From NCBI RefSeq assembly GCF_020097155.1, contig NZ_CP083691.1:806001-870000 (forward strand): a DNA stretch of 64,000 bases, given 5' to 3'. The position numbers and the translations under genes are program-made. Source of the DNA: Micrococcus porci (lineage in GTDB: Bacteria > Actinomycetota > Actinomycetes > Actinomycetales > Micrococcaceae). Positions 1-64,000 of the stretch are shown piece by piece. The stretch's first letter is position 1, and each line of letters begins with the position of its first letter. Below the pieces are notes generated by a model. That model was not told the DNA's origin. It did not search any database and worked only from the letters and a program-made list of their open reading frames with translations.

Positions 1-1
1 C

Positions 2-706
2 ACCACGCGCGGGGGCGCCGGCGACAATCCGTTCGACACCCTGGGGATCGTCGAGTCTCTCGCGGACGAGCCGGGCGTGACCCGGGCCGTGCAGGAGGCC
101 CTCGAGCGCGAGGGCGTCCCCCACGGGTCGACCGTGGTCCTCGCCGGCTACTCCCAGGGCGGCATGCGGGCCCTGGACCTCGCGGCGGACGAGCAGTTCG
201 CCTCCGCCTACCGGGTGGAGGGCGTGCTCACCGCGGGAGCCCCCGCCAACGACGCCGCGGCGCCCGCCGAGGCCGCGGTCCTGCAGTTCGCCTCCGAGGC
301 GGACCTGATCTGGGGCCTCGGAGGCGGCCACGACCGGCCCGCCGCCTCCCGGGCGACGGTCATGTTCGACGCCCCCGCCCAGGTCCCGCTGCCGCAGCCA
401 GGGGAGGTCCGCCCCTTCGACGGCCTCGACGAGTTCGACGGGGCGCTCGCGGGCCACGCCCGCTCCGAGTACGCCCGCCTTATCGAGGGGTTCGAGCGGG
501 CCCCGGCGCAGGACCGTGCGGAGGTGGCGGACCTGCAGGCCCGGCTGGCGCTGCTCACGGGCGGGGCCGTGGTCTCCAGCCGCGTGCTCACCCTGCGCCG
601 CACCAGCACGGAGCCGGCCGTGGACCAGCGGGCCCGGGAGGTCCGGGAGGCCGCCGAGGCGGCCGGTCAGCGCCCCGGCCCCCGCTTCGGGCCGCGCCTG
701 CCGTGA
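2..706 (+). CDS. Alpha/beta-hydrolase, 5' end outside the window
   Basis: The reading frame is open from base 2, so the gene begins before the window; the GTG at 77 is probably internal. The visible part has the nucleophile elbow GYSQGG near base 145 (Ser as nucleophile) after a hydrophobic strand (STVVLAGYS). A His in GHARSEY near base 450 fits the position of a catalytic His in this fold. This resembles esterase/lipase-like alpha/beta-hydrolases of actinobacteria, but the substrate cannot be told. The C-terminal 50 residues are charged and rich in Arg, Ala and Glu. The gene ends 14 bp before a strong hairpin that separates it from the convergent monooxygenase gene. Confidence 0.75.
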   Translation, partial: TTRGGAGDNPFDTLGIVESLADEPGVTRAVQEALEREGVPHGSTVVLAGYSQGGMRALDLAADEQFASAYRVEGVLTAGAPANDAAAPAEAAVLQFASEADLIWGLGGGHDRPAASRATVMFDAPAQVPLPQPGEVRPFDGLDEFDGALAGHARSEYARLIEGFERAPAQDRAEVADLQARLALLTGGAVVSSRVLTLRRTSTEPAVDQRAREVREAAEAAGQRPGPRFGPRLP

Positions 707-719
707 CCCCGCCCACGAC

Positions 720-760
720 GACGGCGCCGTACCCCTCACGCTGAGGGGTGCGGCGCCGTC
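720..760. terminator. Bidirectional hairpin terminator
   Basis: A 19-bp stem (720-738 with 742-760, one T/G wobble) closes on a 3-nt loop. It lies between the convergent hydrolase and mobA-like genes, so it probably ends both transcripts. No clear T run follows, as is usual in such GC-rich genomes. Confidence 0.8.
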
Positions 761-784
761 GGGACGCCGGGGGTGCCGGGTCGG

Positions 785-2701
785 TCAGTTCGCGTCGAGC
801 AGGACGCCCGCGAAGAACGCGTTCAGGCGGTCGACCTCGTCGAGGCCGAACACGCCGGAGACGTACTGGTCCGGGCGGACCACCACGACGGCGCCGTCGC
901 GGCTGACGCCGCGCAGCTCGAAGATGTCCTCGGCGTGCTCCGGGCGGCACACGGCGAAGATGTTGTTCAGGTCGTGCAGGCCCAGCGGGCCGGTGGTCGG
1001 GCGGAACACCGCGGGCACGTCCGGGAAGGCGAACTCGGTCTGCTTCTGCTGGTAGACCACCTTGAGGTCGAAGCGCTCGTCCTGCGGGGCGCCGGCGGGG
1101 GTGTGGCGGTTGCGGAAGGACTGCGGGTCCTCCTCCACGGCCTCGGCCCAGGCGGCGACCTTCGAGTCGGCGTCGTGAGGGGCGGCGGCGTCGGCGAAGA
1201 CGTACACGCGCCAGCGGCCGTCCGCGGTGTGCAGGTGGCCCAGGTGCTTCACGTTGGTGTCGCAGGAGCGCTCCACCTTCGCGGACTTGAAGCGCTTGCC
1301 GATCGGGAAGCCGGTGGCCAGCTCCTGGCCCGCGGCGTCCGTGGTCAGCATGGAGGGGCGGTACTCCGTCATGAAGCCGGCCGGGAACTCGGCGGTCTTC
1401 GTGTAGAATTCCGCCACCTCGTTCGGGTCGCCCAGCTCGGAGGTGGGCTTCGCCATGAGCGTCGACCACTCCTTGTCGAAGTCGATCAGGTTCTTGGCGA
1501 TCTCCTTGCGCTCCTCCGAGTAGGTGGGCACCAGCTCGGCGGGGGCGATCCCGGAGAGGACCTGGCCGAGCTTCCAGGCGAGGTTCCAGCCGTCCTGCAT
1601 GGAGACGTTCATGCCCTGGCCGGCCTTGGCGGAGTGCGTGTGGCAGGCGTCGCCGAGGAGGAACACGTTCGGGTGGGTGCAGCGCTCGCGGTTGTCGAAG
1701 CCGGAGGTCAGGCGGTGGCCGACCTCGTACACGGAGCTCCAGGCCACGTCCTTCACGTCGAGCGTGTAGGGGCGGATGATCTGCTGGGCGCGGCGGATGA
1801 CCTCCTCGATCGGGGTCTGCCGCACCTTGTGGTTGTCGTCCGCGGGGACCTCGCCGAGGTCCACGTACATGCGGAACAGGTGGCCGCCCTCGCGGGGGAT
1901 GTGGAGGATCGAGCCGGAGGAGGAGTGGATGGCGCACTTGGTGCGGATGTCCGGGAAGTTCGAGTCGGCCAGCACGTCCATGACGCCCCAGGCGTGGTTG
2001 GCGGCGTCGCCGGAGAGGGAGTGGCCGATCGCCTTGCGCACGCGGGAGCCGGCGCCGTCCGCACCGATCACGTACTTGGCGCGCACCACGCGCTCCTCGC
2101 CCGCCACGCCCTCGGCGAGCGGGTTGCCCTTGGCGTCGACGGTGCGGCGCAGGGTCACCTGCACGGGGCGCTCGGCGTCCTGGTCGGAGTCGTCGAGGGA
2201 GACGAACTCCCAGCCGTAGTCCGGGGTGGCGCGGGTGGGGGAGTTCTTCATGAACTCGGCGAACCAGTCCAGGATGCGGGCCTGGTTGACGATCAGGTGG
2301 GGGAACTCGGAGACGCCGTGGGGGTCGTCCTCGGCCAGGGAGGTGCGCACGATCGCGTCCTCGTCCTCGGGGGAGGGGTTCCAGAACGCCATGGAGGTGA
2401 GGTCATAGGCCTCGTCGATGATCTGGCTGGCGAAGCCGAAGGCCTGGAAGGTCTCCACGGAGCGGGCCTGGATGCCGTCGGCCTGGCCGATCTCCAGGCG
2501 CTTGCCGCGGCGCTCGATGATGCGGGTGTGCACGTCCGGGAACATGGCCAGCTGGGCGGCGGCGATCATGCCGGCGGGGCCGGTGCCGACGATGAGGACG
2601 TCCATCTCGTCCGGCAGCTCGGCGGGGCGGTCCAGGCCGATGCCCGCGGCGGGCTTCATGCGGGGGTCGGTGGAGACGTAGCCGTGGTGGTGGAAGAGCA
2701 T
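785..2701 (-). CDS. mobA: FAD-dependent aromatic monooxygenase, 3-hydroxybenzoate 4-monooxygenase / phenol 2-monooxygenase type
   Basis: The 638-residue protein is the usual length for 3-hydroxybenzoate 4-monooxygenase and phenol 2-monooxygenase. The FAD-binding motif VLIVGTGPAGM lies near residue 35, and a GADGAGSRVRKAIG segment (family GD/GADG motif) near residue 210. The FAD-ribityl motif LLGDACHTHSAKAGQGMN is near residue 345, followed by a C-terminal thioredoxin-like domain. The likely reaction is NAD(P)H- and O2-dependent hydroxylation of 3-hydroxybenzoate to protocatechuate, which would feed the pca genes nearby; phenol or another phenolic acid cannot be excluded. The start ATG has GAAAGGTG just upstream. 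A divergent IclR gene and two palindromic sites in the 164-bp gap suggest control by that regulator. Confidence 0.82.
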   Translation of the reverse strand: MLFHHHGYVSTDPRMKPAAGIGLDRPAELPDEMDVLIVGTGPAGMIAAAQLAMFPDVHTRIIERRGKRLEIGQADGIQARSVETFQAFGFASQIIDEAYDLTSMAFWNPSPEDEDAIVRTSLAEDDPHGVSEFPHLIVNQARILDWFAEFMKNSPTRATPDYGWEFVSLDDSDQDAERPVQVTLRRTVDAKGNPLAEGVAGEERVVRAKYVIGADGAGSRVRKAIGHSLSGDAANHAWGVMDVLADSNFPDIRTKCAIHSSSGSILHIPREGGHLFRMYVDLGEVPADDNHKVRQTPIEEVIRRAQQIIRPYTLDVKDVAWSSVYEVGHRLTSGFDNRERCTHPNVFLLGDACHTHSAKAGQGMNVSMQDGWNLAWKLGQVLSGIAPAELVPTYSEERKEIAKNLIDFDKEWSTLMAKPTSELGDPNEVAEFYTKTAEFPAGFMTEYRPSMLTTDAAGQELATGFPIGKRFKSAKVERSCDTNVKHLGHLHTADGRWRVYVFADAAAPHDADSKVAAWAEAVEEDPQSFRNRHTPAGAPQDERFDLKVVYQQKQTEFAFPDVPAVFRPTTGPLGLHDLNNIFAVCRPEHAEDIFELRGVSRDGAVVVVRPDQYVSGVFGLDEVDRLNAFFAGVLLDAN

Positions 2702-2750
2702 GAGGGCACCTTTCAGGGCCGGCGGCGGGGGCTCTGGCGCCCTCCGGTTT

Positions 2751-2785
2751 GTTCTCTGAGGGAACGCGGTGTTCCGGGAGGGAAC
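2751..2785. promoter_or_regulatory. Two IclR-type operator palindromes GTTC-N7-GAAC
   Basis: GTTCTCTGAGGGAAC (2751-2765) and GTTCCGGGAGGGAAC (2771-2785) share GTTC-N7-GAAC and lie 20 bp apart, about two helical turns, in the gap between the mobA-like gene and the divergent IclR gene. The same spacing recurs before pcaF. Site assignment is inference from position and symmetry. Confidence 0.6.
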
Positions 2786-2865
2786 GTGTCTGTGCCAGAC
2801 TCTACTCGCGACGTGATCCCGTTCACAACACCCACATCCGCTCGTCCCGCCCTCAGGAGGCCCCC

Positions 2866-3603
2866 GTGGACCCGCACGACGACAGCGTCCCCGCCGTCTC
2901 CGCGCCGCCCCCCTCCGCCCCCGGCGTGCGCCCCGGCGCCCCCTCCCAGACGCTCTCCCGCGCCCTGACCATGCTCGAGCTCGTGGCCGACCGACCGACC
3001 CCGCCGAGCATCGCCGAGCTCGCCGATGACCTCGGCGTGCACCGCTCCGTGGCCTACCGGATGCTGCGGACCTTCGAGGTCCACGGCCTGCTCCGCCGCG
3101 ACGCCGCCGGCCTGGTCCACGGCGCCCCGGGGCTCGTCACCCTGGCCGGAGGGGTGGAGCAGGACCTGCGCGCCGCCGCCGTCACCGAGCTCTCCCGCGT
3201 GAGCGACGCCCTGGCCATGACCGCCTTCCTGGTGGTCTGGGACGGCCGGGACTGCCTCACGCTCGCCACCGTGGAGCCGCCTCGCGGCAACCTCGTGACC
3301 CAGCGGCCGGGCACGCGGCACCCCCTCGGCGTCGGCGCCCCCGGCATCGCGATCGCCTCGGTCCTGCCCGCGGAGGGGCAGGACCGCCCTGCCGTCCGCG
3401 AGGCCCGCGCGCGTGGCTGGGCCGCCTCTCGGGACGAGGTGATTACCGGCGTCGGCTCGGTGGCGGCCCCCGTGCCCGCGGCGGCGGGCATGCCGGCCGC
3501 GCTCGCGGTCGTGTTCACCTCCCCGGCCGTGGACGAGGAGGCGGTCGGCGCCGAGCTGGCCGCGGCCGCGCGTCGCCTGGGGGCGGTGCTGGGCGAGGGC
3601 TGA
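2866..3603 (+). CDS. IclR-family transcriptional regulator
   Basis: The frame is open further upstream, but GTG 2866 is preceded at 5 nt by a good ribosome site (CAGGAGG, 2854-2860) and gives 245 residues, normal for IclR. The N-terminal winged helix-turn-helix (residues about 25-90) reads LSRALTMLELVADR...SIAELADDLGVHRSVAYRML. The rest is a shortened effector-binding domain ending in an Ala-rich helix. It is divergent from the mobA-like monooxygenase gene and probably regulates it in response to an aromatic acid. The GTTC-N7-GAAC pair between them is the likely target. Confidence 0.8.
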   Translation: MDPHDDSVPAVSAPPPSAPGVRPGAPSQTLSRALTMLELVADRPTPPSIAELADDLGVHRSVAYRMLRTFEVHGLLRRDAAGLVHGAPGLVTLAGGVEQDLRAAAVTELSRVSDALAMTAFLVVWDGRDCLTLATVEPPRGNLVTQRPGTRHPLGVGAPGIAIASVLPAEGQDRPAVREARARGWAASRDEVITGVGSVAAPVPAAAGMPAALAVVFTSPAVDEEAVGAELAAAARRLGAVLGEG

Positions 3604-3621
3604 GTCCGGCCGGCGCGCCGG

Positions 3622-3627
3622 TACCAT
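3622..3627 (+). promoter_or_regulatory. -10 hexamer TACCAT for a leaderless start
   Basis: TACCAT lies 7 nt before the ATG at 3635 of the aminotransferase gene, and no ribosome site is present. This spacing puts transcription start at or next to the A of the start codon. Confidence 0.5.
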
Positions 3628-3634
3628 CGTGCGC

Positions 3635-4762
3635 ATGACCGACGTCACTTCCGGCTCCTCGGGGGTCGCCGCGCACCGCAAGGTCTCGCTCCTGCCGCCG
3701 TACGCGGCCGGCAAGCCGCCCGTCGCCGTGCCCGGCCTGCGCCCCTACAAGCTGTCCTCCAACGAGAACCCGTTCGCGCCCGTGCCCGCCGTGGTCGAGC
3801 GCATCCACGAGGTCGTCGCGGGCGCCGAGGGCGAGCCCAGCCCCGTGTGCCGCTACCCGGACCCGCTCTCCACCGCCCTGCGCGAGCGCCTCGCCGCGCA
3901 CCTGGACGTCCCGGCCGACGACATCGTCACCGGCGGCGGCTCCCTGGGAGCGCTCACCCAGGTCATCACCGCGTTCGCCGGCGACGGCGGCGAGGACGGC
4001 GCCCCGGACGAGGTCGTCTTCGCCTGGCGCAGCTTCGAGGCCTACCCGATCGTCGTGCGCACCGCGGGCGCGAAGGACGTGCAGGTGCCGCTGACGGCGG
4101 ACGGCCGCCACGACCTGCCGGCCATGCTCGCCGCGATCACCGAGCGCACCAAGGTCATGCTGCTCTGCACCCCGAACAATCCCACCGGCCCCGTGCTGAC
4201 CACGGCCGAGGTGGAGGACTTCCTGGCGCAGGTGCCCCCGCACGTGCTCGTGGTGATCGACGAGGCGTACGTGGAGTTCGTCCGCCACCCCGACGCCGTG
4301 GACGGCCCGGCCATGTACCGCCGCCACCCCAACGTGGTCGTGCTGCGCACCTTCTCCAAGGCCCACGGCCTGGCCAACCTGCGCGTCGGCTACTCCGTCT
4401 CCCGCCCCGAGGTCACCGCCTCGCTGCGCACCGTGGCCGTGCCGTTCGCCGTCTCCACCGTGGCCGAGCAGGCCGCCATCGCCTCCCTGGACCACCTGGA
4501 CGAGGTCCTCGAGCGCGTGCAGACCGTCGTGGACGAGCGCGAGCGCGTCGTCGCGGCCCTGGCCGAGGCGGGCTGGGACGTCCCGGAGACCCACGCGAAC
4601 TTCGTGTGGCTGCCCCTGGGCGAGCGCGGCGCGGACTTCGCCGCCGCGGCAGGCGAGCGCGCCCTGTCCGTGCGCGCCTTCCCCGAGGGCGTGCGCGTGA
4701 GCATCAGCGAGCGTGAGGCCAACGACCGGTTCCTCGAGGTGGCCCGGGCCTTCCAGCGGTGA
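3635..4762 (+). CDS. Histidinol-phosphate / aromatic amino acid aminotransferase (HisC-Pat type)
   Basis: This 375-residue protein is a fold-type I PLP enzyme of the HisC/Pat group. The early segment YKLSSNENPFAPVP, the LCTPNNPTGPV loop (near residue 180), DEAYVEF, and the PLP lysine in RTFSKAHGLANLRVGY (near residue 240) are all in the expected order. It moves an amino group between histidinol phosphate or an aromatic amino acid and a 2-oxo acid. No other his genes are adjacent, so it may be the stand-alone aromatic aminotransferase (Pat) common in actinobacteria. ATG 3635 was chosen over the GTG two codons earlier because of the TACCAT box 7 nt upstream. The stop overlaps the relic IclR gene. 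Confidence 0.85.
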   Translation: MTDVTSGSSGVAAHRKVSLLPPYAAGKPPVAVPGLRPYKLSSNENPFAPVPAVVERIHEVVAGAEGEPSPVCRYPDPLSTALRERLAAHLDVPADDIVTGGGSLGALTQVITAFAGDGGEDGAPDEVVFAWRSFEAYPIVVRTAGAKDVQVPLTADGRHDLPAMLAAITERTKVMLLCTPNNPTGPVLTTAEVEDFLAQVPPHVLVVIDEAYVEFVRHPDAVDGPAMYRRHPNVVVLRTFSKAHGLANLRVGYSVSRPEVTASLRTVAVPFAVSTVAEQAAIASLDHLDEVLERVQTVVDERERVVAALAEAGWDVPETHANFVWLPLGERGADFAAAAGERALSVRAFPEGVRVSISEREANDRFLEVARAFQR

Positions 4763-5068
4763 GCGCGGCGGACGGGGCGCTGCGGCGCCCCCGGACACCA
4801 CGCTGGACCGGCTTCTGCGGATCCTCGCGGCGTTCGACGCCGACCACCGCGAGCTGACGGTCGCGGCGCTCGCCCGCCGAGCGGCGCTGCCGCTGCCCAC
4901 CGCGTACCGCTGGGTGGATCGGCTGTCCCAAGCGGAGCTGCCGGCCAGGGGCCGGCGGCGATCGGCGTCGTCGTCCGGCGGGACGCGCCCGTGGCCGCGG
5001 GGGTGCCGGCGCTGCTGATGACGGCGGCCCGGGGGATCTCCCGGGCCGTGGGCGGCGATTCTCACTGA
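4760..5068 (+). pseudogene. Broken IclR-family regulator gene
   Basis: A GTG overlaps the preceding stop (GTGA at 4760), but IclR-like sequence appears only in another frame: DTTLDRLLRILAAFDADHREL and LPTAYRWVDRL, the start of an IclR winged helix. After about 55 residues this frame turns to Arg/Ser-rich nonsense. The C-terminal end of an IclR protein (MTAARGISRAVGG) then appears in a third frame, up to the TGA at 5066. The middle of the effector domain, well over 100 residues, is missing. So the gene has at least one frameshift and one internal deletion. It sits directly before the truncated pcaB, where a pca operon regulator would be expected. Confidence 0.7.
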
Positions 5069-5079
5069 GAGAGAATCGC
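5055..5079. promoter_or_regulatory. Perfect 9-bp inverted repeat before the pca remnant
   Basis: GCGATTCTC (5055-5063) and GAGAATCGC (5071-5079) are exact inverted copies 7 nt apart, spanning the end of the broken IclR gene. It could be an operator of the lost regulator or a short terminator. Confidence 0.45.
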
Positions 5080-5154
5080 TCTGACGGTGACGCGGGTCAC
5101 GGGTGAGGATGGCGCGGAACCCCCTGACGGGAGGACGCCGTAACCGAGCGCACC

Positions 5155-5901
5155 GTGACCCGCCCCCGGGTCGGCATCGTGGGCGCCGCGCCCGCCGGCC
5201 CGTGGGACACCAACCGCATGGCCGTCACCGGCGTTGCCGCCGCGCTGGCGGATGTGGTGGCCGCGTGCGGCAAGGTGGCCAACGACGTGCTGACGTCCGC
5301 GCGGATCGAGAACGGGGAGCTCGGCGAGCCCCTGGCCGCGGGCCGCGGCGGCTCCTCGGCCATGCCGCACAAGCAGAACCCGGTGCTCTCCGTGCTCATC
5401 CACTCCGCCGCGCTCTCCACGCCCGGCCTGCTGGCCCAGGTCTACACGGCCGCCGGCGCCGCCAACGACGAGCGCCCCGACGGGTCCTGGCACGCCGAGT
5501 GGCCCGCGCTGCGCCAGCTGCTGTGCGTGGCCGGCGGTGCGGCGGCCCTCACCCGCGAGCTCGTCTCCGGGCTGCGCGTGCACACCGGCCGCATGGCCGC
5601 GAATCTCGCGCTCACCGGCCCGCTGCTGGTCTCCGAGCGGATCATGGCCGAGCTCGCCCCCGAACTGGACGCGCTGTTCGGCGGGCCCGGCTCGGGCAAG
5701 GCCGTGATCCAGGGCGCCGTGGACGCTTCCCTGGCCGGGGAGGGGGACTTCGCGGAGCTGCTGCGCGCCGCCGTCCCCGCCGAGGTCTCCGACGCGCGGC
5801 TCGCCGACCTCCTGGACCCCGTCGCCTACACCGGCGAGGCCGAGACGCTCGTCGACCGGATCCTGGCCGCCCACGCGCCGCGCCTGAGAGCATCGGCCTG
5901 A
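5155..5901 (+). pseudogene. pcaB: N-terminally truncated 3-carboxy-cis,cis-muconate cycloisomerase (pcaB relic)
   Basis: The 248-residue frame matches only the C-terminal half of PcaB, a fumarase-superfamily enzyme of about 450 residues. The superfamily signature GSSAMPHKQNP is near residue 66, followed by the normal C-terminal helices. The first residues, TRPRVGIVGAAPAG, do not belong to PcaB. They look like the N-terminal FAD-binding strand of a flavin monooxygenase (consensus VGIVGAGPAG), as in 4-hydroxybenzoate 3-monooxygenase (PobA). PcaB sequence starts at PWDTNRMAVT. A deletion therefore probably joined the start of a pobA-like gene to the 3' half of pcaB, removing what lay between. 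Half of the PcaB active-site architecture is missing, so activity is unlikely. pcaD and pcaC follow intact. Confidence 0.75.
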
Positions 5902-5965
5902 GACCCCCGCAGTCAGAGCCCCCCGCGGCCGGACACCGGCCGCCCCGTCACCGGAAGGACACGCC

Positions 5966-6763
5966 ATGACCACCCCCGAGGTCGCCGTCACCCTGCTGAA
6001 GCCCGCCGAAGCTCCCACTCGCGTCCTCGTCGCGGGCGCCGGCCTGGGCACCGGCGTGGAGGCCCTGTGGTCCCTCGCCGCCCGCGAGCTGCCCGCCGAC
6101 ACCCTCGTGGTGGGCTGGGACCTGCCCGGGCACGGCGCCTCCGCCCCGCACGACGCCCCGCTGACCGTGGCGGACCTGGCCGACGCCGTCGCCGCCGCCG
6201 TGGGGCGGCTGCGCGCCGAGGGGACGATCCCCGCGGACGTGCCCGTGCACTACGCGGGCGTGTCCCTCAACGGCTGCGTGGCGCTGCAGCTGGCCCTGGA
6301 CCACGCGGACACGTTCGCCTCCGCGACGGTGATCTGCTCCGCCGCGAAGATCGGCGAGAAGGACGCCTGGCTGGAGCGCGCCGAGCTCGTGGAGAGCGCC
6401 GGCACGCCCACCCAGGTGGAGGGCTCCTCGAAGCGCTGGTTCGCGGAGGTGTTCATCGCCGAGCACCCCGAGCGCGCCACCGGGCTGCTGCACACCCTGC
6501 AGCAGGCGGACCGCCACTCCTACGCCCGCCTGTGCGAGGCCCTCGCCGAGTTCGACGTGCGCGGGCGCCTGGGCGAGGACACGGTGCCGCTCATGACGAT
6601 CCACGGCGTCGAGGACCAGGTGACCGCCCCGGCCGCGGGAGAGGAGATCGCCGCCGCCGTGCCCGGCACCGTGGTGCACGCGTTCGAGCACACGGCGCAC
6701 CAGGCCCCGCTGGAGCAGCCCGAGCGCACGGCCGAGGCCCTGGCCGCCTTCCTGGCCCGCTGA
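5966..6763 (+). CDS. pcaD: 3-oxoadipate enol-lactonase
   Basis: This 265-residue alpha/beta-hydrolase follows pcaB and precedes pcaC, the standard pca order. It would hydrolyse 3-oxoadipate enol-lactone to 3-oxoadipate. Seen: an oxyanion region near residues 25-30, the DLPGHGAS segment, the nucleophile Ser in AGVSLNG near residue 100, Asp in HGVEDQV near residue 213, and His in HTAHQAPLEQPE near residue 242. The nucleophile motif has Asn where family members usually have Gly (GxSxG becomes GVSLN). The start ATG has GGAAGGA 6 nt upstream. Confidence 0.83.
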   Translation: MTTPEVAVTLLKPAEAPTRVLVAGAGLGTGVEALWSLAARELPADTLVVGWDLPGHGASAPHDAPLTVADLADAVAAAVGRLRAEGTIPADVPVHYAGVSLNGCVALQLALDHADTFASATVICSAAKIGEKDAWLERAELVESAGTPTQVEGSSKRWFAEVFIAEHPERATGLLHTLQQADRHSYARLCEALAEFDVRGRLGEDTVPLMTIHGVEDQVTAPAAGEEIAAAVPGTVVHAFEHTAHQAPLEQPERTAEALAAFLAR

Positions 6764-6800
6764 GCCGGCCGCGATGGCGACGACGAGCGAGGAGACGCGC

Positions 6801-7238
6801 ATGGGCGAGCAGCCGATCGGCCACGACATGGACCGCACCTCCCGGGAGGTCCACGACGCCGGCATGGCCGTGCGCCGGGAGGCCCTGGAGGACGCCCACG
6901 TGGACCGGGCGGAGGCGAACAAGGACGCCGCGACGGAGGACTTCCAGAACCTCATCACCCGCTACGCGTGGGGCACCGTGTGGACCCGCCCGGGCCTGGA
7001 CCGCCGAATGCGCTCGGCCGTGACCATCACGGCGATGGTCGCCGGCGGCTACTGGGACGAGTGCGCCATGCACCTGCGCGCCGCCCTGCGCAACGGGCTC
7101 AGCCGCGAGGAGGTCCAGGAGATCCTCCTGCAGACCGCCGTCTACTGCTCGGTCCCCGCGGCGAACATCGCCTTCACGCTGGCGCAGCGGGTGTTCGCCG
7201 AGGTGGACGCGGACCTCGCCGCCGGCCGCCCGCTCTGA
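6801..7238 (+). CDS. pcaC: 4-carboxymuconolactone decarboxylase
   Basis: This protein of the CMD / AhpD-like fold carries the family block WDECAMHLRAALRNG and then REEVQEILLQTAVYCSVPAAN. It converts 4-carboxymuconolactone to 3-oxoadipate enol-lactone, the step before PcaD. The ATG at 6801 is preferred (145 residues) because GAGGAGA lies 5 nt before it; an in-frame ATG at 6774 has no ribosome site. It is the last gene of the pca remnant, and its sequence looks intact although the upstream ring-cleavage genes are absent. Confidence 0.85.
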   Translation: MGEQPIGHDMDRTSREVHDAGMAVRREALEDAHVDRAEANKDAATEDFQNLITRYAWGTVWTRPGLDRRMRSAVTITAMVAGGYWDECAMHLRAALRNGLSREEVQEILLQTAVYCSVPAANIAFTLAQRVFAEVDADLAAGRPL

Positions 7239-7313
7239 GCCGGCGGCGGCCCCGGGGCGGACCCCCTGGCGGTCTCCGGGGGTCCCCCGGAGACGCATTA
7301 GCGAACATGCATG

Positions 7314-7332
7314 TAAGGTAAGGGTCACCTCA
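7314..7332. promoter_or_regulatory. DtxR/IdeR-type iron box before feoA
   Basis: The 19-bp site starting TAAGGTAAGG at 7314 matches 14 of 19 positions of the DtxR/IdeR consensus (TTAGGTTAG-S-CTAACCTAA). It lies 93 bp before feoA. It predicts repression of the feo operon when Fe2+ is plentiful. Confidence 0.6.
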
Positions 7333-7424
7333 CCTCGTCGACCCGGGCTGTCTCCGGGTCCGAGCGGGGCGGGGGCGATCCGTCCGGACCCGGCGGACCG
7401 AGGCACGCACGCAGGAGGACGCCC

Positions 7425-7796
7425 ATGGCCCTCACGCTCCCCATCACCCAGTCCCTGAGCACCCGCGACGTCACCGGCGGCGTCCGCGCGGACGCGCCCG
7501 CGGCCCGCACCCTCGCGGACCTGCCCCTGGGGACCCCCGGCGTGGTGGCCGGCGTCTGCGACGCAGCCCGGCCCGACGTCGCCCGCCGCCTCTTCGACCT
7601 CGGCTTCATGCCCGGCGCCGTCGTGAGCGGCGTGCGCCGCGCCCCGCTCGGCGGCCCGGTCGTAGTGCGGGTGGCCGACTACGAGCTCACCCTCCGCCGC
7701 GACCAGGCCCGCTGCGTGGTCCTCGCGGGCCCCGGCGACGTCACCTCCGGCGCGTGCCCGGCCGAGGACCGCGGCTGCCGCGGCTGCGCGGCATGA
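7425..7796 (+). CDS. feoA: FeoA-domain protein
   Basis: The 123-residue protein has an SH3-like FeoA domain at about residues 28-105 ([17 protein letters not shown]...[21 protein letters not shown]), with the typical LGFMPG turn. It ends in a Cys cluster ([14 protein letters not shown]; three Cys in 12 residues) not found in minimal FeoA, which might bind iron or an iron-sulfur cluster. FeoA proteins work at the cytoplasmic face with FeoB. The start has AGGAGGA upstream. The stop overlaps the feoB start (ATGA). Confidence 0.85.
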
Positions 7797-9751
7797 GCCA
7801 CGCGCACCACCACGGCGGGGGCTCCTCCGCGGCCGTCCTGGACTCCTCGCTGACCCGTCTGGGGCTGGTCGGCTCCCCGAACTCCGGCAAGTCCACCCTG
7901 TTCAACGCCCTCACGGGCCTGCGGGTGAAGACCGGCAACTATCCGGGCGTCACGGTCTCCCGCGCCGAGGGCGTCATGGTGGCCGAGGACGGCACGCGAG
8001 TCGTGCTCGAGGACCTGCCCGGCACGTACTCGCTGGACCCCATCAGCCCGGACGAGCAGGTCGTCGCCGACCTCCTCGCCCTGGACCCGGCCGACGCCGA
8101 CCACCCGCAGGCCCTGCTGCTGGTGGCGGACGCGACCACCCTCCGCCGCGGCCTGACGATGGTGGCGCACGCGCTCGCCGTCGAGCTGCCGGCCACCCTG
8201 GTGCTCACCTTCGGGGATGAGCTCGCCCTGCGCGGCGGCTCCGTGGACGTCACCCGTCTCTCCCGTGCCCTGGGCATCCCGGTGCTGGCCGCCACCGCCG
8301 GCGACGCGCGGCAGCGCGAGGCCGTGCGCGCGCACCTGGCCACGGACCCGGCCGGCTGGGCCGTCCCGCCGGTGGCCCCGCCCACGGACCCCGCCGGGAT
8401 CGCCGCGTGGATCGACTCCGTGCTGGAGGCCGCCCGCTACGCGGTGCCCCGCCCGGACGGACGCACCCGGCGCATCGACGACGTCCTGCTGCATCCCGTG
8501 TGGGGCACGCTCGTGTTCCTCGTGACGATGTTCGCGTTCTTCCAGGTGATCTTCACCGTGGCAGCCCCGCTGCAGGCCCTCGTGGAGGAGCTCTTCGGCT
8601 GGCTCGGCGAGCGGGCCGCGGCCCTGATCCCCATCGAGTGGCTGGGCCGGTTCGTGGCCGAGGCGCTGATCGGCGGCGTCGGCGGCGTCGTCGTGTTCCT
8701 GCCGCAGATCCTCCTGCTGTTCCTGATGATCTCCCTGCTGGAGTCCACGGGGTACATGACGCGCGCGGCGTTCCTCATGGATCGCGTGATGAGCCGGTTC
8801 GGGCTGGAGGGGCGCTCGTTCGTGGCGCTGCTGAGCTCGCTGGCGTGCGCGGTGCCGGGGATCATGGCGACGCGCTCGCTCCCCTCGGCGCGGGACCGGC
8901 TGGCCACCATGATGGCGGCGCCGTCCATGACGTGCTCGGCCCGCCTGCCCGTGTACGTGCTGCTGATCTCCCTGCTGGTGCCCTCCGAGGTCCGCTGGGG
9001 GCCGGTGGGCCTGCAGGGGCTCGTGATGTTCGCGCTGTACCTGGGCGGGGCGACGGCGTCCATGCTGACCGCGGCGTTCTGGTCCCGCGTGGTCGGCCGG
9101 CGGCAGGCCGCCATGCCGTTCTACATGGAGATGCCCCCGTACCGCCTGCCGAAGGCGCGGACGGTGGTGACCTCCATGTGGGCCTCCGCGGAGGGCTTCC
9201 TGCGCAAGGTCACCTCGATCATCCTCGTGACGACGGCGCTGCTGTGGGTGCTGCTGAACGTGCCGGTGCGCTCCGAGGAGGAGATGGCCGGCGCCGGCGT
9301 CGCCATGGACGACCCGGCCGCGGTGGCGCAGTACACGATCGACCACTCGGCCGCGGCCGCCGTCGGCAAGGCGGTGGAGCCGGCGTTCGAGCCCCTCGGC
9401 TTCGACTGGCGGATCGACGTGGGCGTGCTGGCGTCCCTGGCCGCGCGCGAGGTGTTCGTGGCCACGCTCGGCCAGATGGCCGCCGCGGAGGACCCGGAGG
9501 ATCCGGGCGACGCGCTGGCCTCCTGGACCGTGACGGACGACGCGGGCGTCGAGCGCCCCCTGTTCACGCCCGACGTGGTGGCGGCGCTGCTGGTGTTCTT
9601 CATGCTCGCCCTGCAGTGCATGTCCACCCTGGCCGTGATGCGCCGGGAGACCGGCACCTGGCGGTGGCCGCTGCTGGCGTTCGGGTACTACTTCACGCTG
9701 GCGTGGCTGGCCGCGTTCGCGGTGCGGCACGTGGTCCTGGCGCTCACGTGA
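7793..9751 (+). CDS. feoB: Ferrous iron transporter FeoB
   Basis: The protein (652 residues) has the N-terminal G domain and the membrane core of FeoB, which takes up Fe2+ across the cytoplasmic membrane. ATG 7793 overlaps the feoA stop. After a His-rich start (HAHHHGGG) come G1 GSPNSGKS (residues 27-34), the [12 protein letters not shown] switch I region and G3 DLPGT. The place of G4 (normally NxxD) reads LTFGDEL, so the guanine-contact Asn is missing. The membrane part begins near residue 235 with two gate-like repeats ([13 protein letters not shown] and the [11 protein letters not shown] region). It is in one operon with feoA and an Nfu-like gene, under the iron box. Confidence 0.92.
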
Positions 9752-10383
9752 CCGGCGCTGAGCGGGGCGGCGCCGTCGCGGCCCACCCGGTCCCCACCCA
9801 CCCCGAGGCGGTCCCCGGCGACCGGGCGACCCTGCGCTGGGCGGTCCCGGCCGGGCTGCTGGGGATGGTCGGCCCGGTGGGGGACGGCCCCGCACCCCTG
9901 GAGGCCCTCCGCGCCGACGGCACCCTGCGAGCCCTCGTGGCCGAGCCCGCCGCCCTGCGCCTCACGGTCGGCGAGGGACGCACGTGGCGGGCCGAGGGCG
10001 CCCGGGTCCGGGCCGCCCTGCAGGAGGCCCTCGCCCTGCTCGCCGCCGGCGAGGCGACGTGCGCGCCGGAGGCCCCGGCTAGCGTCGTGGGCGGCCCGGG
10101 CGGCGGCGGGAAGGCCCGCGCCGTGGCACGTGCCGGCGCCTCCGCCGACTCGGACGCGGTGCTGCGCGCCGCCGTCGAGCAGGTCCTCGCGGGCCCCGCG
10201 GGGGAGTACCTGCGCTCCCACGGTGGGACGGCGCGGATCCTCGGCGTGGAGGACGGCGAGGTCGAGCTGGCGCTCGGCGGCACGTGCCACGCCTGCCCGG
10301 CCCGCGGCTTCACCCTGCAGATGCGCCTCGAGGCGGAGATCCGCCGCCTCTGCCCCGACGTGCGGGCCGTCCGCACGGCCTGA
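9748..10383 (+). CDS. NifU-like (Nfu-type) iron-sulfur scaffold protein
   Basis: GTG 9748 overlaps the feoB stop (GTGA) and gives 211 residues. The C-terminal 75 residues form an NifU C-terminal domain with the CxxC cluster site GTCHACPAR, preceded by DAVLRAAVEQVLAG. The N-terminal 130 residues are Ala/Gly-rich; part (ALRADGTLRALVAEPAALRLT) may be a degenerate Nfu N-terminal domain. Such scaffolds hold and pass on Fe-S clusters. Its position as third gene of the feo operon is where many bacteria have the small FeoC; here it probably links iron import to cluster building. Confidence 0.78.
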   Translation: MTGAERGGAVAAHPVPTHPEAVPGDRATLRWAVPAGLLGMVGPVGDGPAPLEALRADGTLRALVAEPAALRLTVGEGRTWRAEGARVRAALQEALALLAAGEATCAPEAPASVVGGPGGGGKARAVARAGASADSDAVLRAAVEQVLAGPAGEYLRSHGGTARILGVEDGEVELALGGTCHACPARGFTLQMRLEAEIRRLCPDVRAVRTA

Positions 10384-10427
10384 CCGCCCCGAACCGACCC
10401 CCATCCCCTGCACGGAAGGACATCCCC

Positions 10428-11780
10428 ATGACCGAGCGCGTCGCCCTGATCGGAGCCGGGCCGTCCGGCATGGCCCTGCTGCGCGCCCTCGCGCTGGCCG
10501 AGGACGAGGGGGCCGTCGTCCCCGAGGTGGTGGCGTTCGAGCGCCAGGCCGACTGGGGTGGGCAGTGGAACCTGGACTGGCGCACCGCCGCGGACCGCTT
10601 CGGCGAGCCCGTGCACTCGGCCATGTACCGGGACCTCTGGATCAACGGCCCCAAGGAGTGCATGGAGTACCCGGACTACTCCTTCGACGCCCACTTCGGC
10701 CGGCCGGTGTCCTCCTACCTCCCGCAGGAGGCCATGAAGGACTACATCCTGGGCCGGGTGGCACACGTGGCCGAGCGCATCCGCCCGCTCATCCGCTTCG
10801 GCACGGTGGTCCGCTGGGTCCAGCCGCTCGACGACGGCACCTTCGAGGTGACCAGCGTCGACCTCACCACGGGGGCGGCCCGCACCGAGGCGTTCGACCG
10901 GATCGTGGTGGCCACCGGCCACTTCCACGCCGCGCACACGCCGTCCTGGCCCGGTGTGGAGGACTTCCCCGGCCTGGTGCAGCACGCCCACGACTACCGC
11001 ACCCCGGAGCCGTTCGCCGGCCGGCGGGTGCTGGTGATCGGCTCCTCCTACTCCGGCCAGGACCTGGCCCTGCAGCTGCACCGCGGCGGCGCCGCCCACG
11101 TGACCACCGCCTACCGGAAGGCGCCGCAGGAGCTGGACTGGCCCGCCGGCATGGACGAGCGTCCCGAGGTGCAGGGCTTCGCGGGCTCGCGCGTCGCCTT
11201 CGCGGACGGCTCCTCCGCCGAGTACGACGCCGTGCTGCTGTGCACCGGCTACCGCCACCACTACCCGTTCCTGCCGGCGGAGCTGGCCCTGTCCGGGCCG
11301 AACCTGCCGTTCGTGCCGAGCCTCTGGAAGTCCGTGGTGTGGCAGGCCGACCCGCGTGTGCTGTACCTCGGCGCCACCCAGCAGTGGTTCACCCTCACCC
11401 TGCTCGACGCGCAGGCCTTCTTCGCCCGGGACGTGCTGCTGGGCCGCGCGCCGGTGCCCTCCGCGCAGGAGCGGCAGGCGGACATCGACGCGTGGACGGC
11501 CCGCATGGCCGCGATCGACTCGACCCCCGTGGCCCTGGCCTTCCAGGCGGACCAGATCCGCGACCTCACGGCCGGCACCGGTTACCCCGAGATGGACCTC
11601 GACGGCGTGATCGCCACGTTCCTGCAGATGGGCGAGGACAAGCGGGAGTCCCTGACCCGCTACCGGGACCGCACTCACCGCTCGCTGGTCACCGGTACGC
11701 GGGCCGCCGCGCACCCGGTGCCGTGGATGCACCACCCGGACGGCTCCCTCGAGGGGTACCTGGCGCACTTCCCTGGCTGA
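10428..11780 (+). CDS. Flavin-containing monooxygenase, trimethylamine-monooxygenase (Tmm)-like
   Basis: The 450-residue length and motif order match bacterial FMOs. FAD motif GAGPSGM is at residues 9-15, the FMO signature FPGLVQHAHDY near residue 180, the NADPH motif VIGSSYSGQD just after it, and the ATG-like VVATGHF before it. WGGQWN near residue 45 and the late LLCTGYRHHYPF are also typical. Such enzymes oxidise soft nucleophiles such as trimethylamine with NADPH and O2. The substrate here is not shown; no transporter or TMAO demethylase is adjacent. The ATG has GGAAGGA upstream. It follows the feo operon by 44 bp and may be transcribed with it. Confidence 0.82.
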   Translation: MTERVALIGAGPSGMALLRALALAEDEGAVVPEVVAFERQADWGGQWNLDWRTAADRFGEPVHSAMYRDLWINGPKECMEYPDYSFDAHFGRPVSSYLPQEAMKDYILGRVAHVAERIRPLIRFGTVVRWVQPLDDGTFEVTSVDLTTGAARTEAFDRIVVATGHFHAAHTPSWPGVEDFPGLVQHAHDYRTPEPFAGRRVLVIGSSYSGQDLALQLHRGGAAHVTTAYRKAPQELDWPAGMDERPEVQGFAGSRVAFADGSSAEYDAVLLCTGYRHHYPFLPAELALSGPNLPFVPSLWKSVVWQADPRVLYLGATQQWFTLTLLDAQAFFARDVLLGRAPVPSAQERQADIDAWTARMAAIDSTPVALAFQADQIRDLTAGTGYPEMDLDGVIATFLQMGEDKRESLTRYRDRTHRSLVTGTRAAAHPVPWMHHPDGSLEGYLAHFPG

Positions 11781-11905
11781 GCGCCGGGACGTGTGCGCAT
11801 AGGGACGACACCTTCTGTCGCGCCGCGTGAGGGGGTCTATGGCCCATGGTCAGCTCGTACTCGATGGGGGTCGACGCGCCACGCGACGCCCGCACCTACT
11901 GACGT
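11781..11905. other. Gene-free stretch; possible transposase tail on the minus strand
   Basis: No complete gene is seen. On the minus strand, about 11895-11840, one frame reads STPIEYELTM, which resembles the C-terminal end of IS3-type transposases (a TP-x-E-Y/F-E motif). No inverted repeats or further transposase sequence were found, so this is only a hint. It borders a patch with clearly less GC bias. Confidence 0.25.
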
Positions 11906-12277
11906 TCATGTGCACGACGGCCCGAGATCGTCCTTCGTCACTGTCCACCACGCATCGCTGGCGACGGGTAGTCCCACTTCCTGGAGCTCGGCAAGCAGTT
12001 CGGCATACTCCCGCGTCAATTCCTGTCGCAACGGAGCGGGCCATTTCTCTGGCTCGAGCCCCTCAGCATGATGCCGATAGCCGAAGGCGTCACCCATTCT
12101 GCTGTCCCAGGCCTTGATCTTCGCCTGCAAGCCTGGAGGAATCGCAGCTGCCACGAGCGCTGCTCCGGTGGGGCCGTCCGTGTCTGATTCATGGACATCG
12201 ATGAAGTTTCCACCCCCATGGAGGTAAGTGAATCGCACAGACTCCGAAGGCATCCCCGAGTCCCTCGACATCAGCAC
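11906..12277 (-). CDS. Hypothetical protein, 123 residues
   Basis: Not recognised. The frame encodes a soluble, acidic, mostly helical protein (IPPGLQAKIKAWDSRMGDAFGY, then LRQELTREYAELLAELQEVGLPV). There is no membrane segment or known motif. Base composition is more even than in neighbours, with many A/T third positions. It begins 7 bp inside the end of the broken upstream gene on the same strand, so the two were probably one operon. The start could be ATG 12277 or the third codon (12271). Confidence 0.5.
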   Translation of the reverse strand: MLMSRDSGMPSESVRFTYLHGGGNFIDVHESDTDGPTGAALVAAAIPPGLQAKIKAWDSRMGDAFGYRHHAEGLEPEKWPAPLRQELTREYAELLAELQEVGLPVASDAWWTVTKDDLGPSCT

Positions 12278-12944
12278 GACGGGGTGGACGTCGGGTAGGA
12301 CGTCACGACGACCTTGTTGTACATGGACACGGCAACGCGGGGGTGTCGAGTCTTCACGTACTGGGGTTTGCCGTTGACCATCCGATACAGCTTGATCGGC
12401 GTCTTGTGGCAGCGGGTGTTCTTCTCCCCGTCGGGTTCAGTGCGCGACGGAGCCTTCATCGCCTCACGGGAGGCATAGACCATGAAGTCGTCCCATAGGC
12501 CCGGGCCGGTCATGGTGTTCTGCCAGCCCTGTTGATGCCGGGCTCGGATGTGAACATGCCCGCCGCCGCTGTGGCCGCAACGCAGGGAGGCCGTTCCGTC
12601 GTGCTTCGACGTGCACTTCTCGATCACGCGGGTCGTCCGTCCGACATTGCAAAGACCGATGGAGAGGGGATCGAGCAGGGGCGCAGCGTCGCCTCGGCCT
12701 CCCGCAACGGCCCGGTGATAGGCGGTTCTTCGTCCAGGTTGATCTTGTCTTCCACTATGACGGATTCCGTCGGGCCGACCGCGAACCAATCACCATCACG
12801 TGCGCTTTCCGGGGGAGTCGGCACCGGCGAGATGTCTGTGCTGCCACCGGCTTCCATCGGGGGCTCCACGCCGACTGGAGGGTCGACGGGGAGTAGGCCG
12901 GCTGTCAGGGGGGTGGACAGGGCGGCGGCGGCGATGGGTTTCAT
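12271..12944 (-). pseudogene. Probable secreted hypothetical protein, split by a frameshift
   Basis: Two minus-strand frames overlap and seem to be one gene. The first starts at ATG 12944 (AAGGA directly before it) with a likely signal peptide (MKPIAAAALSTPLTAGLL), then a Pro-rich acidic segment and ESVIVEDKINLDEEPPITGPL. Near 12680 this frame loses protein-like character and continues as low-quality sequence to 12624. In another frame, CNVGRTTRVIEKCTSKHDG to YNKVVVTSYPTSTPSC runs to 12271. It carries four Cys and looks like a compact extracellular domain. A single-base indel or a sequencing error would explain this. Function is unknown. Confidence 0.5.
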
Positions 12945-13030
12945 TCCTTCTGCTCTCGAGTGAAGGGGGAGCGATGCCGGGGATGTGCCTCGCATCATAG
13001 ACTGCTGTGGGCTCGCCGTCGTCATGCTCC

Positions 13031-13858
13031 TCAGCGCCCCAGCAGCTCCAGGGCGGCCTCGGCGTCGTCCGCGGCCTCACGCAGCACGGGCAGGGCCTCC
13101 GCCGCAGCGGCCTCGGCGGCCGCGGGGGAGAGGGCCTCGCCGAGCCGGCCCCGCCGGGTGGACAGGGCGGTGTTCACGGCGAGGACCACGCGCCCGTCCC
13201 GGTCGCGCACGGGCACGGCCACCGAGCTGAGGTTGGGGTCCAGTTCCCCGTGCACCAGGGCGTGGCCGCGCTCGCGGACCCGGCGGACCTCCTCCAGCAG
13301 CGCGTCGACGTCCGTGAGCGTCTGCGCCGTGGCGGGGGTGCGCGGGGCGCCCTCGAGCACCCGGCGGACCTCGGCGTCGTCGAGGCCCGCGAGCAGCACC
13401 CGCCCCATGGAGGTGCTGAAGGCGGGCAGCAGCGTGCCGACGTCCAGGTTCACCCGCAGGATCCGCTCGGTGTGCACGCGGGCGATGTACATCAGGTGCG
13501 CCCCGTGGAGCACGCCCGCGGAGCACGACTGGTGCAGCCGCTGGGAGGCGCGCGTCAGCACGGGCCGCAGCACCTCCGAGGTCGAGCGCCCGGACCAGTA
13601 GCCGTGGCCGAGCTCCAGCACCTTGGGCGTGAGCTCGAAGGCGCGCCCGTCCTGCACCGCGTAGCCGAGCTCCACCAGCGTCAGCAGGGACCGACGCGCG
13701 GTCGCCCGGGAGACGCCGGCGGCGTCGGCGGCCTCGGTGAGCGTGAGCCTGGGGACGTCCGGGGTGAAGGCGCGCAGCACCGCCAGGCCGGTGGCCAGGG
13801 CGCGCACGTAGCCGTCTCCGGGGGCGGGGGAGGTGATCTCGGTCGAGGGGAGGGACAT
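13031..13858 (-). CDS. IclR-family regulator, probable PcaR-type control of pcaFIJ
   Basis: The 275-residue protein has an N-terminal winged helix (residues about 18-80: ALATGLAVLRAFTPDVPRLTL and AGVSRATARRSLLTLVELGYA). An effector domain with GAHLMYIARVHTERILRVNLDVG and STSMGRVLLAGLD follows, typical of the PcaR/PcaU/PobR group that senses protocatechuate, 4-hydroxybenzoate or 3-oxoadipate. It is divergent from pcaF with a GTTC-N7-GAAC palindrome in the 94-bp gap. Its ATG has no ribosome site, but TACGCT (minus strand, 13871-13866) lies 7 nt upstream, so the mRNA may be leaderless and autoregulated. Confidence 0.85.
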   Translation of the reverse strand: MSLPSTEITSPAPGDGYVRALATGLAVLRAFTPDVPRLTLTEAADAAGVSRATARRSLLTLVELGYAVQDGRAFELTPKVLELGHGYWSGRSTSEVLRPVLTRASQRLHQSCSAGVLHGAHLMYIARVHTERILRVNLDVGTLLPAFSTSMGRVLLAGLDDAEVRRVLEGAPRTPATAQTLTDVDALLEEVRRVRERGHALVHGELDPNLSSVAVPVRDRDGRVVLAVNTALSTRRGRLGEALSPAAAEAAAAEALPVLREAADDAEAALELLGR

Positions 13859-13877
13859 GCCGCCCAGCGTAGCCGGG

Positions 13878-13894
13878 CGTTCGTAGGGCGAACG
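13878..13894. promoter_or_regulatory. IclR-type operator between pcaR-like gene and pcaF
   Basis: CGTTCG-N5-CGAACG is an exact inverted repeat and contains GTTC-N7-GAAC, the same layout as the two sites at 2751-2785. It lies between the two divergent -10 elements. Confidence 0.6.
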
Positions 13895-13940
13895 GATGTG
13901 CGTCGACCGAACATCCCTGGCCCGGCCGCGCGGGCGGGCC

Positions 13941-13946
13941 TACGGT
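13941..13946 (+). promoter_or_regulatory. -10 hexamer TACGGT of pcaF
   Basis: TACGGT sits 6 nt before the pcaF ATG (13953), the normal -10 to +1 distance, so transcription probably starts at the start codon. A GTGAGG also overlaps, so a short-leader reading is possible. Confidence 0.45.
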
Positions 13947-13952
13947 GAGGCC

Positions 13953-15230
13953 ATGAGCCTCACCGATGCCTACGTCTTCGACGCCGTCCGCACCCCCTTC
14001 GGCAAGATCGGCGGCAAGCTCGCCGGCGTCCGCCCCGACGACATGGCCGCCCACGTGGTCCGCGCCCTCGTGGACCGCGCCCCCGGCCTGGAGGGCCTGC
14101 GCGCCGAGTCCGCCCAGGCCGTGGCCGACGCCGCCGCCGGGCACCCGATCGAGGCCGGCACGGACGCCGCCGCCCCGCAGAAGATCGACGACGTCGTCTT
14201 CGGCAACGCCAACGGCGCCGGCGAGGAGAACCGCAACGTGGGCCGCATGGCCACCCTGCTGGCGGGCCTGCCGCTGTCCATCCCGGGCACCACCGTGAAC
14301 CGCCTCTGCGGCTCCTCCCTGGACGCCGCGATCATCGCTTCCCGCCAGATCAACACCGGCGAGGCGGACGTGGTGCTCGTGGGCGGCGTGGAGTCCATGT
14401 CCCGCGCCCCCTGGGTGCTGCCCAAGACGTCCCGCCCGTTCCCCATGCACAACCTCGAGGCCGCCAACACGACGCTCGGCTGGCGCCTGATCAACGACGC
14501 GATGCCGAGCCAGTGGACCGTCTCCCTCGGTGAGGCCACCGAGCAGCTGCGCGAACGCTTCGACGTCTCCCGTGAGCGCCAGGACGAGTTCGCCGCCCGC
14601 TCCCACCAGCTCACGGCGAAGGCCTGGGACGAGGGGAGGTACGACGACCTGGTCACCGTGGTGCCCGGCACCGACCTGGAGCGGGACGAGACCGTCCGCC
14701 CGGACTCCACCCCGGAGACCCTCGCCGGCCTGCGCACCGTGTTCCGCAAGGAGAACGGCACCGTCACCGCCGGCAACGCCTCCCCGATGAACGACGGCGC
14801 CTCCGCCGCCTTCCTCGGCTCGGAGAAGGGCGCCGAGGTGCTCGGCCTGCCGCCGATCGCCCGCATCGCCGGCCGCGCCACCGCCGCGAACGAGCCGAAC
14901 TTCTTCGGCTACGCCCCGGTGGAGGCCGCCAACGTGGCCCTGCGCCGCGCCGGCATCACGTGGAAGGACGTGGCCGCCGTCGAACTCAACGAGGCCTTCG
15001 CCGCCCAGTCCCTGGTGTGCGTGGACGCCTGGGGCGTGGATCCGGAGATCGTGAACGCGTGGGGCGGCGCCATCGCCATCGGCCACCCGCTGGGTGCCTC
15101 CGGCACCCGCGTGCTCGGCACCCTGGCCCGCCGCCTGCAGGCCACCGGCGAGCGGTGGGGCGTGGCCGCGCTGTGCATCGGCGTGGGCCAGGGCATCGCC
15201 GTCGTCCTGGAGAACGTGGACGCGCGCTGA
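13953..15230 (+). CDS. pcaF: 3-oxoadipyl-CoA thiolase (acetyl-CoA acyltransferase)
   Basis: The 425-residue thiolase has the acylation Cys in NRLCGSS (Cys119), the His in GGAIAIGHPLGASGTR near residue 380, and the deprotonating Cys in ALCIGVGQG near residue 412. It cleaves 3-oxoadipyl-CoA to succinyl-CoA and acetyl-CoA, the last step of the beta-ketoadipate pathway. Its place directly before pcaI and pcaJ supports PcaF over a general thiolase. Residues about 44-76 form an Ala-rich insertion that makes it roughly 25 residues longer than the usual 400. Confidence 0.88.
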   Translation: MSLTDAYVFDAVRTPFGKIGGKLAGVRPDDMAAHVVRALVDRAPGLEGLRAESAQAVADAAAGHPIEAGTDAAAPQKIDDVVFGNANGAGEENRNVGRMATLLAGLPLSIPGTTVNRLCGSSLDAAIIASRQINTGEADVVLVGGVESMSRAPWVLPKTSRPFPMHNLEAANTTLGWRLINDAMPSQWTVSLGEATEQLRERFDVSRERQDEFAARSHQLTAKAWDEGRYDDLVTVVPGTDLERDETVRPDSTPETLAGLRTVFRKENGTVTAGNASPMNDGASAAFLGSEKGAEVLGLPPIARIAGRATAANEPNFFGYAPVEAANVALRRAGITWKDVAAVELNEAFAAQSLVCVDAWGVDPEIVNAWGGAIAIGHPLGASGTRVLGTLARRLQATGERWGVAALCIGVGQGIAVVLENVDAR

Positions 15231-15275
15231 GCGCGGCCACCGGGACCGACCGAGACCGAGAAGGAGGAACCCCCC

Positions 15276-16031
15276 GTGCTGGAGTTCGTGGAGACGGCTG
15301 CCGAGGCCGTCGCCCAGGTGAGGGACGGCCAGACCGTCCTGATCGGCGGGTTCGGCAACGCCGGTCAGCCGATGGAGCTGATCGACGCCCTGCTGGAGTC
15401 CGGCGCCACCGGCCTGACGGTGGTGAACAACAACGCGGGCCAGGCCGACGCCGGCCTCGCCCTGCTGATCAAGGAGCGGCGCGTCGCCAAGATCATCTGC
15501 TCCTTCCCCCGCCAGTCCGACTCGTGGCACTTCGACGAGGCCTACCGGGCCGGGGAGATCGAACTGGAGCTCGTGCCCCAGGGCAACCTGGCCGAGCGGC
15601 TGCGCGCCGGCGGCGCCGGCATCGGCGGGTTCTTCACACCCACCGGCTACGGCACCCAGCTGGCCGAGGGCAAGGAGGTCCGCGAGATCGACGGCAGGCA
15701 CTACGTGCTGGAGTCTCCGATCAAGGGCGACGTCGCCCTGATCAAGGCCTACGCCGCGGACCGTCACGGCAACCTCGTGTACCGCAAGACCGCCCGGAAC
15801 TTCGGGCCGGTCATGGCCGCCGCGGCCGCCACGACGATCGTCCAGGTGGACGAGATCAGCGAGGAGCCGCTGAACCCGGAGCACGTGATCACCCCGTCCA
15901 TCTACGTGGACACCGTGGTGCGGATCCAGACGGAGTCCGGCGTGAAGGAGCGCGAGGCCCTGGCCGCCGGCAAACCCAAGCCCTGCCTGGCCACCGAGAC
16001 CGCGGCCGGGCAGGCCGCCGAGGGGAAGTGA
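15276..16031 (+). CDS. pcaI: 3-oxoadipate CoA-transferase subunit A
   Basis: The 251-residue alpha subunit has GGFGNAGQPMELIDAL near residue 24 (the CoA-binding GxGxxG-like turn) and later IVQVDEISEEPLNPEHVITPSIYV, typical of the class I CoA-transferase A chain. With PcaJ it moves CoA from succinyl-CoA to 3-oxoadipate. It starts at GTG 15276, 5-6 nt after AAGGAGGAAC. It is between pcaF and pcaJ with short gaps. Confidence 0.9.
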   Translation: MLEFVETAAEAVAQVRDGQTVLIGGFGNAGQPMELIDALLESGATGLTVVNNNAGQADAGLALLIKERRVAKIICSFPRQSDSWHFDEAYRAGEIELELVPQGNLAERLRAGGAGIGGFFTPTGYGTQLAEGKEVREIDGRHYVLESPIKGDVALIKAYAADRHGNLVYRKTARNFGPVMAAAAATTIVQVDEISEEPLNPEHVITPSIYVDTVVRIQTESGVKEREALAAGKPKPCLATETAAGQAAEGK

Positions 16032-16039
16032 GGAACACC

Positions 16040-16711
16040 ATGGGCTTCACCCACACCGAGAACCCGCTGAGCCACGAGGAGCTGGCCCAGGTGATCGCCG
16101 CGGACATCGCCCCCGGCTCCTACGTGAACCTGGGCATCGGCCAGCCGACCACGGTGTCCGACTACCTCGACGCGGACCAGCACGTCACCCTGCACACCGA
16201 GAACGGCATGCTCGGCTTCGGCCCGCAGGCCCACGGCGAGCAGGTCGACGAGGACCTCATCAACGCCGGCAAGATCCCGGTGACCGAGCTGCCCGGCGCC
16301 TCCTACTTCCACCACGCGGACTCGTTCGCCATGATGCGCGGCGGCCACCTGGACGTGTGCGTGCTGGGCGCGTACCAGGTCTCCGCCACCGGCGACCTCG
16401 CCAACTGGTCCACCGGCAAGCCGGGGGCGATCCCCGCCGTCGGCGGCGCGATGGACCTGGCCATCGGGGCCAAGGACACCTACGTGATGATGGACCTCTT
16501 CACCAAGAAGGGCGACCGCAAGCTGATGCCCGAGTGCACGTTCCCGCTCACCGGCGTGGGCTGCGTGTCCCGCATCTACGCGGACAAGGGCGTGTTCCTG
16601 CTGGACTCCTCCGGCGTGGTGAAGGTCCGCGAGCTGCACGGCATCACCTTCGAGGAACTGCAGGCCACCCACGAGGGCGTCACCTTCGAGGAGGTCGACG
16701 CCTCCGCCTGA
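16040..16711 (+). CDS. pcaJ: 3-oxoadipate CoA-transferase subunit B
   Basis: The 223-residue beta subunit carries the catalytic glutamate in TENGMLG (Glu54), which forms the glutamyl-CoA intermediate. GAYQVSATGDLANWS and the GGAMDLAIGAK block are normal for the B chain. It begins 8 nt after pcaI and probably is translated from the same mRNA. The operon ends here; two 33-nt repeat units and a hairpin follow. Confidence 0.9.
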   Translation: MGFTHTENPLSHEELAQVIAADIAPGSYVNLGIGQPTTVSDYLDADQHVTLHTENGMLGFGPQAHGEQVDEDLINAGKIPVTELPGASYFHHADSFAMMRGGHLDVCVLGAYQVSATGDLANWSTGKPGAIPAVGGAMDLAIGAKDTYVMMDLFTKKGDRKLMPECTFPLTGVGCVSRIYADKGVFLLDSSGVVKVRELHGITFEELQATHEGVTFEEVDASA

Positions 16712-16715
16712 CGCC

Positions 16716-16768
16716 TTCGTTCGCGAAACGGACGGCGTGGCGGACGCTTCCGTTCGCGAAACGGACGG
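16716..16768. repeat. Two 33-nt tandem repeat units after pcaJ
   Basis: The 18-nt core CGTTCGCGAAACGGACGG occurs at 16718-16735 and again at 16751-16768, exactly 33 nt apart. A near-identical pair lies at about 30074-30116 in inverted orientation, also just 3' of a catabolic gene. The unit contains the palindrome TTCGCGAA. See findings. Confidence 0.7.
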
Positions 16769-16799
16769 CCGCCCAGGCTTCCTGAGCCCGACGACGGCG

Positions 16800-16828
16800 C
16801 CGGTCCCCTCTGCCACGGAGGGGGCCGG
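16800..16828 (+). terminator. Hairpin terminator of the pcaFIJ operon
   Basis: An 11-bp stem (16800-16810 with 16818-16828, one wobble pair) and a 7-nt loop, then TTCG. It lies about 90 bp after pcaJ. Confidence 0.65.
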
Positions 16829-16885
16829 TTCGCCATGGCGGCATCATCGCCACGACCAGCGCCGAGGCGCTGGCTGAGAATCTGC

Positions 16886-16937
16886 TTGACACCTCCCCCG
16901 CGCGGACGGAGGATGATCACACTCACCGAAATGTGAG
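16886..16937 (+). promoter_or_regulatory. Sigma70-type promoter with a downstream palindrome
   Basis: TTGACA (16886-16891), a 17-nt spacer and GAGGAT (16909-16914) form a recognisable promoter. Just behind it CTCAC (16922-16926) and GTGAG (16933-16937) are inverted copies 6 nt apart, a possible operator or the base of a small hairpin. It would drive the small peptide frame and the exporter genes. Confidence 0.55.
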
Positions 16938-16993
16938 CGACGTCACAGGGGATCATCGCGGCTCTCTGAGTGTCTGATGGCAAGGAGGCCATC

Positions 16994-17166
16994 ATGAGCA
17001 TGTTCACGAAGAGCGCGGCATGGGCGACAGCAGGTGCGGACAGACGGTGAGCTGCTCGACCACGTTCGGGGACTCCCTGGGGCTCAACGCTCCGAGGACC
17101 TACTTCAACTTCGACCTCAACGATGTCCCGTATGGGGCGTTGTCTGAGCCGGTCGACGGGAACTGA
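16994..17166 (+). pseudogene. Broken small secreted-peptide gene before the exporter
   Basis: ATG 16994 has a strong ribosome site (CAAGGAGG, 16981-16988) and codes MSMFTKSAAWATAGADRR before a TGA at 17048. This looks like the start of a signal peptide whose hydrophobic core is missing. In another frame, open from ATG 17020 to TGA 17164-17166, a 48-residue tail contains CGQTVSCSTTFGDSLG and ends YGALSEPVDGN. The second part looks like a small secreted domain with two Cys. A deletion or frameshift probably split one precursor of unknown original length. It may have been the substrate of the exporter that follows; I do not recognise its family. Confidence 0.4.
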
Positions 17167-17184
17167 CGAAGGCGGCGGACGGGC

Positions 17185-18141
17185 ATGGGGACTGGACTGC
17201 TCGGCCGGCTGCTCACGCGCGCCGTTCTCCTGACGGCGCTGTGTGGGCTGGCCCTGGGCATTGCGGGCTCCATGTCCGTCCATCGCCAGCAGTACTTCGG
17301 GGCGGAGGGCTGCGGTGAAGCCGTGTGGGATGTCAACGTGGTCGGCGCCGACCGCGTCTGGTCTGCGCTGGAGGCCGCTCTGACCGGCCGTGACCTCACC
17401 GCGATGGTGACGGGGGCCGATCCGGGCCTGTTCCATGTGGCGGGGCCCGCAGCCTCGTGTCTGACGGGCGTGGACGAGCAGACCCTCGGATCCACTCGCG
17501 AGGCCGGCGGGTTCCTGGTCCGTGGCGGGGGCATGCTCGCGGCCCGTGCCGGGCAGGACGGGGAGTTGGCCACCCGGCCGGCCGTCGTCGTCCCGCCCGA
17601 CCGCTGGCGGGGGCTGCCCTCGGTCAGCCTCATCCAGCCGACGCCCGTGTTCGACGACTCCAGCTCCTACGTGGGATTCCTCGTGGGAGACGCAGGCGAG
17701 ATCGAGGATCTCGTGCGCCGCCTGCGCGAGTCCGGCCTTGAGGTGGAGGCTGCGCCAGCTGCCACTGCAGCAGAGGCCGCCCTCCGCGCGCCCACCCTCA
17801 GCGCGACCACCGGGCTGACGGCCCTGACATGCCTGAGCGTCACGGCCTTCTGGGCCCTCACGCTCCATGCCGGGCAGCGCCCCGCCGTGCGGGTGCTGCG
17901 GCTGCTCGGCGTCTCACCCCTGCGCGCCGCCGCGTCCCGCTGGGCGGCCAGCGCCGTCCCGTTTGCCGCGGCCGCGGCGCTCGCCGCGGCGCTGTGGCTG
18001 GGCATGATCCTCAGCGGCACCCTGACGACGCCGGCGCCGGGAACGGCCGCCCTCATCGTGGCGGGTGCCATCCTGGCCGACGCCGCCCTCGTCGCGCTCA
18101 CCCACGTGGGCGCGCTGTGGATGAAGCGGGTGCCACGATGA
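17185..18141 (+). CDS. FtsX-like ABC transporter permease (first)
   Basis: The 318-residue protein has one N-terminal membrane segment (residues about 10-29), then a long outside region of about 165 residues. Three C-terminal membrane segments follow (about 195-215, 245-268 and 280-300). This is the FtsX/MacB-type permease topology used by exporters that act on envelope peptides or lipoproteins rather than ferrying small solutes. It overlaps the next permease gene (ATGA). The outside domain has two Cys (GAEGCGE and PAASCLTG). No close family is recognised beyond the fold. Confidence 0.7.
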   Translation: MGTGLLGRLLTRAVLLTALCGLALGIAGSMSVHRQQYFGAEGCGEAVWDVNVVGADRVWSALEAALTGRDLTAMVTGADPGLFHVAGPAASCLTGVDEQTLGSTREAGGFLVRGGGMLAARAGQDGELATRPAVVVPPDRWRGLPSVSLIQPTPVFDDSSSYVGFLVGDAGEIEDLVRRLRESGLEVEAAPAATAAEAALRAPTLSATTGLTALTCLSVTAFWALTLHAGQRPAVRVLRLLGVSPLRAAASRWAASAVPFAAAAALAAALWLGMILSGTLTTPAPGTAALIVAGAILADAALVALTHVGALWMKRVPR

Positions 18142-19427
18142 GCACGCGAGCCCTCGCAGTGGCCCTCGCCGACGGCCTGAACGACGCCGCCCGATTCTGG
18201 CCGCTGATCCTCGGGGCGTTCCTCCACGCGGTCGTCTCCTGCCTGCTCCTCGGTCTCTCCTTCCAGCAGGTGAGCGAGGCCGGCGAGGTCAGCGCCCACC
18301 TGCATCGCTGGGAGCAGCAGGGCGCGGCGTCGCTGCACGGGATCTACCTGGCCGGGGTGAGCGCACGCCCCGCGGCTGAGGGCATGACGCCGACGCTGCA
18401 GGACGGACTAGACGAGACCCCCGTCCTCGACCCCGAGGGGGAGGCCGGGGCGGCCTCACGGACCGCCGGCCTGCTGTCCCTGCTGGAGGACCCGCAGCGG
18501 CTGGCATACACCATGGACCCGTACGGGGATCGCTTCGGCGATGACCTGCCCGGGGCGATGGTGGTGACCGAGGACTTCCTCCGAGCCACGGGGGTGGATG
18601 ACTCGATGACGCCCACCGGGGCGGCCGTTCCCCGGGACTCGGACGGTGCGCCCGCGCCCTACGCGGTCCTCGGCAGCGCCTCCCGGGCGAAGGACCCCCA
18701 CGCTCTGCTCGTGGACGGCGCGCCGCCTCCGACGACGCGGGTGCAGTTCCAGGGCGCGATGATCCCGGTGGTGGGCCGCCTGGCCCAGGGGGCCACCACA
18801 CTGGACCCGATGATGGGCTCGGTGCCGCTGGACGAGGCCGCGCTCATCGTCCTCCCGGCGGCGAGCCTGCCCGGCCTCTACCCCGCCGAGGAGCTGGAAG
18901 CCCTGCTGCTGCGCACGGTGGTGCTCGGCCCGGACGCTGTCCCGGTGCTGGACGCCTCTGCCCGCCCCTTCGAATCCGAGCGCCTGCTGGTCGCGGCTCA
19001 ACCCCTCACCGCCGAGTCCTCGGGCCTGCTGCAGTCGCTGACCTCCAGCTCACGCACCCTGGTCCTCCTCTTCGGGTCGGCCGTCCTGGGGGCGGTGGTC
19101 TCCCTGTTCGGCGCCCTCGGGGTCCTCGCACGGGCCCTCGCCCCGACCTGGCGGATCGCGGCCATGGTCGGGGCCGCACGCTGGCAGGCGGCGGTGCGGA
19201 TCGCCGTGCCGGTGCTGCTCGCCTGGGTGCTGCCGGCGGGCCTGGGCCTGCTGGCGGGGGCGGCCGCCGTGCCCGGACCGTCGCCCACCGCACTGGCGGC
19301 GGTGGCCCTCGCCCTGGTGCTCGGTGTCGGCTGCTGGGCCGCCCTCTCCTCCTGGCGTGCCCTGGCCGCGACCTTCGGTCCACGGCGCCGCACCCCGACC
19401 CGCACGACGACGAAGGAGGCCGCATGA
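18138..19427 (+). CDS. FtsX-like ABC transporter permease (second)
   Basis: The 429-residue protein has the same plan as its neighbour: one membrane segment at about 20-42, a periplasm-facing type domain of about 260 residues, then three segments (about 298-325, 346-370 and 375-400). It overlaps its neighbours by ATGA on both sides, so all three exporter genes are translationally coupled. Two different permeases with one ATPase suggest a heterodimeric membrane unit. The C-terminal tail is basic (FGPRRRTPTRTTTKE). Confidence 0.7.
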   Translation: MSTRALAVALADGLNDAARFWPLILGAFLHAVVSCLLLGLSFQQVSEAGEVSAHLHRWEQQGAASLHGIYLAGVSARPAAEGMTPTLQDGLDETPVLDPEGEAGAASRTAGLLSLLEDPQRLAYTMDPYGDRFGDDLPGAMVVTEDFLRATGVDDSMTPTGAAVPRDSDGAPAPYAVLGSASRAKDPHALLVDGAPPPTTRVQFQGAMIPVVGRLAQGATTLDPMMGSVPLDEAALIVLPAASLPGLYPAEELEALLLRTVVLGPDAVPVLDASARPFESERLLVAAQPLTAESSGLLQSLTSSSRTLVLLFGSAVLGAVVSLFGALGVLARALAPTWRIAAMVGAARWQAAVRIAVPVLLAWVLPAGLGLLAGAAAVPGPSPTALAAVALALVLGVGCWAALSSWRALAATFGPRRRTPTRTTTKEAA

Positions 19428-20104
19428 GCCTGCTCGAGGTCCACGACGTGGACAAGTCCTTCACCACTGCCGCCTCGGAGGTCCCCGTGCTGCGCGGGGT
19501 GTCCCTGAGCGTGCCGGCCGGGCAGATGCATGCCGTCACCGGGCCCTCCGGCTCCGGCAAGTCCACCCTGCTGCGGATCCTCGCGTGCCTGGACTCCCCG
19601 GACGCCGGAGAGGTCCTGCTCGAGGGGGTCCCGTTGCCGCCGCCCTGGAGCCGCGGTGGGGACCGGCACCGCAACCGGCGGTGCGGGATCGTCCTCCAGG
19701 ACTTCGCCCTCATGGAGCACGCCACGGCCCTGGACAACGTGCTGCTGCCCCTGCGCTACGGGCCGGGCGGAGGCTCCCGGGCCGAGCAGCGCCGTCGCGC
19801 CGCGCTGGCGCTCGACCGGGTCGGCCTGGCCGATCGCGCGCACCACCGGGCCCGCACCCTCTCCGGCGGGGAGAAGCAGCGCGTGGCGGTGGCGCGGGCG
19901 CTGATCAACGACCCGCCGCTGGTGCTGGCCGATGAGCCCACCGGCGCGCTGGACCAGGCGCGCACCCGCGACGTCGTCAAGCTGCTGCGCTCGGCGGTCG
20001 GCCCACAGCGGGCCGTGGTGGTGGTCACCCACGACCCCGAGGTCGCCGCCGCCTGCGACCAGCGGTGGCACCTCGAGGACGGACGGCTCCACAGCCAGGG
20101 GTGA
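19424..20104 (+). CDS. ABC transporter ATPase, MacB/LolD type
   Basis: All ATPase motifs are present in 226 residues. Walker A is GPSGSGKST (near residue 44), the Q-loop is VLQDFAL, the signature is LSGGEKQRVAVARAL, Walker B is LVLADEPTGALD, and the H-loop is VTHD. The pattern is that of the LolD/MacB/FtsE group, which pairs with FtsX-like permeases. It overlaps the second permease gene by ATGA. Together the three genes make a mechanotransmission-type exporter, often used for peptide antibiotics, immunity or lipoproteins. Confidence 0.88.
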   Translation: MSLLEVHDVDKSFTTAASEVPVLRGVSLSVPAGQMHAVTGPSGSGKSTLLRILACLDSPDAGEVLLEGVPLPPPWSRGGDRHRNRRCGIVLQDFALMEHATALDNVLLPLRYGPGGGSRAEQRRRAALALDRVGLADRAHHRARTLSGGEKQRVAVARALINDPPLVLADEPTGALDQARTRDVVKLLRSAVGPQRAVVVVTHDPEVAAACDQRWHLEDGRLHSQG

Positions 20105-20194
20105 GCGACCAGGCCGCGGCGGGAGCGGCGTCGTAGTGTGGAGCGAAGGCGCCGGCCACCACCGAGCGCAGCCCGCGACCCCGAGGAGCACCCC

Positions 20195-20530
20195 ATGTCA
20201 CGCGAGATCAACGTCGGCCCGGCGTCGGCCGTCCCGGAGGGCGAGTCCCTCTTGGTCCCCAACGACACCACGGGCACCAAGGACCACATCGGCGTCTTCC
20301 ACGCGGAGGACGGCGCGTTCTACGCGATCGACAACACCTGCACCCACCAGGACTACGCGCTCTCCGAGGGGTTCGTGGAGGATTGCCGCGTCGAGTGCCC
20401 GCTGCACGGCGCTTCGTTCGACCTGCGCACCGGCGAGGCGCTCTCCCTGCCCGCCACGAAGCCCGTGGGCACCCACCGCGTGGAGGAGCGCGACGGCGAC
20501 CTGTGGCTCACCGTCGAGGACGGCGAGTGA
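20195..20530 (+). CDS. Rieske [2Fe-2S] ferredoxin
   Basis: The 111-residue protein has the Rieske ligands CTH (in NTCTHQDYAL) and CPLHG (in VECPLHGASF) at the usual spacing, near residues 48 and 67. It is a small soluble ferredoxin of the kind that feeds electrons to ring-hydroxylating dioxygenases or other oxygenases. The ATG has CGAGGAG 6 nt upstream. It overlaps the reductase gene (GTGA) and so forms an electron-transfer pair with it. No terminal oxygenase is nearby. Confidence 0.88.
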   Translation: MSREINVGPASAVPEGESLLVPNDTTGTKDHIGVFHAEDGAFYAIDNTCTHQDYALSEGFVEDCRVECPLHGASFDLRTGEALSLPATKPVGTHRVEERDGDLWLTVEDGE

Positions 20531-21786
20531 CCGTGCCCGCCTCCGTGCTGGTGGTGGGCGGCGGCGTCGCCGGCTTCGGCACGGTGCGGGAGCTGCGCCG
20601 CCGCGGGTTCGAGGGGAAGCTGACCCTGGTGGATCCGCAGGGCCTGCCCTACGACCGGCCGCCGCTGTCCAAGGACTTCCTCACGGGGGAGACGGACGCG
20701 CACCGGCTGCTGTTCGCCCCTCCGGCGTGGTTCGCCGAGCACGCCGTGGAGCTGGTGACCGCCCGGGTGGACCGTATGGACCTGACCGGGGAGCACCCCG
20801 CGGCGGTGCTCGATGACGGCACCGTCCGTGCCGCCGACGCCGTCGTGCTGGCCCCCGGCGGGCGTCCCCGCCCGCTGGACGTGCCCGGCGGGGACCGCCC
20901 CGGCGTGCTGGTCCTGCGCACCCGCGCCGACGCCGAGGCGATCGCCGCGCGCCTGCACTTCGGGGCGCGCGTCGTGGTGGTCGGCGCGGGGCTCACCGGC
21001 TCCGAGGTGGCCTCCGCCGCCCGGGAGGCGATGGCCGAGGTGACCCTGGTGTCCGCGAGCCCGGCCCCGGCCGCCGCGGCGGTGGGTCCGGCCCTCGCCG
21101 CCCGCCTCCACGCCCTGCACGCCGCACGCGGAGTGGACGTCGTGCAGGGCCGGGTCCTGCGCATCGAGCATGCCGACGACGCCCCGGGTCTCGACGCGCC
21201 CCACCGCGTCCACGTGGCCCTCGCCGACGGCGGGGAGGCCGCCCTGGACGCGGACCTCGTGGTGGCGGCCGTGGGCATCCTCCCCGACGCCGCCCTGGCC
21301 GCCGAGGCGGGCCTCGAACTCGCCGTGGACGGCGGCATCCTCGTCGACGCCGCCCAGCGCACCTCCGATCCCCGCGTGCTCGCGGTGGGCGACGCGGCTC
21401 GGCGTCGGGACGCGGCGTACGCCGCCCCGGCCATGCACTGGGAGCCCGCCCTGCAGGACGCCGCCGATGCCGCCGCCGCGCTCCTGGGCGAGGACCTCCC
21501 CGAGCGGGGCGCCCCGTGGTTCTGGTCGGACCGGCACGGGGTGCACGTCGAGGGCGTGGGCGCCATGCGCCCGCCGGAGGGCGGGCGGATCGTGGACCGC
21601 GAGGTGCGCGGCACGGTGGTCGCGTCCTTCGCGCTCGCGGCCGACGGCGCGATGGTCGGTGCCGCCTCCGTCGACGACCCGATGGCCGTCAAGGCGGCGC
21701 GGCGGATCGTGGACCGCGGGATCGTCGTGGACCCCGAGCGGCTCGCCGACCCCAGCGTGCCGGTCAAGGCGCTGCTGCGCGGCTGA
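20527..21786 (+). CDS. Ferredoxin--NAD(P)+ reductase of the oxygenase type
   Basis: GTG 20527 overlaps the Rieske stop and gives 419 residues. FAD motif VVGGGVAGFGTVRELRRRGF is at residues 7-26, the YDRPPLSKDFL block near residue 42, and the NAD motif VVVVGAGLTGSEVAS near residue 150. VLAVGDAAR with CHW-like AMHWEPALQDA follows near residue 290. This is the class of FAD reductases (BphA4/CndC2 style) that pass electrons from NADH to a Rieske ferredoxin. The pair is complete; the partner oxygenase must be encoded elsewhere. Confidence 0.87.
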   Translation: MTVPASVLVVGGGVAGFGTVRELRRRGFEGKLTLVDPQGLPYDRPPLSKDFLTGETDAHRLLFAPPAWFAEHAVELVTARVDRMDLTGEHPAAVLDDGTVRAADAVVLAPGGRPRPLDVPGGDRPGVLVLRTRADAEAIAARLHFGARVVVVGAGLTGSEVASAAREAMAEVTLVSASPAPAAAAVGPALAARLHALHAARGVDVVQGRVLRIEHADDAPGLDAPHRVHVALADGGEAALDADLVVAAVGILPDAALAAEAGLELAVDGGILVDAAQRTSDPRVLAVGDAARRRDAAYAAPAMHWEPALQDAADAAAALLGEDLPERGAPWFWSDRHGVHVEGVGAMRPPEGGRIVDREVRGTVVASFALAADGAMVGAASVDDPMAVKAARRIVDRGIVVDPERLADPSVPVKALLRG

Positions 21787-21874
21787 GCACCGGGCGCGGG
21801 ACGACGTCGGCCCCCGCCCTGCGCGGCGCGCTCGTCAGCGGACCGTCGTCACGTGCTCACCCCGGCCGCGCGGC

Positions 21875-23296
21875 TCACGTCCCGCAGAAGGTGACGAACG
21901 GGGCCTCCCCGCCGGCGCCGGGAGCCGGGGGGACGTCGAGGTCCGACGCGTCCGCCCGCGGGGTGAACGGCTCCCGCACCGCCGCCAGGATCCGTTCGAC
22001 GTCGGCCAGGTCGCCGTCCTCGGCCGCGTCCAGGGCGGCCTGCAGGGGCCGGTTGCGCGGCACCCGCAGCGGGTTCGCGGCGCGGGCGAGCTCCGGGTCG
22101 GGGTCCAGGGCCCGCCACCGGGCGAGCCAGTCCGCGGGGAGGGGGAGGTCGGAGAGGTTCGCCCACGAGGCCGTCCAGTCCGCGCGGTCCTGCGCGAGGA
22201 GCCGCAGCAGCTCCGCGGCGAGGGCGTCTGAGTCCGCCGAGCGGGCCAGCCCCAGCTTGGCGGCCAGGCCGCCCTGCCAGGCGGCGTCGAACGCGGGGGC
22301 GAAACCGCCCAGGGCCTCCTCCGCCGCCGCGACGGCGGCCTCGGGGTCCGGGGCGAGCAGCGGCAGCAGGGTCTCCGCGAACCGGTTGAGGTTCCACAGG
22401 GCGATCCGCGGCTGCGCCCCGTAGGCGTACCGGCCGCCGCGGTCGATCGAGGAGAACACCGCGTCCGGGTCGAACCCGTCGAGGAACGCGCACGGACCGA
22501 AGTCGATGGACTGCCCGGAGACCGTCATGTTGTCTGTGTTCATCACCCCGTGCACGAACCCCATGAGCATCCACCGCGCCACGAGCTCCGCCTGTGCCGC
22601 CACCACCGCCCGCAGCAGCGCCAGGGCGGGGGCGGCGTCGTCGGCGTGGCCCGGATGGTGCCGCTCCAGGGACTCGGCGACCAGTCGGGTGAGCAGGTCC
22701 TCGGGTGCGCGGCCGGCGTGCACCAGGGCCGCGGCGTGCTGGAACGTGCCCACGCGCAGGTGCGAGTCCGCCACCCGCACCAGCACCGCGCCCGGCAGGA
22801 CGCGCTGCCGGCGCACCGGGCCGCCCGTGGCGACGACGGCGAGCGCCCGCGTGGTCGGGATGCCGAGCGCGTGGAGGGCCTCGGAGACCACCAGCTCGCG
22901 GAGCATCGGGCCGAGCGCGGCGAGCCCGTCGGAGCCCTCCCGGGAGAACGGGGTGAGGCCGGACCCTTTGAGGTGGACGTCGTGGAGGGTGCCGTCCGGG
23001 GCGGTGAGCTCGCCGAGCAGCAGGGCGCGGCCGTCGCCGAGCAGGGGGGAGTAGGAGCCGAACTGGTGGCCGGCATAGGCCTGCGCCACGGGCCGCGCGC
23101 CGGGTCCCGGCTCCGTGCCCGTGAGGAACGCCAGTCCGGCGTCGGTCGCCAGCCATGCGGGGTCCAGGCCGAGCTCGGCGGCCAGCGGCGCGTTCAGCGC
23201 GGCGAGCGTCGGGGCCGGGGCGGGCCGGGCCTGCCATGGGACGGCGAGCTCGGGCAGGCGGTCCGCGAAGCGGTGCTGCAGCGCGGGAACGGGCAT
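21875..23296 (-). CDS. selO: SelO / YdiU-family protein adenylyltransferase (pseudokinase fold)
   Basis: The 473-residue protein shows the SelO blocks AYAGHQFGSYSPLLGDG, HLKGSGLTPFSREGSDG, HGVMNTDNM and IDFGPCAFLDGFDP in order. SelO flips ATP in its active site and transfers AMP to protein Ser/Thr/Tyr residues, and is tied to redox stress. The end is VTFCGT; a Cys at this place corresponds to the C-terminal Sec/Cys of the family. Start ATG 23296 has no ribosome site but TAGCGT lies 6 nt upstream on the minus strand (23308-23303). Confidence 0.92.
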   Translation of the reverse strand: MPVPALQHRFADRLPELAVPWQARPAPAPTLAALNAPLAAELGLDPAWLATDAGLAFLTGTEPGPGARPVAQAYAGHQFGSYSPLLGDGRALLLGELTAPDGTLHDVHLKGSGLTPFSREGSDGLAALGPMLRELVVSEALHALGIPTTRALAVVATGGPVRRQRVLPGAVLVRVADSHLRVGTFQHAAALVHAGRAPEDLLTRLVAESLERHHPGHADDAAPALALLRAVVAAQAELVARWMLMGFVHGVMNTDNMTVSGQSIDFGPCAFLDGFDPDAVFSSIDRGGRYAYGAQPRIALWNLNRFAETLLPLLAPDPEAAVAAAEEALGGFAPAFDAAWQGGLAAKLGLARSADSDALAAELLRLLAQDRADWTASWANLSDLPLPADWLARWRALDPDPELARAANPLRVPRNRPLQAALDAAEDGDLADVERILAAVREPFTPRADASDLDVPPAPGAGGEAPFVTFCGT

Positions 23297-23597
23297 GGGG
23301 CCACGCTACGGCGCGGCAGTCGACCGTCCCAGCCCTGCCCGGTCGCCGGCCCCAGCCCCCGCGCCGAGTCGGCCGAACTCGACGCTCTCACGAGCTCGCC
23401 CATCCTCAGTGAGTCGGTTTCGGCCGAGTGAACCATGGGGTCGGACGGAGCCAGCCGTGCGTCGGTCGGTGCGGACGACGCTGTGCGCGTGTCGCCGGCC
23501 CGGACAGGTCCTGCACCGTGCACCACGACCCGGCCGCCGTCCCCAGCAGTCCGGTCCTGACCACGTCCGACCGCCTCGGCCCGTCCACCGTGGGGTC
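23297..23597. other. Gene-free gap between divergent selO and the AbiEi-like gene
   Basis: The gap holds the selO -10 box and an imperfect inverted repeat (23367-23383 with 23413-23429). The right arm, GTCGGTTTCGGCCGAGT, resembles the repeated arm at 24605 and 24646. Nothing else is recognised. Confidence 0.5.
23303..23308 (-). promoter_or_regulatory. -10 hexamer TAGCGT of selO
   Basis: On the minus strand TAGCGT is 6 nt before the selO ATG, as expected for a leaderless transcript. Confidence 0.45.
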
Positions 23598-24560
23598 ATG
23601 CCGCTTCGTCCCGTCGCCCTGCCGGACTCTCTCATCTCCGGGCCCTTCACCACCCGGGAGCTCCTCGCCGCCGGTGCTCCCGCTCAGCGTGTGCGCTCAC
23701 CCGACCTGCGGCGCGTCGCCCACGGGATCCACCGCCCCCGAAGCGCGTCCGGCTCCACGGGCGACGCGACCGCGGCGGAGCGCGGCTGGCTGCCCGAGGA
23801 GGTCCGGGCCTATCAGCGGATGGTGCCGCACGCCGTCGTCTCCCACACCACTGCGGCGCGCCTGCACGGGCTGCCCCTCCCCGCGTGGGCGGCGGACGAG
23901 CGGGACGTGCACCTGACCTTCACCGCCGGAGCGGGGCGAACCCGGCGACGGGGACTGGTGGCGCACCAGGCCGGCATCCCGGCGCTGGACGTCGCGCTGG
24001 TGGCCGGGGTGCGGGTGACGACGCCGCCGCGCACCCTGTGGGACCTGTGCTCGCTGCATCCGCGGCTGAGCGTGGAGGACCTGGTCGTCGTCGCGGACGC
24101 GGTCATGGCGCCCGGCTGGGACGACGAGCACGGCTTCCTGCCGGGGGAGCACTCGGCCGCAGCGCTCCGAGAGGCGCTGGGGCGGAGGGGCCGGTTCCGC
24201 GGCGTGCGGGCTGCGCGCGAGGTCGCGGAGCGCATGCGGGAGGACGTGGCCTCGCCCATGGAGACCCGCACGCGACTGGCGCTGGTGGATCAGGGCCTGC
24301 CGGAGCCCGAGGTGCAGGTGCGGCTGTGGGGCGAGGACGGCGCCAAGGGACCGGTGGTGGATCTGGCGTTCCCGCAGTGGAGGGTGGTGGTGCAGTACGA
24401 GGGCGCCCGGCACCGGACGCGGGAGCAGCAGGAGCGCGACGTCCGGCGGGACCGCTGGTGCGCCGACCACGGCTGGACGGTGATCAAGGTCGTGGCCGCC
24501 GACGTCCACGCTGGCCTCGGTCCTGTGGCGGCACGGATTCTTCGGCTCGCCCGGCAGTGA
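23598..24560 (+). CDS. AbiEi-antitoxin-like / DUF559-type endonuclease-fold protein
   Basis: The 320-residue protein starts with a winged-helix-like segment (SGPFTTRELLAAGAPAQRVRSPDLRRVAHGIHRP), as in AbiEi-type proteins. It ends in a Vsr/DUF559-like fold: DLAFPQWRVVVQYEGARHRT, then RDRWCADHGWTVIKVVAADV. In DUF559 proteins the D...Y/E...R-x-R pattern is part of a very-short-patch-repair-like nuclease core. Such genes are numerous and often single in Micrococcaceae. No AbiEii toxin gene is next to it, so a toxin-antitoxin role is unproven. Its stop codon is the first three bases of a long hairpin arm. Confidence 0.65.
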   Translation: MPLRPVALPDSLISGPFTTRELLAAGAPAQRVRSPDLRRVAHGIHRPRSASGSTGDATAAERGWLPEEVRAYQRMVPHAVVSHTTAARLHGLPLPAWAADERDVHLTFTAGAGRTRRRGLVAHQAGIPALDVALVAGVRVTTPPRTLWDLCSLHPRLSVEDLVVVADAVMAPGWDDEHGFLPGEHSAAALREALGRRGRFRGVRAAREVAERMREDVASPMETRTRLALVDQGLPEPEVQVRLWGEDGAKGPVVDLAFPQWRVVVQYEGARHRTREQQERDVRRDRWCADHGWTVIKVVAADVHAGLGPVAARILRLARQ

Positions 24561-24665
24561 CTCGTCCGAAAGCGACGCACTGCGGGGCAGCAGGCCCCCG
24601 GAGGGTCGGTTTCGGACGAGTCAGCGCAGATGGCCAGACCGGAGGGTCGGTTTCGGACGAGTCAG
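24558..24665. repeat. Hairpin with a duplicated right arm
   Basis: The 19-nt arm 24558-24576 pairs with 24605-24623 (one mismatch) and again with 24646-24664. The right arm is within a 27-nt direct repeat at 24598-24624 and 24639-24665. It lies between the convergent AbiEi-like and hpaI genes, so it likely acts as a two-way terminator with alternative foldings. Confidence 0.75.
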
Positions 24666-24692
24666 TGGGGATGGGGGAGGAGGCGCGCCCCC

Positions 24693-25538
24693 TCAGTACG
24701 ACGCGCGGGACCCGGCGTCGTCGTCGGCCGCGGCCTCGGGGGTCGGGCACCAGGTGTCCGCGAGGGCCTCGGCGGCGCGGGCCAGGAGGGCGACGTCGGC
24801 GCCCACGTTCACGAAGTCCGCGCCGGCCTCGGCGTAGGCGCGGGCCTGCGGCTCGGCGAACGCGTTGACGCCCACCACGGTGCCGGCCGCGTTGGCGGCG
24901 GCGATCACGGACTGCACGGCCGCCACCACGTCCGGGTGGGTCTGCTGCCCGATCAGCCCCATGGACGCGGAGAGGTCCGAGGGCCCCACGAAGATGCCGT
25001 CCACGCCGGACGTCTCCGCGATGGAGCGGGCGTTCTCCACTCCGGCGGCGGTCTCGATCTGCACGAACAGGCCCACGTGGTCGGCGTCGTGCGTCAGGTA
25101 GCCGTCGATCCGGTTCCAGCGGCCCGAGCGGGCCAGGGCGGAGCCGACGCCGCGGACCCCGTGCGGGGGGTAGCGCACTGCGCGCACGGCCTCCGCGGCC
25201 TGCTCGGCGGTGTCGACCATCGGCACCAGCAGGGTCTGGGCGCCCAGGTCCAGGAACTGCTTGACGAGGACCGCGTCCAGGGACGGCACCCGCGTCATCA
25301 CGGGCACCCCGTAGCCGGCGACCGCGCGCAGCTGCGCGAGCACGCTCTCCAGGGAGAGGGGGGCGTGCTCGCCGTCGATCAGGAGGTAGTCCATGCCGGC
25401 GCCGGCGCAGATCTCCGCGGCCGTGACGTCGCCGGAGCTGAGGAACATGCCCGCCGCGGGCCGGCCGCCCCGGGCCGCGCGCGCCTCGGGGGTGAAGAGG
25501 TCGCGGACCAGGGGCTGGGCGTTCAGACGGACGGGCAT
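24693..25538 (-). CDS. hpaI: 4-hydroxy-2-oxoheptane-1,7-dioate aldolase
   Basis: This class II, metal-dependent HpcH/HpaI aldolase (281 residues) has DYLLIDGEHAPLSLES near residue 50, the QTLLVPMVDTAEQA strand, the metal-ligand region VQIETAAGVENA and GIFVGPSDLSASMGLIGQ. It splits 4-hydroxy-2-oxoheptanedioate to pyruvate and succinate semialdehyde, the end of the homoprotocatechuate meta pathway. It lies 48 bp after hpaH in the same direction and probably in one transcript. The C-terminus adds about 20 acidic, low-complexity residues. Confidence 0.88.
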   Translation of the reverse strand: MPVRLNAQPLVRDLFTPEARAARGGRPAAGMFLSSGDVTAAEICAGAGMDYLLIDGEHAPLSLESVLAQLRAVAGYGVPVMTRVPSLDAVLVKQFLDLGAQTLLVPMVDTAEQAAEAVRAVRYPPHGVRGVGSALARSGRWNRIDGYLTHDADHVGLFVQIETAAGVENARSIAETSGVDGIFVGPSDLSASMGLIGQQTHPDVVAAVQSVIAAANAAGTVVGVNAFAEPQARAYAEAGADFVNVGADVALLARAAEALADTWCPTPEAAADDDAGSRASY

Positions 25539-25586
25539 GGGGGTCCTCTCGGGGGTGCGGGCGGCGGTCGGCGGGGTGCGGACGGC

Positions 25587-26372
25587 TCAGGCGAAGAAGC
25601 AGGTGACGGTGCCCAGGGGGCCGTAGTCCGCGGTGACGGTGTCCCCGGCGGAGACGTGCATGGGGCGGGTGAAGGAGCCGGCCAGCACGATCTCCCCGGC
25701 CGCGAGGGCGTCGCCGTGCTCGCCGAGGCGGTTGGCCAGCCAGTGCACGCCGTTGCCCGGGTGGTTGAGCACGCCCGCGGCCACGCCGGTCTCCTCGATG
25801 GTCTGGTTGCGGGAGAGGGTGCCGGCCACCCAGCGCAGGTCCACGGCGTCGGGGGCGACGGGGCGGCCGCCGAGCACCATGGAGCCCAGGGCGGCGTTGT
25901 CCGCGATGGTGTCGACGATGGTGCGGCCGGCCAGCTCGATGTGCGCGTCGAGGATCTCCAGCGCGGGGACCACGTACTCGGTGGCGCGCAGGACGTCGAA
26001 GAGGTTCACGTGCGGGCCGCGCAGCTCCGCCTTGAGCACGAAGGCCAGCTCCATCTCGATGCGCGGGTTGGTGATGCGCGCCGTCTCGTAGACGTGGCCG
26101 GACTCGAAGACCTGGTCGTCGAAGATCACGCCGTAGTCGGGCTCGGTGATGCCGGTGGCGGCCTGCATGGCCTTGGACGTCAGGCCGATCTTGTGGCCGA
26201 CGACGCGGCGGCCCGCCTCGACGCGGCGCTCCGCCCAGATGCGCTGGACCGCGTAGGAGTCCTCGACCTCCATGTCCGCGTACCGTGCGGTGAGCAGCGG
26301 GACCGGCGTGCCGGCCCGGCCGGCCTCGAACAGCTCGTCGGCGATCTTCACATGGGTGGCATGGTCCAGCAC
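25587..26372 (-). CDS. hpaH: 2-oxohept-4-ene-1,7-dioate hydratase
   Basis: The 261-residue protein belongs to the HpaH/MhpD hydratase branch of the fumarylacetoacetase fold. GHKIGLTSKAMQAATGI, DDQVFESG, RIEMELAFVLK (metal-ligand Glu pair), and a late VLNHPGNGVHWLANRLGEHG block are present. It adds water to 2-oxohept-4-enedioate, making the HpaI substrate. The start is GTG with GAGGAGA upstream. A palindrome 63 bp upstream matches two other operators in the cluster. Confidence 0.88.
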   Translation of the reverse strand: MLDHATHVKIADELFEAGRAGTPVPLLTARYADMEVEDSYAVQRIWAERRVEAGRRVVGHKIGLTSKAMQAATGITEPDYGVIFDDQVFESGHVYETARITNPRIEMELAFVLKAELRGPHVNLFDVLRATEYVVPALEILDAHIELAGRTIVDTIADNAALGSMVLGGRPVAPDAVDLRWVAGTLSRNQTIEETGVAAGVLNHPGNGVHWLANRLGEHGDALAAGEIVLAGSFTRPMHVSAGDTVTADYGPLGTVTCFFA

Positions 26373-26429
26373 GATGTCTCCTCACGACGTCGGCGTCGGC
26401 GGGGGAGCGACGGCGCCCGCGCCCCCTCA

Positions 26430-26441
26430 ATCGTATACGTT
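26430..26441. promoter_or_regulatory. Operator-like palindrome before hpaH
   Basis: ATCGTATACGTT has an exact CGTATACG core and matches the inner part of the 16-bp sites at 29916 and 34091. It lies about 63 bp before the hpaH start and may overlap a -10 element. Confidence 0.6.
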
Positions 26442-26517
26442 GCGGGTCGCGGGCGTGTGGTCCGGGTCACGGTCGGGTCGCCGGGCGGTGGCGCCGCGTC
26501 GTCGTCGGCCACCCCGG

Positions 26518-27561
26518 TCAGGACGCGGCCAGCATGTCCTTCACGAGCGGGATGACCTTCTCGCCGAACAGCTCCACGGAGCGGCGGTTGTACTCGTGGG
26601 GGATGGGCCCGTGCTGGACCTTGAAGTTCACCCGGGTCGCGTCGAGGTCGGCGATCCCGCGGGCGATCTTCTTGGCCACGGTCTCGGGGGATCCCACGCC
26701 CATGAGGGAGTGGCGCACCTCGTGCATCAGCCCCTCCATGCCCATGGAGCCCCAGCCGCGCTCCGCGCCGAGGCGCTTGTGGTGCTCCAGGTAGTGCGGG
26801 GCGAACTGCTCGAGGGCGGCCTCGTCGGTCTCCGCGATGTGGCCGATCATGTGGAAGCCCACCTGCGTCTCGCCCGCGTGGCCGAACTTCTCGCGCGCGT
26901 CGCGGTAGAGCTTGGCGAACGGGGCGAACCGCGCGGACGGGCCGCCGATGATCGCGAGCATCAGGGGCAGGTCGTGGCCGGCGGCGCGGATCACGGACTG
27001 CGGGGAGCCGCCGACGGCGACCCACGCCTTCAGCGGCTCGGCACCCTCCAGCGGCGGATAGAGGACCACGTCCTCCAGGTTCTGGGTGAGCTTGCCGGTC
27101 CAGGACACGGGGTTCGGCTGCTCGGCGCGCAGCTCGGCGAACAGGGCCAGCTTCTCCTCGAACAGCTCCTCGTAGTCGGAGAGCTCGTAGCCGAACAGCG
27201 GGAAGGACTCGGTGAAGGAGCCGCGGCCCACGATCGCCTCGGCGCGGCCGGAGGAGAGCGCGTCGAGGGTGGCGAAGCGCTCGTAGACGCGCACGGGGTC
27301 GTCGGAGGAGAGCACGGTGACGCCCGTGCCCAGGGTCAGCCTCTCGGTGCGGCCGGCGATGGTGGCCAGCACCATGTCCGGGGCGGAGACGGTGTAGTCG
27401 TCGCGGTGGTGCTCGCCGATGGTGATGCCGTCGACGCCCGCCTGCTCGGCGGTCTCCGCCAGCTCGACGACGTGGCGCACGCCCTGCGCGTGCGACTCCA
27501 GCTCGCCGTCCAGGGTGCTGGTGCGGTCGCCGAAGGTGTCGATGTGGAACTTCACGTCCAT
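26518..27561 (-). CDS. Luciferase-like (LLM class) flavin-dependent oxidoreductase
   Basis: The 347-residue protein has the LLM barrel features ADTAEQAGVDGITIGEHH-like (seen as AEQAGVDGITIGEHHRDD), LTLGTGVTVLSSDDPVRV, AEAIVGRGSFTESFPLFG, and WVAVGGSPQSVIRAAGHDLPL. It may use FMNH2 or F420. The long upstream extension of the frame was rejected: ATG 27561 has AGGAGAGG at good distance. It lies within the hpa cluster and diverges from an F420-reductase-like gene. A shared role with that gene is plausible, but the substrate is unknown. Confidence 0.82.
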   Translation of the reverse strand: MDVKFHIDTFGDRTSTLDGELESHAQGVRHVVELAETAEQAGVDGITIGEHHRDDYTVSAPDMVLATIAGRTERLTLGTGVTVLSSDDPVRVYERFATLDALSSGRAEAIVGRGSFTESFPLFGYELSDYEELFEEKLALFAELRAEQPNPVSWTGKLTQNLEDVVLYPPLEGAEPLKAWVAVGGSPQSVIRAAGHDLPLMLAIIGGPSARFAPFAKLYRDAREKFGHAGETQVGFHMIGHIAETDEAALEQFAPHYLEHHKRLGAERGWGSMGMEGLMHEVRHSLMGVGSPETVAKKIARGIADLDATRVNFKVQHGPIPHEYNRRSVELFGEKVIPLVKDMLAAS

Positions 27562-27670
27562 GGTGTGCTGCCTCTCCTGGCCGATGCGCGGCCGCCCGGA
27601 TGTGGGGACCGTCTCATGCGAGGCTTCCTGCATCGGGAACAACAACCAAGGGGCCGGAGTTATTTCAAAC

Positions 27671-28573
27671 ATGAATGACACCATGACCGTCGGCCTGATC
27701 GGCCTGGGCAAGCTCGGCTCGGCCATCGGACGCCTCACCGCCGAGGCCGGGCACCGGATCCTCGTCGCCGACCGCCCCGATGACCCCGTGTTCGGCCTCG
27801 TCCTGGAGAGCGTCCTCCCGGAGGCCCGCGCCGTGCCCCTGGCAGAGCTGCTCCAGGAGGCGGACGTCGTCGTCCTCGCCGTGCCCCAGCCTGCCCTGGC
27901 GGGCTTGGACCTGACGGCCGCGCGCGGCATCGTCGTGGACGCCACCAACGCGTGGGAGTACACGGACGGGCCGGACTCCGAGCACCGCATGGACGCGGAC
28001 GTGTGGGCCGCGCGCGCCCCGGGGGTGCGCGTGGTCAAGTCCCTCAACCACGCCGCCTACGCGGAGCTGCTCGCCGACGCGCGGGAGCACGGCGCCGCCG
28101 GCCGGCGCGCCCTGGCCGTGGTCGGCTCCGACGACGACGCCGTGGCCCGCGCCTCCGCCTACGTGGACTCGCTCGGCTTCGACCCGGTCCCGGGCCCCTC
28201 CGCCGCGGCCCCGCTGCTCGAGCCGGACGGGCCGGACTCCGAGCACCGCATGGACGCGGACGTGTGGGCCGCGCGCGCCCCGGGGGTGCGCGTGGTCAAG
28301 TCCCTCAACCACGCCGCCTACGCGGAGCTGCTCGCCGACGCGCGGGAGCACGGCGCCGCCGGCCGGCGCGCCCTGGCCGTGGTCGGCTCCGACGACGACG
28401 CCGTGGCCCGCGCCTCCGCCTACGTGGACTCGCTCGGCTTCGACCCGGTCCCGGGCCCCTCCGCCGCGGCCCCGCTGCTCGAGCCGGACGGGCCGGTCTT
28501 CGGCGTGCGGCTGGACGCCGACGGCATGCGGGCCGCGCTCGCCGAGGGCCTCGAGGCGGACTCCGCCCGCTGA
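27671..28573 (+). CDS. NAD(P)-binding F420-reductase-like oxidoreductase with internal tandem duplication
   Basis: The N-terminus is a Rossmann domain (VGLIGLGKLGSAIGRL, residues about 7-22) and VVVDATNAWEYTDGPDSEHR, as in NADPH-dependent F420 reductase-type proteins of about 215 residues. Here an 87-residue block (DGPDSEHRMDADVW to PSAAAPLLEP) occurs twice in a row, making 300 residues. The DNA copies at 27964-28224 and 28225-28485 look identical. The duplicated block covers most of the C-terminal domain, including the KSLNHAAYAELL helix, so folding or activity may be altered. ATG 27671 or 27683 could start it; no clear ribosome site, but an A/T-rich TTATTT lies 5 nt upstream. Confidence 0.8.
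   Translation: MNDTMTVGLIGLGKLGSAIGRLTAEAGHRILVADRPDDPVFGLVLESVLPEARAVPLAELLQEADVVVLAVPQPALAGLDLTAARGIVVDATNAWEYTDGPDSEHRMDADVWAARAPGVRVVKSLNHAAYAELLADAREHGAAGRRALAVVGSDDDAVARASAYVDSLGFDPVPGPSAAAPLLEPDGPDSEHRMDADVWAARAPGVRVVKSLNHAAYAELLADAREHGAAGRRALAVVGSDDDAVARASAYVDSLGFDPVPGPSAAAPLLEPDGPVFGVRLDADGMRAALAEGLEADSAR
27964..28485 (+). repeat. Exact 261-bp in-frame tandem duplication
   Basis: Two adjacent 261-bp copies (27964-28224 and 28225-28485) encode the same 87 residues. An 11-nt sequence, GGACGGGCCGG, starts each copy and recurs at 28486, the likely slippage or recombination point. Confidence 0.9.
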
Positions 28574-28593
28574 GCCCCCGCCTCTGCGTCCAC

Positions 28594-28652
28594 TCGTCCG
28601 ACATCGACCCTCCCGAGGCCCTGCGAGGGTCGGGAGGGTCGATGTCGGACGA
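28594..28652. terminator. Bidirectional terminator with a 23-bp perfect stem
   Basis: Arms 28594-28616 and 28630-28652 are exact inverted copies around a 13-nt loop. It lies between the convergent F420-reductase-like gene and hpaD. The outer arm begins TCGTCCGACA, related to the arm at 24558. Confidence 0.85.
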
Positions 28653-28667
28653 CTGAGCGCGCTCGGG

Positions 28668-29834
28668 TCAGAGCTGGTTCCCCAGCTTGTACTCGCCCTG
28701 CTTGTACTCGGGCATGGACTCCTCGCCCTCGTCCTCGCGGGTGTAGGAGAAGCCGTCGGCGCCGATGGTCACGGCCATCTCGGAGTCGTCGGTGCGGGCG
28801 ACCAGCGGCTGCAGGTTGCCGTCCAGGTCGAGGACGCGGGAGGCGTCGGTGTACCAGGACGGCACGACCGGGGTGCCCCACCAGTCGCGGCGCTGGTTGT
28901 CGTGCACGTCCCAGGTGACCACGGGGTTGTCCGGGTCGCCCGTGTAGTAGTCCTGGGTGTAGACCTCGACGCGGTGGCCGTCCGGGTCGCGCAGGTACAG
29001 GTAGAAGGCGTTGGAGACGCCGTGGCGGCCCGGGCCGCGCTCGATGTGGTCGGACATGCGCAGGGCGCCGAGCTTGTCGCAGATCGCCAGGATGTTGTGC
29101 TTCTCGTGGGTGGCGAAGCAGACGTGGTGCATGCGGGGGCCGTCGCCGCCGGTCATGGCGGTGTCGTGCACGGTGGGCTTGCGGCGCATCCACGCGGCGT
29201 ACACGGTGCCCTGCTCGTCCTGGATGTCCTCGGTGACGCGGAAGCCCAGGTCCTGCATGAACTTGGCGGCGCGGGGCACGTCCGGGGTGACCTGGTTGAA
29301 GTGGTCCAGGCGGACCAGGGCGCCCGGGGTGTAGAGGTCGTAGCGCCAGGCGAGGCGCTCCACGTGCTCGGTCTCGAAGAAGAACTCGTAGGGGAATCCC
29401 AGCGGGTCCTCGACGCGCACGGAGTCGCCGACGCCCTTCACGAAGCCGTCCTTGTTCCGCTCCACGCGGCAGCCGAGCTCGGTGTAGAAGGCCACGGCCT
29501 TGTCCAGGTCCTCGGGGGTGCGCACGCGGTAGGAGAATGCGGCGACGGCGGCGGTCTCGCCCTTGCGGAGGATCAGGTTGTGGTGGATGAACTCCTCCAT
29601 GGAGCGGAGGTAGACGGTCTCCTCGTCCTCCTCGGTGACCACGAGGCCGAGCACGTCCACGTAGAAGTGGCGGGACGCGGCGAGGTCGGTGACCACGAGC
29701 TCCATGGACGCGCAGCGCAGGATGTCCGGGGCCTCGGCCTTCGGCGTCGGCAGCGGGTTCGCGGGGGTGATGGGGGCCTCTTCGGTGACGAAGAAGCCGG
29801 AGGAGGTCTTCTTGCGGGACTCGAGGTTGCTCAT
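28668..29834 (-). CDS. hpaD: 3,4-dihydroxyphenylacetate (homoprotocatechuate) 2,3-dioxygenase
   Basis: This type I extradiol dioxygenase (388 residues) lines up with the Brevibacterium fuscum enzyme with a 23-residue N-terminal extension. The metal ligands fall at His178 (LDHFNQV), His237 (MHHVCF) and Glu290 (HRVEVYT). The second-sphere Asn180 and the acid-base His223 (TVHDTAM) are also kept. It opens the ring of homoprotocatechuate between carbons 2 and 3. The ATG has CAGGAGAG upstream. It has its own operator site 89 bp before the start and ends in a strong terminator, so it is probably a single-gene unit of the hpa regulon. Confidence 0.93.
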   Translation of the reverse strand: MSNLESRKKTSSGFFVTEEAPITPANPLPTPKAEAPDILRCASMELVVTDLAASRHFYVDVLGLVVTEEDEETVYLRSMEEFIHHNLILRKGETAAVAAFSYRVRTPEDLDKAVAFYTELGCRVERNKDGFVKGVGDSVRVEDPLGFPYEFFFETEHVERLAWRYDLYTPGALVRLDHFNQVTPDVPRAAKFMQDLGFRVTEDIQDEQGTVYAAWMRRKPTVHDTAMTGGDGPRMHHVCFATHEKHNILAICDKLGALRMSDHIERGPGRHGVSNAFYLYLRDPDGHRVEVYTQDYYTGDPDNPVVTWDVHDNQRRDWWGTPVVPSWYTDASRVLDLDGNLQPLVARTDDSEMAVTIGADGFSYTREDEGEESMPEYKQGEYKLGNQL

Positions 29835-29915
29835 GGTCTCTCCTGGTTCAGGCGGTGCCGGCGGGCCGGGGTCCGTGCGGCGGGAGGAAATGTGGTGCAG
29901 GCCACGCTCGGGAAT

Positions 29916-29931
29916 GGATCGTATATGATCC
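29916..29931. promoter_or_regulatory. hpa operator before hpaD
   Basis: GGATCGTATATGATCC is a 16-bp near-perfect palindrome (one mismatched pair). It is the exact reverse complement of the site at 34091-34106. It contains a -10-like TATA core and probably covers the hpaD promoter, leaving an 80-nt leader. Confidence 0.75.
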
Positions 29932-30009
29932 TGCGCCCGCTGGGAAGTGGGCCGGGACGCGGCCGATGCGGTGGGGTGGAAGGGCAGGGCGGTGGCGCTG
30001 CAGCCCGGG

Positions 30010-30057
30010 ACGACGCCGGCCCCGCACCTCCACGTGGGGGTGCGGGGCCGGCGTCGT
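30010..30057 (-). terminator. Hairpin terminator after hpaE
   Basis: Arms 30010-30028 and 30039-30057 are exact 19-nt inverted copies with a 10-nt loop. It lies about 80 bp after the hpaE stop and before the hpaD operator, so it separates the two transcription units. Confidence 0.82.
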
Positions 30058-30073
30058 GACGGGTGTGCATCTC

Positions 30074-30116
30074 CCGCACGAAAGGGGGCGACACGCCGTC
30101 CGTTTCTCGAACGAAA
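30074..30116 (-). repeat. 33-nt repeat units after hpaE
   Basis: Read on the minus strand, CTTTCGTTCGAGAAACGGAC begins a unit at 30116. The 24 nt at 30115-30092 match the pcaJ-downstream unit at 16716-16739 with one difference. A diverged second unit (CTTTCGTGCGGGAGATG) follows 33 nt later. Confidence 0.65.
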
Positions 30117-30138
30117 GCGCTCGGGGGAGGGGTCAGGC

Positions 30139-31680
30139 TCAGGCGTCGCCGGTCTCCTTGGACTCCTGCTTGCCGAACACCGGGTTGTGGACCTCGCCGA
30201 GGTTGATGTGCACGGCCTGCTGGTCGGTGTAGAAGTCGATCGAGCGGTAGCCGCCCTCGTGGCCCAGGCCGGAGGCCTTCACGCCGCCGAACGGGGTGCG
30301 CAGGTCGCGCACGTTGTTGGAGTTCAGCCACACCATGCCGGCCTCCACGTCCTGCGCGAAGTTGTGGGCGCGCTTGAGGTCATTGGTCCAGATGTAGGCG
30401 GCCAGGCCGTACTTGGTGTTGTTGGCCAGCTGCAGGGCCTCCTCCTCCGTGTCGAAGGGGGTGATCGCCACGACCGGGCCGAAGATCTCCTCCTGGAAGA
30501 TCCGGGCGTCCGGGGCCACGTCCGCGAACACGGTGGGCTGCACGAAGTTGCCCTCGGGGAAGCCCTCCGGGCGACCGCCGCCGGCCACCAGGCGGGCCTC
30601 GGCCTTGCCGATCTCCACGTAGGACATGACCTTCTCGAAGTGCTCCGGGTGCACGATGGCGCCGACCTCGGTGGTCTCGTCGTCCGGCAGGCCGACCTTC
30701 ACACGGGAGGCCTGGGCGGCGTAGCGCTCCACGAACTCGTCGTAGACGGAGCGCTGGACCAGGATGCGGGAGCCGGCGGTGCAGCGTTCGCCGTTCAGGG
30801 AGAACACGCCGAAGATGGTCGCGTCGATCGCCGCGTCCAGGTCCGCGTCCTCGAACACCACGGCCGGGGACTTGCCGCCGAGCTCCATGGACAGGCCCTT
30901 CAGGTGCGGGGCGGCGTTGGCGAAGATGATCTGGCCGGTGCGGGACTCGCCGGTGAAGGAGATCAGCGGCACGTCCGGGTGCTTGACGAGCGGGTCGCCG
31001 GCGTAGCCCTCCTCGCCGAAGCCATGCACCATGTTGAACACGCCCGTCGGCAGGCCGGCCTCCTCGAAGATCCCGCCCCACAGGGAGGCCGAGAGCGGGG
31101 TGAACTCCGCCGGCTTCAGGACCACGGAGTTGCCGGTGGCGATGGCCGGGGCCAGCTTCCAGGACTCCAGCATGAACGGGGTGTTCCACGGGGTGATCAG
31201 GCCGGCGACGCCGATCGGCTTGCGGTTCACGTAGTTGATCTGGCGGCCCGGCACCTTGAAGGTGTCGTCGTGCTGGGCCACGATCAGGTCCGCGAAGAAG
31301 CGGAAGTTCTCGGCGGCGCGGGCGGCCTGGCCCTTCGCCTGCTTGATCGGCAGACCGGTGTCGAAGCACTCCATCTCGGCCAGCTGGTCGCCGCGGGTCT
31401 CCATGATGTCGGCGATCCGGTGTAGCACGCGGGAGCGCTGGCGCGGCAGGGCCTGGGACCACTCGCCGGACTCGAAGGCCCGCTTCGCGGCGGCGACGGC
31501 GGCGTCCACGTCCGCGGACTTGCCGGAGGCGGCCTTGATGTACGGCTCGTTGGTCACCGGGTCGAGGACGTCGAAGGTGTCGCCGTCGATCGAGTCGACG
31601 AACTCGCCGTCGATGTAGTGGCGGATGACGTCGGGCATGCCCTCGGGCGTGCGGGCGGCGATGCTGGTCTTCTCCGTCAT
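30139..31680 (-). CDS. hpaE: 5-carboxymethyl-2-hydroxymuconate semialdehyde dehydrogenase
   Basis: The 513-residue aldehyde dehydrogenase has LITPWNTPFMLESWKLAPAI (NAD site), KPAEFTPLSA, catalytic Glu in MELGGKSP and catalytic Cys in GERCTAGSR near residue 305. Near the end is FGGVKASGLGHEGG. It oxidises the ring-cleavage product of HpaD to 5-carboxymethyl-2-hydroxymuconate. Start ATG 31680 follows AAAGAGA. It lies 80 bp after the GntR gene and is probably the third gene of the hpaG-like/GntR/hpaE operon. Confidence 0.9.
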   Translation of the reverse strand: MTEKTSIAARTPEGMPDVIRHYIDGEFVDSIDGDTFDVLDPVTNEPYIKAASGKSADVDAAVAAAKRAFESGEWSQALPRQRSRVLHRIADIMETRGDQLAEMECFDTGLPIKQAKGQAARAAENFRFFADLIVAQHDDTFKVPGRQINYVNRKPIGVAGLITPWNTPFMLESWKLAPAIATGNSVVLKPAEFTPLSASLWGGIFEEAGLPTGVFNMVHGFGEEGYAGDPLVKHPDVPLISFTGESRTGQIIFANAAPHLKGLSMELGGKSPAVVFEDADLDAAIDATIFGVFSLNGERCTAGSRILVQRSVYDEFVERYAAQASRVKVGLPDDETTEVGAIVHPEHFEKVMSYVEIGKAEARLVAGGGRPEGFPEGNFVQPTVFADVAPDARIFQEEIFGPVVAITPFDTEEEALQLANNTKYGLAAYIWTNDLKRAHNFAQDVEAGMVWLNSNNVRDLRTPFGGVKASGLGHEGGYRSIDFYTDQQAVHINLGEVHNPVFGKQESKETGDA

Positions 31681-31760
31681 GGTGTCTCTTTCGCTGAGTG
31701 CTTCGGGGGCGGATGGTCGGGGTCTGGAGCCGACGGCGTCGGCACCGGTCCGGCCGGCGG

Positions 31761-32462
31761 TCACGCGGACGGCTCGGCGCTGTGCTCCAGGTAGGCGTGC
31801 AGGGTGTTCAGGCGGTGGGCGCGGGCGGCGGCCTCGATCTCCTCGAAGCGCGCCCCGTCCTCGATCAGGCGCAGCAGGTGCTCGTGCTCGTCCACGGAGG
31901 CCACCGCTCGGCCGGGCACGTACGCGAACGTGGACGAGCGCAGCGCGGCCAGGCGGTTCCAGCCGCGGTGCACCAGGTCGTGCACGTGCTCGTTCTGGTG
32001 ATGCTCGAACAGGATCGAGTGGAAGCGGCGGTTGAGCTCGGTGAACGCCACCGGGTCCCAGGCCTTCTCCGACGCCGTCATCGCGCGCATGGCCGCGTTC
32101 ACGTCGCGGGCCGCCGCGAGGTCCTCGGCGGTCACGTGCGGGGCGCACTGGGCGGTGGAGAATCCCTCCACCAGCGCCAGCGTCTCCATGGTGTGGCGGT
32201 ACTCGACCGGGTCGATGCCCACCACGGTGGCGCCCACGTTGCGCTCGTAGGCGACCAGGTTCTCGGACTGCAGGCGGCGGATCGCCTCCCGCACGGGCAC
32301 CACGGACATGCCCAGCTCCGCGGCGATCTGGGACAGCACCAGCCGGTCGCCCGGCTCGTGGCGCTGGTCCCTGATCCCCTCGAGGATCGCCTGGTAGGCG
32401 CGGTCCGCCTTGGAGACGGGGGTGCCGGCGAGGCCGAGCGTTCCGATGTCCGTCCGGCGCAT
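31761..32462 (-). CDS. GntR-family regulator (FadR/FCD subfamily) of the hpa cluster
   Basis: The 233-residue protein has a GntR winged helix at about residues 18-80 (AYQAILEGIRDQRHEPGDRL, then MSVVPVREAIRRLQSENLV). An FCD effector domain follows, with its metal-binding pattern (FTELNRRFHSILFEHHQNEH; later VDEHEHLLRLIEDG). Its ATG begins 2 nt after the stop of the hpaG-like gene, so it is translationally coupled. The three 12- to 16-bp palindromes before hpaG, hpaD and hpaH have the size and symmetry of GntR operators and are its likely targets. The effector may be 4-hydroxyphenylacetate or homoprotocatechuate. Confidence 0.85.
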   Translation of the reverse strand: MRRTDIGTLGLAGTPVSKADRAYQAILEGIRDQRHEPGDRLVLSQIAAELGMSVVPVREAIRRLQSENLVAYERNVGATVVGIDPVEYRHTMETLALVEGFSTAQCAPHVTAEDLAAARDVNAAMRAMTASEKAWDPVAFTELNRRFHSILFEHHQNEHVHDLVHRGWNRLAALRSSTFAYVPGRAVASVDEHEHLLRLIEDGARFEEIEAAARAHRLNTLHAYLEHSAEPSA

Positions 32463-32464
32463 GC

Positions 32465-34084
32465 TCAGGCGTCGCCCTCCGGGGCCGGGGCGTCCGGCAG
32501 GGTCTTGCGGTACTCGTCGAACTTCGCCTTCCACTCGGCGTTCGGCGGGAACATGCCGTCCACCGGGTGGCCGGCCTTGACCTGCTCGTACGCCCAGGCG
32601 TCCTGGAGCTCCTGCTCGTAGGCGTCGTCCACGACCTCCTGGAGCAGGGACGGCGGGACGACCACCACACCGTCGTCGTCACCGACGATGATGTCCCCGG
32701 GCTGCACGGTGGTGCCGCCGCAGGCGATGGTGCCGCCGACCTCCCACGGGATGTGACGGCGGCCCAGCACGGCCGGGTGCGTGGCGCCGGCGTAGACCTG
32801 GAGGCCGACCTCGGCCACGGCGGCGGAGTCGCGGATGCCGCCGTCCGTGATCACGGCGTTCGCGCCGTTCACCTGGGCGCGCAGGGCCAGGACGTCCCCG
32901 AGGGTGCCGGTGCCGTGCTCGCCACGGGCCTCCATGACCACCACGTCGTCCGGCTGCACCGAGTCGATGGCCCGCTTCTGGGCGTTGAAGCCGCCGCCGA
33001 ACTCCTTGAACAGGTCCTCGCGCTTGGGGATGTAGCGCAGGGTCTTGGCGTAGCCGAGGACGCGCCGACCCTGGTGGATCGGGCGCGGGCCGTCGATGGT
33101 CGCGTTCTGGATGCCGCGCTTCTGCAGCTGGGCGGTGAGGGTGGCCACCGCGATGGCGTCGATCTTGGCGCGCAGCTCCGGGGTCAGCAGGGAGCGGTCC
33201 GGCTGCGGGGCGCTCGCGACCCAGTGGCCGTTCTCGTCCACCGCGGTGGACGCCGGGGCGGCGTCGTCCTGCGCCGGGGCGTCCTCGACGGGGGCGAGGC
33301 CGGCGGCCTCGCGGGAGCCCCAGGCCTCCTCGCGCTGCAGGTCGTCCACCCGGGGGCCGTGGCCGTAGTCGGCCATCGGGATGTCCGAGTCCGTCACGTG
33401 CGTGATGAGGCGGCCGGTGGAGGGGGCGCCGGGGGCGGTGGGGGCGTCCACCTCGACCTCGACGACGTCGCCGGGCTGGGCCACGGAGGAGCCGGCGGGG
33501 GTGCCGGTGAGGATGACGTCGCCCTCCTCCAGCGTCATCAGCTGGGAGAGGTCGGCCACGAGCTGGCCGAACGGGAAGACGAGGCCCTCGGTGGTGTCGT
33601 CCTGGACGAGCGCGCCGTTGACCCAGGTGCGCACGCGCAGGGCGGCCGGGTCGAGGTTCGCGGCGGCGATGACGGCGGGGCCCAGCGGGGTGTAGCCGTC
33701 GCCGGACTTGTTCTTGACGTTGGAGCCCTTGTCCGCGTGGCGCAGGTCGTAGAGGCCCCAGTCGTTGGCGGCGGTGATGCCGGAGACGTACGACCAGCCC
33801 TCCTCGGGGCGGACGCGGCGGGCGGTGCGGCCGATGATCAGGGCGATCTCGCCCTCGTAGGCGAGCAGCTCGGTGCCCGCGGGGCGCTCGACGGCGTCGC
33901 CCGAGCGGGCGATCGAGGTGCCGGCCTTGATGAAGTACCCGGGGAACTGGGGGGAGCGCCCGCGCTGGGCGATGCGCGAGGGGTAGTTCAGGTGAAGGGC
34001 GAGGACTTTGCCCGGGCGGTTCTGCCGGACCGTGAAGTCGTGCTCGGTCACCGAGGGCGTCGCGGGGGATGTGTTCTGCGTCAT
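32465..34084 (-). CDS. hpaG: HpaG-like isomerase/decarboxylase fused to an RraA-like aldolase/decarboxylase domain
   Basis: The 539-residue protein joins two domains. Residues about 25-240 are a fumarylacetoacetase-type domain: LHLNYPSRIAQRGR, YEGEIALIIGR with the metal Glu pair, GITAANDWGLYDLRHADKG, and ILTGTPAGS. This domain would decarboxylate and isomerise 5-carboxymethyl-2-oxohex-3-enedioate. A linker of about 50 acidic, Ala-rich residues follows. Residues about 290-500 are an RraA / 4-hydroxy-4-methyl-2-oxoglutarate aldolase-like domain with ITDGGIRDS (substrate Arg-Asp pair) and GGTIACGGTTVQPGDIIVGDDDG. Such domains also act as oxaloacetate decarboxylases. Its -10 element lies inside the hpa operator. 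Confidence 0.85.
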   Translation of the reverse strand: MTQNTSPATPSVTEHDFTVRQNRPGKVLALHLNYPSRIAQRGRSPQFPGYFIKAGTSIARSGDAVERPAGTELLAYEGEIALIIGRTARRVRPEEGWSYVSGITAANDWGLYDLRHADKGSNVKNKSGDGYTPLGPAVIAAANLDPAALRVRTWVNGALVQDDTTEGLVFPFGQLVADLSQLMTLEEGDVILTGTPAGSSVAQPGDVVEVEVDAPTAPGAPSTGRLITHVTDSDIPMADYGHGPRVDDLQREEAWGSREAAGLAPVEDAPAQDDAAPASTAVDENGHWVASAPQPDRSLLTPELRAKIDAIAVATLTAQLQKRGIQNATIDGPRPIHQGRRVLGYAKTLRYIPKREDLFKEFGGGFNAQKRAIDSVQPDDVVVMEARGEHGTGTLGDVLALRAQVNGANAVITDGGIRDSAAVAEVGLQVYAGATHPAVLGRRHIPWEVGGTIACGGTTVQPGDIIVGDDDGVVVVPPSLLQEVVDDAYEQELQDAWAYEQVKAGHPVDGMFPPNAEWKAKFDEYRKTLPDAPAPEGDA

Positions 34085-34090
34085 AGTCCC

Positions 34091-34106
34091 GGATCATATA
34101 CGATCC
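34091..34106. promoter_or_regulatory. hpa operator overlapping the hpaG -10 element
   Basis: GGATCATATACGATCC on the plus strand is the exact reverse complement of the site before hpaD. On the minus strand it contains TATGAT (34098-34093), 8 nt before the hpaG ATG, so a bound regulator would cover the -10 box of a leaderless promoter. Confidence 0.75.
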
Positions 34107-34179
34107 GGGACGCCCGGGGAAGGGGGTCTGCGGCGTCCACCGCTCCGCCCTCGGCGGACGCCGCGGGTCGCCGGGCGGC

Positions 34180-35235
34180 TCAGCCCGTGGCGGAGGAGCC
34201 CGCGCCCGCGCCGGCGGCGGCGCCCGCGGAGGGTGCGCCGCCCGGGGCGGTCGCATCCGCCCCGCCCGTGCCCGTCCCGCCCGCGGCCCCGCCGTCCAGC
34301 CCGTCCAGCGGGGCCGTGGTGGCCGTTGCGTCCCCGGCACCGGGGGAGCGCAGCGAGGTCCCGTCCGTGGGCTCCACCGAGGGCGAGGCGCCGCCGGCCG
34401 TCGCGGAGGCCGAGGTCGGCGCCGCGGTCGCCGGGTCTGCGCTCGCGGGGTCCGGGCTCGCGGGGGCGGCGCTCGAGGTCTCGGCGGTGGGGGAGGCGCT
34501 CGACGGCCCGGTCGTGCTCGGCGCGGCGGAGGTCGAGGGGGCCGGGGTCGCCGTCGGGGACGCGGAGGTCGGCGCGGGGGAGGCGGAGCTCCCGGGGACC
34601 GTCGTCGGCGTGGGGGTGGGCGTGGCGGTCGGGGACGGCGTGGACTCCGGCGTCGGTGTGGCCCGGGGCGTCGAGGCGGCCCCGCCCTTGACGGGGTCGC
34701 CCAGGGAGAGCGCGGGCAGGCCCAGCACCTCGTCCAGCGGGCGCCCCCCGACCTCCAGGCGCACGTCCGGCACCGGGGACTGCGCCCGGGCGGTCTCCTG
34801 CAGCTGCGCGCGGATCCGCTGCGCCGCGCACTCGTCCTCGGCCGTCACCGTGCCGTCGAACGTGAACACCTCCGTTGACCCGTCCCGGTGGTGGCCGGTG
34901 GGGTGCAGCGTGTCCGCCGTGGCCTTCACCGCGTTCTGCAGGGCCGGGTCGCCATGCTCGCCCTGGAGGTCGGAGAACAGGAAGTCCAGCGCCGCGTCCC
35001 CGTGGTCCACGCCCGACGACGGCGCCGTGGTCACCGGCACCAGCAGGTCGTCGCAGCCGTAGGGCCGGCCCTCGAAGGAGGACGCCGCGTCCGCCCGGGG
35101 CACCGTGAGGTGCACGGTGAGCTCCTTCGGCTCGTCGAGGCCCTGGCCGGTGAGCGCGCCGCAGCCGGAGGTGAGCGCCGCCGACGTCGCCAGGACGGCC
35201 GCCAGACGGACGCGGGGGGTCGGACGGATGCGCAT
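34180..35235 (-). CDS. Lipoprotein with a Ser/Thr/Pro/Ala-rich tail
   Basis: The 351-residue precursor has a signal peptide ending in the lipobox LTSGC (Cys near residue 25). It also has a folded domain of about 150 residues (KELTVHLTVPRADAASSFEGR, LQETARAQSPVPDVRLEVGG) with two further Cys. The last 165 residues are almost only Ser, Thr, Pro, Ala and Gly, a typical wall-spanning, possibly glycosylated tail. The order is unusual because the tail is C-terminal. The folded part resembles GerMN-type domains only loosely. Function is unknown. Start has GAGAGG upstream. Confidence 0.72.
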   Translation of the reverse strand: MRIRPTPRVRLAAVLATSAALTSGCGALTGQGLDEPKELTVHLTVPRADAASSFEGRPYGCDDLLVPVTTAPSSGVDHGDAALDFLFSDLQGEHGDPALQNAVKATADTLHPTGHHRDGSTEVFTFDGTVTAEDECAAQRIRAQLQETARAQSPVPDVRLEVGGRPLDEVLGLPALSLGDPVKGGAASTPRATPTPESTPSPTATPTPTPTTVPGSSASPAPTSASPTATPAPSTSAAPSTTGPSSASPTAETSSAAPASPDPASADPATAAPTSASATAGGASPSVEPTDGTSLRSPGAGDATATTAPLDGLDGGAAGGTGTGGADATAPGGAPSAGAAAGAGAGSSATG

Positions 35236-35312
35236 GGGGGCCTCTCGGGGCGGGCGGCGCGGACGGCGCCGGACGGGCGGATGCTGGGCCCAGCCTACGG
35301 GGGCGCCCCGGA

Positions 35313-35318
35313 TAGCAT
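35313..35318 (+). promoter_or_regulatory. -10 hexamer TAGCAT of the citrate-lyase-like gene
   Basis: TAGCAT ends 6 nt before ATG 35325 and no ribosome site is present, so this start is likely leaderless. Confidence 0.5.
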
Positions 35319-35324
35319 GGAGCC

Positions 35325-36170
35325 ATGCCCGTGAGAAACCGCCGTGCCGCCGCTCTGCCCGCCAAGCTCAGCCGCTCCTGGCTGCTCGTCAACGCGGCCC
35401 GTCCGGAGGACTTCGCCCCCGGCCTGGCCTCCGAGGCGGACTCCGTGATCTTCGACCTCGAGGCCGCCGTCCCCGAGGAGCACAAGGACGCGGCGCGGCA
35501 GAACGTGATCGAGGCGCTCTCCGGCGGCATGACCGCCTGGGTGCGGATCTCCGCGACCACCTCCGAGCACTGGGCCCGCGACCTCGAGGCCCTCGAGGGT
35601 CTCTCCGGCGTGCGCGGCGTCGTCCTGGCGGAGACCGAGGAGCCGGAGCAGGTCACCTTCACCGCGATGCGCCTGCGCGCCGGCACCCCCGTGATCGCGC
35701 TCCTCGAGTCCGCGCTGGGCATCGAGAACGCCACGGCCGTCGCCAAGGCGCCGGGCACCTTCCGCCTCGCGTTCGGCGTCAACGACTTCCGCAAGGACGT
35801 CGGCGTCGGCGAGGACCCCCTCGCCATGGCCTACGCCCGCTCCCGCATGGTGATCGCCTCCCGCGTGGGCCGCCTGCCCGGCGCCGTGGACGGACCCCCC
35901 GGGGCCGGCGACGACGAGGCCGCCGTGGCCGCGTCCAGCGAGGTCACGCACTCCATGGGCATGACGGGCCGCCTCTGCCTCAACCGCGGGCAGGTGGAGT
36001 GGGTGAACCGGGCGCTGTCCCCGTCCGAGGACGAGCTCACGTGGGCGCACGACCTGCTGGACAAGCACGCCGCGGGCGCCGCCGTGGGCGACGGCTCCTA
36101 CCTGCCGCGCCTGCGGCGCGCGGAGAAGATCGCGGACCTCGCGGACTCCTACGGCCTCTGGAACGCCTGA
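35325..36170 (+). CDS. CitE-like HpcH/HpaI aldolase (citrate lyase beta-like)
   Basis: The 281-residue protein has SRSWLLVNAARPEDF, DSVIFDLEAAVPEEHKDAAR (Mg-ligand region), VIALLESALGIENA with the second metal Glu, RLAFGVNDFRKDVG, and MGMTGRLCLNRGQVEWVNRAL. This is the stand-alone CitE/Mcl-like group that cleaves or forms C-C bonds in malyl- or citramalyl-CoA-type compounds. No citDF genes are near. It precedes pdxS in the same direction by 114 bp, and a link to vitamin B6 is not suggested by its family. Confidence 0.8.
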   Translation: MPVRNRRAAALPAKLSRSWLLVNAARPEDFAPGLASEADSVIFDLEAAVPEEHKDAARQNVIEALSGGMTAWVRISATTSEHWARDLEALEGLSGVRGVVLAETEEPEQVTFTAMRLRAGTPVIALLESALGIENATAVAKAPGTFRLAFGVNDFRKDVGVGEDPLAMAYARSRMVIASRVGRLPGAVDGPPGAGDDEAAVAASSEVTHSMGMTGRLCLNRGQVEWVNRALSPSEDELTWAHDLLDKHAAGAAVGDGSYLPRLRRAEKIADLADSYGLWNA

Positions 36171-36284
36171 TCCCGCAACGCGTCGGGCGGCCGCGTCCGA
36201 CGTGGGATGATGGAGGGCATCCCCTGACAGCATCGGCCGGCCGCCTCGGCATGCCCGGCCCGCGACCTGAATGAAGAGGCCACC

Positions 36285-37229
36285 ATGAGCGACGATCGCG
36301 CGCAGTCCTTCTCCGCCTCCACCGGTGCCGCCGCCGACGACGGCGCCCGCGGCACCGGCACCACCCGCGTCAAGCGCGGCCTGGCCGACATGCTCAAGGG
36401 CGGCGTGATCATGGACGTCGTCACCCCCGAGCAGGCCCGCATCGCCGAGGACGCCGGCGCCGTGGCCGTCATGGCGCTCGAGCGCGTCCCCGCGGACATC
36501 CGCGCCCAGGGCGGCGTCGCCCGCATGTCCGACCCCGACCTGATCGACGGCATCGTCGAGGCCGTGTCCATCCCCGTGATGGCCAAGGCGCGCATCGGCC
36601 ACTTCGTGGAGGCCCAGGTACTGCAGGCGCTCAAGGTGGACTTCATCGACGAGTCCGAGGTGCTCTCCCCGGCGGACTACGTGAACCACATCGACAAGTG
36701 GGACTTCGACGTTCCCTTCGTGTGCGGCGCCACCAACCTCGGCGAGGCCCTGCGCCGCATCACCGAGGGCGCGGCCATGATCCGGTCCAAGGGCGAGGCC
36801 GGCACCGGCGACGTCTCCGAGGCCGTGAAGCACATCCGCACCATCCGCAAGGAGATCGCCCAGCTCCAGGGCCTGGCCCAGGATGAGCTGTACGTGGCCG
36901 CGAAGGAGCTGCAGGCGCCGTACGAACTGGTGTGCGAGGTCGCCGAGACCGGCGCCCTGCCCGTCGTGATGTTCACCGCCGGCGGCGTGGCCACCCCGGC
37001 CGACGCAGCCCTGATGATGCAGATGGGCGCCGACGGCGTGTTCGTGGGCTCCGGCATCTTCAAGTCCGGCAACCCGGCCGAGCGCGCCCGCGCCATCGTC
37101 AAGGCCACCGCCCAGTTCGACGACCCGATGGCGGTCGCCGAGGCCTCCCGCGGCCTGGGCGAGGCCATGGTGGGCATCAACGTGGGCGACCTGCCCGCCC
37201 CGCACCGCCTGGCCGAGCGCGGCTGGTGA
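36285..37229 (+). CDS. pdxS: Pyridoxal 5'-phosphate synthase lyase subunit
   Basis: The 314-residue barrel protein has the PdxS blocks [41 protein letters not shown], the Schiff-base region [10 protein letters not shown], and [20 protein letters not shown]. It joins ribulose/ribose 5-phosphate, glyceraldehyde 3-phosphate and ammonia from PdxT to make PLP. AAGAGG precedes the start. It overlaps pdxT by GTGA. Its last 34 bases recur exactly at 46714-46747. Confidence 0.96.
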
Positions 37230-37858
37230 GTCCACAGAAGACCGTCGGCGTGTTCGCCCTCCAGGGCGACGTGCGGGAGCACGTGCACGTGCTCGAGTCC
37301 CTCGGCGCGCGTACGCGCCCGGTGCGCCGCCCCGCGGACCTCGAGGGCCTGGACGGCATCGTGCTGCCCGGCGGCGAGTCCTCCGTGATGGACCGCCTCG
37401 CCCGGATCATGGGGCTGAAGGACCCGCTCATCGCCGCCCTCCGCGACGGCCTGCCCGCCTACGGCACGTGCGCGGGGCTGATCATGCTGGCCCGCGAGAT
37501 CCGCAACCCGGCGCCGGATCAGGGCGGTCTCGGCGTGCTGGACGTGGCCGTGCGGCGCAACGCCTTCGGCGCGCAGGTCGACTCGTTTGAGGAGGACCTG
37601 GACGTCCCCGCGGTCGCGGCGGAGCCGGTGCACGCCGTGTTCATCCGCGCCCCCGCCGTCGTCCAGGCGGGGGAGGGCGTCGAGGTCCTGGCGAGCGTGC
37701 CGGCGTCGCGCCTGTCCCTGCCCGCGGCGGACCCGGGGCTCGACGGCGACGCGCGGTTGCCCGTGGCCGTGCGGCAGGGCCACCTGCTGGCCACGGCCTT
37801 CCACCCCGAGGTGACCGGCGACTGGTCCTTCCACCGGGCGTTCCTCGCGGGGCTCTGA
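37226..37858 (+). CDS. pdxT: Pyridoxal 5'-phosphate synthase glutaminase subunit
   Basis: The 210-residue class I glutaminase has [13 protein letters not shown], the LPGGESS oxyanion loop (residues 48-53), catalytic Cys82 in YGTCAG, and the His-Glu pair in [12 protein letters not shown]. It releases ammonia from glutamine into PdxS. GTG 37226 overlaps the pdxS stop. Residues about 160-180 hold an extra Pro/Leu/Asp loop before the His-Glu pair. A second, changed copy lies at 46788. Confidence 0.95.
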
Positions 37859-37894
37859 GGGGCCGGCCGGCTCCGCGCGCGACGGGCGCGGGGC

Positions 37895-39037
37895 TCAGGC
37901 CTCCGCGAGCACCTCGGAGGTGACGCGGACGTCCTTCTGGGGGTCCAGGCCGAGCTCGTCGGCCACAGCCGTGGCGACGGAGGACAGGGTGAGCACGCCG
38001 TCGTGCGCGTTGAGGCCCCCGGCGAAGCCCTCGTCCGCGGCCAGCGCCGCGCGCCATCCGAGGTCGGCGATGCGCTTGATGTAGGGCAGCGTCGCGTTGG
38101 TCAGGGCAGCGGTGGAGGTCTGCGGCACGGCGCCGGGCATGTTGGAGACGCAGTAGTAGATCTTGTCCCCCACGAGGTACGTCGGATCCTGGTGGGTGGT
38201 GGCCCGCGAGTTCTCGAAGCAGCCGCCCTGGTCGATCGCGATGTCCACCAGCACGGAGCCGGGCCGCATGGACTCCACCATCTCGGCGGTCACCAGCTTC
38301 GGGGCCGCGGCGCCGGGGATCAGCACGGAGCCGATCACGAGGTCCGCGTCCGCCACGGTCTCGCCGATGTTCAGGTGGGACGAGGCCAGCGTGCGCATCC
38401 GGCCCTGGTGGACGGCGTCCAGCTGCGCGAGCCGCTCGAGGGAGATGTCCAGGACGGTCACGTCCGCGCCCATGCCCGCGGCGATCACGGCCGCCGCCTC
38501 GCCGGCCACGCCTCCGCCGATCACGGCCACCCGGGCGCGGCGAGTGCCGGGCACGCCGCCCATCAGCACACCCGAGCCGCCCTGCGGCTGGAGGAGATGG
38601 TAGGCGCCCGCGGCGGGGGCCAGGCGGCCGGCCACCTGGCTCATGGGGGCCAGCAGCGGCAGGGCGCGGCCGCGGGTGACCGTCTCGTAGGCGATCGCCG
38701 TCGTGCCGGCGTCCAGGATCGCGCGCGTGCACGCAGGGGAGGCGGCCAGGTGCAGGTAGGTGAAGAGGACCTGGCCGCGGCGCAGGCGGCCGTACTCCTC
38801 CGGCTGCGGCTCCTTGACCTTGAGGACCAGCTCGGCGCGCTCCCAGAGCTCGTCGACGTCGTCGACCAGCTCGGCGCCGGCGTCGCGGTAGTCCTGGTCC
38901 GAGGCGCCGGAGCCGACGCCGGCCCCCGACTGCACGAGGACCTGGTGGCCTGCGCGCACCAGCTCCTGGACCCCGCCCTGCGTCAGGGCCACACGGAACT
39001 CGTTGTTCTTCACTTCGGTGGGCACGGCGACCAACAT
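37895..39037 (-). CDS. ald: Alanine dehydrogenase
   Basis: The 380-residue protein has [15 protein letters not shown] (residues 4-18), [14 protein letters not shown] catalytic Lys region ([12 protein letters not shown]), [16 protein letters not shown] motif [12 protein letters not shown] near residue 170, and [19 protein letters not shown]. It interconverts L-alanine and pyruvate with NAD. Start ATG 39037 lacks a ribosome site, but TAGATT lies 6 nt upstream (39049-39044). Confidence 0.94.
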
Positions 39038-39130
39038 GCGGCGAATCTAGCCGATCCGGCCCGTTCCGGCGAGGGCGCGGGGGCCGCTGCGCGGTCGCCG
39101 ATGCCGCCGTCACCGCGGTGCCCGTCCCGT

Positions 39131-39136
39131 CATACT
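39131..39136 (+). promoter_or_regulatory. -10 hexamer CATACT of the first DUF456 gene
   Basis: CATACT ends 6 nt before GTG 39143. The second DUF456 gene has the same hexamer at the same distance. Confidence 0.5.
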
Positions 39137-39142
39137 GGTGCG

Positions 39143-39640
39143 GTGACTCCCGCGCTGATCTCCCTCGTGGCCGTGCTCCTGCTCCTGGTGGGGCTGGTGG
39201 GCACCGTGTACCCCGTCCTGCCCGGCTCGCTGCTCAACCTCGTGACGGCTCTCGGGTGGGCCGCGCTGCTGGGTTCCCCCGCGTCCTGGACGTTCGGCCT
39301 CATCGCGGCCGGTCTCGCCGTGGCGGGGCTGAGCGCGTCCGCGGTGCTCACCGGTCGGCGGCTGCGGCGTGAACGCGTCACCCGCGGCCCGATCCTGTGG
39401 GGGGTGGCCGGCGCCGCCGTCGGGTTCTTCGTGATCCCGGTGGCGGGGCTGTTCCTCGGCTTCGCCGTCGGCCTGTTCGCCTCCCAGTGGGCCCGCACCC
39501 GGGACGCCCGGACCGCCCTGAGCAGCTCGATCGGCGCGCTCACGGCCATGGGTGTGGGCATGCTCGTGGAGTTCTGCTGTGCCTTGGGCTCGCTGACCGC
39601 CGTGGGCGTGGGCGCCCTGGTGCACGGCGTCACCGCCTGA
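39143..39640 (+). CDS. DUF456 membrane protein (copy 1)
   Basis: The 165-residue protein has hydrophobic hairpins at about residues 4-50, 55-75, 90-120 and 135-163. The family turns LVGTVYPVLPGSLLNL and GFFVIPVAGLFLGFAVGLF are present. DUF456 proteins are small membrane proteins with Gly-zipper-like repeats and unknown role. A close paralogue lies at 52535 with the same start context. GTG 39143 was chosen because it sits 6 nt from the -10 box. Confidence 0.85.
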   Translation: MTPALISLVAVLLLLVGLVGTVYPVLPGSLLNLVTALGWAALLGSPASWTFGLIAAGLAVAGLSASAVLTGRRLRRERVTRGPILWGVAGAAVGFFVIPVAGLFLGFAVGLFASQWARTRDARTALSSSIGALTAMGVGMLVEFCCALGSLTAVGVGALVHGVTA

Positions 39641-39661
39641 GCCGCCGGACCCTCCGCCGGT

Positions 39662-40390
39662 TCACCCGGCGGCGGGCACCCTGCCCGTCTGGGCGAGGGC
39701 GGCGAAGCCGAGGACGTGCTCCCGCAGCTCCTGCGCAGCCGCCCGGCCGTCCCCGGCGGCGGAGGCGGCGAGGATCCGGCGATGGTCGGCCTGCAGACCG
39801 GCGCGGACGGCCGGCCAGTCGGACAGCCCGGCCACGGTCTCGGTCACGTAGCCGATGGTCGCCTGGCGCAGGGAGTCCAGCATCATCGCCGTCACGACGT
39901 TCCCGCCCAGGGTGGCCAGCCGCACGTGGAACTCGGTGTCGAGCAGGTGGAAGTCCTCCTCCGGCAGCGCGGGGTCGTCCATCCGGTCCAGCAGGGTTTC
40001 CACCTCGGCCAGGACGGCGACGCTCTCGGGGTCGCCGGAGGTGGCGGCGGCCGCCTGCGCCGCATCGGTCTCGAGGAGCACGCGCGCGGCGACGACGTCG
40101 GCCATCGGCAGGGACCGGGTGGCGATGTGCAGGCGCAGCGCCCAGCCCAGCGCCGCGGACGGCTCGGAGACGACGACGGCGCCCGAGTTCGGCCCGGAGC
40201 CGGCGCTGGCGCGGATCAGGCCCATGGCCTCGAGCATCCGGGTGGCCTCCCGCACGGACGCCCGGGAGATGCCGAAGCGCTCGGCCAGGGTGCGTTCACC
40301 GGGCAGCTTGTCCCCCACGGCCACGGCGCCGGAGCGCAGCTCGGCTTCGAGCCAGTCGAGCACGATGGTGTAGGCGGGGGCAGCGGTCAT
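39662..40390 (-). CDS. lldR: FadR/LldR-type GntR regulator of lactate genes
   Basis: The 242-residue protein has a GntR winged helix at about residues 8-75 (LEAELRSGAVAVGDKLPGERTLAERFGISRASVREA starts here) and an FCD domain (LDTEFHVRLATLGG). It lies behind lctP on the same strand and near lutABC. Three TGGTCnGACCA sites between lctP and lutA match the FadR/LldR/PdhR operator form. It most likely represses both units when L-lactate is absent. GGAAGG precedes the start. Confidence 0.85.
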   Translation of the reverse strand: MTAAPAYTIVLDWLEAELRSGAVAVGDKLPGERTLAERFGISRASVREATRMLEAMGLIRASAGSGPNSGAVVVSEPSAALGWALRLHIATRSLPMADVVAARVLLETDAAQAAAATSGDPESVAVLAEVETLLDRMDDPALPEEDFHLLDTEFHVRLATLGGNVVTAMMLDSLRQATIGYVTETVAGLSDWPAVRAGLQADHRRILAASAAGDGRAAAQELREHVLGFAALAQTGRVPAAG

Positions 40391-40470
40391 GGGCGGACCT
40401 TCCGAGGGGGGCGGGGCGGCGACCGTCCATCCTACCGACGGACGCCGCCCCGCTCCGGTGGTGCAGGTGG

Positions 40471-42132
40471 TCAGCCCGCTGCCGGCAACAGCCATGCCAG
40501 CACGTTGGACTGCAGGTACACGAGCGTGCACACCGCCAGCAGGAGCACGAGCGACCACACCACCACGCGGCGCAGGATCTCGGACTCCCGACCCTCCATG
40601 CCGACCGCCGTCGCGGCGATCGCCAGGGACTGCGGGGAGATCATCTTGCCCACGACGCCGCCGGAGGTGTTGGCGGCCACCAGCAGGGCCGGATCGGCGC
40701 CGATGTTCGTGGCGGCGGTCTGCTGCAGCGTGGAGAACAGGGCGTTCGCGGAGGTGTCCGAGCCGGTCACGGCGGTGCCGAGCCAGCCGAGCACGGGGGA
40801 CAGGAACACGAAGGCCGCGCCCAGGCCGGCCACCCACGTGCCCATGGCGACCGTCTGGCCCGAGAAGTTCATGACGTAGGCCAGGGAGAGCACGATCACG
40901 ATCGTCAGGGCGGACCAGCGCATGCGGGCGAAGCAGCGGCCGATCTCGGCGAGCGCGTTCCCCACCGAGAGCGGGAACCGGCCGTCGTGGTCGAACCGGG
41001 AGTAGACCACAGCCATGATCAGACCGGCGATCAGCAGCAGCGTGCCGGGGGAGGCCAGCCACTCGAACTTGTACACGGTGCTCGCCAGGGGCGCGCCGGA
41101 GGCGTTGACGAGGTGCCCGTCGAGCCCGGGCCACGGGATCTTCGCGGTGACGGAGTTCAGGGCCGCGGTGATCGGGGGGACCAGCTTGGCCAGGGCGAAC
41201 ACGGCCACGACCACGATGTAGGGCAGCACGGCCATGAAGATCCGGCCGGGGGTGAGGTCCTGCGCCGCCGCGCGGGCGGGGGCGTCGAGGCGCTGGCGGG
41301 CCTCCTCGGCGCCGCGCGGCCGCCAGAAGCGCAGCAGCAGGACGGCGGCGGCGAGGGAGACCAGGGAGGCCACGACGTCGGTGAGCTCGTAGGAGAAGTG
41401 GGTCGAGGCCAGCCAGATGGCGACGGCGAAGCTCGCGCCGATCACGATCAGTGCCGGCCACGTCTGCCGCACGCCACGCAGCCCGTCGATGATGAACACG
41501 AGCAGGAACGGCACGAACACGGCCACGAACGGGGCCTGGTGGCCGACGATCGCGCCGATGTGCGAGGCGGGGATGCCGGTGAGCGTGCCGGCGGTGGTGA
41601 TGGGGGTGCCCACGGCGCCGAAGGCCACGGGCGCGGTGTTCGCCAGCAGCACGGCGGTGGCCGCCCGCAGCGGGGGCACACCCAGGCCGAGCACCATGGT
41701 GGCCGTGATGGCCACGGGGGCGCCGAAGCCGGCGAGGGCCTCGAGCAGGCCGCCGAAGCAGAACGCGATGAGCACGGCCTGGATGCGGATGTCTCCGCCG
41801 CCGAGCGAGTCGAAGATCGCGCGCATGTCGTCGAATCGCCCGGAGAGCACGGTGACCTGGTAGAACCACAGCGCCATCACGACGATCCAGACGATCGGGA
41901 ACAGGCCGAAGGTCGCTCCCTGGGCGGCGGCCAGCGCCGCCAGGTGGGCCGGCATGTGGAAGCCCAGCACGGCCACGAGCAGGGCCACCACGAGCGCGGC
42001 GAGGCCCGACTGCCAGGCCTTGAGGCGCAGGCCGAGGAGGGTGGCGAAGAACGTCAGCAGGGGCAGGACGCCGAGCGCGGCGGAGAGCGCGACGCTGCCG
42101 GCGGCATCGGGGGTGGGGGTGAAGGTGTGCAC
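40471..42132 (-). CDS. lctP: L-lactate permease
   Basis: The 553-residue protein has about 12-14 membrane segments and the LctP family blocks IVWIVVMALWFYQVTVLSGRFDDMRAIF (start of it), GFGAPVAITATMVLGLG, AVTGSDTSANALFSTLQ and ANTSGGVVGKMISPQSLAIA. It takes up L-lactate with protons. The start codon is GTG after GGGAGAC. It diverges from lutABC over a region with three operator sites. Confidence 0.94.
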   Translation of the reverse strand: MHTFTPTPDAAGSVALSAALGVLPLLTFFATLLGLRLKAWQSGLAALVVALLVAVLGFHMPAHLAALAAAQGATFGLFPIVWIVVMALWFYQVTVLSGRFDDMRAIFDSLGGGDIRIQAVLIAFCFGGLLEALAGFGAPVAITATMVLGLGVPPLRAATAVLLANTAPVAFGAVGTPITTAGTLTGIPASHIGAIVGHQAPFVAVFVPFLLVFIIDGLRGVRQTWPALIVIGASFAVAIWLASTHFSYELTDVVASLVSLAAAVLLLRFWRPRGAEEARQRLDAPARAAAQDLTPGRIFMAVLPYIVVVAVFALAKLVPPITAALNSVTAKIPWPGLDGHLVNASGAPLASTVYKFEWLASPGTLLLIAGLIMAVVYSRFDHDGRFPLSVGNALAEIGRCFARMRWSALTIVIVLSLAYVMNFSGQTVAMGTWVAGLGAAFVFLSPVLGWLGTAVTGSDTSANALFSTLQQTAATNIGADPALLVAANTSGGVVGKMISPQSLAIAATAVGMEGRESEILRRVVVWSLVLLLAVCTLVYLQSNVLAWLLPAAG

Positions 42133-42184
42133 GGGGGTCTCCCGGTGGGCGAGGGGACGGGGCGGGATCCGGCCGGGCCGGTGA

Positions 42185-42209
42185 TGGTCGGACCACTGTG
42201 GTCAGACCA
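42185..42209. promoter_or_regulatory. Two LldR/FadR operator palindromes
   Basis: TGGTCGGACCA (42185-42195) and TGGTCAGACCA (42199-42209) lie 14 bp apart in the lctP/lutA gap, nearer lctP. Confidence 0.75.
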
Positions 42210-42256
42210 AGGAGCGTACTGTGAGACCGGTCACCTTGCAAGGGGCTGGCATGATA

Positions 42257-42267
42257 TGGTCTGACCA
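42257..42267. promoter_or_regulatory. Third LldR/FadR operator, before lutA
   Basis: TGGTCTGACCA is an exact palindrome around its central base, 66 bp before the lutA start, and overlaps a -10-like TATGGT (42255-42260). Confidence 0.75.
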
Positions 42268-42333
42268 CTACGGCACCCGTGTGCTGCCGCACAGCACGGC
42301 GCCCCAGGCGCCCCGTCCGGAACGGAGACCGGC

Positions 42334-43197
42334 ATGAGAATCGCCCTGTTCGCCACGTGCATCGTGGACGCGATGTATCCCAAGGTGGCCCTCGCCACCG
42401 TCCGCATCCTCGAGCGGCTCGGCCATGAGGTCGTCTTCCCGCCCGGCCAGGTCTGCTGCTCGCAGATGCACGTCAACAGTGGGTACGTGGAGGACGCCCT
42501 GCCCGTGGTGCGCAACCACGTCCGCACCTTCATGAAGGCCGACTACGACCTCGCCGTCGCCCCCTCCGGATCCTGCGTGGCCTCGCTCGGCCACCAGCAG
42601 CCGGACGTCGCCCGCTCCTGCGGGGACGAGGGGCTGGCCCGCGACGCCGAGGTCGTCGCCTCCCGCACCCTCGAGCTGTCCCAGCTGCTCACGGACGTCC
42701 TCGGCGTGACGGATGCCGCGGCCCAGCTCGGCTCCTGGTTCCCGCACACCGTGACCTACCACCCCTCCTGCCACGGCATGCGCCTGCTGCGCCTGGGCAC
42801 GCGCCAGGAGGACCTGCTGCGCACCGTCGCGGACATCGACCTGCGCCCGCTGCCGGACGCCGAGGAGTGCTGCGGCTTCGGCGGCACCTTCTCCCTGAAG
42901 AACCCGGACGTCTCCGCCGCCATCGCGGAGGAGAAGATCGAGAAGGTCACCGCGTCCGGCGCCTCGATCTGCACGGGCGGCGACGCCTCCTGCCTGCTCC
43001 ACCTGGGCGGGGCCATGCACCGTCGAGAGGCGCGCGGCCAGGACGGCCGCCCCCTGCGCACCGTCCACCTCGCCGAGATCCTCGCGGCCACCCGGGAGAA
43101 CCCGCTCGAGGTCGACGGCCCCGTCGAACTGTCCATTCCCGCGTCGGCCGGCGCCCGCCGCGGACCGTCCGCCCGTGTCGAGGAGGCCCACCGATGA
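42334..43197 (+). CDS. lutA: L-lactate oxidation Fe-S subunit LutA (LldE)
   Basis: The 287-residue protein has two Cys-rich CCG domains: CCSQMHVNSGY near residue 41 and CCGFGGTFSLKNPDVSAAI near residue 178, plus PSGSC and HPSCHG. These bind a non-standard cluster in LutA/GlpC/HdrB-like proteins. With LutB and LutC it oxidises L-lactate to pyruvate. The C-terminal 40 residues are an added Pro/Ala/Arg tail. It overlaps lutB by ATGA. Confidence 0.92.
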   Translation: MRIALFATCIVDAMYPKVALATVRILERLGHEVVFPPGQVCCSQMHVNSGYVEDALPVVRNHVRTFMKADYDLAVAPSGSCVASLGHQQPDVARSCGDEGLARDAEVVASRTLELSQLLTDVLGVTDAAAQLGSWFPHTVTYHPSCHGMRLLRLGTRQEDLLRTVADIDLRPLPDAEECCGFGGTFSLKNPDVSAAIAEEKIEKVTASGASICTGGDASCLLHLGGAMHRREARGQDGRPLRTVHLAEILAATRENPLEVDGPVELSIPASAGARRGPSARVEEAHR

Positions 43198-44834
43198 GCA
43201 CCGCACCCACCCGCGTGCGCCTGGGAATGCCCACCCTCCGCCCCGTCCACGGCGAGGGCGAGATCCTGCTGAAAACCCCGTTCCCCGAGTCCGCCCGCGA
43301 GCAGCTGGGGAACGGCCAGATGCGCGCCAACATCCGCCGGGCCACCCACACCATCCGTGCCAAGCGTGCCGGCGTCGTCGGGGAGCTGCCGGACTGGCAG
43401 GAGCTGCGCGCCGCCGGCTCCGCGCTGAAGCAGTCCGTCATGGCGGACCTGCCCGCGCTCCTCGAGCGGCTCGAGTCCGAGGTCACCGCGCGCGGCGGCG
43501 TCGTGCACTGGGCCCGGGACGCGGCCGAGGCCAACCGCATCATCACGGAGCTCGTCACCGCCAAGGGCGTGGACGAGGTGATCAAGGTCAAGTCCATGGC
43601 CACCCAGGAGATCGGCCTGGACGCCGCGCTCGCGCAGGCCGGCGTGGCCGCCGTCGAGACGGACCTGGCGGAGCTCATCGTCCAGCTCGGCCACGACCGG
43701 CCCAGCCACATCCTCGTCCCGGCGATCCACCGCAACCGCCGGGAGATCCGGGACATCTTCCTCCGGGAGATGCCGGAGACGGACGAGAGCCTCACCTCCG
43801 AGCCGGCCGATCTGGCCGAGGCCTCACGCCGGCACCTGCGCGAGAAGTTCCTGAGCACGAAGGTGGCGATCTCCGGGGCGAACTTCGGCGTCGCCGAGAC
43901 GGGCACGCTCGCCGTCGTCGAGTCGGAGGGCAACGGCCGCATGTGCCTGACCCTGCCGGAGACGCTGATCACCGTGATGGGCATCGAGAAGCTCGTGCCC
44001 ACCTTCGAGGACCTCGAGGTGTTCCTGCAGCTGCTGCCGCGCTCGTCCACGGGTGAGCGGATGAACCCGTACACCTCCATGTGGACGGGCGTCACCGAGG
44101 GCGACGGCCCCCAGGAGTTCCACCTGGTCCTGCTGGACAACGGCCGCTCGGCGGTGCTGTCCGACCCGAAGGGCCGTTCCGCGCTGCACTGCATCCGCTG
44201 CTCGGCGTGCATGAACGTGTGCCCCGTGTACGAGCAGACCGGCGGCCACGCCTACGGCTCCGTCTACCCGGGTCCGATCGGCGCGATCCTCTCCCCGCAG
44301 CTCACCGGTGTGGACGCGGGGGAGAACGGCACTCTGCCCTACGCCTCCTCGCTGTGCGGCGCGTGCTACGACGTGTGCCCCGTGGCGATCGACATCCCCT
44401 CGATCCTCATCCACCTCCGGGACGAGGACGTGCAGGCCACCCACGCCGCCCGGAAGGCGCTGCGCACGGAGGGGGACGGCGACGCCGGACCCCTGGCCCG
44501 TGCCAAGGCGGCGGTGGAGTCCGTCACGCCCTCGCAGATGGACGTCGCGATGAAGGGCGCCTCCGTGGTGATGTCCTCGGGTCGGCGCATGTCGCTGGCC
44601 GAGCGGGGCCTCGGGCTGGGGCGGGTCGCGGCCGGGCCGGACCGGGTGCTCGGCTGGCTGCCGGGCATCGCCGGCGGGTGGACCGACGAGCGTGACGTGC
44701 CGGCGCCCCCGCGGGAGTCCTTCCGCAACTGGTGGGCCCGCCACAAGGATGAGACCGAGCACCGGACCGCCCTGGACGGCGTCGCCGGGCTGGACCGCCA
44801 GGAGGACGAGCACGTCGAGGAGGACGGACGATGA
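43194..44834 (+). CDS. lutB: L-lactate oxidation Fe-S subunit LutB (LldF)
   Basis: The 546-residue protein has the LUD-like N-terminal domain. Two 4Fe-4S motifs are near residues 334 (CIRCSACMNVCPVYEQTGGH) and 388 (CGACYDVCPVAIDIP). The C-terminus is longer than in the Bacillus protein (about 475 residues), with extra charged residues after RNWWARHK. It overlaps lutA and lutC by ATGA. It is the electron-carrying core of the complex. Confidence 0.94.
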   Translation: MSTAPTRVRLGMPTLRPVHGEGEILLKTPFPESAREQLGNGQMRANIRRATHTIRAKRAGVVGELPDWQELRAAGSALKQSVMADLPALLERLESEVTARGGVVHWARDAAEANRIITELVTAKGVDEVIKVKSMATQEIGLDAALAQAGVAAVETDLAELIVQLGHDRPSHILVPAIHRNRREIRDIFLREMPETDESLTSEPADLAEASRRHLREKFLSTKVAISGANFGVAETGTLAVVESEGNGRMCLTLPETLITVMGIEKLVPTFEDLEVFLQLLPRSSTGERMNPYTSMWTGVTEGDGPQEFHLVLLDNGRSAVLSDPKGRSALHCIRCSACMNVCPVYEQTGGHAYGSVYPGPIGAILSPQLTGVDAGENGTLPYASSLCGACYDVCPVAIDIPSILIHLRDEDVQATHAARKALRTEGDGDAGPLARAKAAVESVTPSQMDVAMKGASVVMSSGRRMSLAERGLGLGRVAAGPDRVLGWLPGIAGGWTDERDVPAPPRESFRNWWARHKDETEHRTALDGVAGLDRQEDEHVEEDGR

Positions 44835-45526
44835 GCGAGGCGAAGGCCGAGATCCTGCGGCGCATCCGCGAGGCGACGGCGGACGGGCCGGTCGCGGACC
44901 CGGTGCAGCGCACCTACCGGCGGACCTCCTCCCGGGACCGGGCCGAGGTGGTGGAGATGCTGCGCGATCGGCTGATCGACTACCGGGCCTCCGTGCGGGA
45001 CGAGACGGAGGAGACGGTGGCCGCGGCCATCGCCGAGCTGCTCGGCCCGGACGCCCGGTACGTGGTGCCGGCCGGTCTGGAGCCCGACTGGCTCCCCGCG
45101 GACTCGCGCGGGGCCGGCCGGGAGCGCATCACGGAGCCCGCGGTGGGTCACACGGGGGAGCGGGCCGCGGTCCGCGGCGCCCACGACGGCGAGCGCGAGC
45201 CCCTCAGCGTGGACGCGCTGAACGAGGTGGACGCGGTGGTGACGTCCTCGACGGTCTCCTGCGCGGAGACCGGGACGATCTTCCTGAGCGGCCGCCCGGA
45301 CGAGGGCCGCCGGGCGATCACCCTGGTCCCGGACCACCACGTGTGCATCGTGCCGCTGGACTCCGTGGTGGAGCTCTTCCCGGAGGCGCTGGCCCGCGTG
45401 GAGGCGACGGCGCCGATCACCATGATCTCCGGGCCCTCGGCCACGAGCGACATCGAGCTCGAGCGCGTCGAAGGCGTGCACGGGCCGCGTCGCCTGGACG
45501 TGATCCTGCTCGACCGCGCTCGCTGA
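44831..45526 (+). CDS. lutC: L-lactate oxidation subunit LutC (LUD domain)
   Basis: The 231-residue LUD-domain protein has the end block STVSCAETGTIFLSG, HVCIVPLDSVVELFPEAL and ISGPSATSDIELERVEGVHGP, all typical of LutC/YkgG. It completes the lutABC operon, which turns lactate brought in by LctP into pyruvate. Confidence 0.93.
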   Translation: MSEAKAEILRRIREATADGPVADPVQRTYRRTSSRDRAEVVEMLRDRLIDYRASVRDETEETVAAAIAELLGPDARYVVPAGLEPDWLPADSRGAGRERITEPAVGHTGERAAVRGAHDGEREPLSVDALNEVDAVVTSSTVSCAETGTIFLSGRPDEGRRAITLVPDHHVCIVPLDSVVELFPEALARVEATAPITMISGPSATSDIELERVEGVHGPRRLDVILLDRAR

Positions 45527-45557
45527 CGCGGGCGCGGTCGGGCAGGCGCCGGGCGGC

Positions 45558-46040
45558 TCAGGCCCCCTCGACGACGGTGCCGCCGGTGCGGCCCGTCTCG
45601 AGGCGGTCCTGACGCTCCCGTACGCCGCTGTACAGGGCGACGAACAGCAGCGCGAGACCGGCGGTCACGAGCATGTGGCCGAGTCCGGCGATGCCCGGGA
45701 TGCCCGCCGAGGCCTCGGCGGGCGTCAGGCCGTCCACGGTGAGGCCGCCGCGCACGGCCATCATCACGGACGTGACCAGCACGCCCAGGTGGAAGAGCCA
45801 GAAGAACCAGGTGAACGGGCCGCGGCCGGTCAGGCCGAAGACCGCGTCGAGGGCGAGGACCACCAGGGTCACGGTCAGCCCCAGGCCCAGCAGATGCGTG
45901 TGCACGGTGCCGAGCTCGGTGGCGCCGGTGAACTCGTGGGCCTTGGTGTACTCGCGGTAGAACAGGCCCGAGGCGAGGCCGAGGACGGCCAGCACGAGGA
46001 CGGGCCACATCAGGACGTGCAGGGTCAGACCGACGGTCAT
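45558..46040 (-). CDS. DUF2871 four-helix membrane protein
   Basis: The 160-residue protein has four membrane segments, at about residues 5-25, 45-65, 75-97 and 120-140. Conserved His residues are in TVHTHLLGLG and FHLGVL. This pattern matches the DUF2871 family, whose His pairs may bind a metal or haem, with no known role. It lies just downstream of the symporter remnant on the same strand and may have shared its transcript. Confidence 0.75.
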   Translation of the reverse strand: MTVGLTLHVLMWPVLVLAVLGLASGLFYREYTKAHEFTGATELGTVHTHLLGLGLTVTLVVLALDAVFGLTGRGPFTWFFWLFHLGVLVTSVMMAVRGGLTVDGLTPAEASAGIPGIAGLGHMLVTAGLALLFVALYSGVRERQDRLETGRTGGTVVEGA

Positions 46041-46074
46041 GCGGATGCTCCTTGCGGGTCGGGGGACGGGGGGA

Positions 46075-46690
46075 TCAGGACACGGAGGCCGCGACGCGCT
46101 CGACCTGCGGCAGGTCCTCGGTCGCGGGGTCGAAGTCGCCGGTCACGCGCGCGATCTGGTCGAAGTCGAAGTCCTGGCCGGAGCGGACGGGCAGCCCCCA
46201 GCACACGAGGAAGGACACGGCGTAGTCCACGAGCGAACCCGTGAGGGTGGCGTAGTCCCGCAGGAACCCGTAGCCGAGGAACAGCATCACGACCGAGGCG
46301 ATCGCGCCGACGACGACCGCGGGGCGCAGGCCGAAGAAGCCGAAGCACATGATGCCCAGCGCGACGCCCACACCGAGGATCGCGAGGGTCTCCACCACGA
46401 ACGCCCAGGCGCCCTCGAGCGGGAACCACTCGAAGCGCACGGGCAGGAACACGGCCAGCGCGGCGAGCACGGACACCGTGAACGCGACGTTGGTGATCCT
46501 GCCCCAATCGACGAGAGGGCGGACAGGTCCGAGTCGGCGGTGGAGGACAGCGAGCCGATGATCATCAGGAACGCCAGGGCCACGAGCGCCAGCGGCAGGT
46601 GGTCGGCGACCATCTGCGGCAGGAGGTTGTTGACGTCGCCGTCGAGCGGCTCGACGCCCAGGTAGAGCGCCATGACACCGAGCATGCCGA
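46075..46690 (-). pseudogene. Gutted sodium/solute symporter (SSS family) gene
   Basis: Symporter sequence begins abruptly at MLGVMALYLG, next to the pdx scar. It goes through NNLLPQMVADHLPLALVAL and GSLSSTADSDLSALSSI, a hallmark of SSS (urea/solute) transporters. Near 46510 the frame shifts; the other frame continues at WGRITNVAFTVSVLAAL and runs to the normal C-terminus. The N-terminal half is gone, and some tens of residues between the two parts also seem to be missing. It cannot make a working transporter. Confidence 0.75.
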
Positions 46691-46747
46691 CGGTCTTCTG
46701 TGGACTCACCATGGCCCCGCACCGCCTGGCCGAGCGCGGCTGGTGAG
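46686..46747. repeat. Scar made of two pieces of the pdxS-pdxT junction
   Basis: Bases 46686-46711 are an exact reverse complement of 37224-37249 (end of pdxS, start of pdxT). Bases 46714-46747 are an exact direct copy of 37197-37230 (end of pdxS). The two pieces abut with a 2-nt gap, ending directly at the symporter remnant. Confidence 0.85.
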
Positions 46748-46787
46748 CTGAGCTGAGCATGCGGGTGCGGGTCCGACGATCGGCGGC

Positions 46788-47435
46788 ATGAGAGCCGTAC
46801 AGAAGACCGTGGGCGTGTTCGCCCTGCAGGGGGACGTGCGCGAGCACGTGCACGTCCTCGAGGCGCTCGGCGCCCGCACCCGTCCCGTCCGGAGGCCGGC
46901 CGACCTGGCCGGCCTCGACGGGATCGTGCTGCCCGGCGAGGAGTCCTCCGTGATGGACCGCCTGGCCCGGATCATGGGCCTGCGGGACCCCCTCGCCGAG
47001 GCCGTCCGCGCCGGCCTGCCCGTCTACGGCACGTGCGCGGGGATGATCCTGCTCGCCGCGGGGATCGAGAACCCCGCCCCGGGCCAGGGGAGCCTCGGCG
47101 TCCTGGACGTCACGGTGCGCCGCAACGCCTTCGGCTCCCAGGCGGACTCCTTGGAGGCGGACCTGCAGGTGCCGGCCGTATCCGCGGACCCGATGCACGC
47201 GGTGCTCATCCGCGCCCCCGCGGTGGTCCGCGTGGGGGAGGGGGTCGAGGTGCTCGCCTCCGTGCCGGCCGCCCGGGCCGTCGCCGCGTCCTCCTCCACG
47301 GCCGAGACCGACGACGGCGCCCCCGCCGCCGACCTGCCCGTCGCCGTGCGCGCGGGGAACGTGAGCGCCACGAGCTTCCACCCGGAGGTCACGGGGGACT
47401 GGTCGTTCCACCGCGCGTTCCTCGCCGGTCTCTGA
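46788..47435 (+). CDS. pdxT: Second PdxT-like glutaminase with altered oxyanion loop
   Basis: The 215-residue protein is a close paralogue of PdxT at 37226. It shares the start [18 protein letters not shown] and the end [14 protein letters not shown]. Catalytic Cys83 (YGTCAG) and the FHPE pair are kept. The conserved LPGGESS loop reads LPGEESS: the second Gly (expected to form part of the oxyanion hole) is Glu51. No pdxS gene precedes it, only the 34-bp end of one. The extra loop near residues 165-190 is Ala/Ser/Thr-rich. It may be inactive, or free of PdxS control. The start has no good ribosome site. Confidence 0.82.
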   Translation: MRAVQKTVGVFALQGDVREHVHVLEALGARTRPVRRPADLAGLDGIVLPGEESSVMDRLARIMGLRDPLAEAVRAGLPVYGTCAGMILLAAGIENPAPGQGSLGVLDVTVRRNAFGSQADSLEADLQVPAVSADPMHAVLIRAPAVVRVGEGVEVLASVPAARAVAASSSTAETDDGAPAADLPVAVRAGNVSATSFHPEVTGDWSFHRAFLAGL

Positions 47436-47449
47436 CCCCTCAGACGCCG

Positions 47450-47520
47450 GAATCGACTGCGGTCCTGACCCTTCACGGCCCCGTTCGGGGCCCCAGAGGG
47501 GTCAGAACCGCAGTCGATTC
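47450..47520. terminator. Nested bidirectional terminator
   Basis: A 25-bp stem (47450-47474 with 47496-47520, two wobble-type differences) encloses a second hairpin, GGCCCC-GTTC-GGGGCC (47477-47492). It separates convergent pdxT-2 and aceB. Confidence 0.85.
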
Positions 47521-47557
47521 GGGAGGCACGAGCCGGGGAGCCGGCAGGCGCGGTGGC

Positions 47558-49231
47558 TCAGGCGCCGTGGCCTGCCCGGCGTCGCGCCTCGGCGGAGAGG
47601 AACCGCTCGTACGCCGGCAGGGTGAGGAAGTCCGGGAAGTCCTCCGCGAGGGCCACCGAGGTGAAGATCTCCCGGGCGTCGTCGAAGCGGTCGCCCTCGG
47701 TGCGCTCGATCCGGCCGAACTCCTCCTCGGTCACCTGCTCCACCCACTCGCGGGTCACGGTGCGCTCCCCGCCGTCGGTCAGACGGGCGGTAGAGCCGGT
47801 CCGGATCCACTGCCAGATCTGGGAGCGGGAGATCTCCGCGGTGGCGGCGTCCTCCATGAGGTTGTGGATGGCGGCGGCGCCGTTGCCCCGCAGCCAGGAC
47901 TCCACGTACCGGATGCCCACCTCGATGTTCATCCGCAGCCCCTGCTCCGTGATGGAGCCGGTGGTGGACTTGATGTCCACCAGGGCGGCGGCGTCGGGGA
48001 CCACGTCCTCCCGGCGGCGGGTGCGGATCTGGTTGGGCAGGTCCTTCAGGACGGCGTCGAACACCTCCATGGCCACGGGCACCAGGTCCGGGTGGGCCAC
48101 CCACGAGCCGTCGAACCCGTCCCCGGCCTCGCGGGTCTTGTCCGAGCGGACCTTCTCCAGGGCGGCCGCGTTGGCCTCCGGGTCCTTCCGGTTCGGGATC
48201 TGCGCGGCCATGCCGCCGATCGCCGACGCCCCGCGCCGGTGGCACGTGCGCACGAGCAGCTCGGTGTAGGCCCGCATCATCGGCTGGGTCATCGTCACCT
48301 CGGAGCGGTCGGGGAGCACGAAGTCCTCACCCCGCTCGCGGAAGGTCTTGATGACGCTGAAGATGTAGTCCCAGCGCCCCGCGTTGAGGCCGGCGGCGTG
48401 GTTGCGCAGCTGGTAGAGGATCTCCTCCATCTCGAACGCCGCGGTGATCGTCTCGATCAGCACGGTGGCCCGGATGGTCCCCTGGGGGATCTCGAGCAGG
48501 TCCTGCGCCCGGACGAACACGCAGTTCCACCACCGCGCCTCGAGGTGCGACTCGGTCTTCGGCAGGTAGAAGTACGGGCCGCGGCCCCGGCGCAGCAGCT
48601 CCTTCGCGTTGTGGAAGAAGTACAGCGCGAAGTCCGCGAGCGCGCCGGAGACCGGCTGGCCGTCCACGAGGATGCGGTCCTCCATCAGGTGCAGGCCGCG
48701 GGGCCGCACGATGATGGTGGGCCGGTCCACGAGCTGCACGCCGCCGAGGGTGTACTCCTTGCCCTCCGGGGTGGTCAGGGAGATGGTCCTGCGGATGGCG
48801 TCCTGCAGGTTGACCTGGCCGGCGATCACGTTCTCCCAGGACGGGGTGGAGGAGTCCTCGAAGTCCGCGAGCCAGCACTTGGCGCCGGAGTTCATGGCGT
48901 TGATGGTCATCTTCCGGTCCACCGGGCCCGTGATCTCCACGCGGCGGTCCCGCAGGCCGGGGGCCAGCGGAGCGACGTGCCAGGAGTCGTCCTCACGGAC
49001 CTTGCGGGTGGCCGGGAGGAAGTCGAGGGTCTCGCCCTCGGCGATGCGGCGCCGGCGGGCGGCGCGCTCGTCCATCAGCTCCCGACGGCGTCCCTCGACG
49101 CCGCGGTGCAGCGCGGCGAGGAACTCCAGGGCGGCCGAGGTCAGGACGCGGTCCTGGCCGGGGACCGGCTCGCCGAGGACGCGAACGCCGTTGACGGTCG
49201 TGTCGGAGTGGGTGGTCTGCAGGGTCATCAT
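47558..49231 (-). CDS. aceB: Malate synthase A
   Basis: The 557-residue protein is of the A-type (about 530-560 residues). It has [50 protein letters not shown] (catalytic Arg), [10 protein letters not shown] and [16 protein letters not shown]. It condenses glyoxylate with acetyl-CoA to malate. It follows aceA by 41 bp on the same strand, so the two likely share a transcript. ATG 49231 follows AAAGGAAC; a second ATG is the next codon. Confidence 0.96.
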
Positions 49232-49272
49232 GACGGGTTCCTTTGCAGGCGTGAGGTGTCGTCGTCGACAGC

Positions 49273-50571
49273 TCAGTGGAACTGGCCCGCCTCCGTGGAC
49301 TCCTTCAGGGCCACGGTGGAGGACTCGGGGTTGACGGCGGTGGAGATGGCGTCGAAGTAGCCGGTGCCGACCTCGCGCTGGTGCTTGGTGGCGGTGTAGC
49401 CGCGGGCCTCGTCGGCGAACTCGCGCTCCTGCAGCTCCACGTACGCGGACATCTGGCGCTCGTTGTAGCCCTTGGCCAGGTCGAACATGGAGTGGTTGAG
49501 GGCGTGGAAGCCGGCCAGGGTGATGAACTGGAAGGTGTAGCCCATGGCGCCCAGCTCGCGCTGGAACTTGGCGATCGTGGCGTCGTCGAGGTTCTTCTTC
49601 CAGTTGAACGACGGCGAGCAGTTGTAGGAGAGCATCTGGTCCGGGAACTCGGACTTGACGGCCTCGGCGAACTTGCGGGCCAGCTCGAGGTCGGGGGTGC
49701 CGGTCTCCATCCAGATCAGGTCGGAGTAGGGGGCGTAGGCCTTCGCGCGGGCGATGCAGGGCTCCACGCCGTTCTTGACCTTGTAGAAGCCCTCGGCGGT
49801 GCGCTCGCCGGTGATGAACTCGGCGTCGCGCTCGTCGACGTCGGAGGTGATCAGGGTGGCGGCCTCGGCGTCGGTGCGGGCGATGATCACGGAGGGCACC
49901 CCGGCGACGTCGGCGGCCAGGCGGGCGGCGTTCAGGGTGCGGACGTGCTGGCCGGTGGGGATGAGGACCTTGCCGCCCAGGTGGCCGCACTTCTTCTCGG
50001 AGGCCAGCTGGTCCTCCCAGTGCACGCCGGAGGCGCCGGAGGCGATCATGCCCTTCATGAGCTCGTAGGCGTTGAGCGGGCCGCCGAAGCCGGCCTCGGC
50101 GTCGGCGACGATCGGCACGAGGTAGTCCTCGACGGTCTTGATGCCCTCGGACCACTCGATCTGGTCGGCGCGCAGCAGCGCGTTGTTGATGCGTCGGACC
50201 ACGGCCGGCACGGAGTTGGCCGGGTAGAGGGACTGGTCCGGGTAGGTGTGGCCGGAGAGGTTGGCGTCCGCGGCGACCTGCCAGCCGGAGAGGTAGATGG
50301 CGCGGAGGCCGGCCTTGACCTGCTGCACGGCCTGGTTGCCGGTGAGGGCGCCCAGGGCGTTGGTGAACTCGCCCTTGGCGTGCTCGGAGGTCAGCTGCTC
50401 CCAGAGCTTCTCGGAGCCGCGGCGGGCGAGGGTGTGCTCCTCCTGGACGCGGCCGCGGAGCTTGGCGACGTCCTCGGCGGTGTGGGTGCGCTCGATGTGG
50501 GTCCAGCGGTCGTTGGTGTCCCAGTCCTTCTGGATCTCCTGGGCGATCTGCTGCACGGTCTGCTCGGTCAT
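49273..50571 (-). CDS. aceA: Isocitrate lyase
   Basis: The 432-residue protein has the catalytic loop [14 protein letters not shown] near residue 188, [17 protein letters not shown] and [14 protein letters not shown]. It splits isocitrate to glyoxylate and succinate. With aceB it forms the glyoxylate shunt for growth on acetate, fatty acids or the acetyl-CoA from aromatic breakdown. Start has GAGAGGACC upstream. It diverges from the RamB-like gene. Confidence 0.97.
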
Positions 50572-50847
50572 GGTCCTGGTCCTCTCGGGTGGGGGACGGG
50601 GCGGGCCTCCGCGGTGCTGCGGCGGCGTCTCCCCGGGGGGTGTGGAACCACTGTGGCCCGGCGCACACCCGGCCGGGCCCCGGAATCGCAGGAAAGTTCG
50701 GGGCCTTCTTCCCGCTCAGTCAAGGAAGGGCATTCTTTGCGTCCCGGGCTGTTCATGGTCGGGTCTTTTCCCGCGAGGCGGGTCGTACCCGCGAATGTTG
50801 ACTTCACAAACGGTCTCCTACGTGTGACCGGCGTTACCCTCGTCGGC
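50572..50847. promoter_or_regulatory. aceA / ramB divergent control region
   Basis: This 276-bp gap is less GC-rich than its surroundings. ACTTCACAAA (50801-50810) differs at two positions from the RamB core ACTTTGCAAA known from corynebacteria, and TTCTTTGCGT (50733-50742) is a weaker match. TACCCT (50835-50840) is 7 nt before the RamB-like ATG. TTGACT at 50798 may be part of another promoter. Confidence 0.4.
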
Positions 50848-52338
50848 ATGGCCACCCCCACGGACCCCGCCCACGAGCCCCCGCGCGTCGACCCCCTCGT
50901 GCTCGGCCGCCGGCTGCGCCACCTGCGCCGGGTGTCCGGGGCGACGCTGTCCGACGTCGCCGAGAAGGTCGGCGTGACCGCGTCCCACCTCTCCCTCGTG
51001 GAGAACGGGCACCGTGAGCCGCGGCTGACCCTGCTGACCGCCCTGGCGGACGTGCACGGCGTCGGGGTGGAGGACCTGCTGACGCCGGAGGCGCCGAGCC
51101 GGCGCGCGGCCCTGGAGGTGGCCGTGGAGCGCGCGCAGCGCGGCCCCCTGTTCCAGCGGCTGGGCCTGCCCGCCCTGAAGATCGGCCCTCGCACCCCGGA
51201 CGAGGTCCTCGAGGTGATCGCGGGGCTGCAGGCCGAGCTGGACCGGCAGATGGCCGAGCGCGTGTCCACCCCGGAGGAGGCCCGCCGGGCGAACAGCGCC
51301 CTCCGGGAGGAGATGCGGGCCTGCGGCAACCACTACGCGGACCTGGAGCGCCGGGCCCAGGAGCTGCGGGAGGCGGTGGACGTGGCGGACGGCCCGCTGA
51401 CGCACCACCATGTCTCCGCCCTGGCCGAGCACCTGGGGTTCGCGGTCCGGTTCGTGCCCGACCTGCCGCACTCGACGCGCTCCGTCACCGACCTGAAGAA
51501 CCGCCGCATCTACCTGGCGCGGGCCCGGCGCCCGGACCACGACCCGCGCGCGGTGCTCCTGCAGGCGGTGTGCTCCTCGGTGCTGGGCCACGGCGAGCCC
51601 GCGGACTACGCGGACTTCCTCCGTCAGCGCGTGTACACGAACTATCTGGCCGCGGCGATGATGATGCCGGAGCGCGGCACCGTGCGCGCGCTGCGCGAGG
51701 CGAAGGAGCGCCGCGACCTCTCGGTGGACGACCTGCGGGACCGGTTCGGCGTGTCGTGGGAGTCCGCCGCGCACCGGTTCACCAACCTGGCCACCGAGCA
51801 CCTGGGACTGACCTGCCACTTCGCGAAGGTCCACGAGTCCGGGGTGTTCCACAAGGCGTACGAGAACGACGGCATCCCGTTCCCCACGGACCACATCGGG
51901 GCGATCGAGGGCCAGACGGCGTGCCGGCACTGGACCAGCCGGCAGGTGTTCTCCGTGGCCGACCACCTCGGCGCGTTCCCGCAGTACACGGACACCCCGG
52001 CCGGGACGTACTGGTCGGCGGCGGTGGTCGAGCCGACCTCCACCGGCTTCTACTCCCTCACGGTGGGCGTGCCCTTCGACGACGCCAAGTGGTTCCGCGG
52101 CCGGGAGACCTCCGCGCGGACCCGCAGCACCTGCCCGGACCCGAAGTGCTGCCGACTGCCCTCCGCGGAGCTGGAGGCGGCCTGGGGCGGGCAGGCGTGG
52201 CCGGCGGCCCGCGCCAACGCCCACCTGCTGGCGGCCATGCCCGGCGGCGCCTTCCCGGGCGTGGAGGAGGTGCAGGTGTTCGAGTTCCTCCAGACGCAGG
52301 AGAGCCGGTGGCCCCCGGAGGGGTCGGGGGCGGCCTGA
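50848..52338 (+). CDS. ramB: RamB-like regulator (HTH-XRE plus IrrE/ImmA-like domain)
   Basis: The 496-residue protein has an XRE helix-turn-helix at about residues 22-75 (LGRRLRHLRRVSGATLSDVAEKVGVTASHLS... starts here). A middle IrrE/ImmA-like domain follows, with HxxxH-type traces weakened (VCSSVLGHGEPADYADFL). The C-terminus is Cys-rich (CPDPKCCRLP), as in RamB/ClgR-type actinobacterial proteins. RamB controls acetate and glyoxylate genes, and here it diverges from aceA. ATG 50848 has no ribosome site and is probably leaderless. Confidence 0.8.
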   Translation: MATPTDPAHEPPRVDPLVLGRRLRHLRRVSGATLSDVAEKVGVTASHLSLVENGHREPRLTLLTALADVHGVGVEDLLTPEAPSRRAALEVAVERAQRGPLFQRLGLPALKIGPRTPDEVLEVIAGLQAELDRQMAERVSTPEEARRANSALREEMRACGNHYADLERRAQELREAVDVADGPLTHHHVSALAEHLGFAVRFVPDLPHSTRSVTDLKNRRIYLARARRPDHDPRAVLLQAVCSSVLGHGEPADYADFLRQRVYTNYLAAAMMMPERGTVRALREAKERRDLSVDDLRDRFGVSWESAAHRFTNLATEHLGLTCHFAKVHESGVFHKAYENDGIPFPTDHIGAIEGQTACRHWTSRQVFSVADHLGAFPQYTDTPAGTYWSAAVVEPTSTGFYSLTVGVPFDDAKWFRGRETSARTRSTCPDPKCCRLPSAELEAAWGGQAWPAARANAHLLAAMPGGAFPGVEEVQVFEFLQTQESRWPPEGSGAA

Positions 52339-52534
52339 CCGGGCGGCGAGGGGTGCGGGCCGTGCCGCACGCCTCTGACCGGGTGCGCGCCCCGCAGGAC
52401 CTGCACGAGGTGGACGGCCAGGCCTACGACGTCGTCTTCCACCCCGGCGGCCCCGGCCGAGAAGGCGCCGTGGCTGCTGGAGGACCGCCTCCTGTCCGAC
52501 CTGGGCTGACCGTCCCGCCCGCCATACTGGATCG
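52339..52534. other. Intergenic stretch with a possible gene relic
   Basis: No intact gene. One frame gives APQDLHEVDGQAYDVVFHPG and another AEKAPWLLEDRLLSDLG followed by TGA (52508). Together they could be the tail of a lost gene with a frameshift. The family is not recognised. Confidence 0.25.
52523..52528 (+). promoter_or_regulatory. -10 hexamer CATACT of the second DUF456 gene
   Basis: CATACT ends 6 nt before GTG 52535, identical in sequence and spacing to the site at 39131. Confidence 0.5.
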
Positions 52535-53035
52535 GTGACCTTCGCGATCCTCGTCTCCCTGCTGGCCGTCCTGCTGCTGATCGTGGGCCTGGTCGGCACC
52601 GTCTACCCGGTGCTGCCGGGCTCCGTCCTCAACGCCGTGGTCTCCCTGGCCTGGGCGTGGGTCCTCGGGTCGGTTGCGTCCTGGACGTTCGGGCTGATCG
52701 CCTGCGCCTTCTCGATCGCGGGCATGAGCGCCTCCGCCGCCCTGACCGGCCGGCGGCTCGTGAAGGAGCGCATACCCCGCGGGCCGATCCTCACGGGCGT
52801 GGCGGCCGCCGTCGTCGGGTTCTTCGTGATCCCCGTGGTGGGCGTGTTCGTGGGGTTCGCCGCGGGCCTGTTCGGCGCCGAGTGGGCGCGCCGCCGCGAC
52901 GCGCGCGCGGCCCTGACCAGCTCGTGGGGTGCCCTCAAGGCCATGGGCCTGGGCATGCTCGTCGAGTTCGGCTGCGCCATGGTCGCCCTGGCCAGCGTGG
53001 GCGCCGGAGCGCTGGTCCACGTCCTCAGCCTCTGA
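52535..53035 (+). CDS. DUF456 membrane protein (copy 2)
   Basis: The 166-residue protein is a paralogue of the protein at 39143. It has the same length, the same GLVGTVYPVLPGS and VVGFFVIPVVGVFVGFAAGL turns, and the same basic loop (LTGRRLVKER against LTGRRLRRER). Four hydrophobic hairpins are predicted by eye. The start is GTG without ribosome site. Function is unknown. Confidence 0.85.
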   Translation: MTFAILVSLLAVLLLIVGLVGTVYPVLPGSVLNAVVSLAWAWVLGSVASWTFGLIACAFSIAGMSASAALTGRRLVKERIPRGPILTGVAAAVVGFFVIPVVGVFVGFAAGLFGAEWARRRDARAALTSSWGALKAMGLGMLVEFGCAMVALASVGAGALVHVLSL

Positions 53036-53092
53036 GCCCGCGGCCGTGGTCGGCGTCGCCTCCCGCCAGGACGACCCCGCCGGTCGCCCGGC

Positions 53093-55207
53093 TCAGAGCC
53101 GCACGCGGGAGCCGACCTCCAGGGTGTGGTCCACGGGCAGGCCGTACTGCCACACGGGCTGGTCCGCGAGCCGGCTGAGGGAGACGAACGCGCGCGTCCC
53201 CCAGGTCTTCGGGCCGTGTCCGCGCGGGGTGAGGTAGCGGCTGCGGGAGAGCACGTACACGGCCTGGACGAGGTCCCGGTTGGTGAGGCCCAGCGCGGCG
53301 GCGTGCGCGCGCAGGGTGCCGGGGATGTCCAGGGCGTCGAAGAAGCCGACCCGGATCACGGCCTGGTGGACGCCGCTGAGCGGGCCGACCTCCCGCACGG
53401 TGCACCGCTCGGCCTCCGCCACGTAGGGCTGCTCCTCGGTGACGACGTGCACCAGGGTGATCTTCTCGTGGACGCCGCGGTTGGCGCGCAGGTTGATGCG
53501 CAGGGCGGCGGGGGCCAGGCGGGCGCTCGGCGCCAGGTAGACGGCGTGGCCGGGCACGCGGCGCAGGTCGCCCGTCTCCACGTGGTGGGCGGCCTTCGCC
53601 ATGAACGTCTCGAGGTCCGCCTCGGTGCGGGACCAGCGGTGCGACACGGCCACGCGGCCGCGGTGCCAGACGGTCATGGTGCCCAGGACCAGCCCGCCGA
53701 TGGTGAGCGGCAGCCAGCCGCCCTCGAACACCTTGACGAGGTTGCCCGCCAGGAAGGACAGCTCCAGCGGGAGCACGAGCGTGCCCAGCAGCACGGGCTG
53801 CCAGAGCGGGCGGCGCCACGTCGTCGCCATGTGCACCAGCACGAGGGTGGTGGTGATGATCATGGTGACGGTCACGGCCAGGCCGTACGCGGTGGCCAGG
53901 GCCACGGAGGAGCGGAACATCAGCACCACGAGCACGACGGCGGCCAGCAGGATCCAGTTCACCAGCGGCAGGTACACCTGGCCGGCCTCCTTGCCGGAGG
54001 TGTGGCGCACGGCCAGCGGGGGCAGGTAGCCCAGGCGCATGGCCTGGCGGGTCACGGAGTACGCGCCCGTGATGACGGCCTGCGAGGCGATCACGGTGGC
54101 CGCGATCGCCAGGATGGTCAGCGGGAGCGCGAACCAGTCCGGGGCCAGGCGGAAGAACGGGTTGGCGACGGCGCCCGGGTCGTCGAGGATGAGCGCGCCC
54201 TGGCCGAGGTAGTTCAGGGCGAGGGCGGGCAGCACGAAGAACAGCCAGTCCCGGGAGATCGGGAGGCGGCCGAAGTGCCCGATGTCCGCGTAGAGGGCCT
54301 CCGCGCCGGTCACGGCCAGCACGACGGCGCCCATCGCCACGAGCGCGACCATGGGCTGCTGGAGGGCGAACATCAGGCCCGGCAGGGGGGACAGCGCGAC
54401 CAGGATGTCGGGGCGGTCCAGGAGGGGGCCGACGCCGAGGACGGCGAGCGTGGCGAACCACGCGGCCATGACGGGGCCGAACAGCATGCCGACGCCGCCG
54501 GTGCCGAAGCGCTGGAGGCCGTAGAGGACGATCAGGATCAGCAGGGACGCGGGGATGATCCAGTGCTCCAGGGACGGCACGGCCACGGCGACGCCCTCCA
54601 CGGCGGACATCACGGAGATCGCCGGCGTGATCACGGAGTCGCCGAAGAAGAAGGAGCAGCCGATCAGGCCCGCGGTGAAGGCCCACTGCCCGCGGCGCCG
54701 GCGCTCCGGGCCGGGGGCGGCGGCGTCCTGCGCGACGTCCGTGTCGGAGTCCGGGGTGGTGGCCTCGTCGTAGTGGCGGCGCACGAGGGTGGCCAGGGAG
54801 AGCACGCCGCCCTCGCCGTGGTGGTCCGCGCGCAGCACGTTGAGCACGTAGGTCAGGGTCACGATGAGGATCAGTGACCAGAGCACCAGGGAGATCGCCC
54901 CGGTAACGTGGGCGAAGGACGGCGTGACGGCGTTGTGGTCCGCGGAGAACAGGGTCTGCAGCGCGTAGAGGGGCGAGGTGCCGATGTCCCCGAACACCAC
55001 GCCCAGCGCGCCGATCGCCAGCATGAGCATGCCGGTGCGCGCGCGTTCCGCCGTGGCCGGGCGGTGGCCGGGGGCTGCGTGGCCGCCGGAGCGGTCTGCG
55101 GAGGAGGGGGCTGTGGGCGCGGGGGAGGAGGGGGAGCCCGGGGCGGGCTGCGGGGCGGCGGACGCGGCGATGCCGGCGCCGTCGCCCGGGTGCGGGTGCG
55201 TGGACAC
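53093..55207 (-). CDS. kup: Kup-type potassium uptake protein
   Basis: The 704-residue protein has the KUP family start GALGVVFGDIGTSPLYALQTLF, then GGVLSLATLVRR, SFFFGDSVITPAISVMSAVEG and TGAEALYADIGHFGR. About 12 membrane segments precede a C-terminal cytoplasmic domain of about 200 residues (HEKITLVHVVTEEQPYV). It takes up K+ with protons. The first 60 residues are a Pro/Ser/Ala-rich extension. GTG 55207 is preferred over an in-frame GTG at 55243 because TAGTCT lies 8 nt before it; the same TAGTCT box precedes the next gene. Confidence 0.93.
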   Translation of the reverse strand: MSTHPHPGDGAGIAASAAPQPAPGSPSSPAPTAPSSADRSGGHAAPGHRPATAERARTGMLMLAIGALGVVFGDIGTSPLYALQTLFSADHNAVTPSFAHVTGAISLVLWSLILIVTLTYVLNVLRADHHGEGGVLSLATLVRRHYDEATTPDSDTDVAQDAAAPGPERRRRGQWAFTAGLIGCSFFFGDSVITPAISVMSAVEGVAVAVPSLEHWIIPASLLILIVLYGLQRFGTGGVGMLFGPVMAAWFATLAVLGVGPLLDRPDILVALSPLPGLMFALQQPMVALVAMGAVVLAVTGAEALYADIGHFGRLPISRDWLFFVLPALALNYLGQGALILDDPGAVANPFFRLAPDWFALPLTILAIAATVIASQAVITGAYSVTRQAMRLGYLPPLAVRHTSGKEAGQVYLPLVNWILLAAVVLVVLMFRSSVALATAYGLAVTVTMIITTTLVLVHMATTWRRPLWQPVLLGTLVLPLELSFLAGNLVKVFEGGWLPLTIGGLVLGTMTVWHRGRVAVSHRWSRTEADLETFMAKAAHHVETGDLRRVPGHAVYLAPSARLAPAALRINLRANRGVHEKITLVHVVTEEQPYVAEAERCTVREVGPLSGVHQAVIRVGFFDALDIPGTLRAHAAALGLTNRDLVQAVYVLSRSRYLTPRGHGPKTWGTRAFVSLSRLADQPVWQYGLPVDHTLEVGSRVRL

Positions 55208-55324
55208 GAGCGAGCAGACTACGCCCGCCGCACCGGGATGCACAACGGCGTAGGTGTGACGTCCACCGCTCGATCAGGGCCTCGGGAGGGGCGGCCGCCT
55301 GCCCGCATCGACCCCGCCCGGCGC

Positions 55325-56326
55325 TCAGCTCGCGAAGTGCCCGGCCAGGGTGATCATCCGGGCGCGGACCTCGTCCCCGGCCTCACCCCGACCGGCGGCG
55401 TCGACGGCCCGGAGCACGAGGCGGACGAACGTCCAGGCGCGCACGCGCTCCCCGTCCAGCCCCGCGGCCTCGGCCACGACGTCGGCGCGCATCCTGACGT
55501 GCACCCGGGCATGGTGCGCCCGGGCGGTGGCCTCGGGCCGGCTCCACACGATCGGTGCCACGGCGTAGGCGGGCTCACCGGCGACGAGCTTCGGGTCGAT
55601 CGCGAGCCACGGCCCCCGCGCGGCCTCGCCTCCGTCGGCAGGGGAGGGCGCGGCGAGGACGTTGCCGTCGTGCAGGTCTTCATGGAGCAGCCGCGGCGGG
55701 GGCGCCGAGTCCAGCAGGTCGCGCAGGTGGGAGCGGGCCTGGACCTGCAGCCGCCGCGGCACCTGCGCCACGGGGGCGGCGAGCGTGTCCAGCCAGCGGG
55801 CGCCCCTGTCCGCCACCGCGTCGAACTGCGGGGTGGCGGACCGGGCGAGGGTCCGCAGGAGACCGCCGACCACCTCGCACGCGTCGAGGATCGGCTCGGC
55901 GGAGAGCGGGCGGCCGGCGTCGAGGCGTTCGAGCAGCAGGGCCCCGTCGCGTGGGTCGGCCGCGTGCAGGCGGACCGCGCCGGCGCCGTCCCAGAGCCGC
56001 AGCGCCAGGTGCTCGTGTCGGGCCTCGAGGTGCGGCCAGGTCACCTTGAGCACGGCCGGACGCCGGGTGGGCAGCCGCACCGGCACCACGAGAGCGCTCG
56101 TGCCCGCCCACGGGGCGCCGGGGACGTCCGGGTCCAGGGTGAGGTCCCAGGCGGTGAGCCGGCCCGCCAGGATTCTCGGCAGCCGCGCGAGCCACTGCTC
56201 GCCCGAGAGCGGCTGGGCCGCCGCGTCCGGGGCGGCGGCCAGCAGCGGGTCGGCGGGCCGGTCCGCGATGTCCGCGGCGAACTCCGGCGGGATCGGCACG
56301 AGGATCTCGGGCGGGGACGCGGGCAT
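55325..56326 (-). CDS. APH(6)/hydroxyurea-phosphotransferase-family kinase
   Basis: The 333-residue protein has the StrB/APH(6) pattern. PAVLKVTWPHLEARHEHLAL (ATP Lys and Glu), GALLLERLDAGRPL, the catalytic loop LLHEDLHDGNVL near residue 222 (HxDxxxxN) and the Mg motif WLAIDPKLVAGEPAYAVAPI are present. Family members phosphorylate streptomycin or hydroxyurea, but many chromosomal members have no proven drug. No resistance genes or mobile elements are adjacent, so it is probably a native gene. ATG 56326 is 7 nt from TAGTCT (minus strand, 56339-56334). Confidence 0.78.
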   Translation of the reverse strand: MPASPPEILVPIPPEFAADIADRPADPLLAAAPDAAAQPLSGEQWLARLPRILAGRLTAWDLTLDPDVPGAPWAGTSALVVPVRLPTRRPAVLKVTWPHLEARHEHLALRLWDGAGAVRLHAADPRDGALLLERLDAGRPLSAEPILDACEVVGGLLRTLARSATPQFDAVADRGARWLDTLAAPVAQVPRRLQVQARSHLRDLLDSAPPPRLLHEDLHDGNVLAAPSPADGGEAARGPWLAIDPKLVAGEPAYAVAPIVWSRPEATARAHHARVHVRMRADVVAEAAGLDGERVRAWTFVRLVLRAVDAAGRGEAGDEVRARMITLAGHFAS

Positions 56327-56333
56327 GGGGCGC

Positions 56334-56350
56334 AGACTACCGGGGACAAT
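56334..56350. promoter_or_regulatory. Back-to-back -10 elements in a 30-bp divergent gap
   Basis: Minus-strand TAGTCT (56339-56334) serves the kinase ATG at 56326, and plus-strand GACAAT (56345-56350) serves the VanZ-like ATG at 56357. The -10 boxes are 5 nt apart, so each -35 region must lie near or inside the other gene. Confidence 0.55.
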
Positions 56351-56356
56351 GGGCGG

Positions 56357-56785
56357 ATGCCCGCCCGGTCCTCCGCCCCCGCCGCCCCGCCGCCCTCCGC
56401 GGCGCGTCGGCGGACCCTTGCCCTGCTGCTGGTGATCGCCCTGGCGGCGCACCTCGTGGTGCTCTACCTGCCCGGCGACGACGTCCCCGCCGTGGGGTTC
56501 GAGGTGCCGGGCATGGACAAGGCGATCCACGTGGCGACGTTCGGGGTGCCCGCGCTGCTCGGGGTGCTCCTGGCCCGCCGGGTGTGGCCGGCGGCGGTGC
56601 TGGCCGTGCACGCCCCGCTCAGCGAGGTGCTGCAGGCGGTGCAGGGGCTGGGCCGCACCGGGGATCCGGCGGATGCCGTCGCCGACCTGGCGGGCGTGGC
56701 GCTGGGGCTGCTGGCGGCCCGGGCCGCCCTGCGGCGGGGGCCTACCGGTCGCCCGATTGGCGCCGCGCCGGGCAGGGGCGTATGA
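56357..56785 (+). CDS. VanZ-like membrane protein
   Basis: The 142-residue protein has a Pro/Ala/Arg-rich start, then membrane segments at about residues 19-40, 55-75, 78-95 and 108-128. The VanZ-like motifs GMDKAIHVATFGVPALL and PLSEVLQAVQGLGRTGDPADAVADLAGVALGLL (the D-x-x-D-x-x-x-N/G region starts here) are present. VanZ-family proteins are linked to low teicoplanin resistance in enterococci; in actinobacteria the role is unknown. The start is probably leaderless. Confidence 0.75.
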   Translation: MPARSSAPAAPPPSAARRRTLALLLVIALAAHLVVLYLPGDDVPAVGFEVPGMDKAIHVATFGVPALLGVLLARRVWPAAVLAVHAPLSEVLQAVQGLGRTGDPADAVADLAGVALGLLAARAALRRGPTGRPIGAAPGRGV

Positions 56786-56820
56786 TCCTGGGGTGTTGCC
56801 GGACGCAGTGCCGGTCGTGC

Positions 56821-56893
56821 GGGGCTATAGCTCAGTTGGTAGAGCGTTTCGTTCGCAATGAAAAGGTCAGGGGTTCAATTCCCCTTAGCTCCA
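56821..56893 (+). tRNA. tRNA-Ala (anticodon CGC)
   Basis: A full cloverleaf: acceptor GGGGCTA with TAGCTCC, D-arm GCTC/GAGC, anticodon arm TTTCG-TTCGCAA-TGAAA, T-arm AGGGG/CCCCT with TTCAATT. The anticodon is CGC, reading GCG codons. The acceptor contains the G3-U70 pair that marks alanine tRNAs. The discriminator base is A; CCA is not encoded. Confidence 0.95.
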
Positions 56894-56900
56894 CAGCACA

Positions 56901-56928
56901 GAGGGCCCGGGCATCCGCCCGGGCCCTC
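56901..56928 (+). terminator. Terminator after tRNA-Ala
   Basis: A perfect 12-bp stem (GAGGGCCCGGGC with GCCCGGGCCCTC) around ATCC, 7 nt after the tRNA. Confidence 0.85.
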
Positions 56929-57105
56929 GTCGTCCCTGGGCCCCCGTCGTCCCCGCGCCGAGGTGTCCCCGGGGCCCTGTTCGGCGTACCGTTGGCGGGT
57001 ACCGCAGAACGCGGTCCCCCCAGGCCAGCCCGGGGTCAGGCCCTCCCGCCGCGCATCCCGCGCCGTGCGGGCCGGAACGCCCCGGTCGGGGCCGGAAGGA
57101 GCCCA

Positions 57106-58179
57106 GTGCGCATCGACGTGCTCACGCATCCCCTGCACCCCATCCGCTCGCCCTACGAGGGCGGGCTGGAGATGCACACGGCCATGACCGTGGAGCACCT
57201 GGTCGCGGCCGGGCATCAGGTGCGGGTGCACGCCCGCGCGGGCACCCGCATCCCGGGCGCCGACGTCGTCTCCCTCCTGGCCGCGGCCCCCGACGCCCCC
57301 GGCGCAGAGGGGCAGGCCGTCCGTGAGGGCGCGCTCGCCGGGGCGTGCCAGCGGATCCTGGCCGATGCCCCGGACGCCGTGCTGAACAACTCCCTCTCCC
57401 CGCAGCCGCTGATCCGTCTGCGCTCCCTGCCGATGCTCACCGTGCTCCACACCCCGGCCACGCTGGAGCCGGTGCTCGAGGTCACCGACGCCCCCGGCTG
57501 GACCCCGCCGGCGCACCACCGCTGGGCGTCCGTGTCCGTGTCCAACGCGCTGGCCTGGCGGCACCGGCTGCCCTCCGTGGACGTGGTGCCCAACGGGATC
57601 GACCTGGACCGCTGGGTGTCCGACCGCGCCCCCGTGCCCGGGCGGGCCGTGTGGTCCGGGCGGATCACCCCGGAGAAGGGCCTGCACATGGCCATCGACG
57701 CCGCCCGCGCCGTGGGCATGGAACTGCACGCGGCCGGCCCCGTCTCCGACCCGGCGTACTACGCCGAGCGGGTCGCCCCCCGACTGGGGGAGGACGTGGT
57801 GCACCACGGCCACCTGGACCACACGGCCCTGCCGGACCTGCTGGCCACCGGCGAGGTGTTCCTCTCCACCCCCCTGTGGGCGGAGCCGTTCGGCCTGGCC
57901 ACGGTGGAGGCGATGGCCCTGGGCGTGCCCGTGGCCGCCCTGCTCACCGGCGCCATGGGGGAGATCGTGGCCCCGCAGGCCGGCGCCCTGGCCGTGCACC
58001 ACTCCGTGGAGGCGCTCGCGGACGCCATCCGCTACGCCCGCCGCAAGGACCGCGCCCGGGTGGCGGACTGGGCCCGCCGGTTCAGCGCGGACACCATGGT
58101 GGCCGGCTACCTGGACCTGCTGGAGCAGGCCGTGGCGGACCACGCCGACGACGCCGAGCTCCGGAAGGTGCCCGCGTGA
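57106..58179 (+). CDS. Glycosyltransferase family 4 protein
   Basis: The 357-residue GT-B protein begins MRIDVLTHPLHPIRSPYEGGLEMHT-like (first 20 residues shown by its Gly-Gly-x-E motif), which binds the acceptor phosphate or wall in GT4. The C-terminal donor site has WSGRITPEKGLHMAIDAA and the E-x7-E motif in AEPFGLATVEAMALGVPV near residue 265. It is the first gene of a glycosyltransferase set. GTG 57106 follows GGAAGGA. The next gene overlaps by GTGA. The sugar is unknown; a cell-wall or capsular polysaccharide is likely. Confidence 0.82.
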   Translation: MRIDVLTHPLHPIRSPYEGGLEMHTAMTVEHLVAAGHQVRVHARAGTRIPGADVVSLLAAAPDAPGAEGQAVREGALAGACQRILADAPDAVLNNSLSPQPLIRLRSLPMLTVLHTPATLEPVLEVTDAPGWTPPAHHRWASVSVSNALAWRHRLPSVDVVPNGIDLDRWVSDRAPVPGRAVWSGRITPEKGLHMAIDAARAVGMELHAAGPVSDPAYYAERVAPRLGEDVVHHGHLDHTALPDLLATGEVFLSTPLWAEPFGLATVEAMALGVPVAALLTGAMGEIVAPQAGALAVHHSVEALADAIRYARRKDRARVADWARRFSADTMVAGYLDLLEQAVADHADDAELRKVPA

Positions 58180-59246
58180 GCGGACGCCGTCTCCGGGTCC
58201 TGCACTACGCGCACCAGCACGGCTCGGGGCACGTGCGGCACGCGGCCACGCTGATCCGTGCGGACGTGGCCGACGTGACCGTGGCGACCGCCCACCCGGA
58301 CGCCGCCCGGCTGCTGCCGACGGGCACGCGGATCGTCCCGCTGCCCACGGACATCGTGCCGGGGCACGGCCAGCCGGAGGGCTCGCCCCTGCACCACACG
58401 CCCGTCGGCCCGGCCATCCAGGCCCGGTTCGATGCGCTCCACGACGCCGCGCGCGCGGTGCGCCCGGACGTGTGCGTCGTCGACGTGTCCGCGGAGGCGG
58501 CGCTGTTCCTGCGCCTGGCCGGGTACCCGGTGGTGCACCGGCGCATGCACGGGGACCGCACGGACCCGGCGCACCGGCTCGTCTACGCCGAGGCGGACGC
58601 CCTGTTCGCGCACTACGGCGAGGTCCTGGAGGACCCCGCCTGGCAGGCCGAGTTCGGCGCCAGGACCGCCCACCTGGGCGTGCCCGACGCCGACGGCCGC
58701 CTCGGGCGCACCGCCGCGCCCGCCCGGGCGGGGGAGGCCCCCCGCGTCGTCGCGGTGACGGGCACCGGCGGCGGCGGGGTGGCGGCCCGGGACATCGCCC
58801 GCGCGGCCCGGTCCACACCGGGGGCGCGCTGGCACGTGATCGGCCCGGTGCGGGACGCCGGGGGCGCCGACCTGCCGGAGAACCTGGAGCTGCAGGGCTG
58901 GGTGGAGGACGTCCCCGCGGCCCTCGCGGCGGCGGACGTCGTGGTGGTCTCGGCCGGGCACAACGCCGCCGTGGACGCCGCCCACTCCGGCCGGCCCGTG
59001 GTCCTGGCCCCCGAGGAGCGGCCGTTCGCCGAGCAGCGCCGGTTCGCCGAGGCCGTCGAGCGGGCCGCGGGCGTGCCCTGGCGGGCCTGGGAGGACCCGG
59101 AGGCGGACTGGGCGGGCGCCGTGGCCCGCGCCCTGGGCGACCCGGCCGCGGCGGACCGCCTGGCCGCCGCCCTGCTGCGGCCCCCGGCCGAGCACGCCGC
59201 CGGCTGGGGTGCGCTGTTGGAGCGCGCCGCCGCGTCCGCTCAGTAG
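58176..59246 (+). CDS. GT28/MurG-like glycosyltransferase
   Basis: The 356-residue protein begins RRLRVLHYAHQHGSGHVRHA, the GHxxR turn of MurG-like proteins. It ends with a donor domain containing VVAVTGTGGGGVAARDIA, LQGWVEDVPAALAAADVVVVSAGHNAAVDAA, typical of GT28 enzymes (the GG-x-N/T... region). GTG 58176 overlaps the GT4 stop. It ends 7 bp inside the convergent next gene. Its product is probably soluble or membrane-surface bound. Confidence 0.72.
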   Translation: MSGRRLRVLHYAHQHGSGHVRHAATLIRADVADVTVATAHPDAARLLPTGTRIVPLPTDIVPGHGQPEGSPLHHTPVGPAIQARFDALHDAARAVRPDVCVVDVSAEAALFLRLAGYPVVHRRMHGDRTDPAHRLVYAEADALFAHYGEVLEDPAWQAEFGARTAHLGVPDADGRLGRTAAPARAGEAPRVVAVTGTGGGGVAARDIARAARSTPGARWHVIGPVRDAGGADLPENLELQGWVEDVPAALAAADVVVVSAGHNAAVDAAHSGRPVVLAPEERPFAEQRRFAEAVERAAGVPWRAWEDPEADWAGAVARALGDPAAADRLAAALLRPPAEHAAGWGALLERAAASAQ

Positions 59247-61210
59247 GCGGCGTCGTCCACGCGGGCGGCGGCCACGTCGTCCGGGGTGGGCTCCCGGACG
59301 AGCTCGAGCAGGTCCCCGTCCGGGTCCCAGCGGATCAGCCCGCGCTCGGCGAACGCGGCCAGCCAGCCGCCCATCGGCCACGTCCCGTGCAGCGTCCGGA
59401 ACCGGCGGGCGTTCACCACGATGTCCGCGACGTGGTGCAGCGGGGGCCGGTGCACGCCGTGGTGCTGGTGGAACGCCTCGGCCGGGCTGATGCGCAGGGT
59501 CAGGCCGGCGTCGCGGGCGCGGAAGGCCAGGTCCGTGTCCTCGGCCCCGTAGCCGGCGAACCCCTCGTCGAATCCGTCGATCCGCGCCAGGTCCGCGGCG
59601 CCGATCGCCATGACCAGCGTCCACACGAGCGCCCACTCCTCGGAGGGGCCCGGGCGGAGGTGCGTGCGCGCCCGGTGGGGCACGGCGTGGCGGCGCAGGT
59701 CGCCGTCGGTGGGGGCGGCGTCGGCGTCCACGCCCTCGGCCGCGAGCGCCGCCGTCCAGTCCGGGGCGAGGTAGCGGGGGGCGCCCATCACGAGCGAGCC
59801 GGGGTGGGCGGCGACCTCGGCGGCGAGCACGCCCACGGTGTCCGCGGCGGGGATGCAGTCCACGTCGAGGAACACCAGGACCTCGCCGGTGGCCAGCTCG
59901 GCGGCGCGGTTGCGGGCCGTGGCCAAGGGCAGACCGTGGTCGGCGGCCACGTGGCCCACGGTGACGGGCAGGTCGGTGGCGGGGACGGCCCCGTCGGGCT
60001 GGCCCATGAAGACGACCACCACCTGGTCGGGACGGCGGTGGGAGCGCTCCAGCCCGGCGAGGACGCGGGCCAGGTGGGCGTCGCGGTGGCCGGTGATCAC
60101 GAGCACGGACACCGTGGCGGCCGTCCCACGGCGGACGGCCAGGGCCTGCCGGTACACGGCGACGTGCGCGGCGGCCACGCGGCGGCGCTGGGCGGCGCGG
60201 GCCGCGGGGGCGGCGGCCCGGGCGTCGGGGGCGGCCGTCAGGAGGGCGGCGAGGGCGTCGGCGAGCGAGGCGGGGTCGTCGGGGTCGAAGGCCGCGAGCA
60301 GTTCCGGGGTGGTCCAGGCGCGGGCCTGGTCCGCGATGTGCCCCACCTCCGCCACGGCCACGGGCACGCCGAGGTCCCGGCACATCTCCACCCAGCCGGA
60401 GTGGGTGCCGACCCGGTAGGGCAGCACGGAGACGTCGGCGTCGCGCAGCGCGGCGTGCAGCTCGGCGTCGTCCAGGCGGGCGTGGCGCCAGAGTGCGAAT
60501 CCGTGCGCCTCGGCCCCGGCCTCCAGCTCGGCCAGGGCGGCCTCGTCCCGCACCCCGTCCTGGACGTCCACCGTCACCTCGACGGCGAGCCCCCGGGCCG
60601 CCAGCGCGTCCCGGGCGGCGGCGAGCACGGGCAGCAGTCCCACGGGGTCCACCTGCGCGCGCAGGTCCTTGGCGTGCATCAGCAGCCGGGCCGGGCGGTC
60701 GACGCCGGGCCGCTCGCCGTCCGCGGCGCCGTCGTCGGGGAGCGCGTCCAGCGGGACCACGTGCGGGTGGGGGAGCACCAGCGGAGCCCGGCCGGACGCG
60801 GCCTCCACGGCCGCGGCGGCCCCGGGGGTGAGCGTGATGACGGCGTCCGCGGCGTCCAGGAGCACGCGCAGGCGCGCGCGATGCGGGTCCTGGTCCTGCA
60901 GGTGGGGGTTCTGCAGGTCGTGCACGGTGACGACGACCGCCCCGCCGTGCGCGTGTTGGGCGTCGAGGGCGGCGCGCAGCTGCTCCGGGGTGAAGTGCTC
61001 GAACCCGAAGTGCACGTGCAGCACGTCCGGACGGTGCTCGGCGATCCATGCCGGGTCCAGGGCCCGCGGCGGCCACCACACTCCCTCGGCGGCGCCCGGC
61101 ACGGGCGGGTCCGGCCAGAACTCCACGTCCGGGGCCGCGGCGCCGTCCAGGGGACGCACCGACCGCGCATAGGGGTGGCCGGCGGGGACGTGCTGGACGG
61201 TCAGGCTCAC
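59240..61210 (-). CDS. Two-domain glycosyltransferase (GT4-like plus GT2-like)
   Basis: The 656-residue protein joins a GT-B domain (residues about 1-340) and a GT-A domain. The first has VLHVHFGFEHFTPEQL, DAVITLTPGAAAAVEAASGR and VSVLPYRVGTHSGWVEMCRDLGV (start of the donor site). The second, about residues 350-600, has VSVLVITGHRDAHLARVLAGL, the metal motif VFLDVDCIPA (DxD) and GFDEGFAGYGAEDTDLAFRARDAG. Fused transferases often add two sugars in turn. It is on the opposite strand to its neighbours. The start GTG 61210 follows AGAGGAC. Confidence 0.8.
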   Translation of the reverse strand: MSLTVQHVPAGHPYARSVRPLDGAAAPDVEFWPDPPVPGAAEGVWWPPRALDPAWIAEHRPDVLHVHFGFEHFTPEQLRAALDAQHAHGGAVVVTVHDLQNPHLQDQDPHRARLRVLLDAADAVITLTPGAAAAVEAASGRAPLVLPHPHVVPLDALPDDGAADGERPGVDRPARLLMHAKDLRAQVDPVGLLPVLAAARDALAARGLAVEVTVDVQDGVRDEAALAELEAGAEAHGFALWRHARLDDAELHAALRDADVSVLPYRVGTHSGWVEMCRDLGVPVAVAEVGHIADQARAWTTPELLAAFDPDDPASLADALAALLTAAPDARAAAPAARAAQRRRVAAAHVAVYRQALAVRRGTAATVSVLVITGHRDAHLARVLAGLERSHRRPDQVVVVFMGQPDGAVPATDLPVTVGHVAADHGLPLATARNRAAELATGEVLVFLDVDCIPAADTVGVLAAEVAAHPGSLVMGAPRYLAPDWTAALAAEGVDADAAPTDGDLRRHAVPHRARTHLRPGPSEEWALVWTLVMAIGAADLARIDGFDEGFAGYGAEDTDLAFRARDAGLTLRISPAEAFHQHHGVHRPPLHHVADIVVNARRFRTLHGTWPMGGWLAAFAERGLIRWDPDGDLLELVREPTPDDVAAARVDDAAY

Positions 61211-61350
61211 GGGGGTCCTCTCGGGGCGCGCGGGGGTGCGGGTTCGACACACGCCGCACCCTGGATCGGTCTAGGCTGACAGGGAACGACGCGCGGCACG
61301 AGGGCCCGTCGTCGAGGGATCTGACGGGACCAGGAAAGGACGCGGCGAGG

Positions 61351-62451
61351 ATGACCTCTCACGCGCAGGGGCGGGTGCTGTATCTGAGCGTCGGGTCCCG
61401 GGGCCACGGCGTGGTGCACCACGGGCTGCTCACGGCCGAGGAGCTGGCGCAGGTGGGCCTGGACGTGGAGTCGCTCCACACGGAGGACGCCACCGGCTTC
61501 GTGGGGCTGGCCCCCGTGCTCGCGCGTGCCCGGGAGGCGCGCCGGGCCGTGCACGTGGACGTCACGGACAGCCTGTTCGGCCCGTCCCCGGCCGCCGCGG
61601 CGGACACCCTCTCCCGGATCCTCCCCGACGGCGCGACCGTCACCCTGCACGACGTCCCCCAGCCCGCCGAGGGCGAGGCCCGGTTCCTGGAGCGCGCCGA
61701 GGCCTACGTGCGGATCGCGCAGGCGGCGGCCGGCGTCGTCGTCTCCTCGGAGCACGAACGGGCGCTGCTGCACGCGATCGTGGACGTGGACGCACACGTG
61801 GTGCCGCTGCCCGTGGAGGACCGCCGCGCCGCCCGGGAGGCGGTCCGGCTGCCGGAGGCCCTCGAGGGCCTGGACCGTGACGTGGTGATCTTCGGCCACC
61901 TGTATCCGGGCAAGGGCCACGCGGAGGCCATCGACGCGCTCGCCGAGCTCGACCGCCAGTGGGGACCGTCCCCGCACCGGCCCCGCCGGGTGACGGCGCT
62001 GGGGGCCGTGGCCGCCCGGCACGAATTCCTCGTGGACGAGCTCACCGCCCGCGCGGAGGTGTCCGGGCTCCAGTTCCGCGTCACCGGGTTCGTGCCCGAC
62101 GAGGTGCTCGACCCCGCCCTGCGCGCCGCGGCCGTCCCCCTGGCCGCGCACCACAACGTCTCCGCGTCCGGCTCGCTGGCCTCGTGGATGTCCGTGGGGC
62201 GCCGGCCGATCGTCCCGGCCGGCCGGTACACGCAGGAGATGGCGCGGCTGCGCCCCGGCACCCTGCGGATCGTGCAGGTGGGCACCTCCGGCCCGGAGTA
62301 CGCGCTGGCCGAGGCCGTCGCGGAGGCCGTGGAGGAGCCCTCCCGCACCTGGCAGGCCCGGGGCACGTCCCTGGCACCGGGCCCGCGGGCCTGCGCCCGG
62401 ATGCTCGCGGCGGCCCTCGCCGATGTCCACGGGTGGGCCTGGCCGCGATGA
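61351..62451 (+). CDS. Glycosyltransferase, GT-B type
   Basis: The 366-residue protein has an N-terminal LYLSVGSRGHGVVHHGLLTAEEL... turn, TVTLHDVPQPAEGEARFLERA, and VVIFGHLYPGKGHAEAIDALAEL. A donor half follows, with RVTGFVPDEVLDPALRAAAVPLAAHHNVSASGSLASWMSVG... (the S-x-S/E region). The pattern is GT4-like but the E-x7-E motif is degenerate (NVSASGSLASW). The ATG has GGCGAGG upstream; the stop overlaps the next gene by ATGA. Confidence 0.7.
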   Translation: MTSHAQGRVLYLSVGSRGHGVVHHGLLTAEELAQVGLDVESLHTEDATGFVGLAPVLARAREARRAVHVDVTDSLFGPSPAAAADTLSRILPDGATVTLHDVPQPAEGEARFLERAEAYVRIAQAAAGVVVSSEHERALLHAIVDVDAHVVPLPVEDRRAAREAVRLPEALEGLDRDVVIFGHLYPGKGHAEAIDALAELDRQWGPSPHRPRRVTALGAVAARHEFLVDELTARAEVSGLQFRVTGFVPDEVLDPALRAAAVPLAAHHNVSASGSLASWMSVGRRPIVPAGRYTQEMARLRPGTLRIVQVGTSGPEYALAEAVAEAVEEPSRTWQARGTSLAPGPRACARMLAAALADVHGWAWPR

Positions 62452-63881
62452 CCGCGCCCGTGGCCGGCCGGGAGGCCGCCGCCGAGACCGCCGGGCCGGA
62501 GGCGTCCGTGCCCGAGGTCTCCGTGGTGGTGCCCCACTACCGGGCGCCCGCGGACCTGGAGCGGGTCGTGGCCGCCCTCGCCGCCCAGGACCACCCCGCC
62601 TCCCGCCTGCAGCTGGTGGTGGCCGACGACGGCTCCCCGGAGCCGCCGGTGCTCCCGGCCGGGCTGCCGTTCGAGGCCGTGGTGGTGGCCCAGGAGGACC
62701 ACGGGTTCCGGGCCTCGGCGGCCCGCGCCCTGGGGGCGTCGGCCGCGGAGGGGCGGATCCTCGCGTTCCTCGACGGCGACATGCTCCCCGAGCCCGGCTA
62801 CCTCACGGCCGCCTGCGCCGCGCCCGCGGCGAGCGTGGACGCCGTGGTGGTGGGCCGGCGTCGTCACCTGGACCCCGCCCTGCTCGAGTCCGGCTGGCGG
62901 CCCGGGGAGCCCGTGCCCGAGGCGGCGCGGCTGCCGGAGCCGGCCTGGCTGGCGGAGGCGTACCAGCGCAGCGGGGACCTCGCGGCGGCGGACTCCACGT
63001 CCTACCGGTACGTGATCTCCGCGGTGCTCACCGTGGCCCGGGAGGTCTACGCGGACGCCGGCGGGTTCGACCCGGCGTTCGTCGGCTACGGCGGCGAGGA
63101 CTGGGAGCTGGCCCACCGGCTCTGGCGCGTGGGCGGGGCGTTCCGGCACCAGCCGGCCGCCGTCGCCTGGCAGGCCGGCGAGGACTTCGGTGGCCGGGGC
63201 GACGCCGCGGAGCGCACCGCCGTGAAGCAGCGGGAGGCTCTGCGCCTGGCCGCCCGCATCACCGCGACGACGGCCCGCGGCCACGGCCTGTCCCTGCCCG
63301 GCCCGCTGCGTGTGGGCGCGCGCGTGCGCGCCGAGGCGTCCGGGGACGCGGCCGCCGTCGTCGGGGTGGACGCGCTGCTGGCGGCCGCCCCGGGGGCGCG
63401 GGTCGGTGTGACCGGGCTGGGTTCCGGCGCGGCGCGGGCCGCCCTGGCCGACCCGCGGGTCTGGATCATGGACGGCGGGGGGGAGGCCGCGCGCGCGGAC
63501 CTGCCGCCCGCACCGGCCCGCGGGGACCTGGGGGCGGTGCGCGGGATCCCGGACTGGTCCTGCGACGTCCGCACGCCGCTGCGTCCCGCCGCCCCCGGCG
63601 CCCGCCCCGACGCCGCCCGCGCCGCCGACTGGCTGCTGCGCCTGGAGCGCGCCGGCGTGGAGCGCGTGGAGGTGCTCGGCGAGCCGCAGGCGGCAGAGGA
63701 GCCGGGCGAGGCCGGCCGCGGCGAGCGGCCCGTGCTGGCCGTGCTGACCTGCTCGCGGGCCCTGTGGCGGTCCCGCCGCGGGGGCGACTCCCGCGTGTGG
63801 CGGGTGCCGGCCGCGCGGCTGGGCTGGGCACCGGTCGCCCGCGACGTGGACCTGGAGGCCTGGTGGGGAGGATGGGGATGA
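62448..63881 (+). CDS. Family 2 glycosyltransferase
   Basis: The 477-residue protein has a GT-A fold: EVSVVVPHYRAPADLERVVAAL, VVADDGSPEPP, AFLDGDMLPEPGYL (DxD) and the acceptor block GFDPAFVGYGGEDWELAHRLWRVGG. These match galactofuranosyl/GalNAc transferase-like GT2 (GT27-C type) proteins. The last 200 residues are a separate Ala-rich region (VGVDALLAAAPGARVGVTGLGSG... and DWSCDVRTPL), with no recognised motif. It overlaps both neighbours by ATGA. Confidence 0.8.
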   Translation: MTAPVAGREAAAETAGPEASVPEVSVVVPHYRAPADLERVVAALAAQDHPASRLQLVVADDGSPEPPVLPAGLPFEAVVVAQEDHGFRASAARALGASAAEGRILAFLDGDMLPEPGYLTAACAAPAASVDAVVVGRRRHLDPALLESGWRPGEPVPEAARLPEPAWLAEAYQRSGDLAAADSTSYRYVISAVLTVAREVYADAGGFDPAFVGYGGEDWELAHRLWRVGGAFRHQPAAVAWQAGEDFGGRGDAAERTAVKQREALRLAARITATTARGHGLSLPGPLRVGARVRAEASGDAAAVVGVDALLAAAPGARVGVTGLGSGAARAALADPRVWIMDGGGEAARADLPPAPARGDLGAVRGIPDWSCDVRTPLRPAAPGARPDAARAADWLLRLERAGVERVEVLGEPQAAEEPGEAGRGERPVLAVLTCSRALWRSRRGGDSRVWRVPAARLGWAPVARDVDLEAWWGGWG

Positions 63882-64000
63882 GCGAGGAGACGCCCATGGA
63901 CGATCAGACGAGGACGGCCGGCGCGGAGCCGGGCGACGAGGGCGTGCAGGTGCGCGGGGCGGCCGAGCGGGCGCCGTCGTCGGACCTGCCCGCGGACGAG
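63878..64000 (+). CDS. Partial gene running off the right edge
   Basis: ATG 63878 overlaps the preceding stop (ATGA) and the frame stays open to the window end (41 codons). The start MSEETPMDDQTRTAGAEPGD is acidic and disordered. The frame, coupling and composition support a real gene of the same operon; the product cannot be told. Confidence 0.6.
   Translation, partial: MSEETPMDDQTRTAGAEPGDEGVQVRGAAERAPSSDLPADE

What the first reader, a model, noticed from the sequence alone, without database searches (positions are those of the whole stretch)
27964..28485. Exact 261-bp in-frame tandem duplication inside an F420-reductase-like gene
Two adjacent copies appear identical at the DNA level and keep the frame, doubling 87 residues of the C-terminal domain. 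An 11-nt microhomology (GGACGGGCCGG) stands at all three junctions. Lack of any difference means the event is very recent, still unstable, or an assembly artefact.
Basis: seen in the sequence. Interest (0 to 1): 0.75.

Follow-up and report, generated by a model that had tools for sequence, protein, structure and literature searches.

The report
Recent tandem duplication inside one gene
A bacterial enzyme gene carries a fresh, exact, reading-frame-preserving copy of 261 of its own letters, most likely made when DNA copying slipped between two short identical stretches; this is a real but ordinary kind of mutation.

Summary
Window 27963-28484 is two adjacent, identical 261-bp units (0 differences), followed by the first 12 bases of a third. 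The junction homology is 12 nt, not 11. The frame is kept: residues 99-185 are repeated as 186-272 in a 300-residue ORF. Near-identical proteins from elsewhere (P0002, P0003; 213 aa, 98 and 97% identical) and four same-genus orthologues are single-copy, so the window carries the derived form.

Best explanation: a recent short-homology tandem duplication (replication slippage or unequal sister exchange) between two 12-nt direct repeats 261 bp apart. Random breakpoints in this window give at least 12 nt of junction homology at 2e-5. Being in frame needs no selection: 49 of 69 such repeat pairs in the window, and 263 of 432 in 400 kb sampled from the genome, have spacings divisible by three; shuffling that ignores codon phase gives 70 of 190.

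An assembly artefact is unlikely but not excluded without reads. Both boundaries lie at or next to predicted loops, so a partly working enzyme is possible. "F420 reductase" is a doubtful label: the genome has no match to the CofH, CofE and CofD-equivalog models. Ordinary biology; interest is low.

The parts
27671..28573 (+). Whole gene: 300-aa ORF, PF03807 (F420_oxidored) N-terminal Rossmann domain, with doubled C-terminal segment
   Evidence: start placed by alignment with 213-aa relatives
27671..27962 (+). Unique 5' part: Rossmann NADP-binding domain, residues 1-97 and the first base of codon 98
   Evidence: residues 6-93 match PF03807
27963..28223 (+). Copy 1 of the 261-bp unit; in protein register residues 99-185
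28224..28484 (+). Copy 2 of the 261-bp unit, identical to copy 1; in protein register residues 186-272
27963..27974 (+). 12-nt direct repeat at the left edge; the same 12-mer stands at this site in the single-copy orthologue of G007
28224..28235 (+). 12-nt repeat at the novel junction between the copies
28485..28496 (+). 12-nt repeat at the right edge; G007 has CGGACGGCGCCG at this site, the same first 7 bases and 9 of 12 in all
28497..28573 (+). Unique 3' tail: conserved Phe-Gly (277-278) and last helix, present once only

Best explanation
A strain-level mutation, in what is most likely a Micrococcus. The single-copy gene (213 codons) held two 12-nt direct repeats (both encoding Asp-Gly-Pro in the same frame) 261 bp apart. 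During replication the nascent strand, or a broken end, re-paired one repeat upstream and copied the interval again, giving an exact head-to-tail duplication with the short repeat at both edges and at the junction. Because the repeats lie in the same codon phase, the frame is kept. SHOWN: exact copies, 12-nt homology at all three places, single-copy state in relatives, in-phase bias of the available repeats. INFERRED: the slippage or sister-exchange mechanism; recency; that the protein either still folds, with one copy completing the enzyme and the other looped out, or is impaired; and that the identical tandem is itself unstable and tends to revert to single copy.
For: Exact units and 12-nt junction homology. 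Random breakpoints in the window (486,467 draws, spacing 50-1000, duplication region left out) give junction homology of at least 12 at 2.1e-5, median 1. Single-copy forms: P0002 and P0003 are 213 aa, 98 and 97% identical, and 4 of 10 other same-genus genomes carry a single-copy orthologue at 64-69%; at the 4 loci compared it lies among the same hpa genes, two of the loci being cut short by the fetched length. G007, single-copy, already has the identical left 12-mer and 9 of 12 bases of the right one. 49 of 69 repeat pairs of at least 12 nt in the window and 263 of 432 in 400 kb of the genome have spacing divisible by 3; shuffling within 300-bp blocks gives 70 of 190, phase-by-phase shuffling 140 of 228. 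Passages of PMC2884548 attribute variable segments flanked by repeats below 30 bp to replication slippage / short-homology illegitimate recombination.
Against: No reads, PCR or second isolate of the strain could be examined. The 12-nt substrate is not special: about 70 other such pairs in the window have not duplicated, so why this one did is unexplained. No DNA of the 213-aa near-identical alleles was read, so the immediate ancestor's 12-mers are inferred from their proteins (DGP at both sites) and from G007, whose right site differs at 3 of 12 bases. Zero differences bounds copy divergence only to about 1.1% (rule of three, my arithmetic).
Confidence: 0.86

Rival explanations
1. Assembly or library artefact: the strain has one copy and the doubled segment was made by mis-joining or a chimeric template.
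For: The copies are perfectly identical; the relatives that I aligned are single-copy. Reads were not available. The sister genome G007, also one contig, shows two exact tandem repeats whose nature is unsettled.
Against: The genome is one contig of 2,648,900 bases, 99.99% complete. Assemblers usually collapse such repeats rather than create them (general knowledge). The joint sits exactly on a 12-nt direct repeat (2e-5 by chance). No other exact tandem with a unit over 27 bp turned up in 400 kb sampled from the genome.
Confidence: 0.08
2. An older duplication, kept identical by recombination between the copies, or kept by selection because the longer protein is useful.
For: The frame is kept and there are no stops; both edges lie at or next to predicted loops. 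Recombination between tandem repeats is frequent: a passage of PMC2884548 gives about 1e-4 of cells for 1-kb tandem repeats.
Against: No doubled form is listed among 105 homologues, lengths 166-265, although candidates up to 1.75 times the query length were allowed; but only the 7997 candidates sharing most words were scored, and the window's own 300-aa form is not listed either. Near-identical alleles are single-copy. Both copies carry Pro (181 and 268) where P0002 and P0003 have Ser, as expected if the duplication came after that difference arose. In-frame status is expected without selection.
Confidence: 0.06

Closest known systems
Short-homology-dependent tandem duplication (replication slippage / illegitimate recombination in bacteria; passages of PMC2884548)
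   Same: Exact adjacent copies with a short direct repeat, below about 30 bp, at both edges and the joint; single-copy ancestor
   Different: Nothing in kind; only the host gene and size are particular
In-frame tandem insertions in bacterial coding genes, such as the blaKPC variants (3-84 bp; passages of PMC12593533)
   Same: In-frame intragenic tandem duplication that keeps the ORF
   Different: Here 261 bp, a large part of a domain, with no known selected phenotype
In-frame structural variants of pe/ppe genes in Mycobacterium tuberculosis (17 of 25 in frame; passages of PMC12817950)
   Same: Actinobacterial genes with an excess of in-frame changes that the authors assign to mechanism rather than selection
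   Different: pe/ppe genes are repetitive (general knowledge); here an ordinary enzyme gene, and the in-phase excess of repeats is traced to codon-phase composition
PF03807 NADP oxidoreductases (structures 4huj, 3dtt, 5n2i; STEAP oxidoreductase domains)
   Same: Rossmann domain and overall fold
   Different: 87-residue doubled segment; host genome lacks matches to three F420 synthesis models

Membership tests
Short-homology tandem duplication | Two or more adjacent, essentially identical copies | tested here: met
   261/261 identical
Short-homology tandem duplication | Short direct repeat at both edges and at the joint | tested here: met
   12-mer at 27963, 28224, 28485; 2e-5 by chance
Short-homology tandem duplication | Single-copy ancestral state in close relatives | tested here: met
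   P0002, P0003; 4 same-genus orthologues
Short-homology tandem duplication | Independence from RecA; rate of gain and loss | not testable with these tools
   needs a bench assay
NADPH-dependent F420 reductase | PF03807 domain above its curated cut-off | tested here: met
   41.5 bits against cut-off 21.6
NADPH-dependent F420 reductase | Host makes F420 (CofH/FbiC, CofE/FbiB, CofD/FbiA) | tested here: not met
   no match for TIGR03551, PF01996 or TIGR01819 in the genome; its one PF01933 hit is YvcK-type, TIGR01826. Control: PF01996 passes its cut-off in 18 of the 59 relatives searched (own genome included), but in none of the 11 of this genus. TIGR03551 is a weaker test: over its cut-off in only 3 of the 59.
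NADPH-dependent F420 reductase | Curated NCBIfam equivalog match | tested here: inconclusive
   none of the 25 rows shown (of 28) reaches its cut-off
NADPH-dependent F420 reductase | F420-binding residues | not tested
   no residue-level comparison with an F420-bound structure was made
Phase-variable tandem repeat (VNTR) | Copy number varies between cells or strains with a phenotype | not testable with these tools
   one genome per species held; near-identical proteins from elsewhere are single-copy

The most novel reading that the evidence does not exclude
The 261-bp tandem acts as a reversible switch: the doubled gene makes a 300-residue protein of lower or altered activity, and frequent slippage back to one copy restores the 213-residue enzyme within the homoprotocatechuate degradation cluster, so that a population carries both states.
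Probability: 0.04. Interest if true: 0.4.

Novelty: new member of a known kind. Interest (0 to 1): 0.13.

Why it matters
By itself it is one more slippage duplication, useful as a clean example with single-copy alleles known. The more general point is that in this GC-rich genome about 61% (263 of 432, in 400 kb sampled) of direct-repeat pairs of at least 12 nt are spaced by a multiple of three, so short-homology duplications and deletions should be in frame nearly twice as often as one in three without any selection. 'It kept the frame' is therefore weak evidence of function in such genomes.

Tried and rejected
Mobile-element origin: the units are plain coding sequence. A search for inverted repeats in 27500-28800 gave 10 pairs; none has its arms at the two edges of the duplication. 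The strongest (28586-28616 / 28630-28660, 31 nt, 90%) lies beyond the stop codon and looks like a terminator hairpin. Each unit holds the 12-nt palindrome CGCCGGCCGGCG (28096-28107, 28357-28368), which could help a polymerase to stall; untested. The five neighbouring genes that I named are metabolic; IS families were not searched for as such.

Chance: rejected. Selection to explain the frame: rejected as unnecessary after the phase-preserving shuffle reproduced the in-frame share.

Other copies in the own genome: the DNA query found the gene itself and 8 short matches of 40-70 bases at 77-85%. The 12-mer also occurs once elsewhere in the window, at 44880; taken as chance. Plasmid collection: no match.

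Sister genome G007: two exact tandem repeats, 314 and 937 bp, with 2 and 1 nt of junction homology, in what looks by eye like IS3-type transposase genes (ORFs; no family search made). Of another type than the finding.

Structure: the 300-aa model puts copy 1 into the enzyme core (residues 1-183 with nearly the same elements as the 213-aa model), leaves copy 2 at block pLDDT 46-77 and docks the last helix (283-299). This is not evidence that copy 2 is disordered: the alignment rows were placed on copy 1 (invariant columns at 126, 145 and so on), so copy 2 had little alignment support.

Literature: Micrococcus luteus with tandem duplication gave 17 papers, 10 listed, none about this gene by title; 'intragenic tandem duplication' with bacteria and in-frame gave 0; three broader searches served for mechanism. 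This covers the held library only. Of papers, only passages of PMC12817950, PMC2884548 and PMC12593533 were seen.

Full report
Observation. The window contains an exact head-to-tail duplication. TRF reports 27963-28496, period 261, 100% matches and no indels; the repeat finder gives 27963-28223 and 28224-28484 at 100% identity. A script confirms that the units are identical and that the match at shift 261 runs 273 bases and does not extend leftwards. The junction word is therefore 12 nt, CGGACGGGCCGG, at 27963, 28224 and 28485. The ORF 27671-28573 gives 300 residues, with 99-185 repeated as 186-272.

Single-copy state. The protein search listed 105 homologues of 166-265 residues, none of the doubled length; only the 7997 candidates sharing most words were scored, and the window's own 300-residue form is not listed. 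P0002 differs from the window protein at four places (25, 87, 181/268, 291) and P0003 at six, so they are alleles from elsewhere and not a collapsed assembly of this strain. Both copies in the window carry Pro (181 and 268) where P0002 and P0003 have Ser, as expected if the duplication came after that difference arose. P0002 is listed without a source, a mark the tool uses for proteins of the window itself; the four differences show that it is not identical to this one. In the genus, 4 of 10 other genomes (G002, G006, G007, G009) have an orthologue at 64-69% identity, single-copy in each. Two of these appear to be named in another collection, by contigs of the same length: Micrococcus lacusdianchii and a Micrococcus sp. 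MAG; that the window is a Micrococcus is my inference from these. The other six have weaker, partial or more distant matches.

Setting. The gene stands between genes matching HpaI, HpaH and an LLM-class monooxygenase on one side and HpaD and HpaE on the other, all on the opposite strand. HpaD (429.5 bits, cut-off 321.4) and HpaE (653.3, cut-off 638.35) pass their cut-offs; HpaI (284.2, cut-off 368.8), HpaH (345.2, cut-off 351.5) and the LLM match (421, cut-off 462.25) fall below theirs. The order is kept in the four loci compared (L082, L039, L040, L013), as far as the fetched lengths reach, except that the LLM gene was not found in L082 (G007).

How it most likely arose. Random breakpoints in the window (486,467 draws) have a median junction homology of 1 base, and only 2.1e-5 of them reach 12. 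So the joint was most likely made by pairing of the two 12-nt repeats, not by joining at random places. The single-copy orthologue of G007 has the identical 12-mer at the left site and 9 of 12 bases, including the first 7, at the right, so the left repeat is probably older than the duplication. Replication slippage or sister-strand exchange is the standard explanation: a passage of PMC2884548 says that repeats below 30 bp are under the threshold for RecA-dependent recombination in E. coli and points to slippage. The mechanism is inferred, not shown. About 70 other pairs of this kind in the window have not duplicated, so this pair is not special.

Why in frame. Only one spacing in three keeps the frame if spacings are random. 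I counted exact direct-repeat pairs of at least 12 nt spaced 50-1000 bp: in the window without the duplication 49 of 69 are multiples of three, in 400 kb sampled from the genome 263 of 432, and in 380 kb of G007 (L074 dropped because of its own tandem repeats) 369 of 580. Shuffling in 300-bp blocks gives 70 of 190; shuffling each phase separately gives 140 of 228. The share is thus reproduced by the base composition of codon positions (in this gene third positions are 95-100% GC). Passages of PMC12817950 describe an in-frame excess (17 of 25) in pe/ppe genes of M. tuberculosis and also assign it to mechanism rather than selection.

Recency and background. There are 0 differences in 261 bp, which bounds divergence at about 1.1% (rule of three). 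By contrast, copy 1 has 190 of 258 aligned bases identical with G007. In the window this is the only exact tandem repeat found by the scan (unit 4-3000 bp); 400 kb of the same genome had one of period 27 and one of period 4-5. Exchange between the copies could keep older copies identical, so recency is likely but not proven.

Effect on the protein. In the 213-aa model (mean pLDDT 90.6) residues 99-101 lie at the end of a short helix and in the loop after it, and 186-188 in a long loop. The duplication therefore inserts 87 residues between elements. In the 300-aa model (mean pLDDT 81.4) copy 1 completes the core, copy 2 is poorly defined and the last helix docks; the alignment used favours this outcome, so the opposite arrangement is as possible. 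The Phe-Gly and last helix occur once, after copy 2. Whether the protein works is open.

What the enzyme is. PF03807 passes its cut-off. The best fold matches of the 213-aa model are 4huj, STEAP oxidoreductase domains and 3dtt; the Thermobifida fusca F420:NADPH oxidoreductase 5n2i is in the list for the 300-aa model. The genome has no match for CofH, CofE or the CofD equivalog; its one PF01933 protein is of the YvcK type. As a control, PF01996 (CofE) passes its cut-off in 18 of 59 relatives (own genome included) but in none of the 11 genomes of this genus. The CofH model is the weaker test: it passes its cut-off in only 3 of the 59 and gives weak matches in many others, 8 of the 10 other same-genus genomes among them. 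A true F420 reductase is therefore doubtful; an NADP-linked reductase of another acceptor is more likely (inference).

Verdict. A real, probably recent, ordinary slippage duplication. An artefact is possible at about 8%. Interest is low; the side result on in-frame bias is the more general lesson.

Noticed in passing
G007 sample, L074 6106-8606: Two exact tandem repeats (unit 314 and 937 bp, junction homology 2 and 1 nt) in what looks by eye like a nested IS3-type transposase array; either real element rearrangements or an assembly fault.
   Followed up: partly
whole genome G000 and 10 other same-genus genomes: No PF01996 (CofE) match in any of the 11, and no CofH or CofD-equivalog match in G000, although the window holds a PF03807 gene: F420 labels are probably wrong here.
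   Followed up: partly
window 26518-27561: LLM-class monooxygenase gene (TIGR03858, 421 bits, below its cut-off of 462.25) next to the duplicated gene, kept in L039, L040 and L013 but not found in L082 (G007).
   Followed up: no
window 28586-28660: Strong inverted repeat (31-nt arms, 90% complementary, 13 nt between) between the stop codon of the gene and the convergent HpaD gene; looks like a terminator serving both strands.
   Followed up: no
window 37234-37533 / 46799-47098 and 39159-39458 / 52554-52853: Two pairs of long dispersed direct repeats, 82% and 73% identical over 300 nt, probably paralogous genes.
   Followed up: no
own sample, L043-L062: Direct-repeat pairs of at least 12 nt prefer spacings divisible by three (263 of 432), reproduced by codon-phase composition.
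   Followed up: yes
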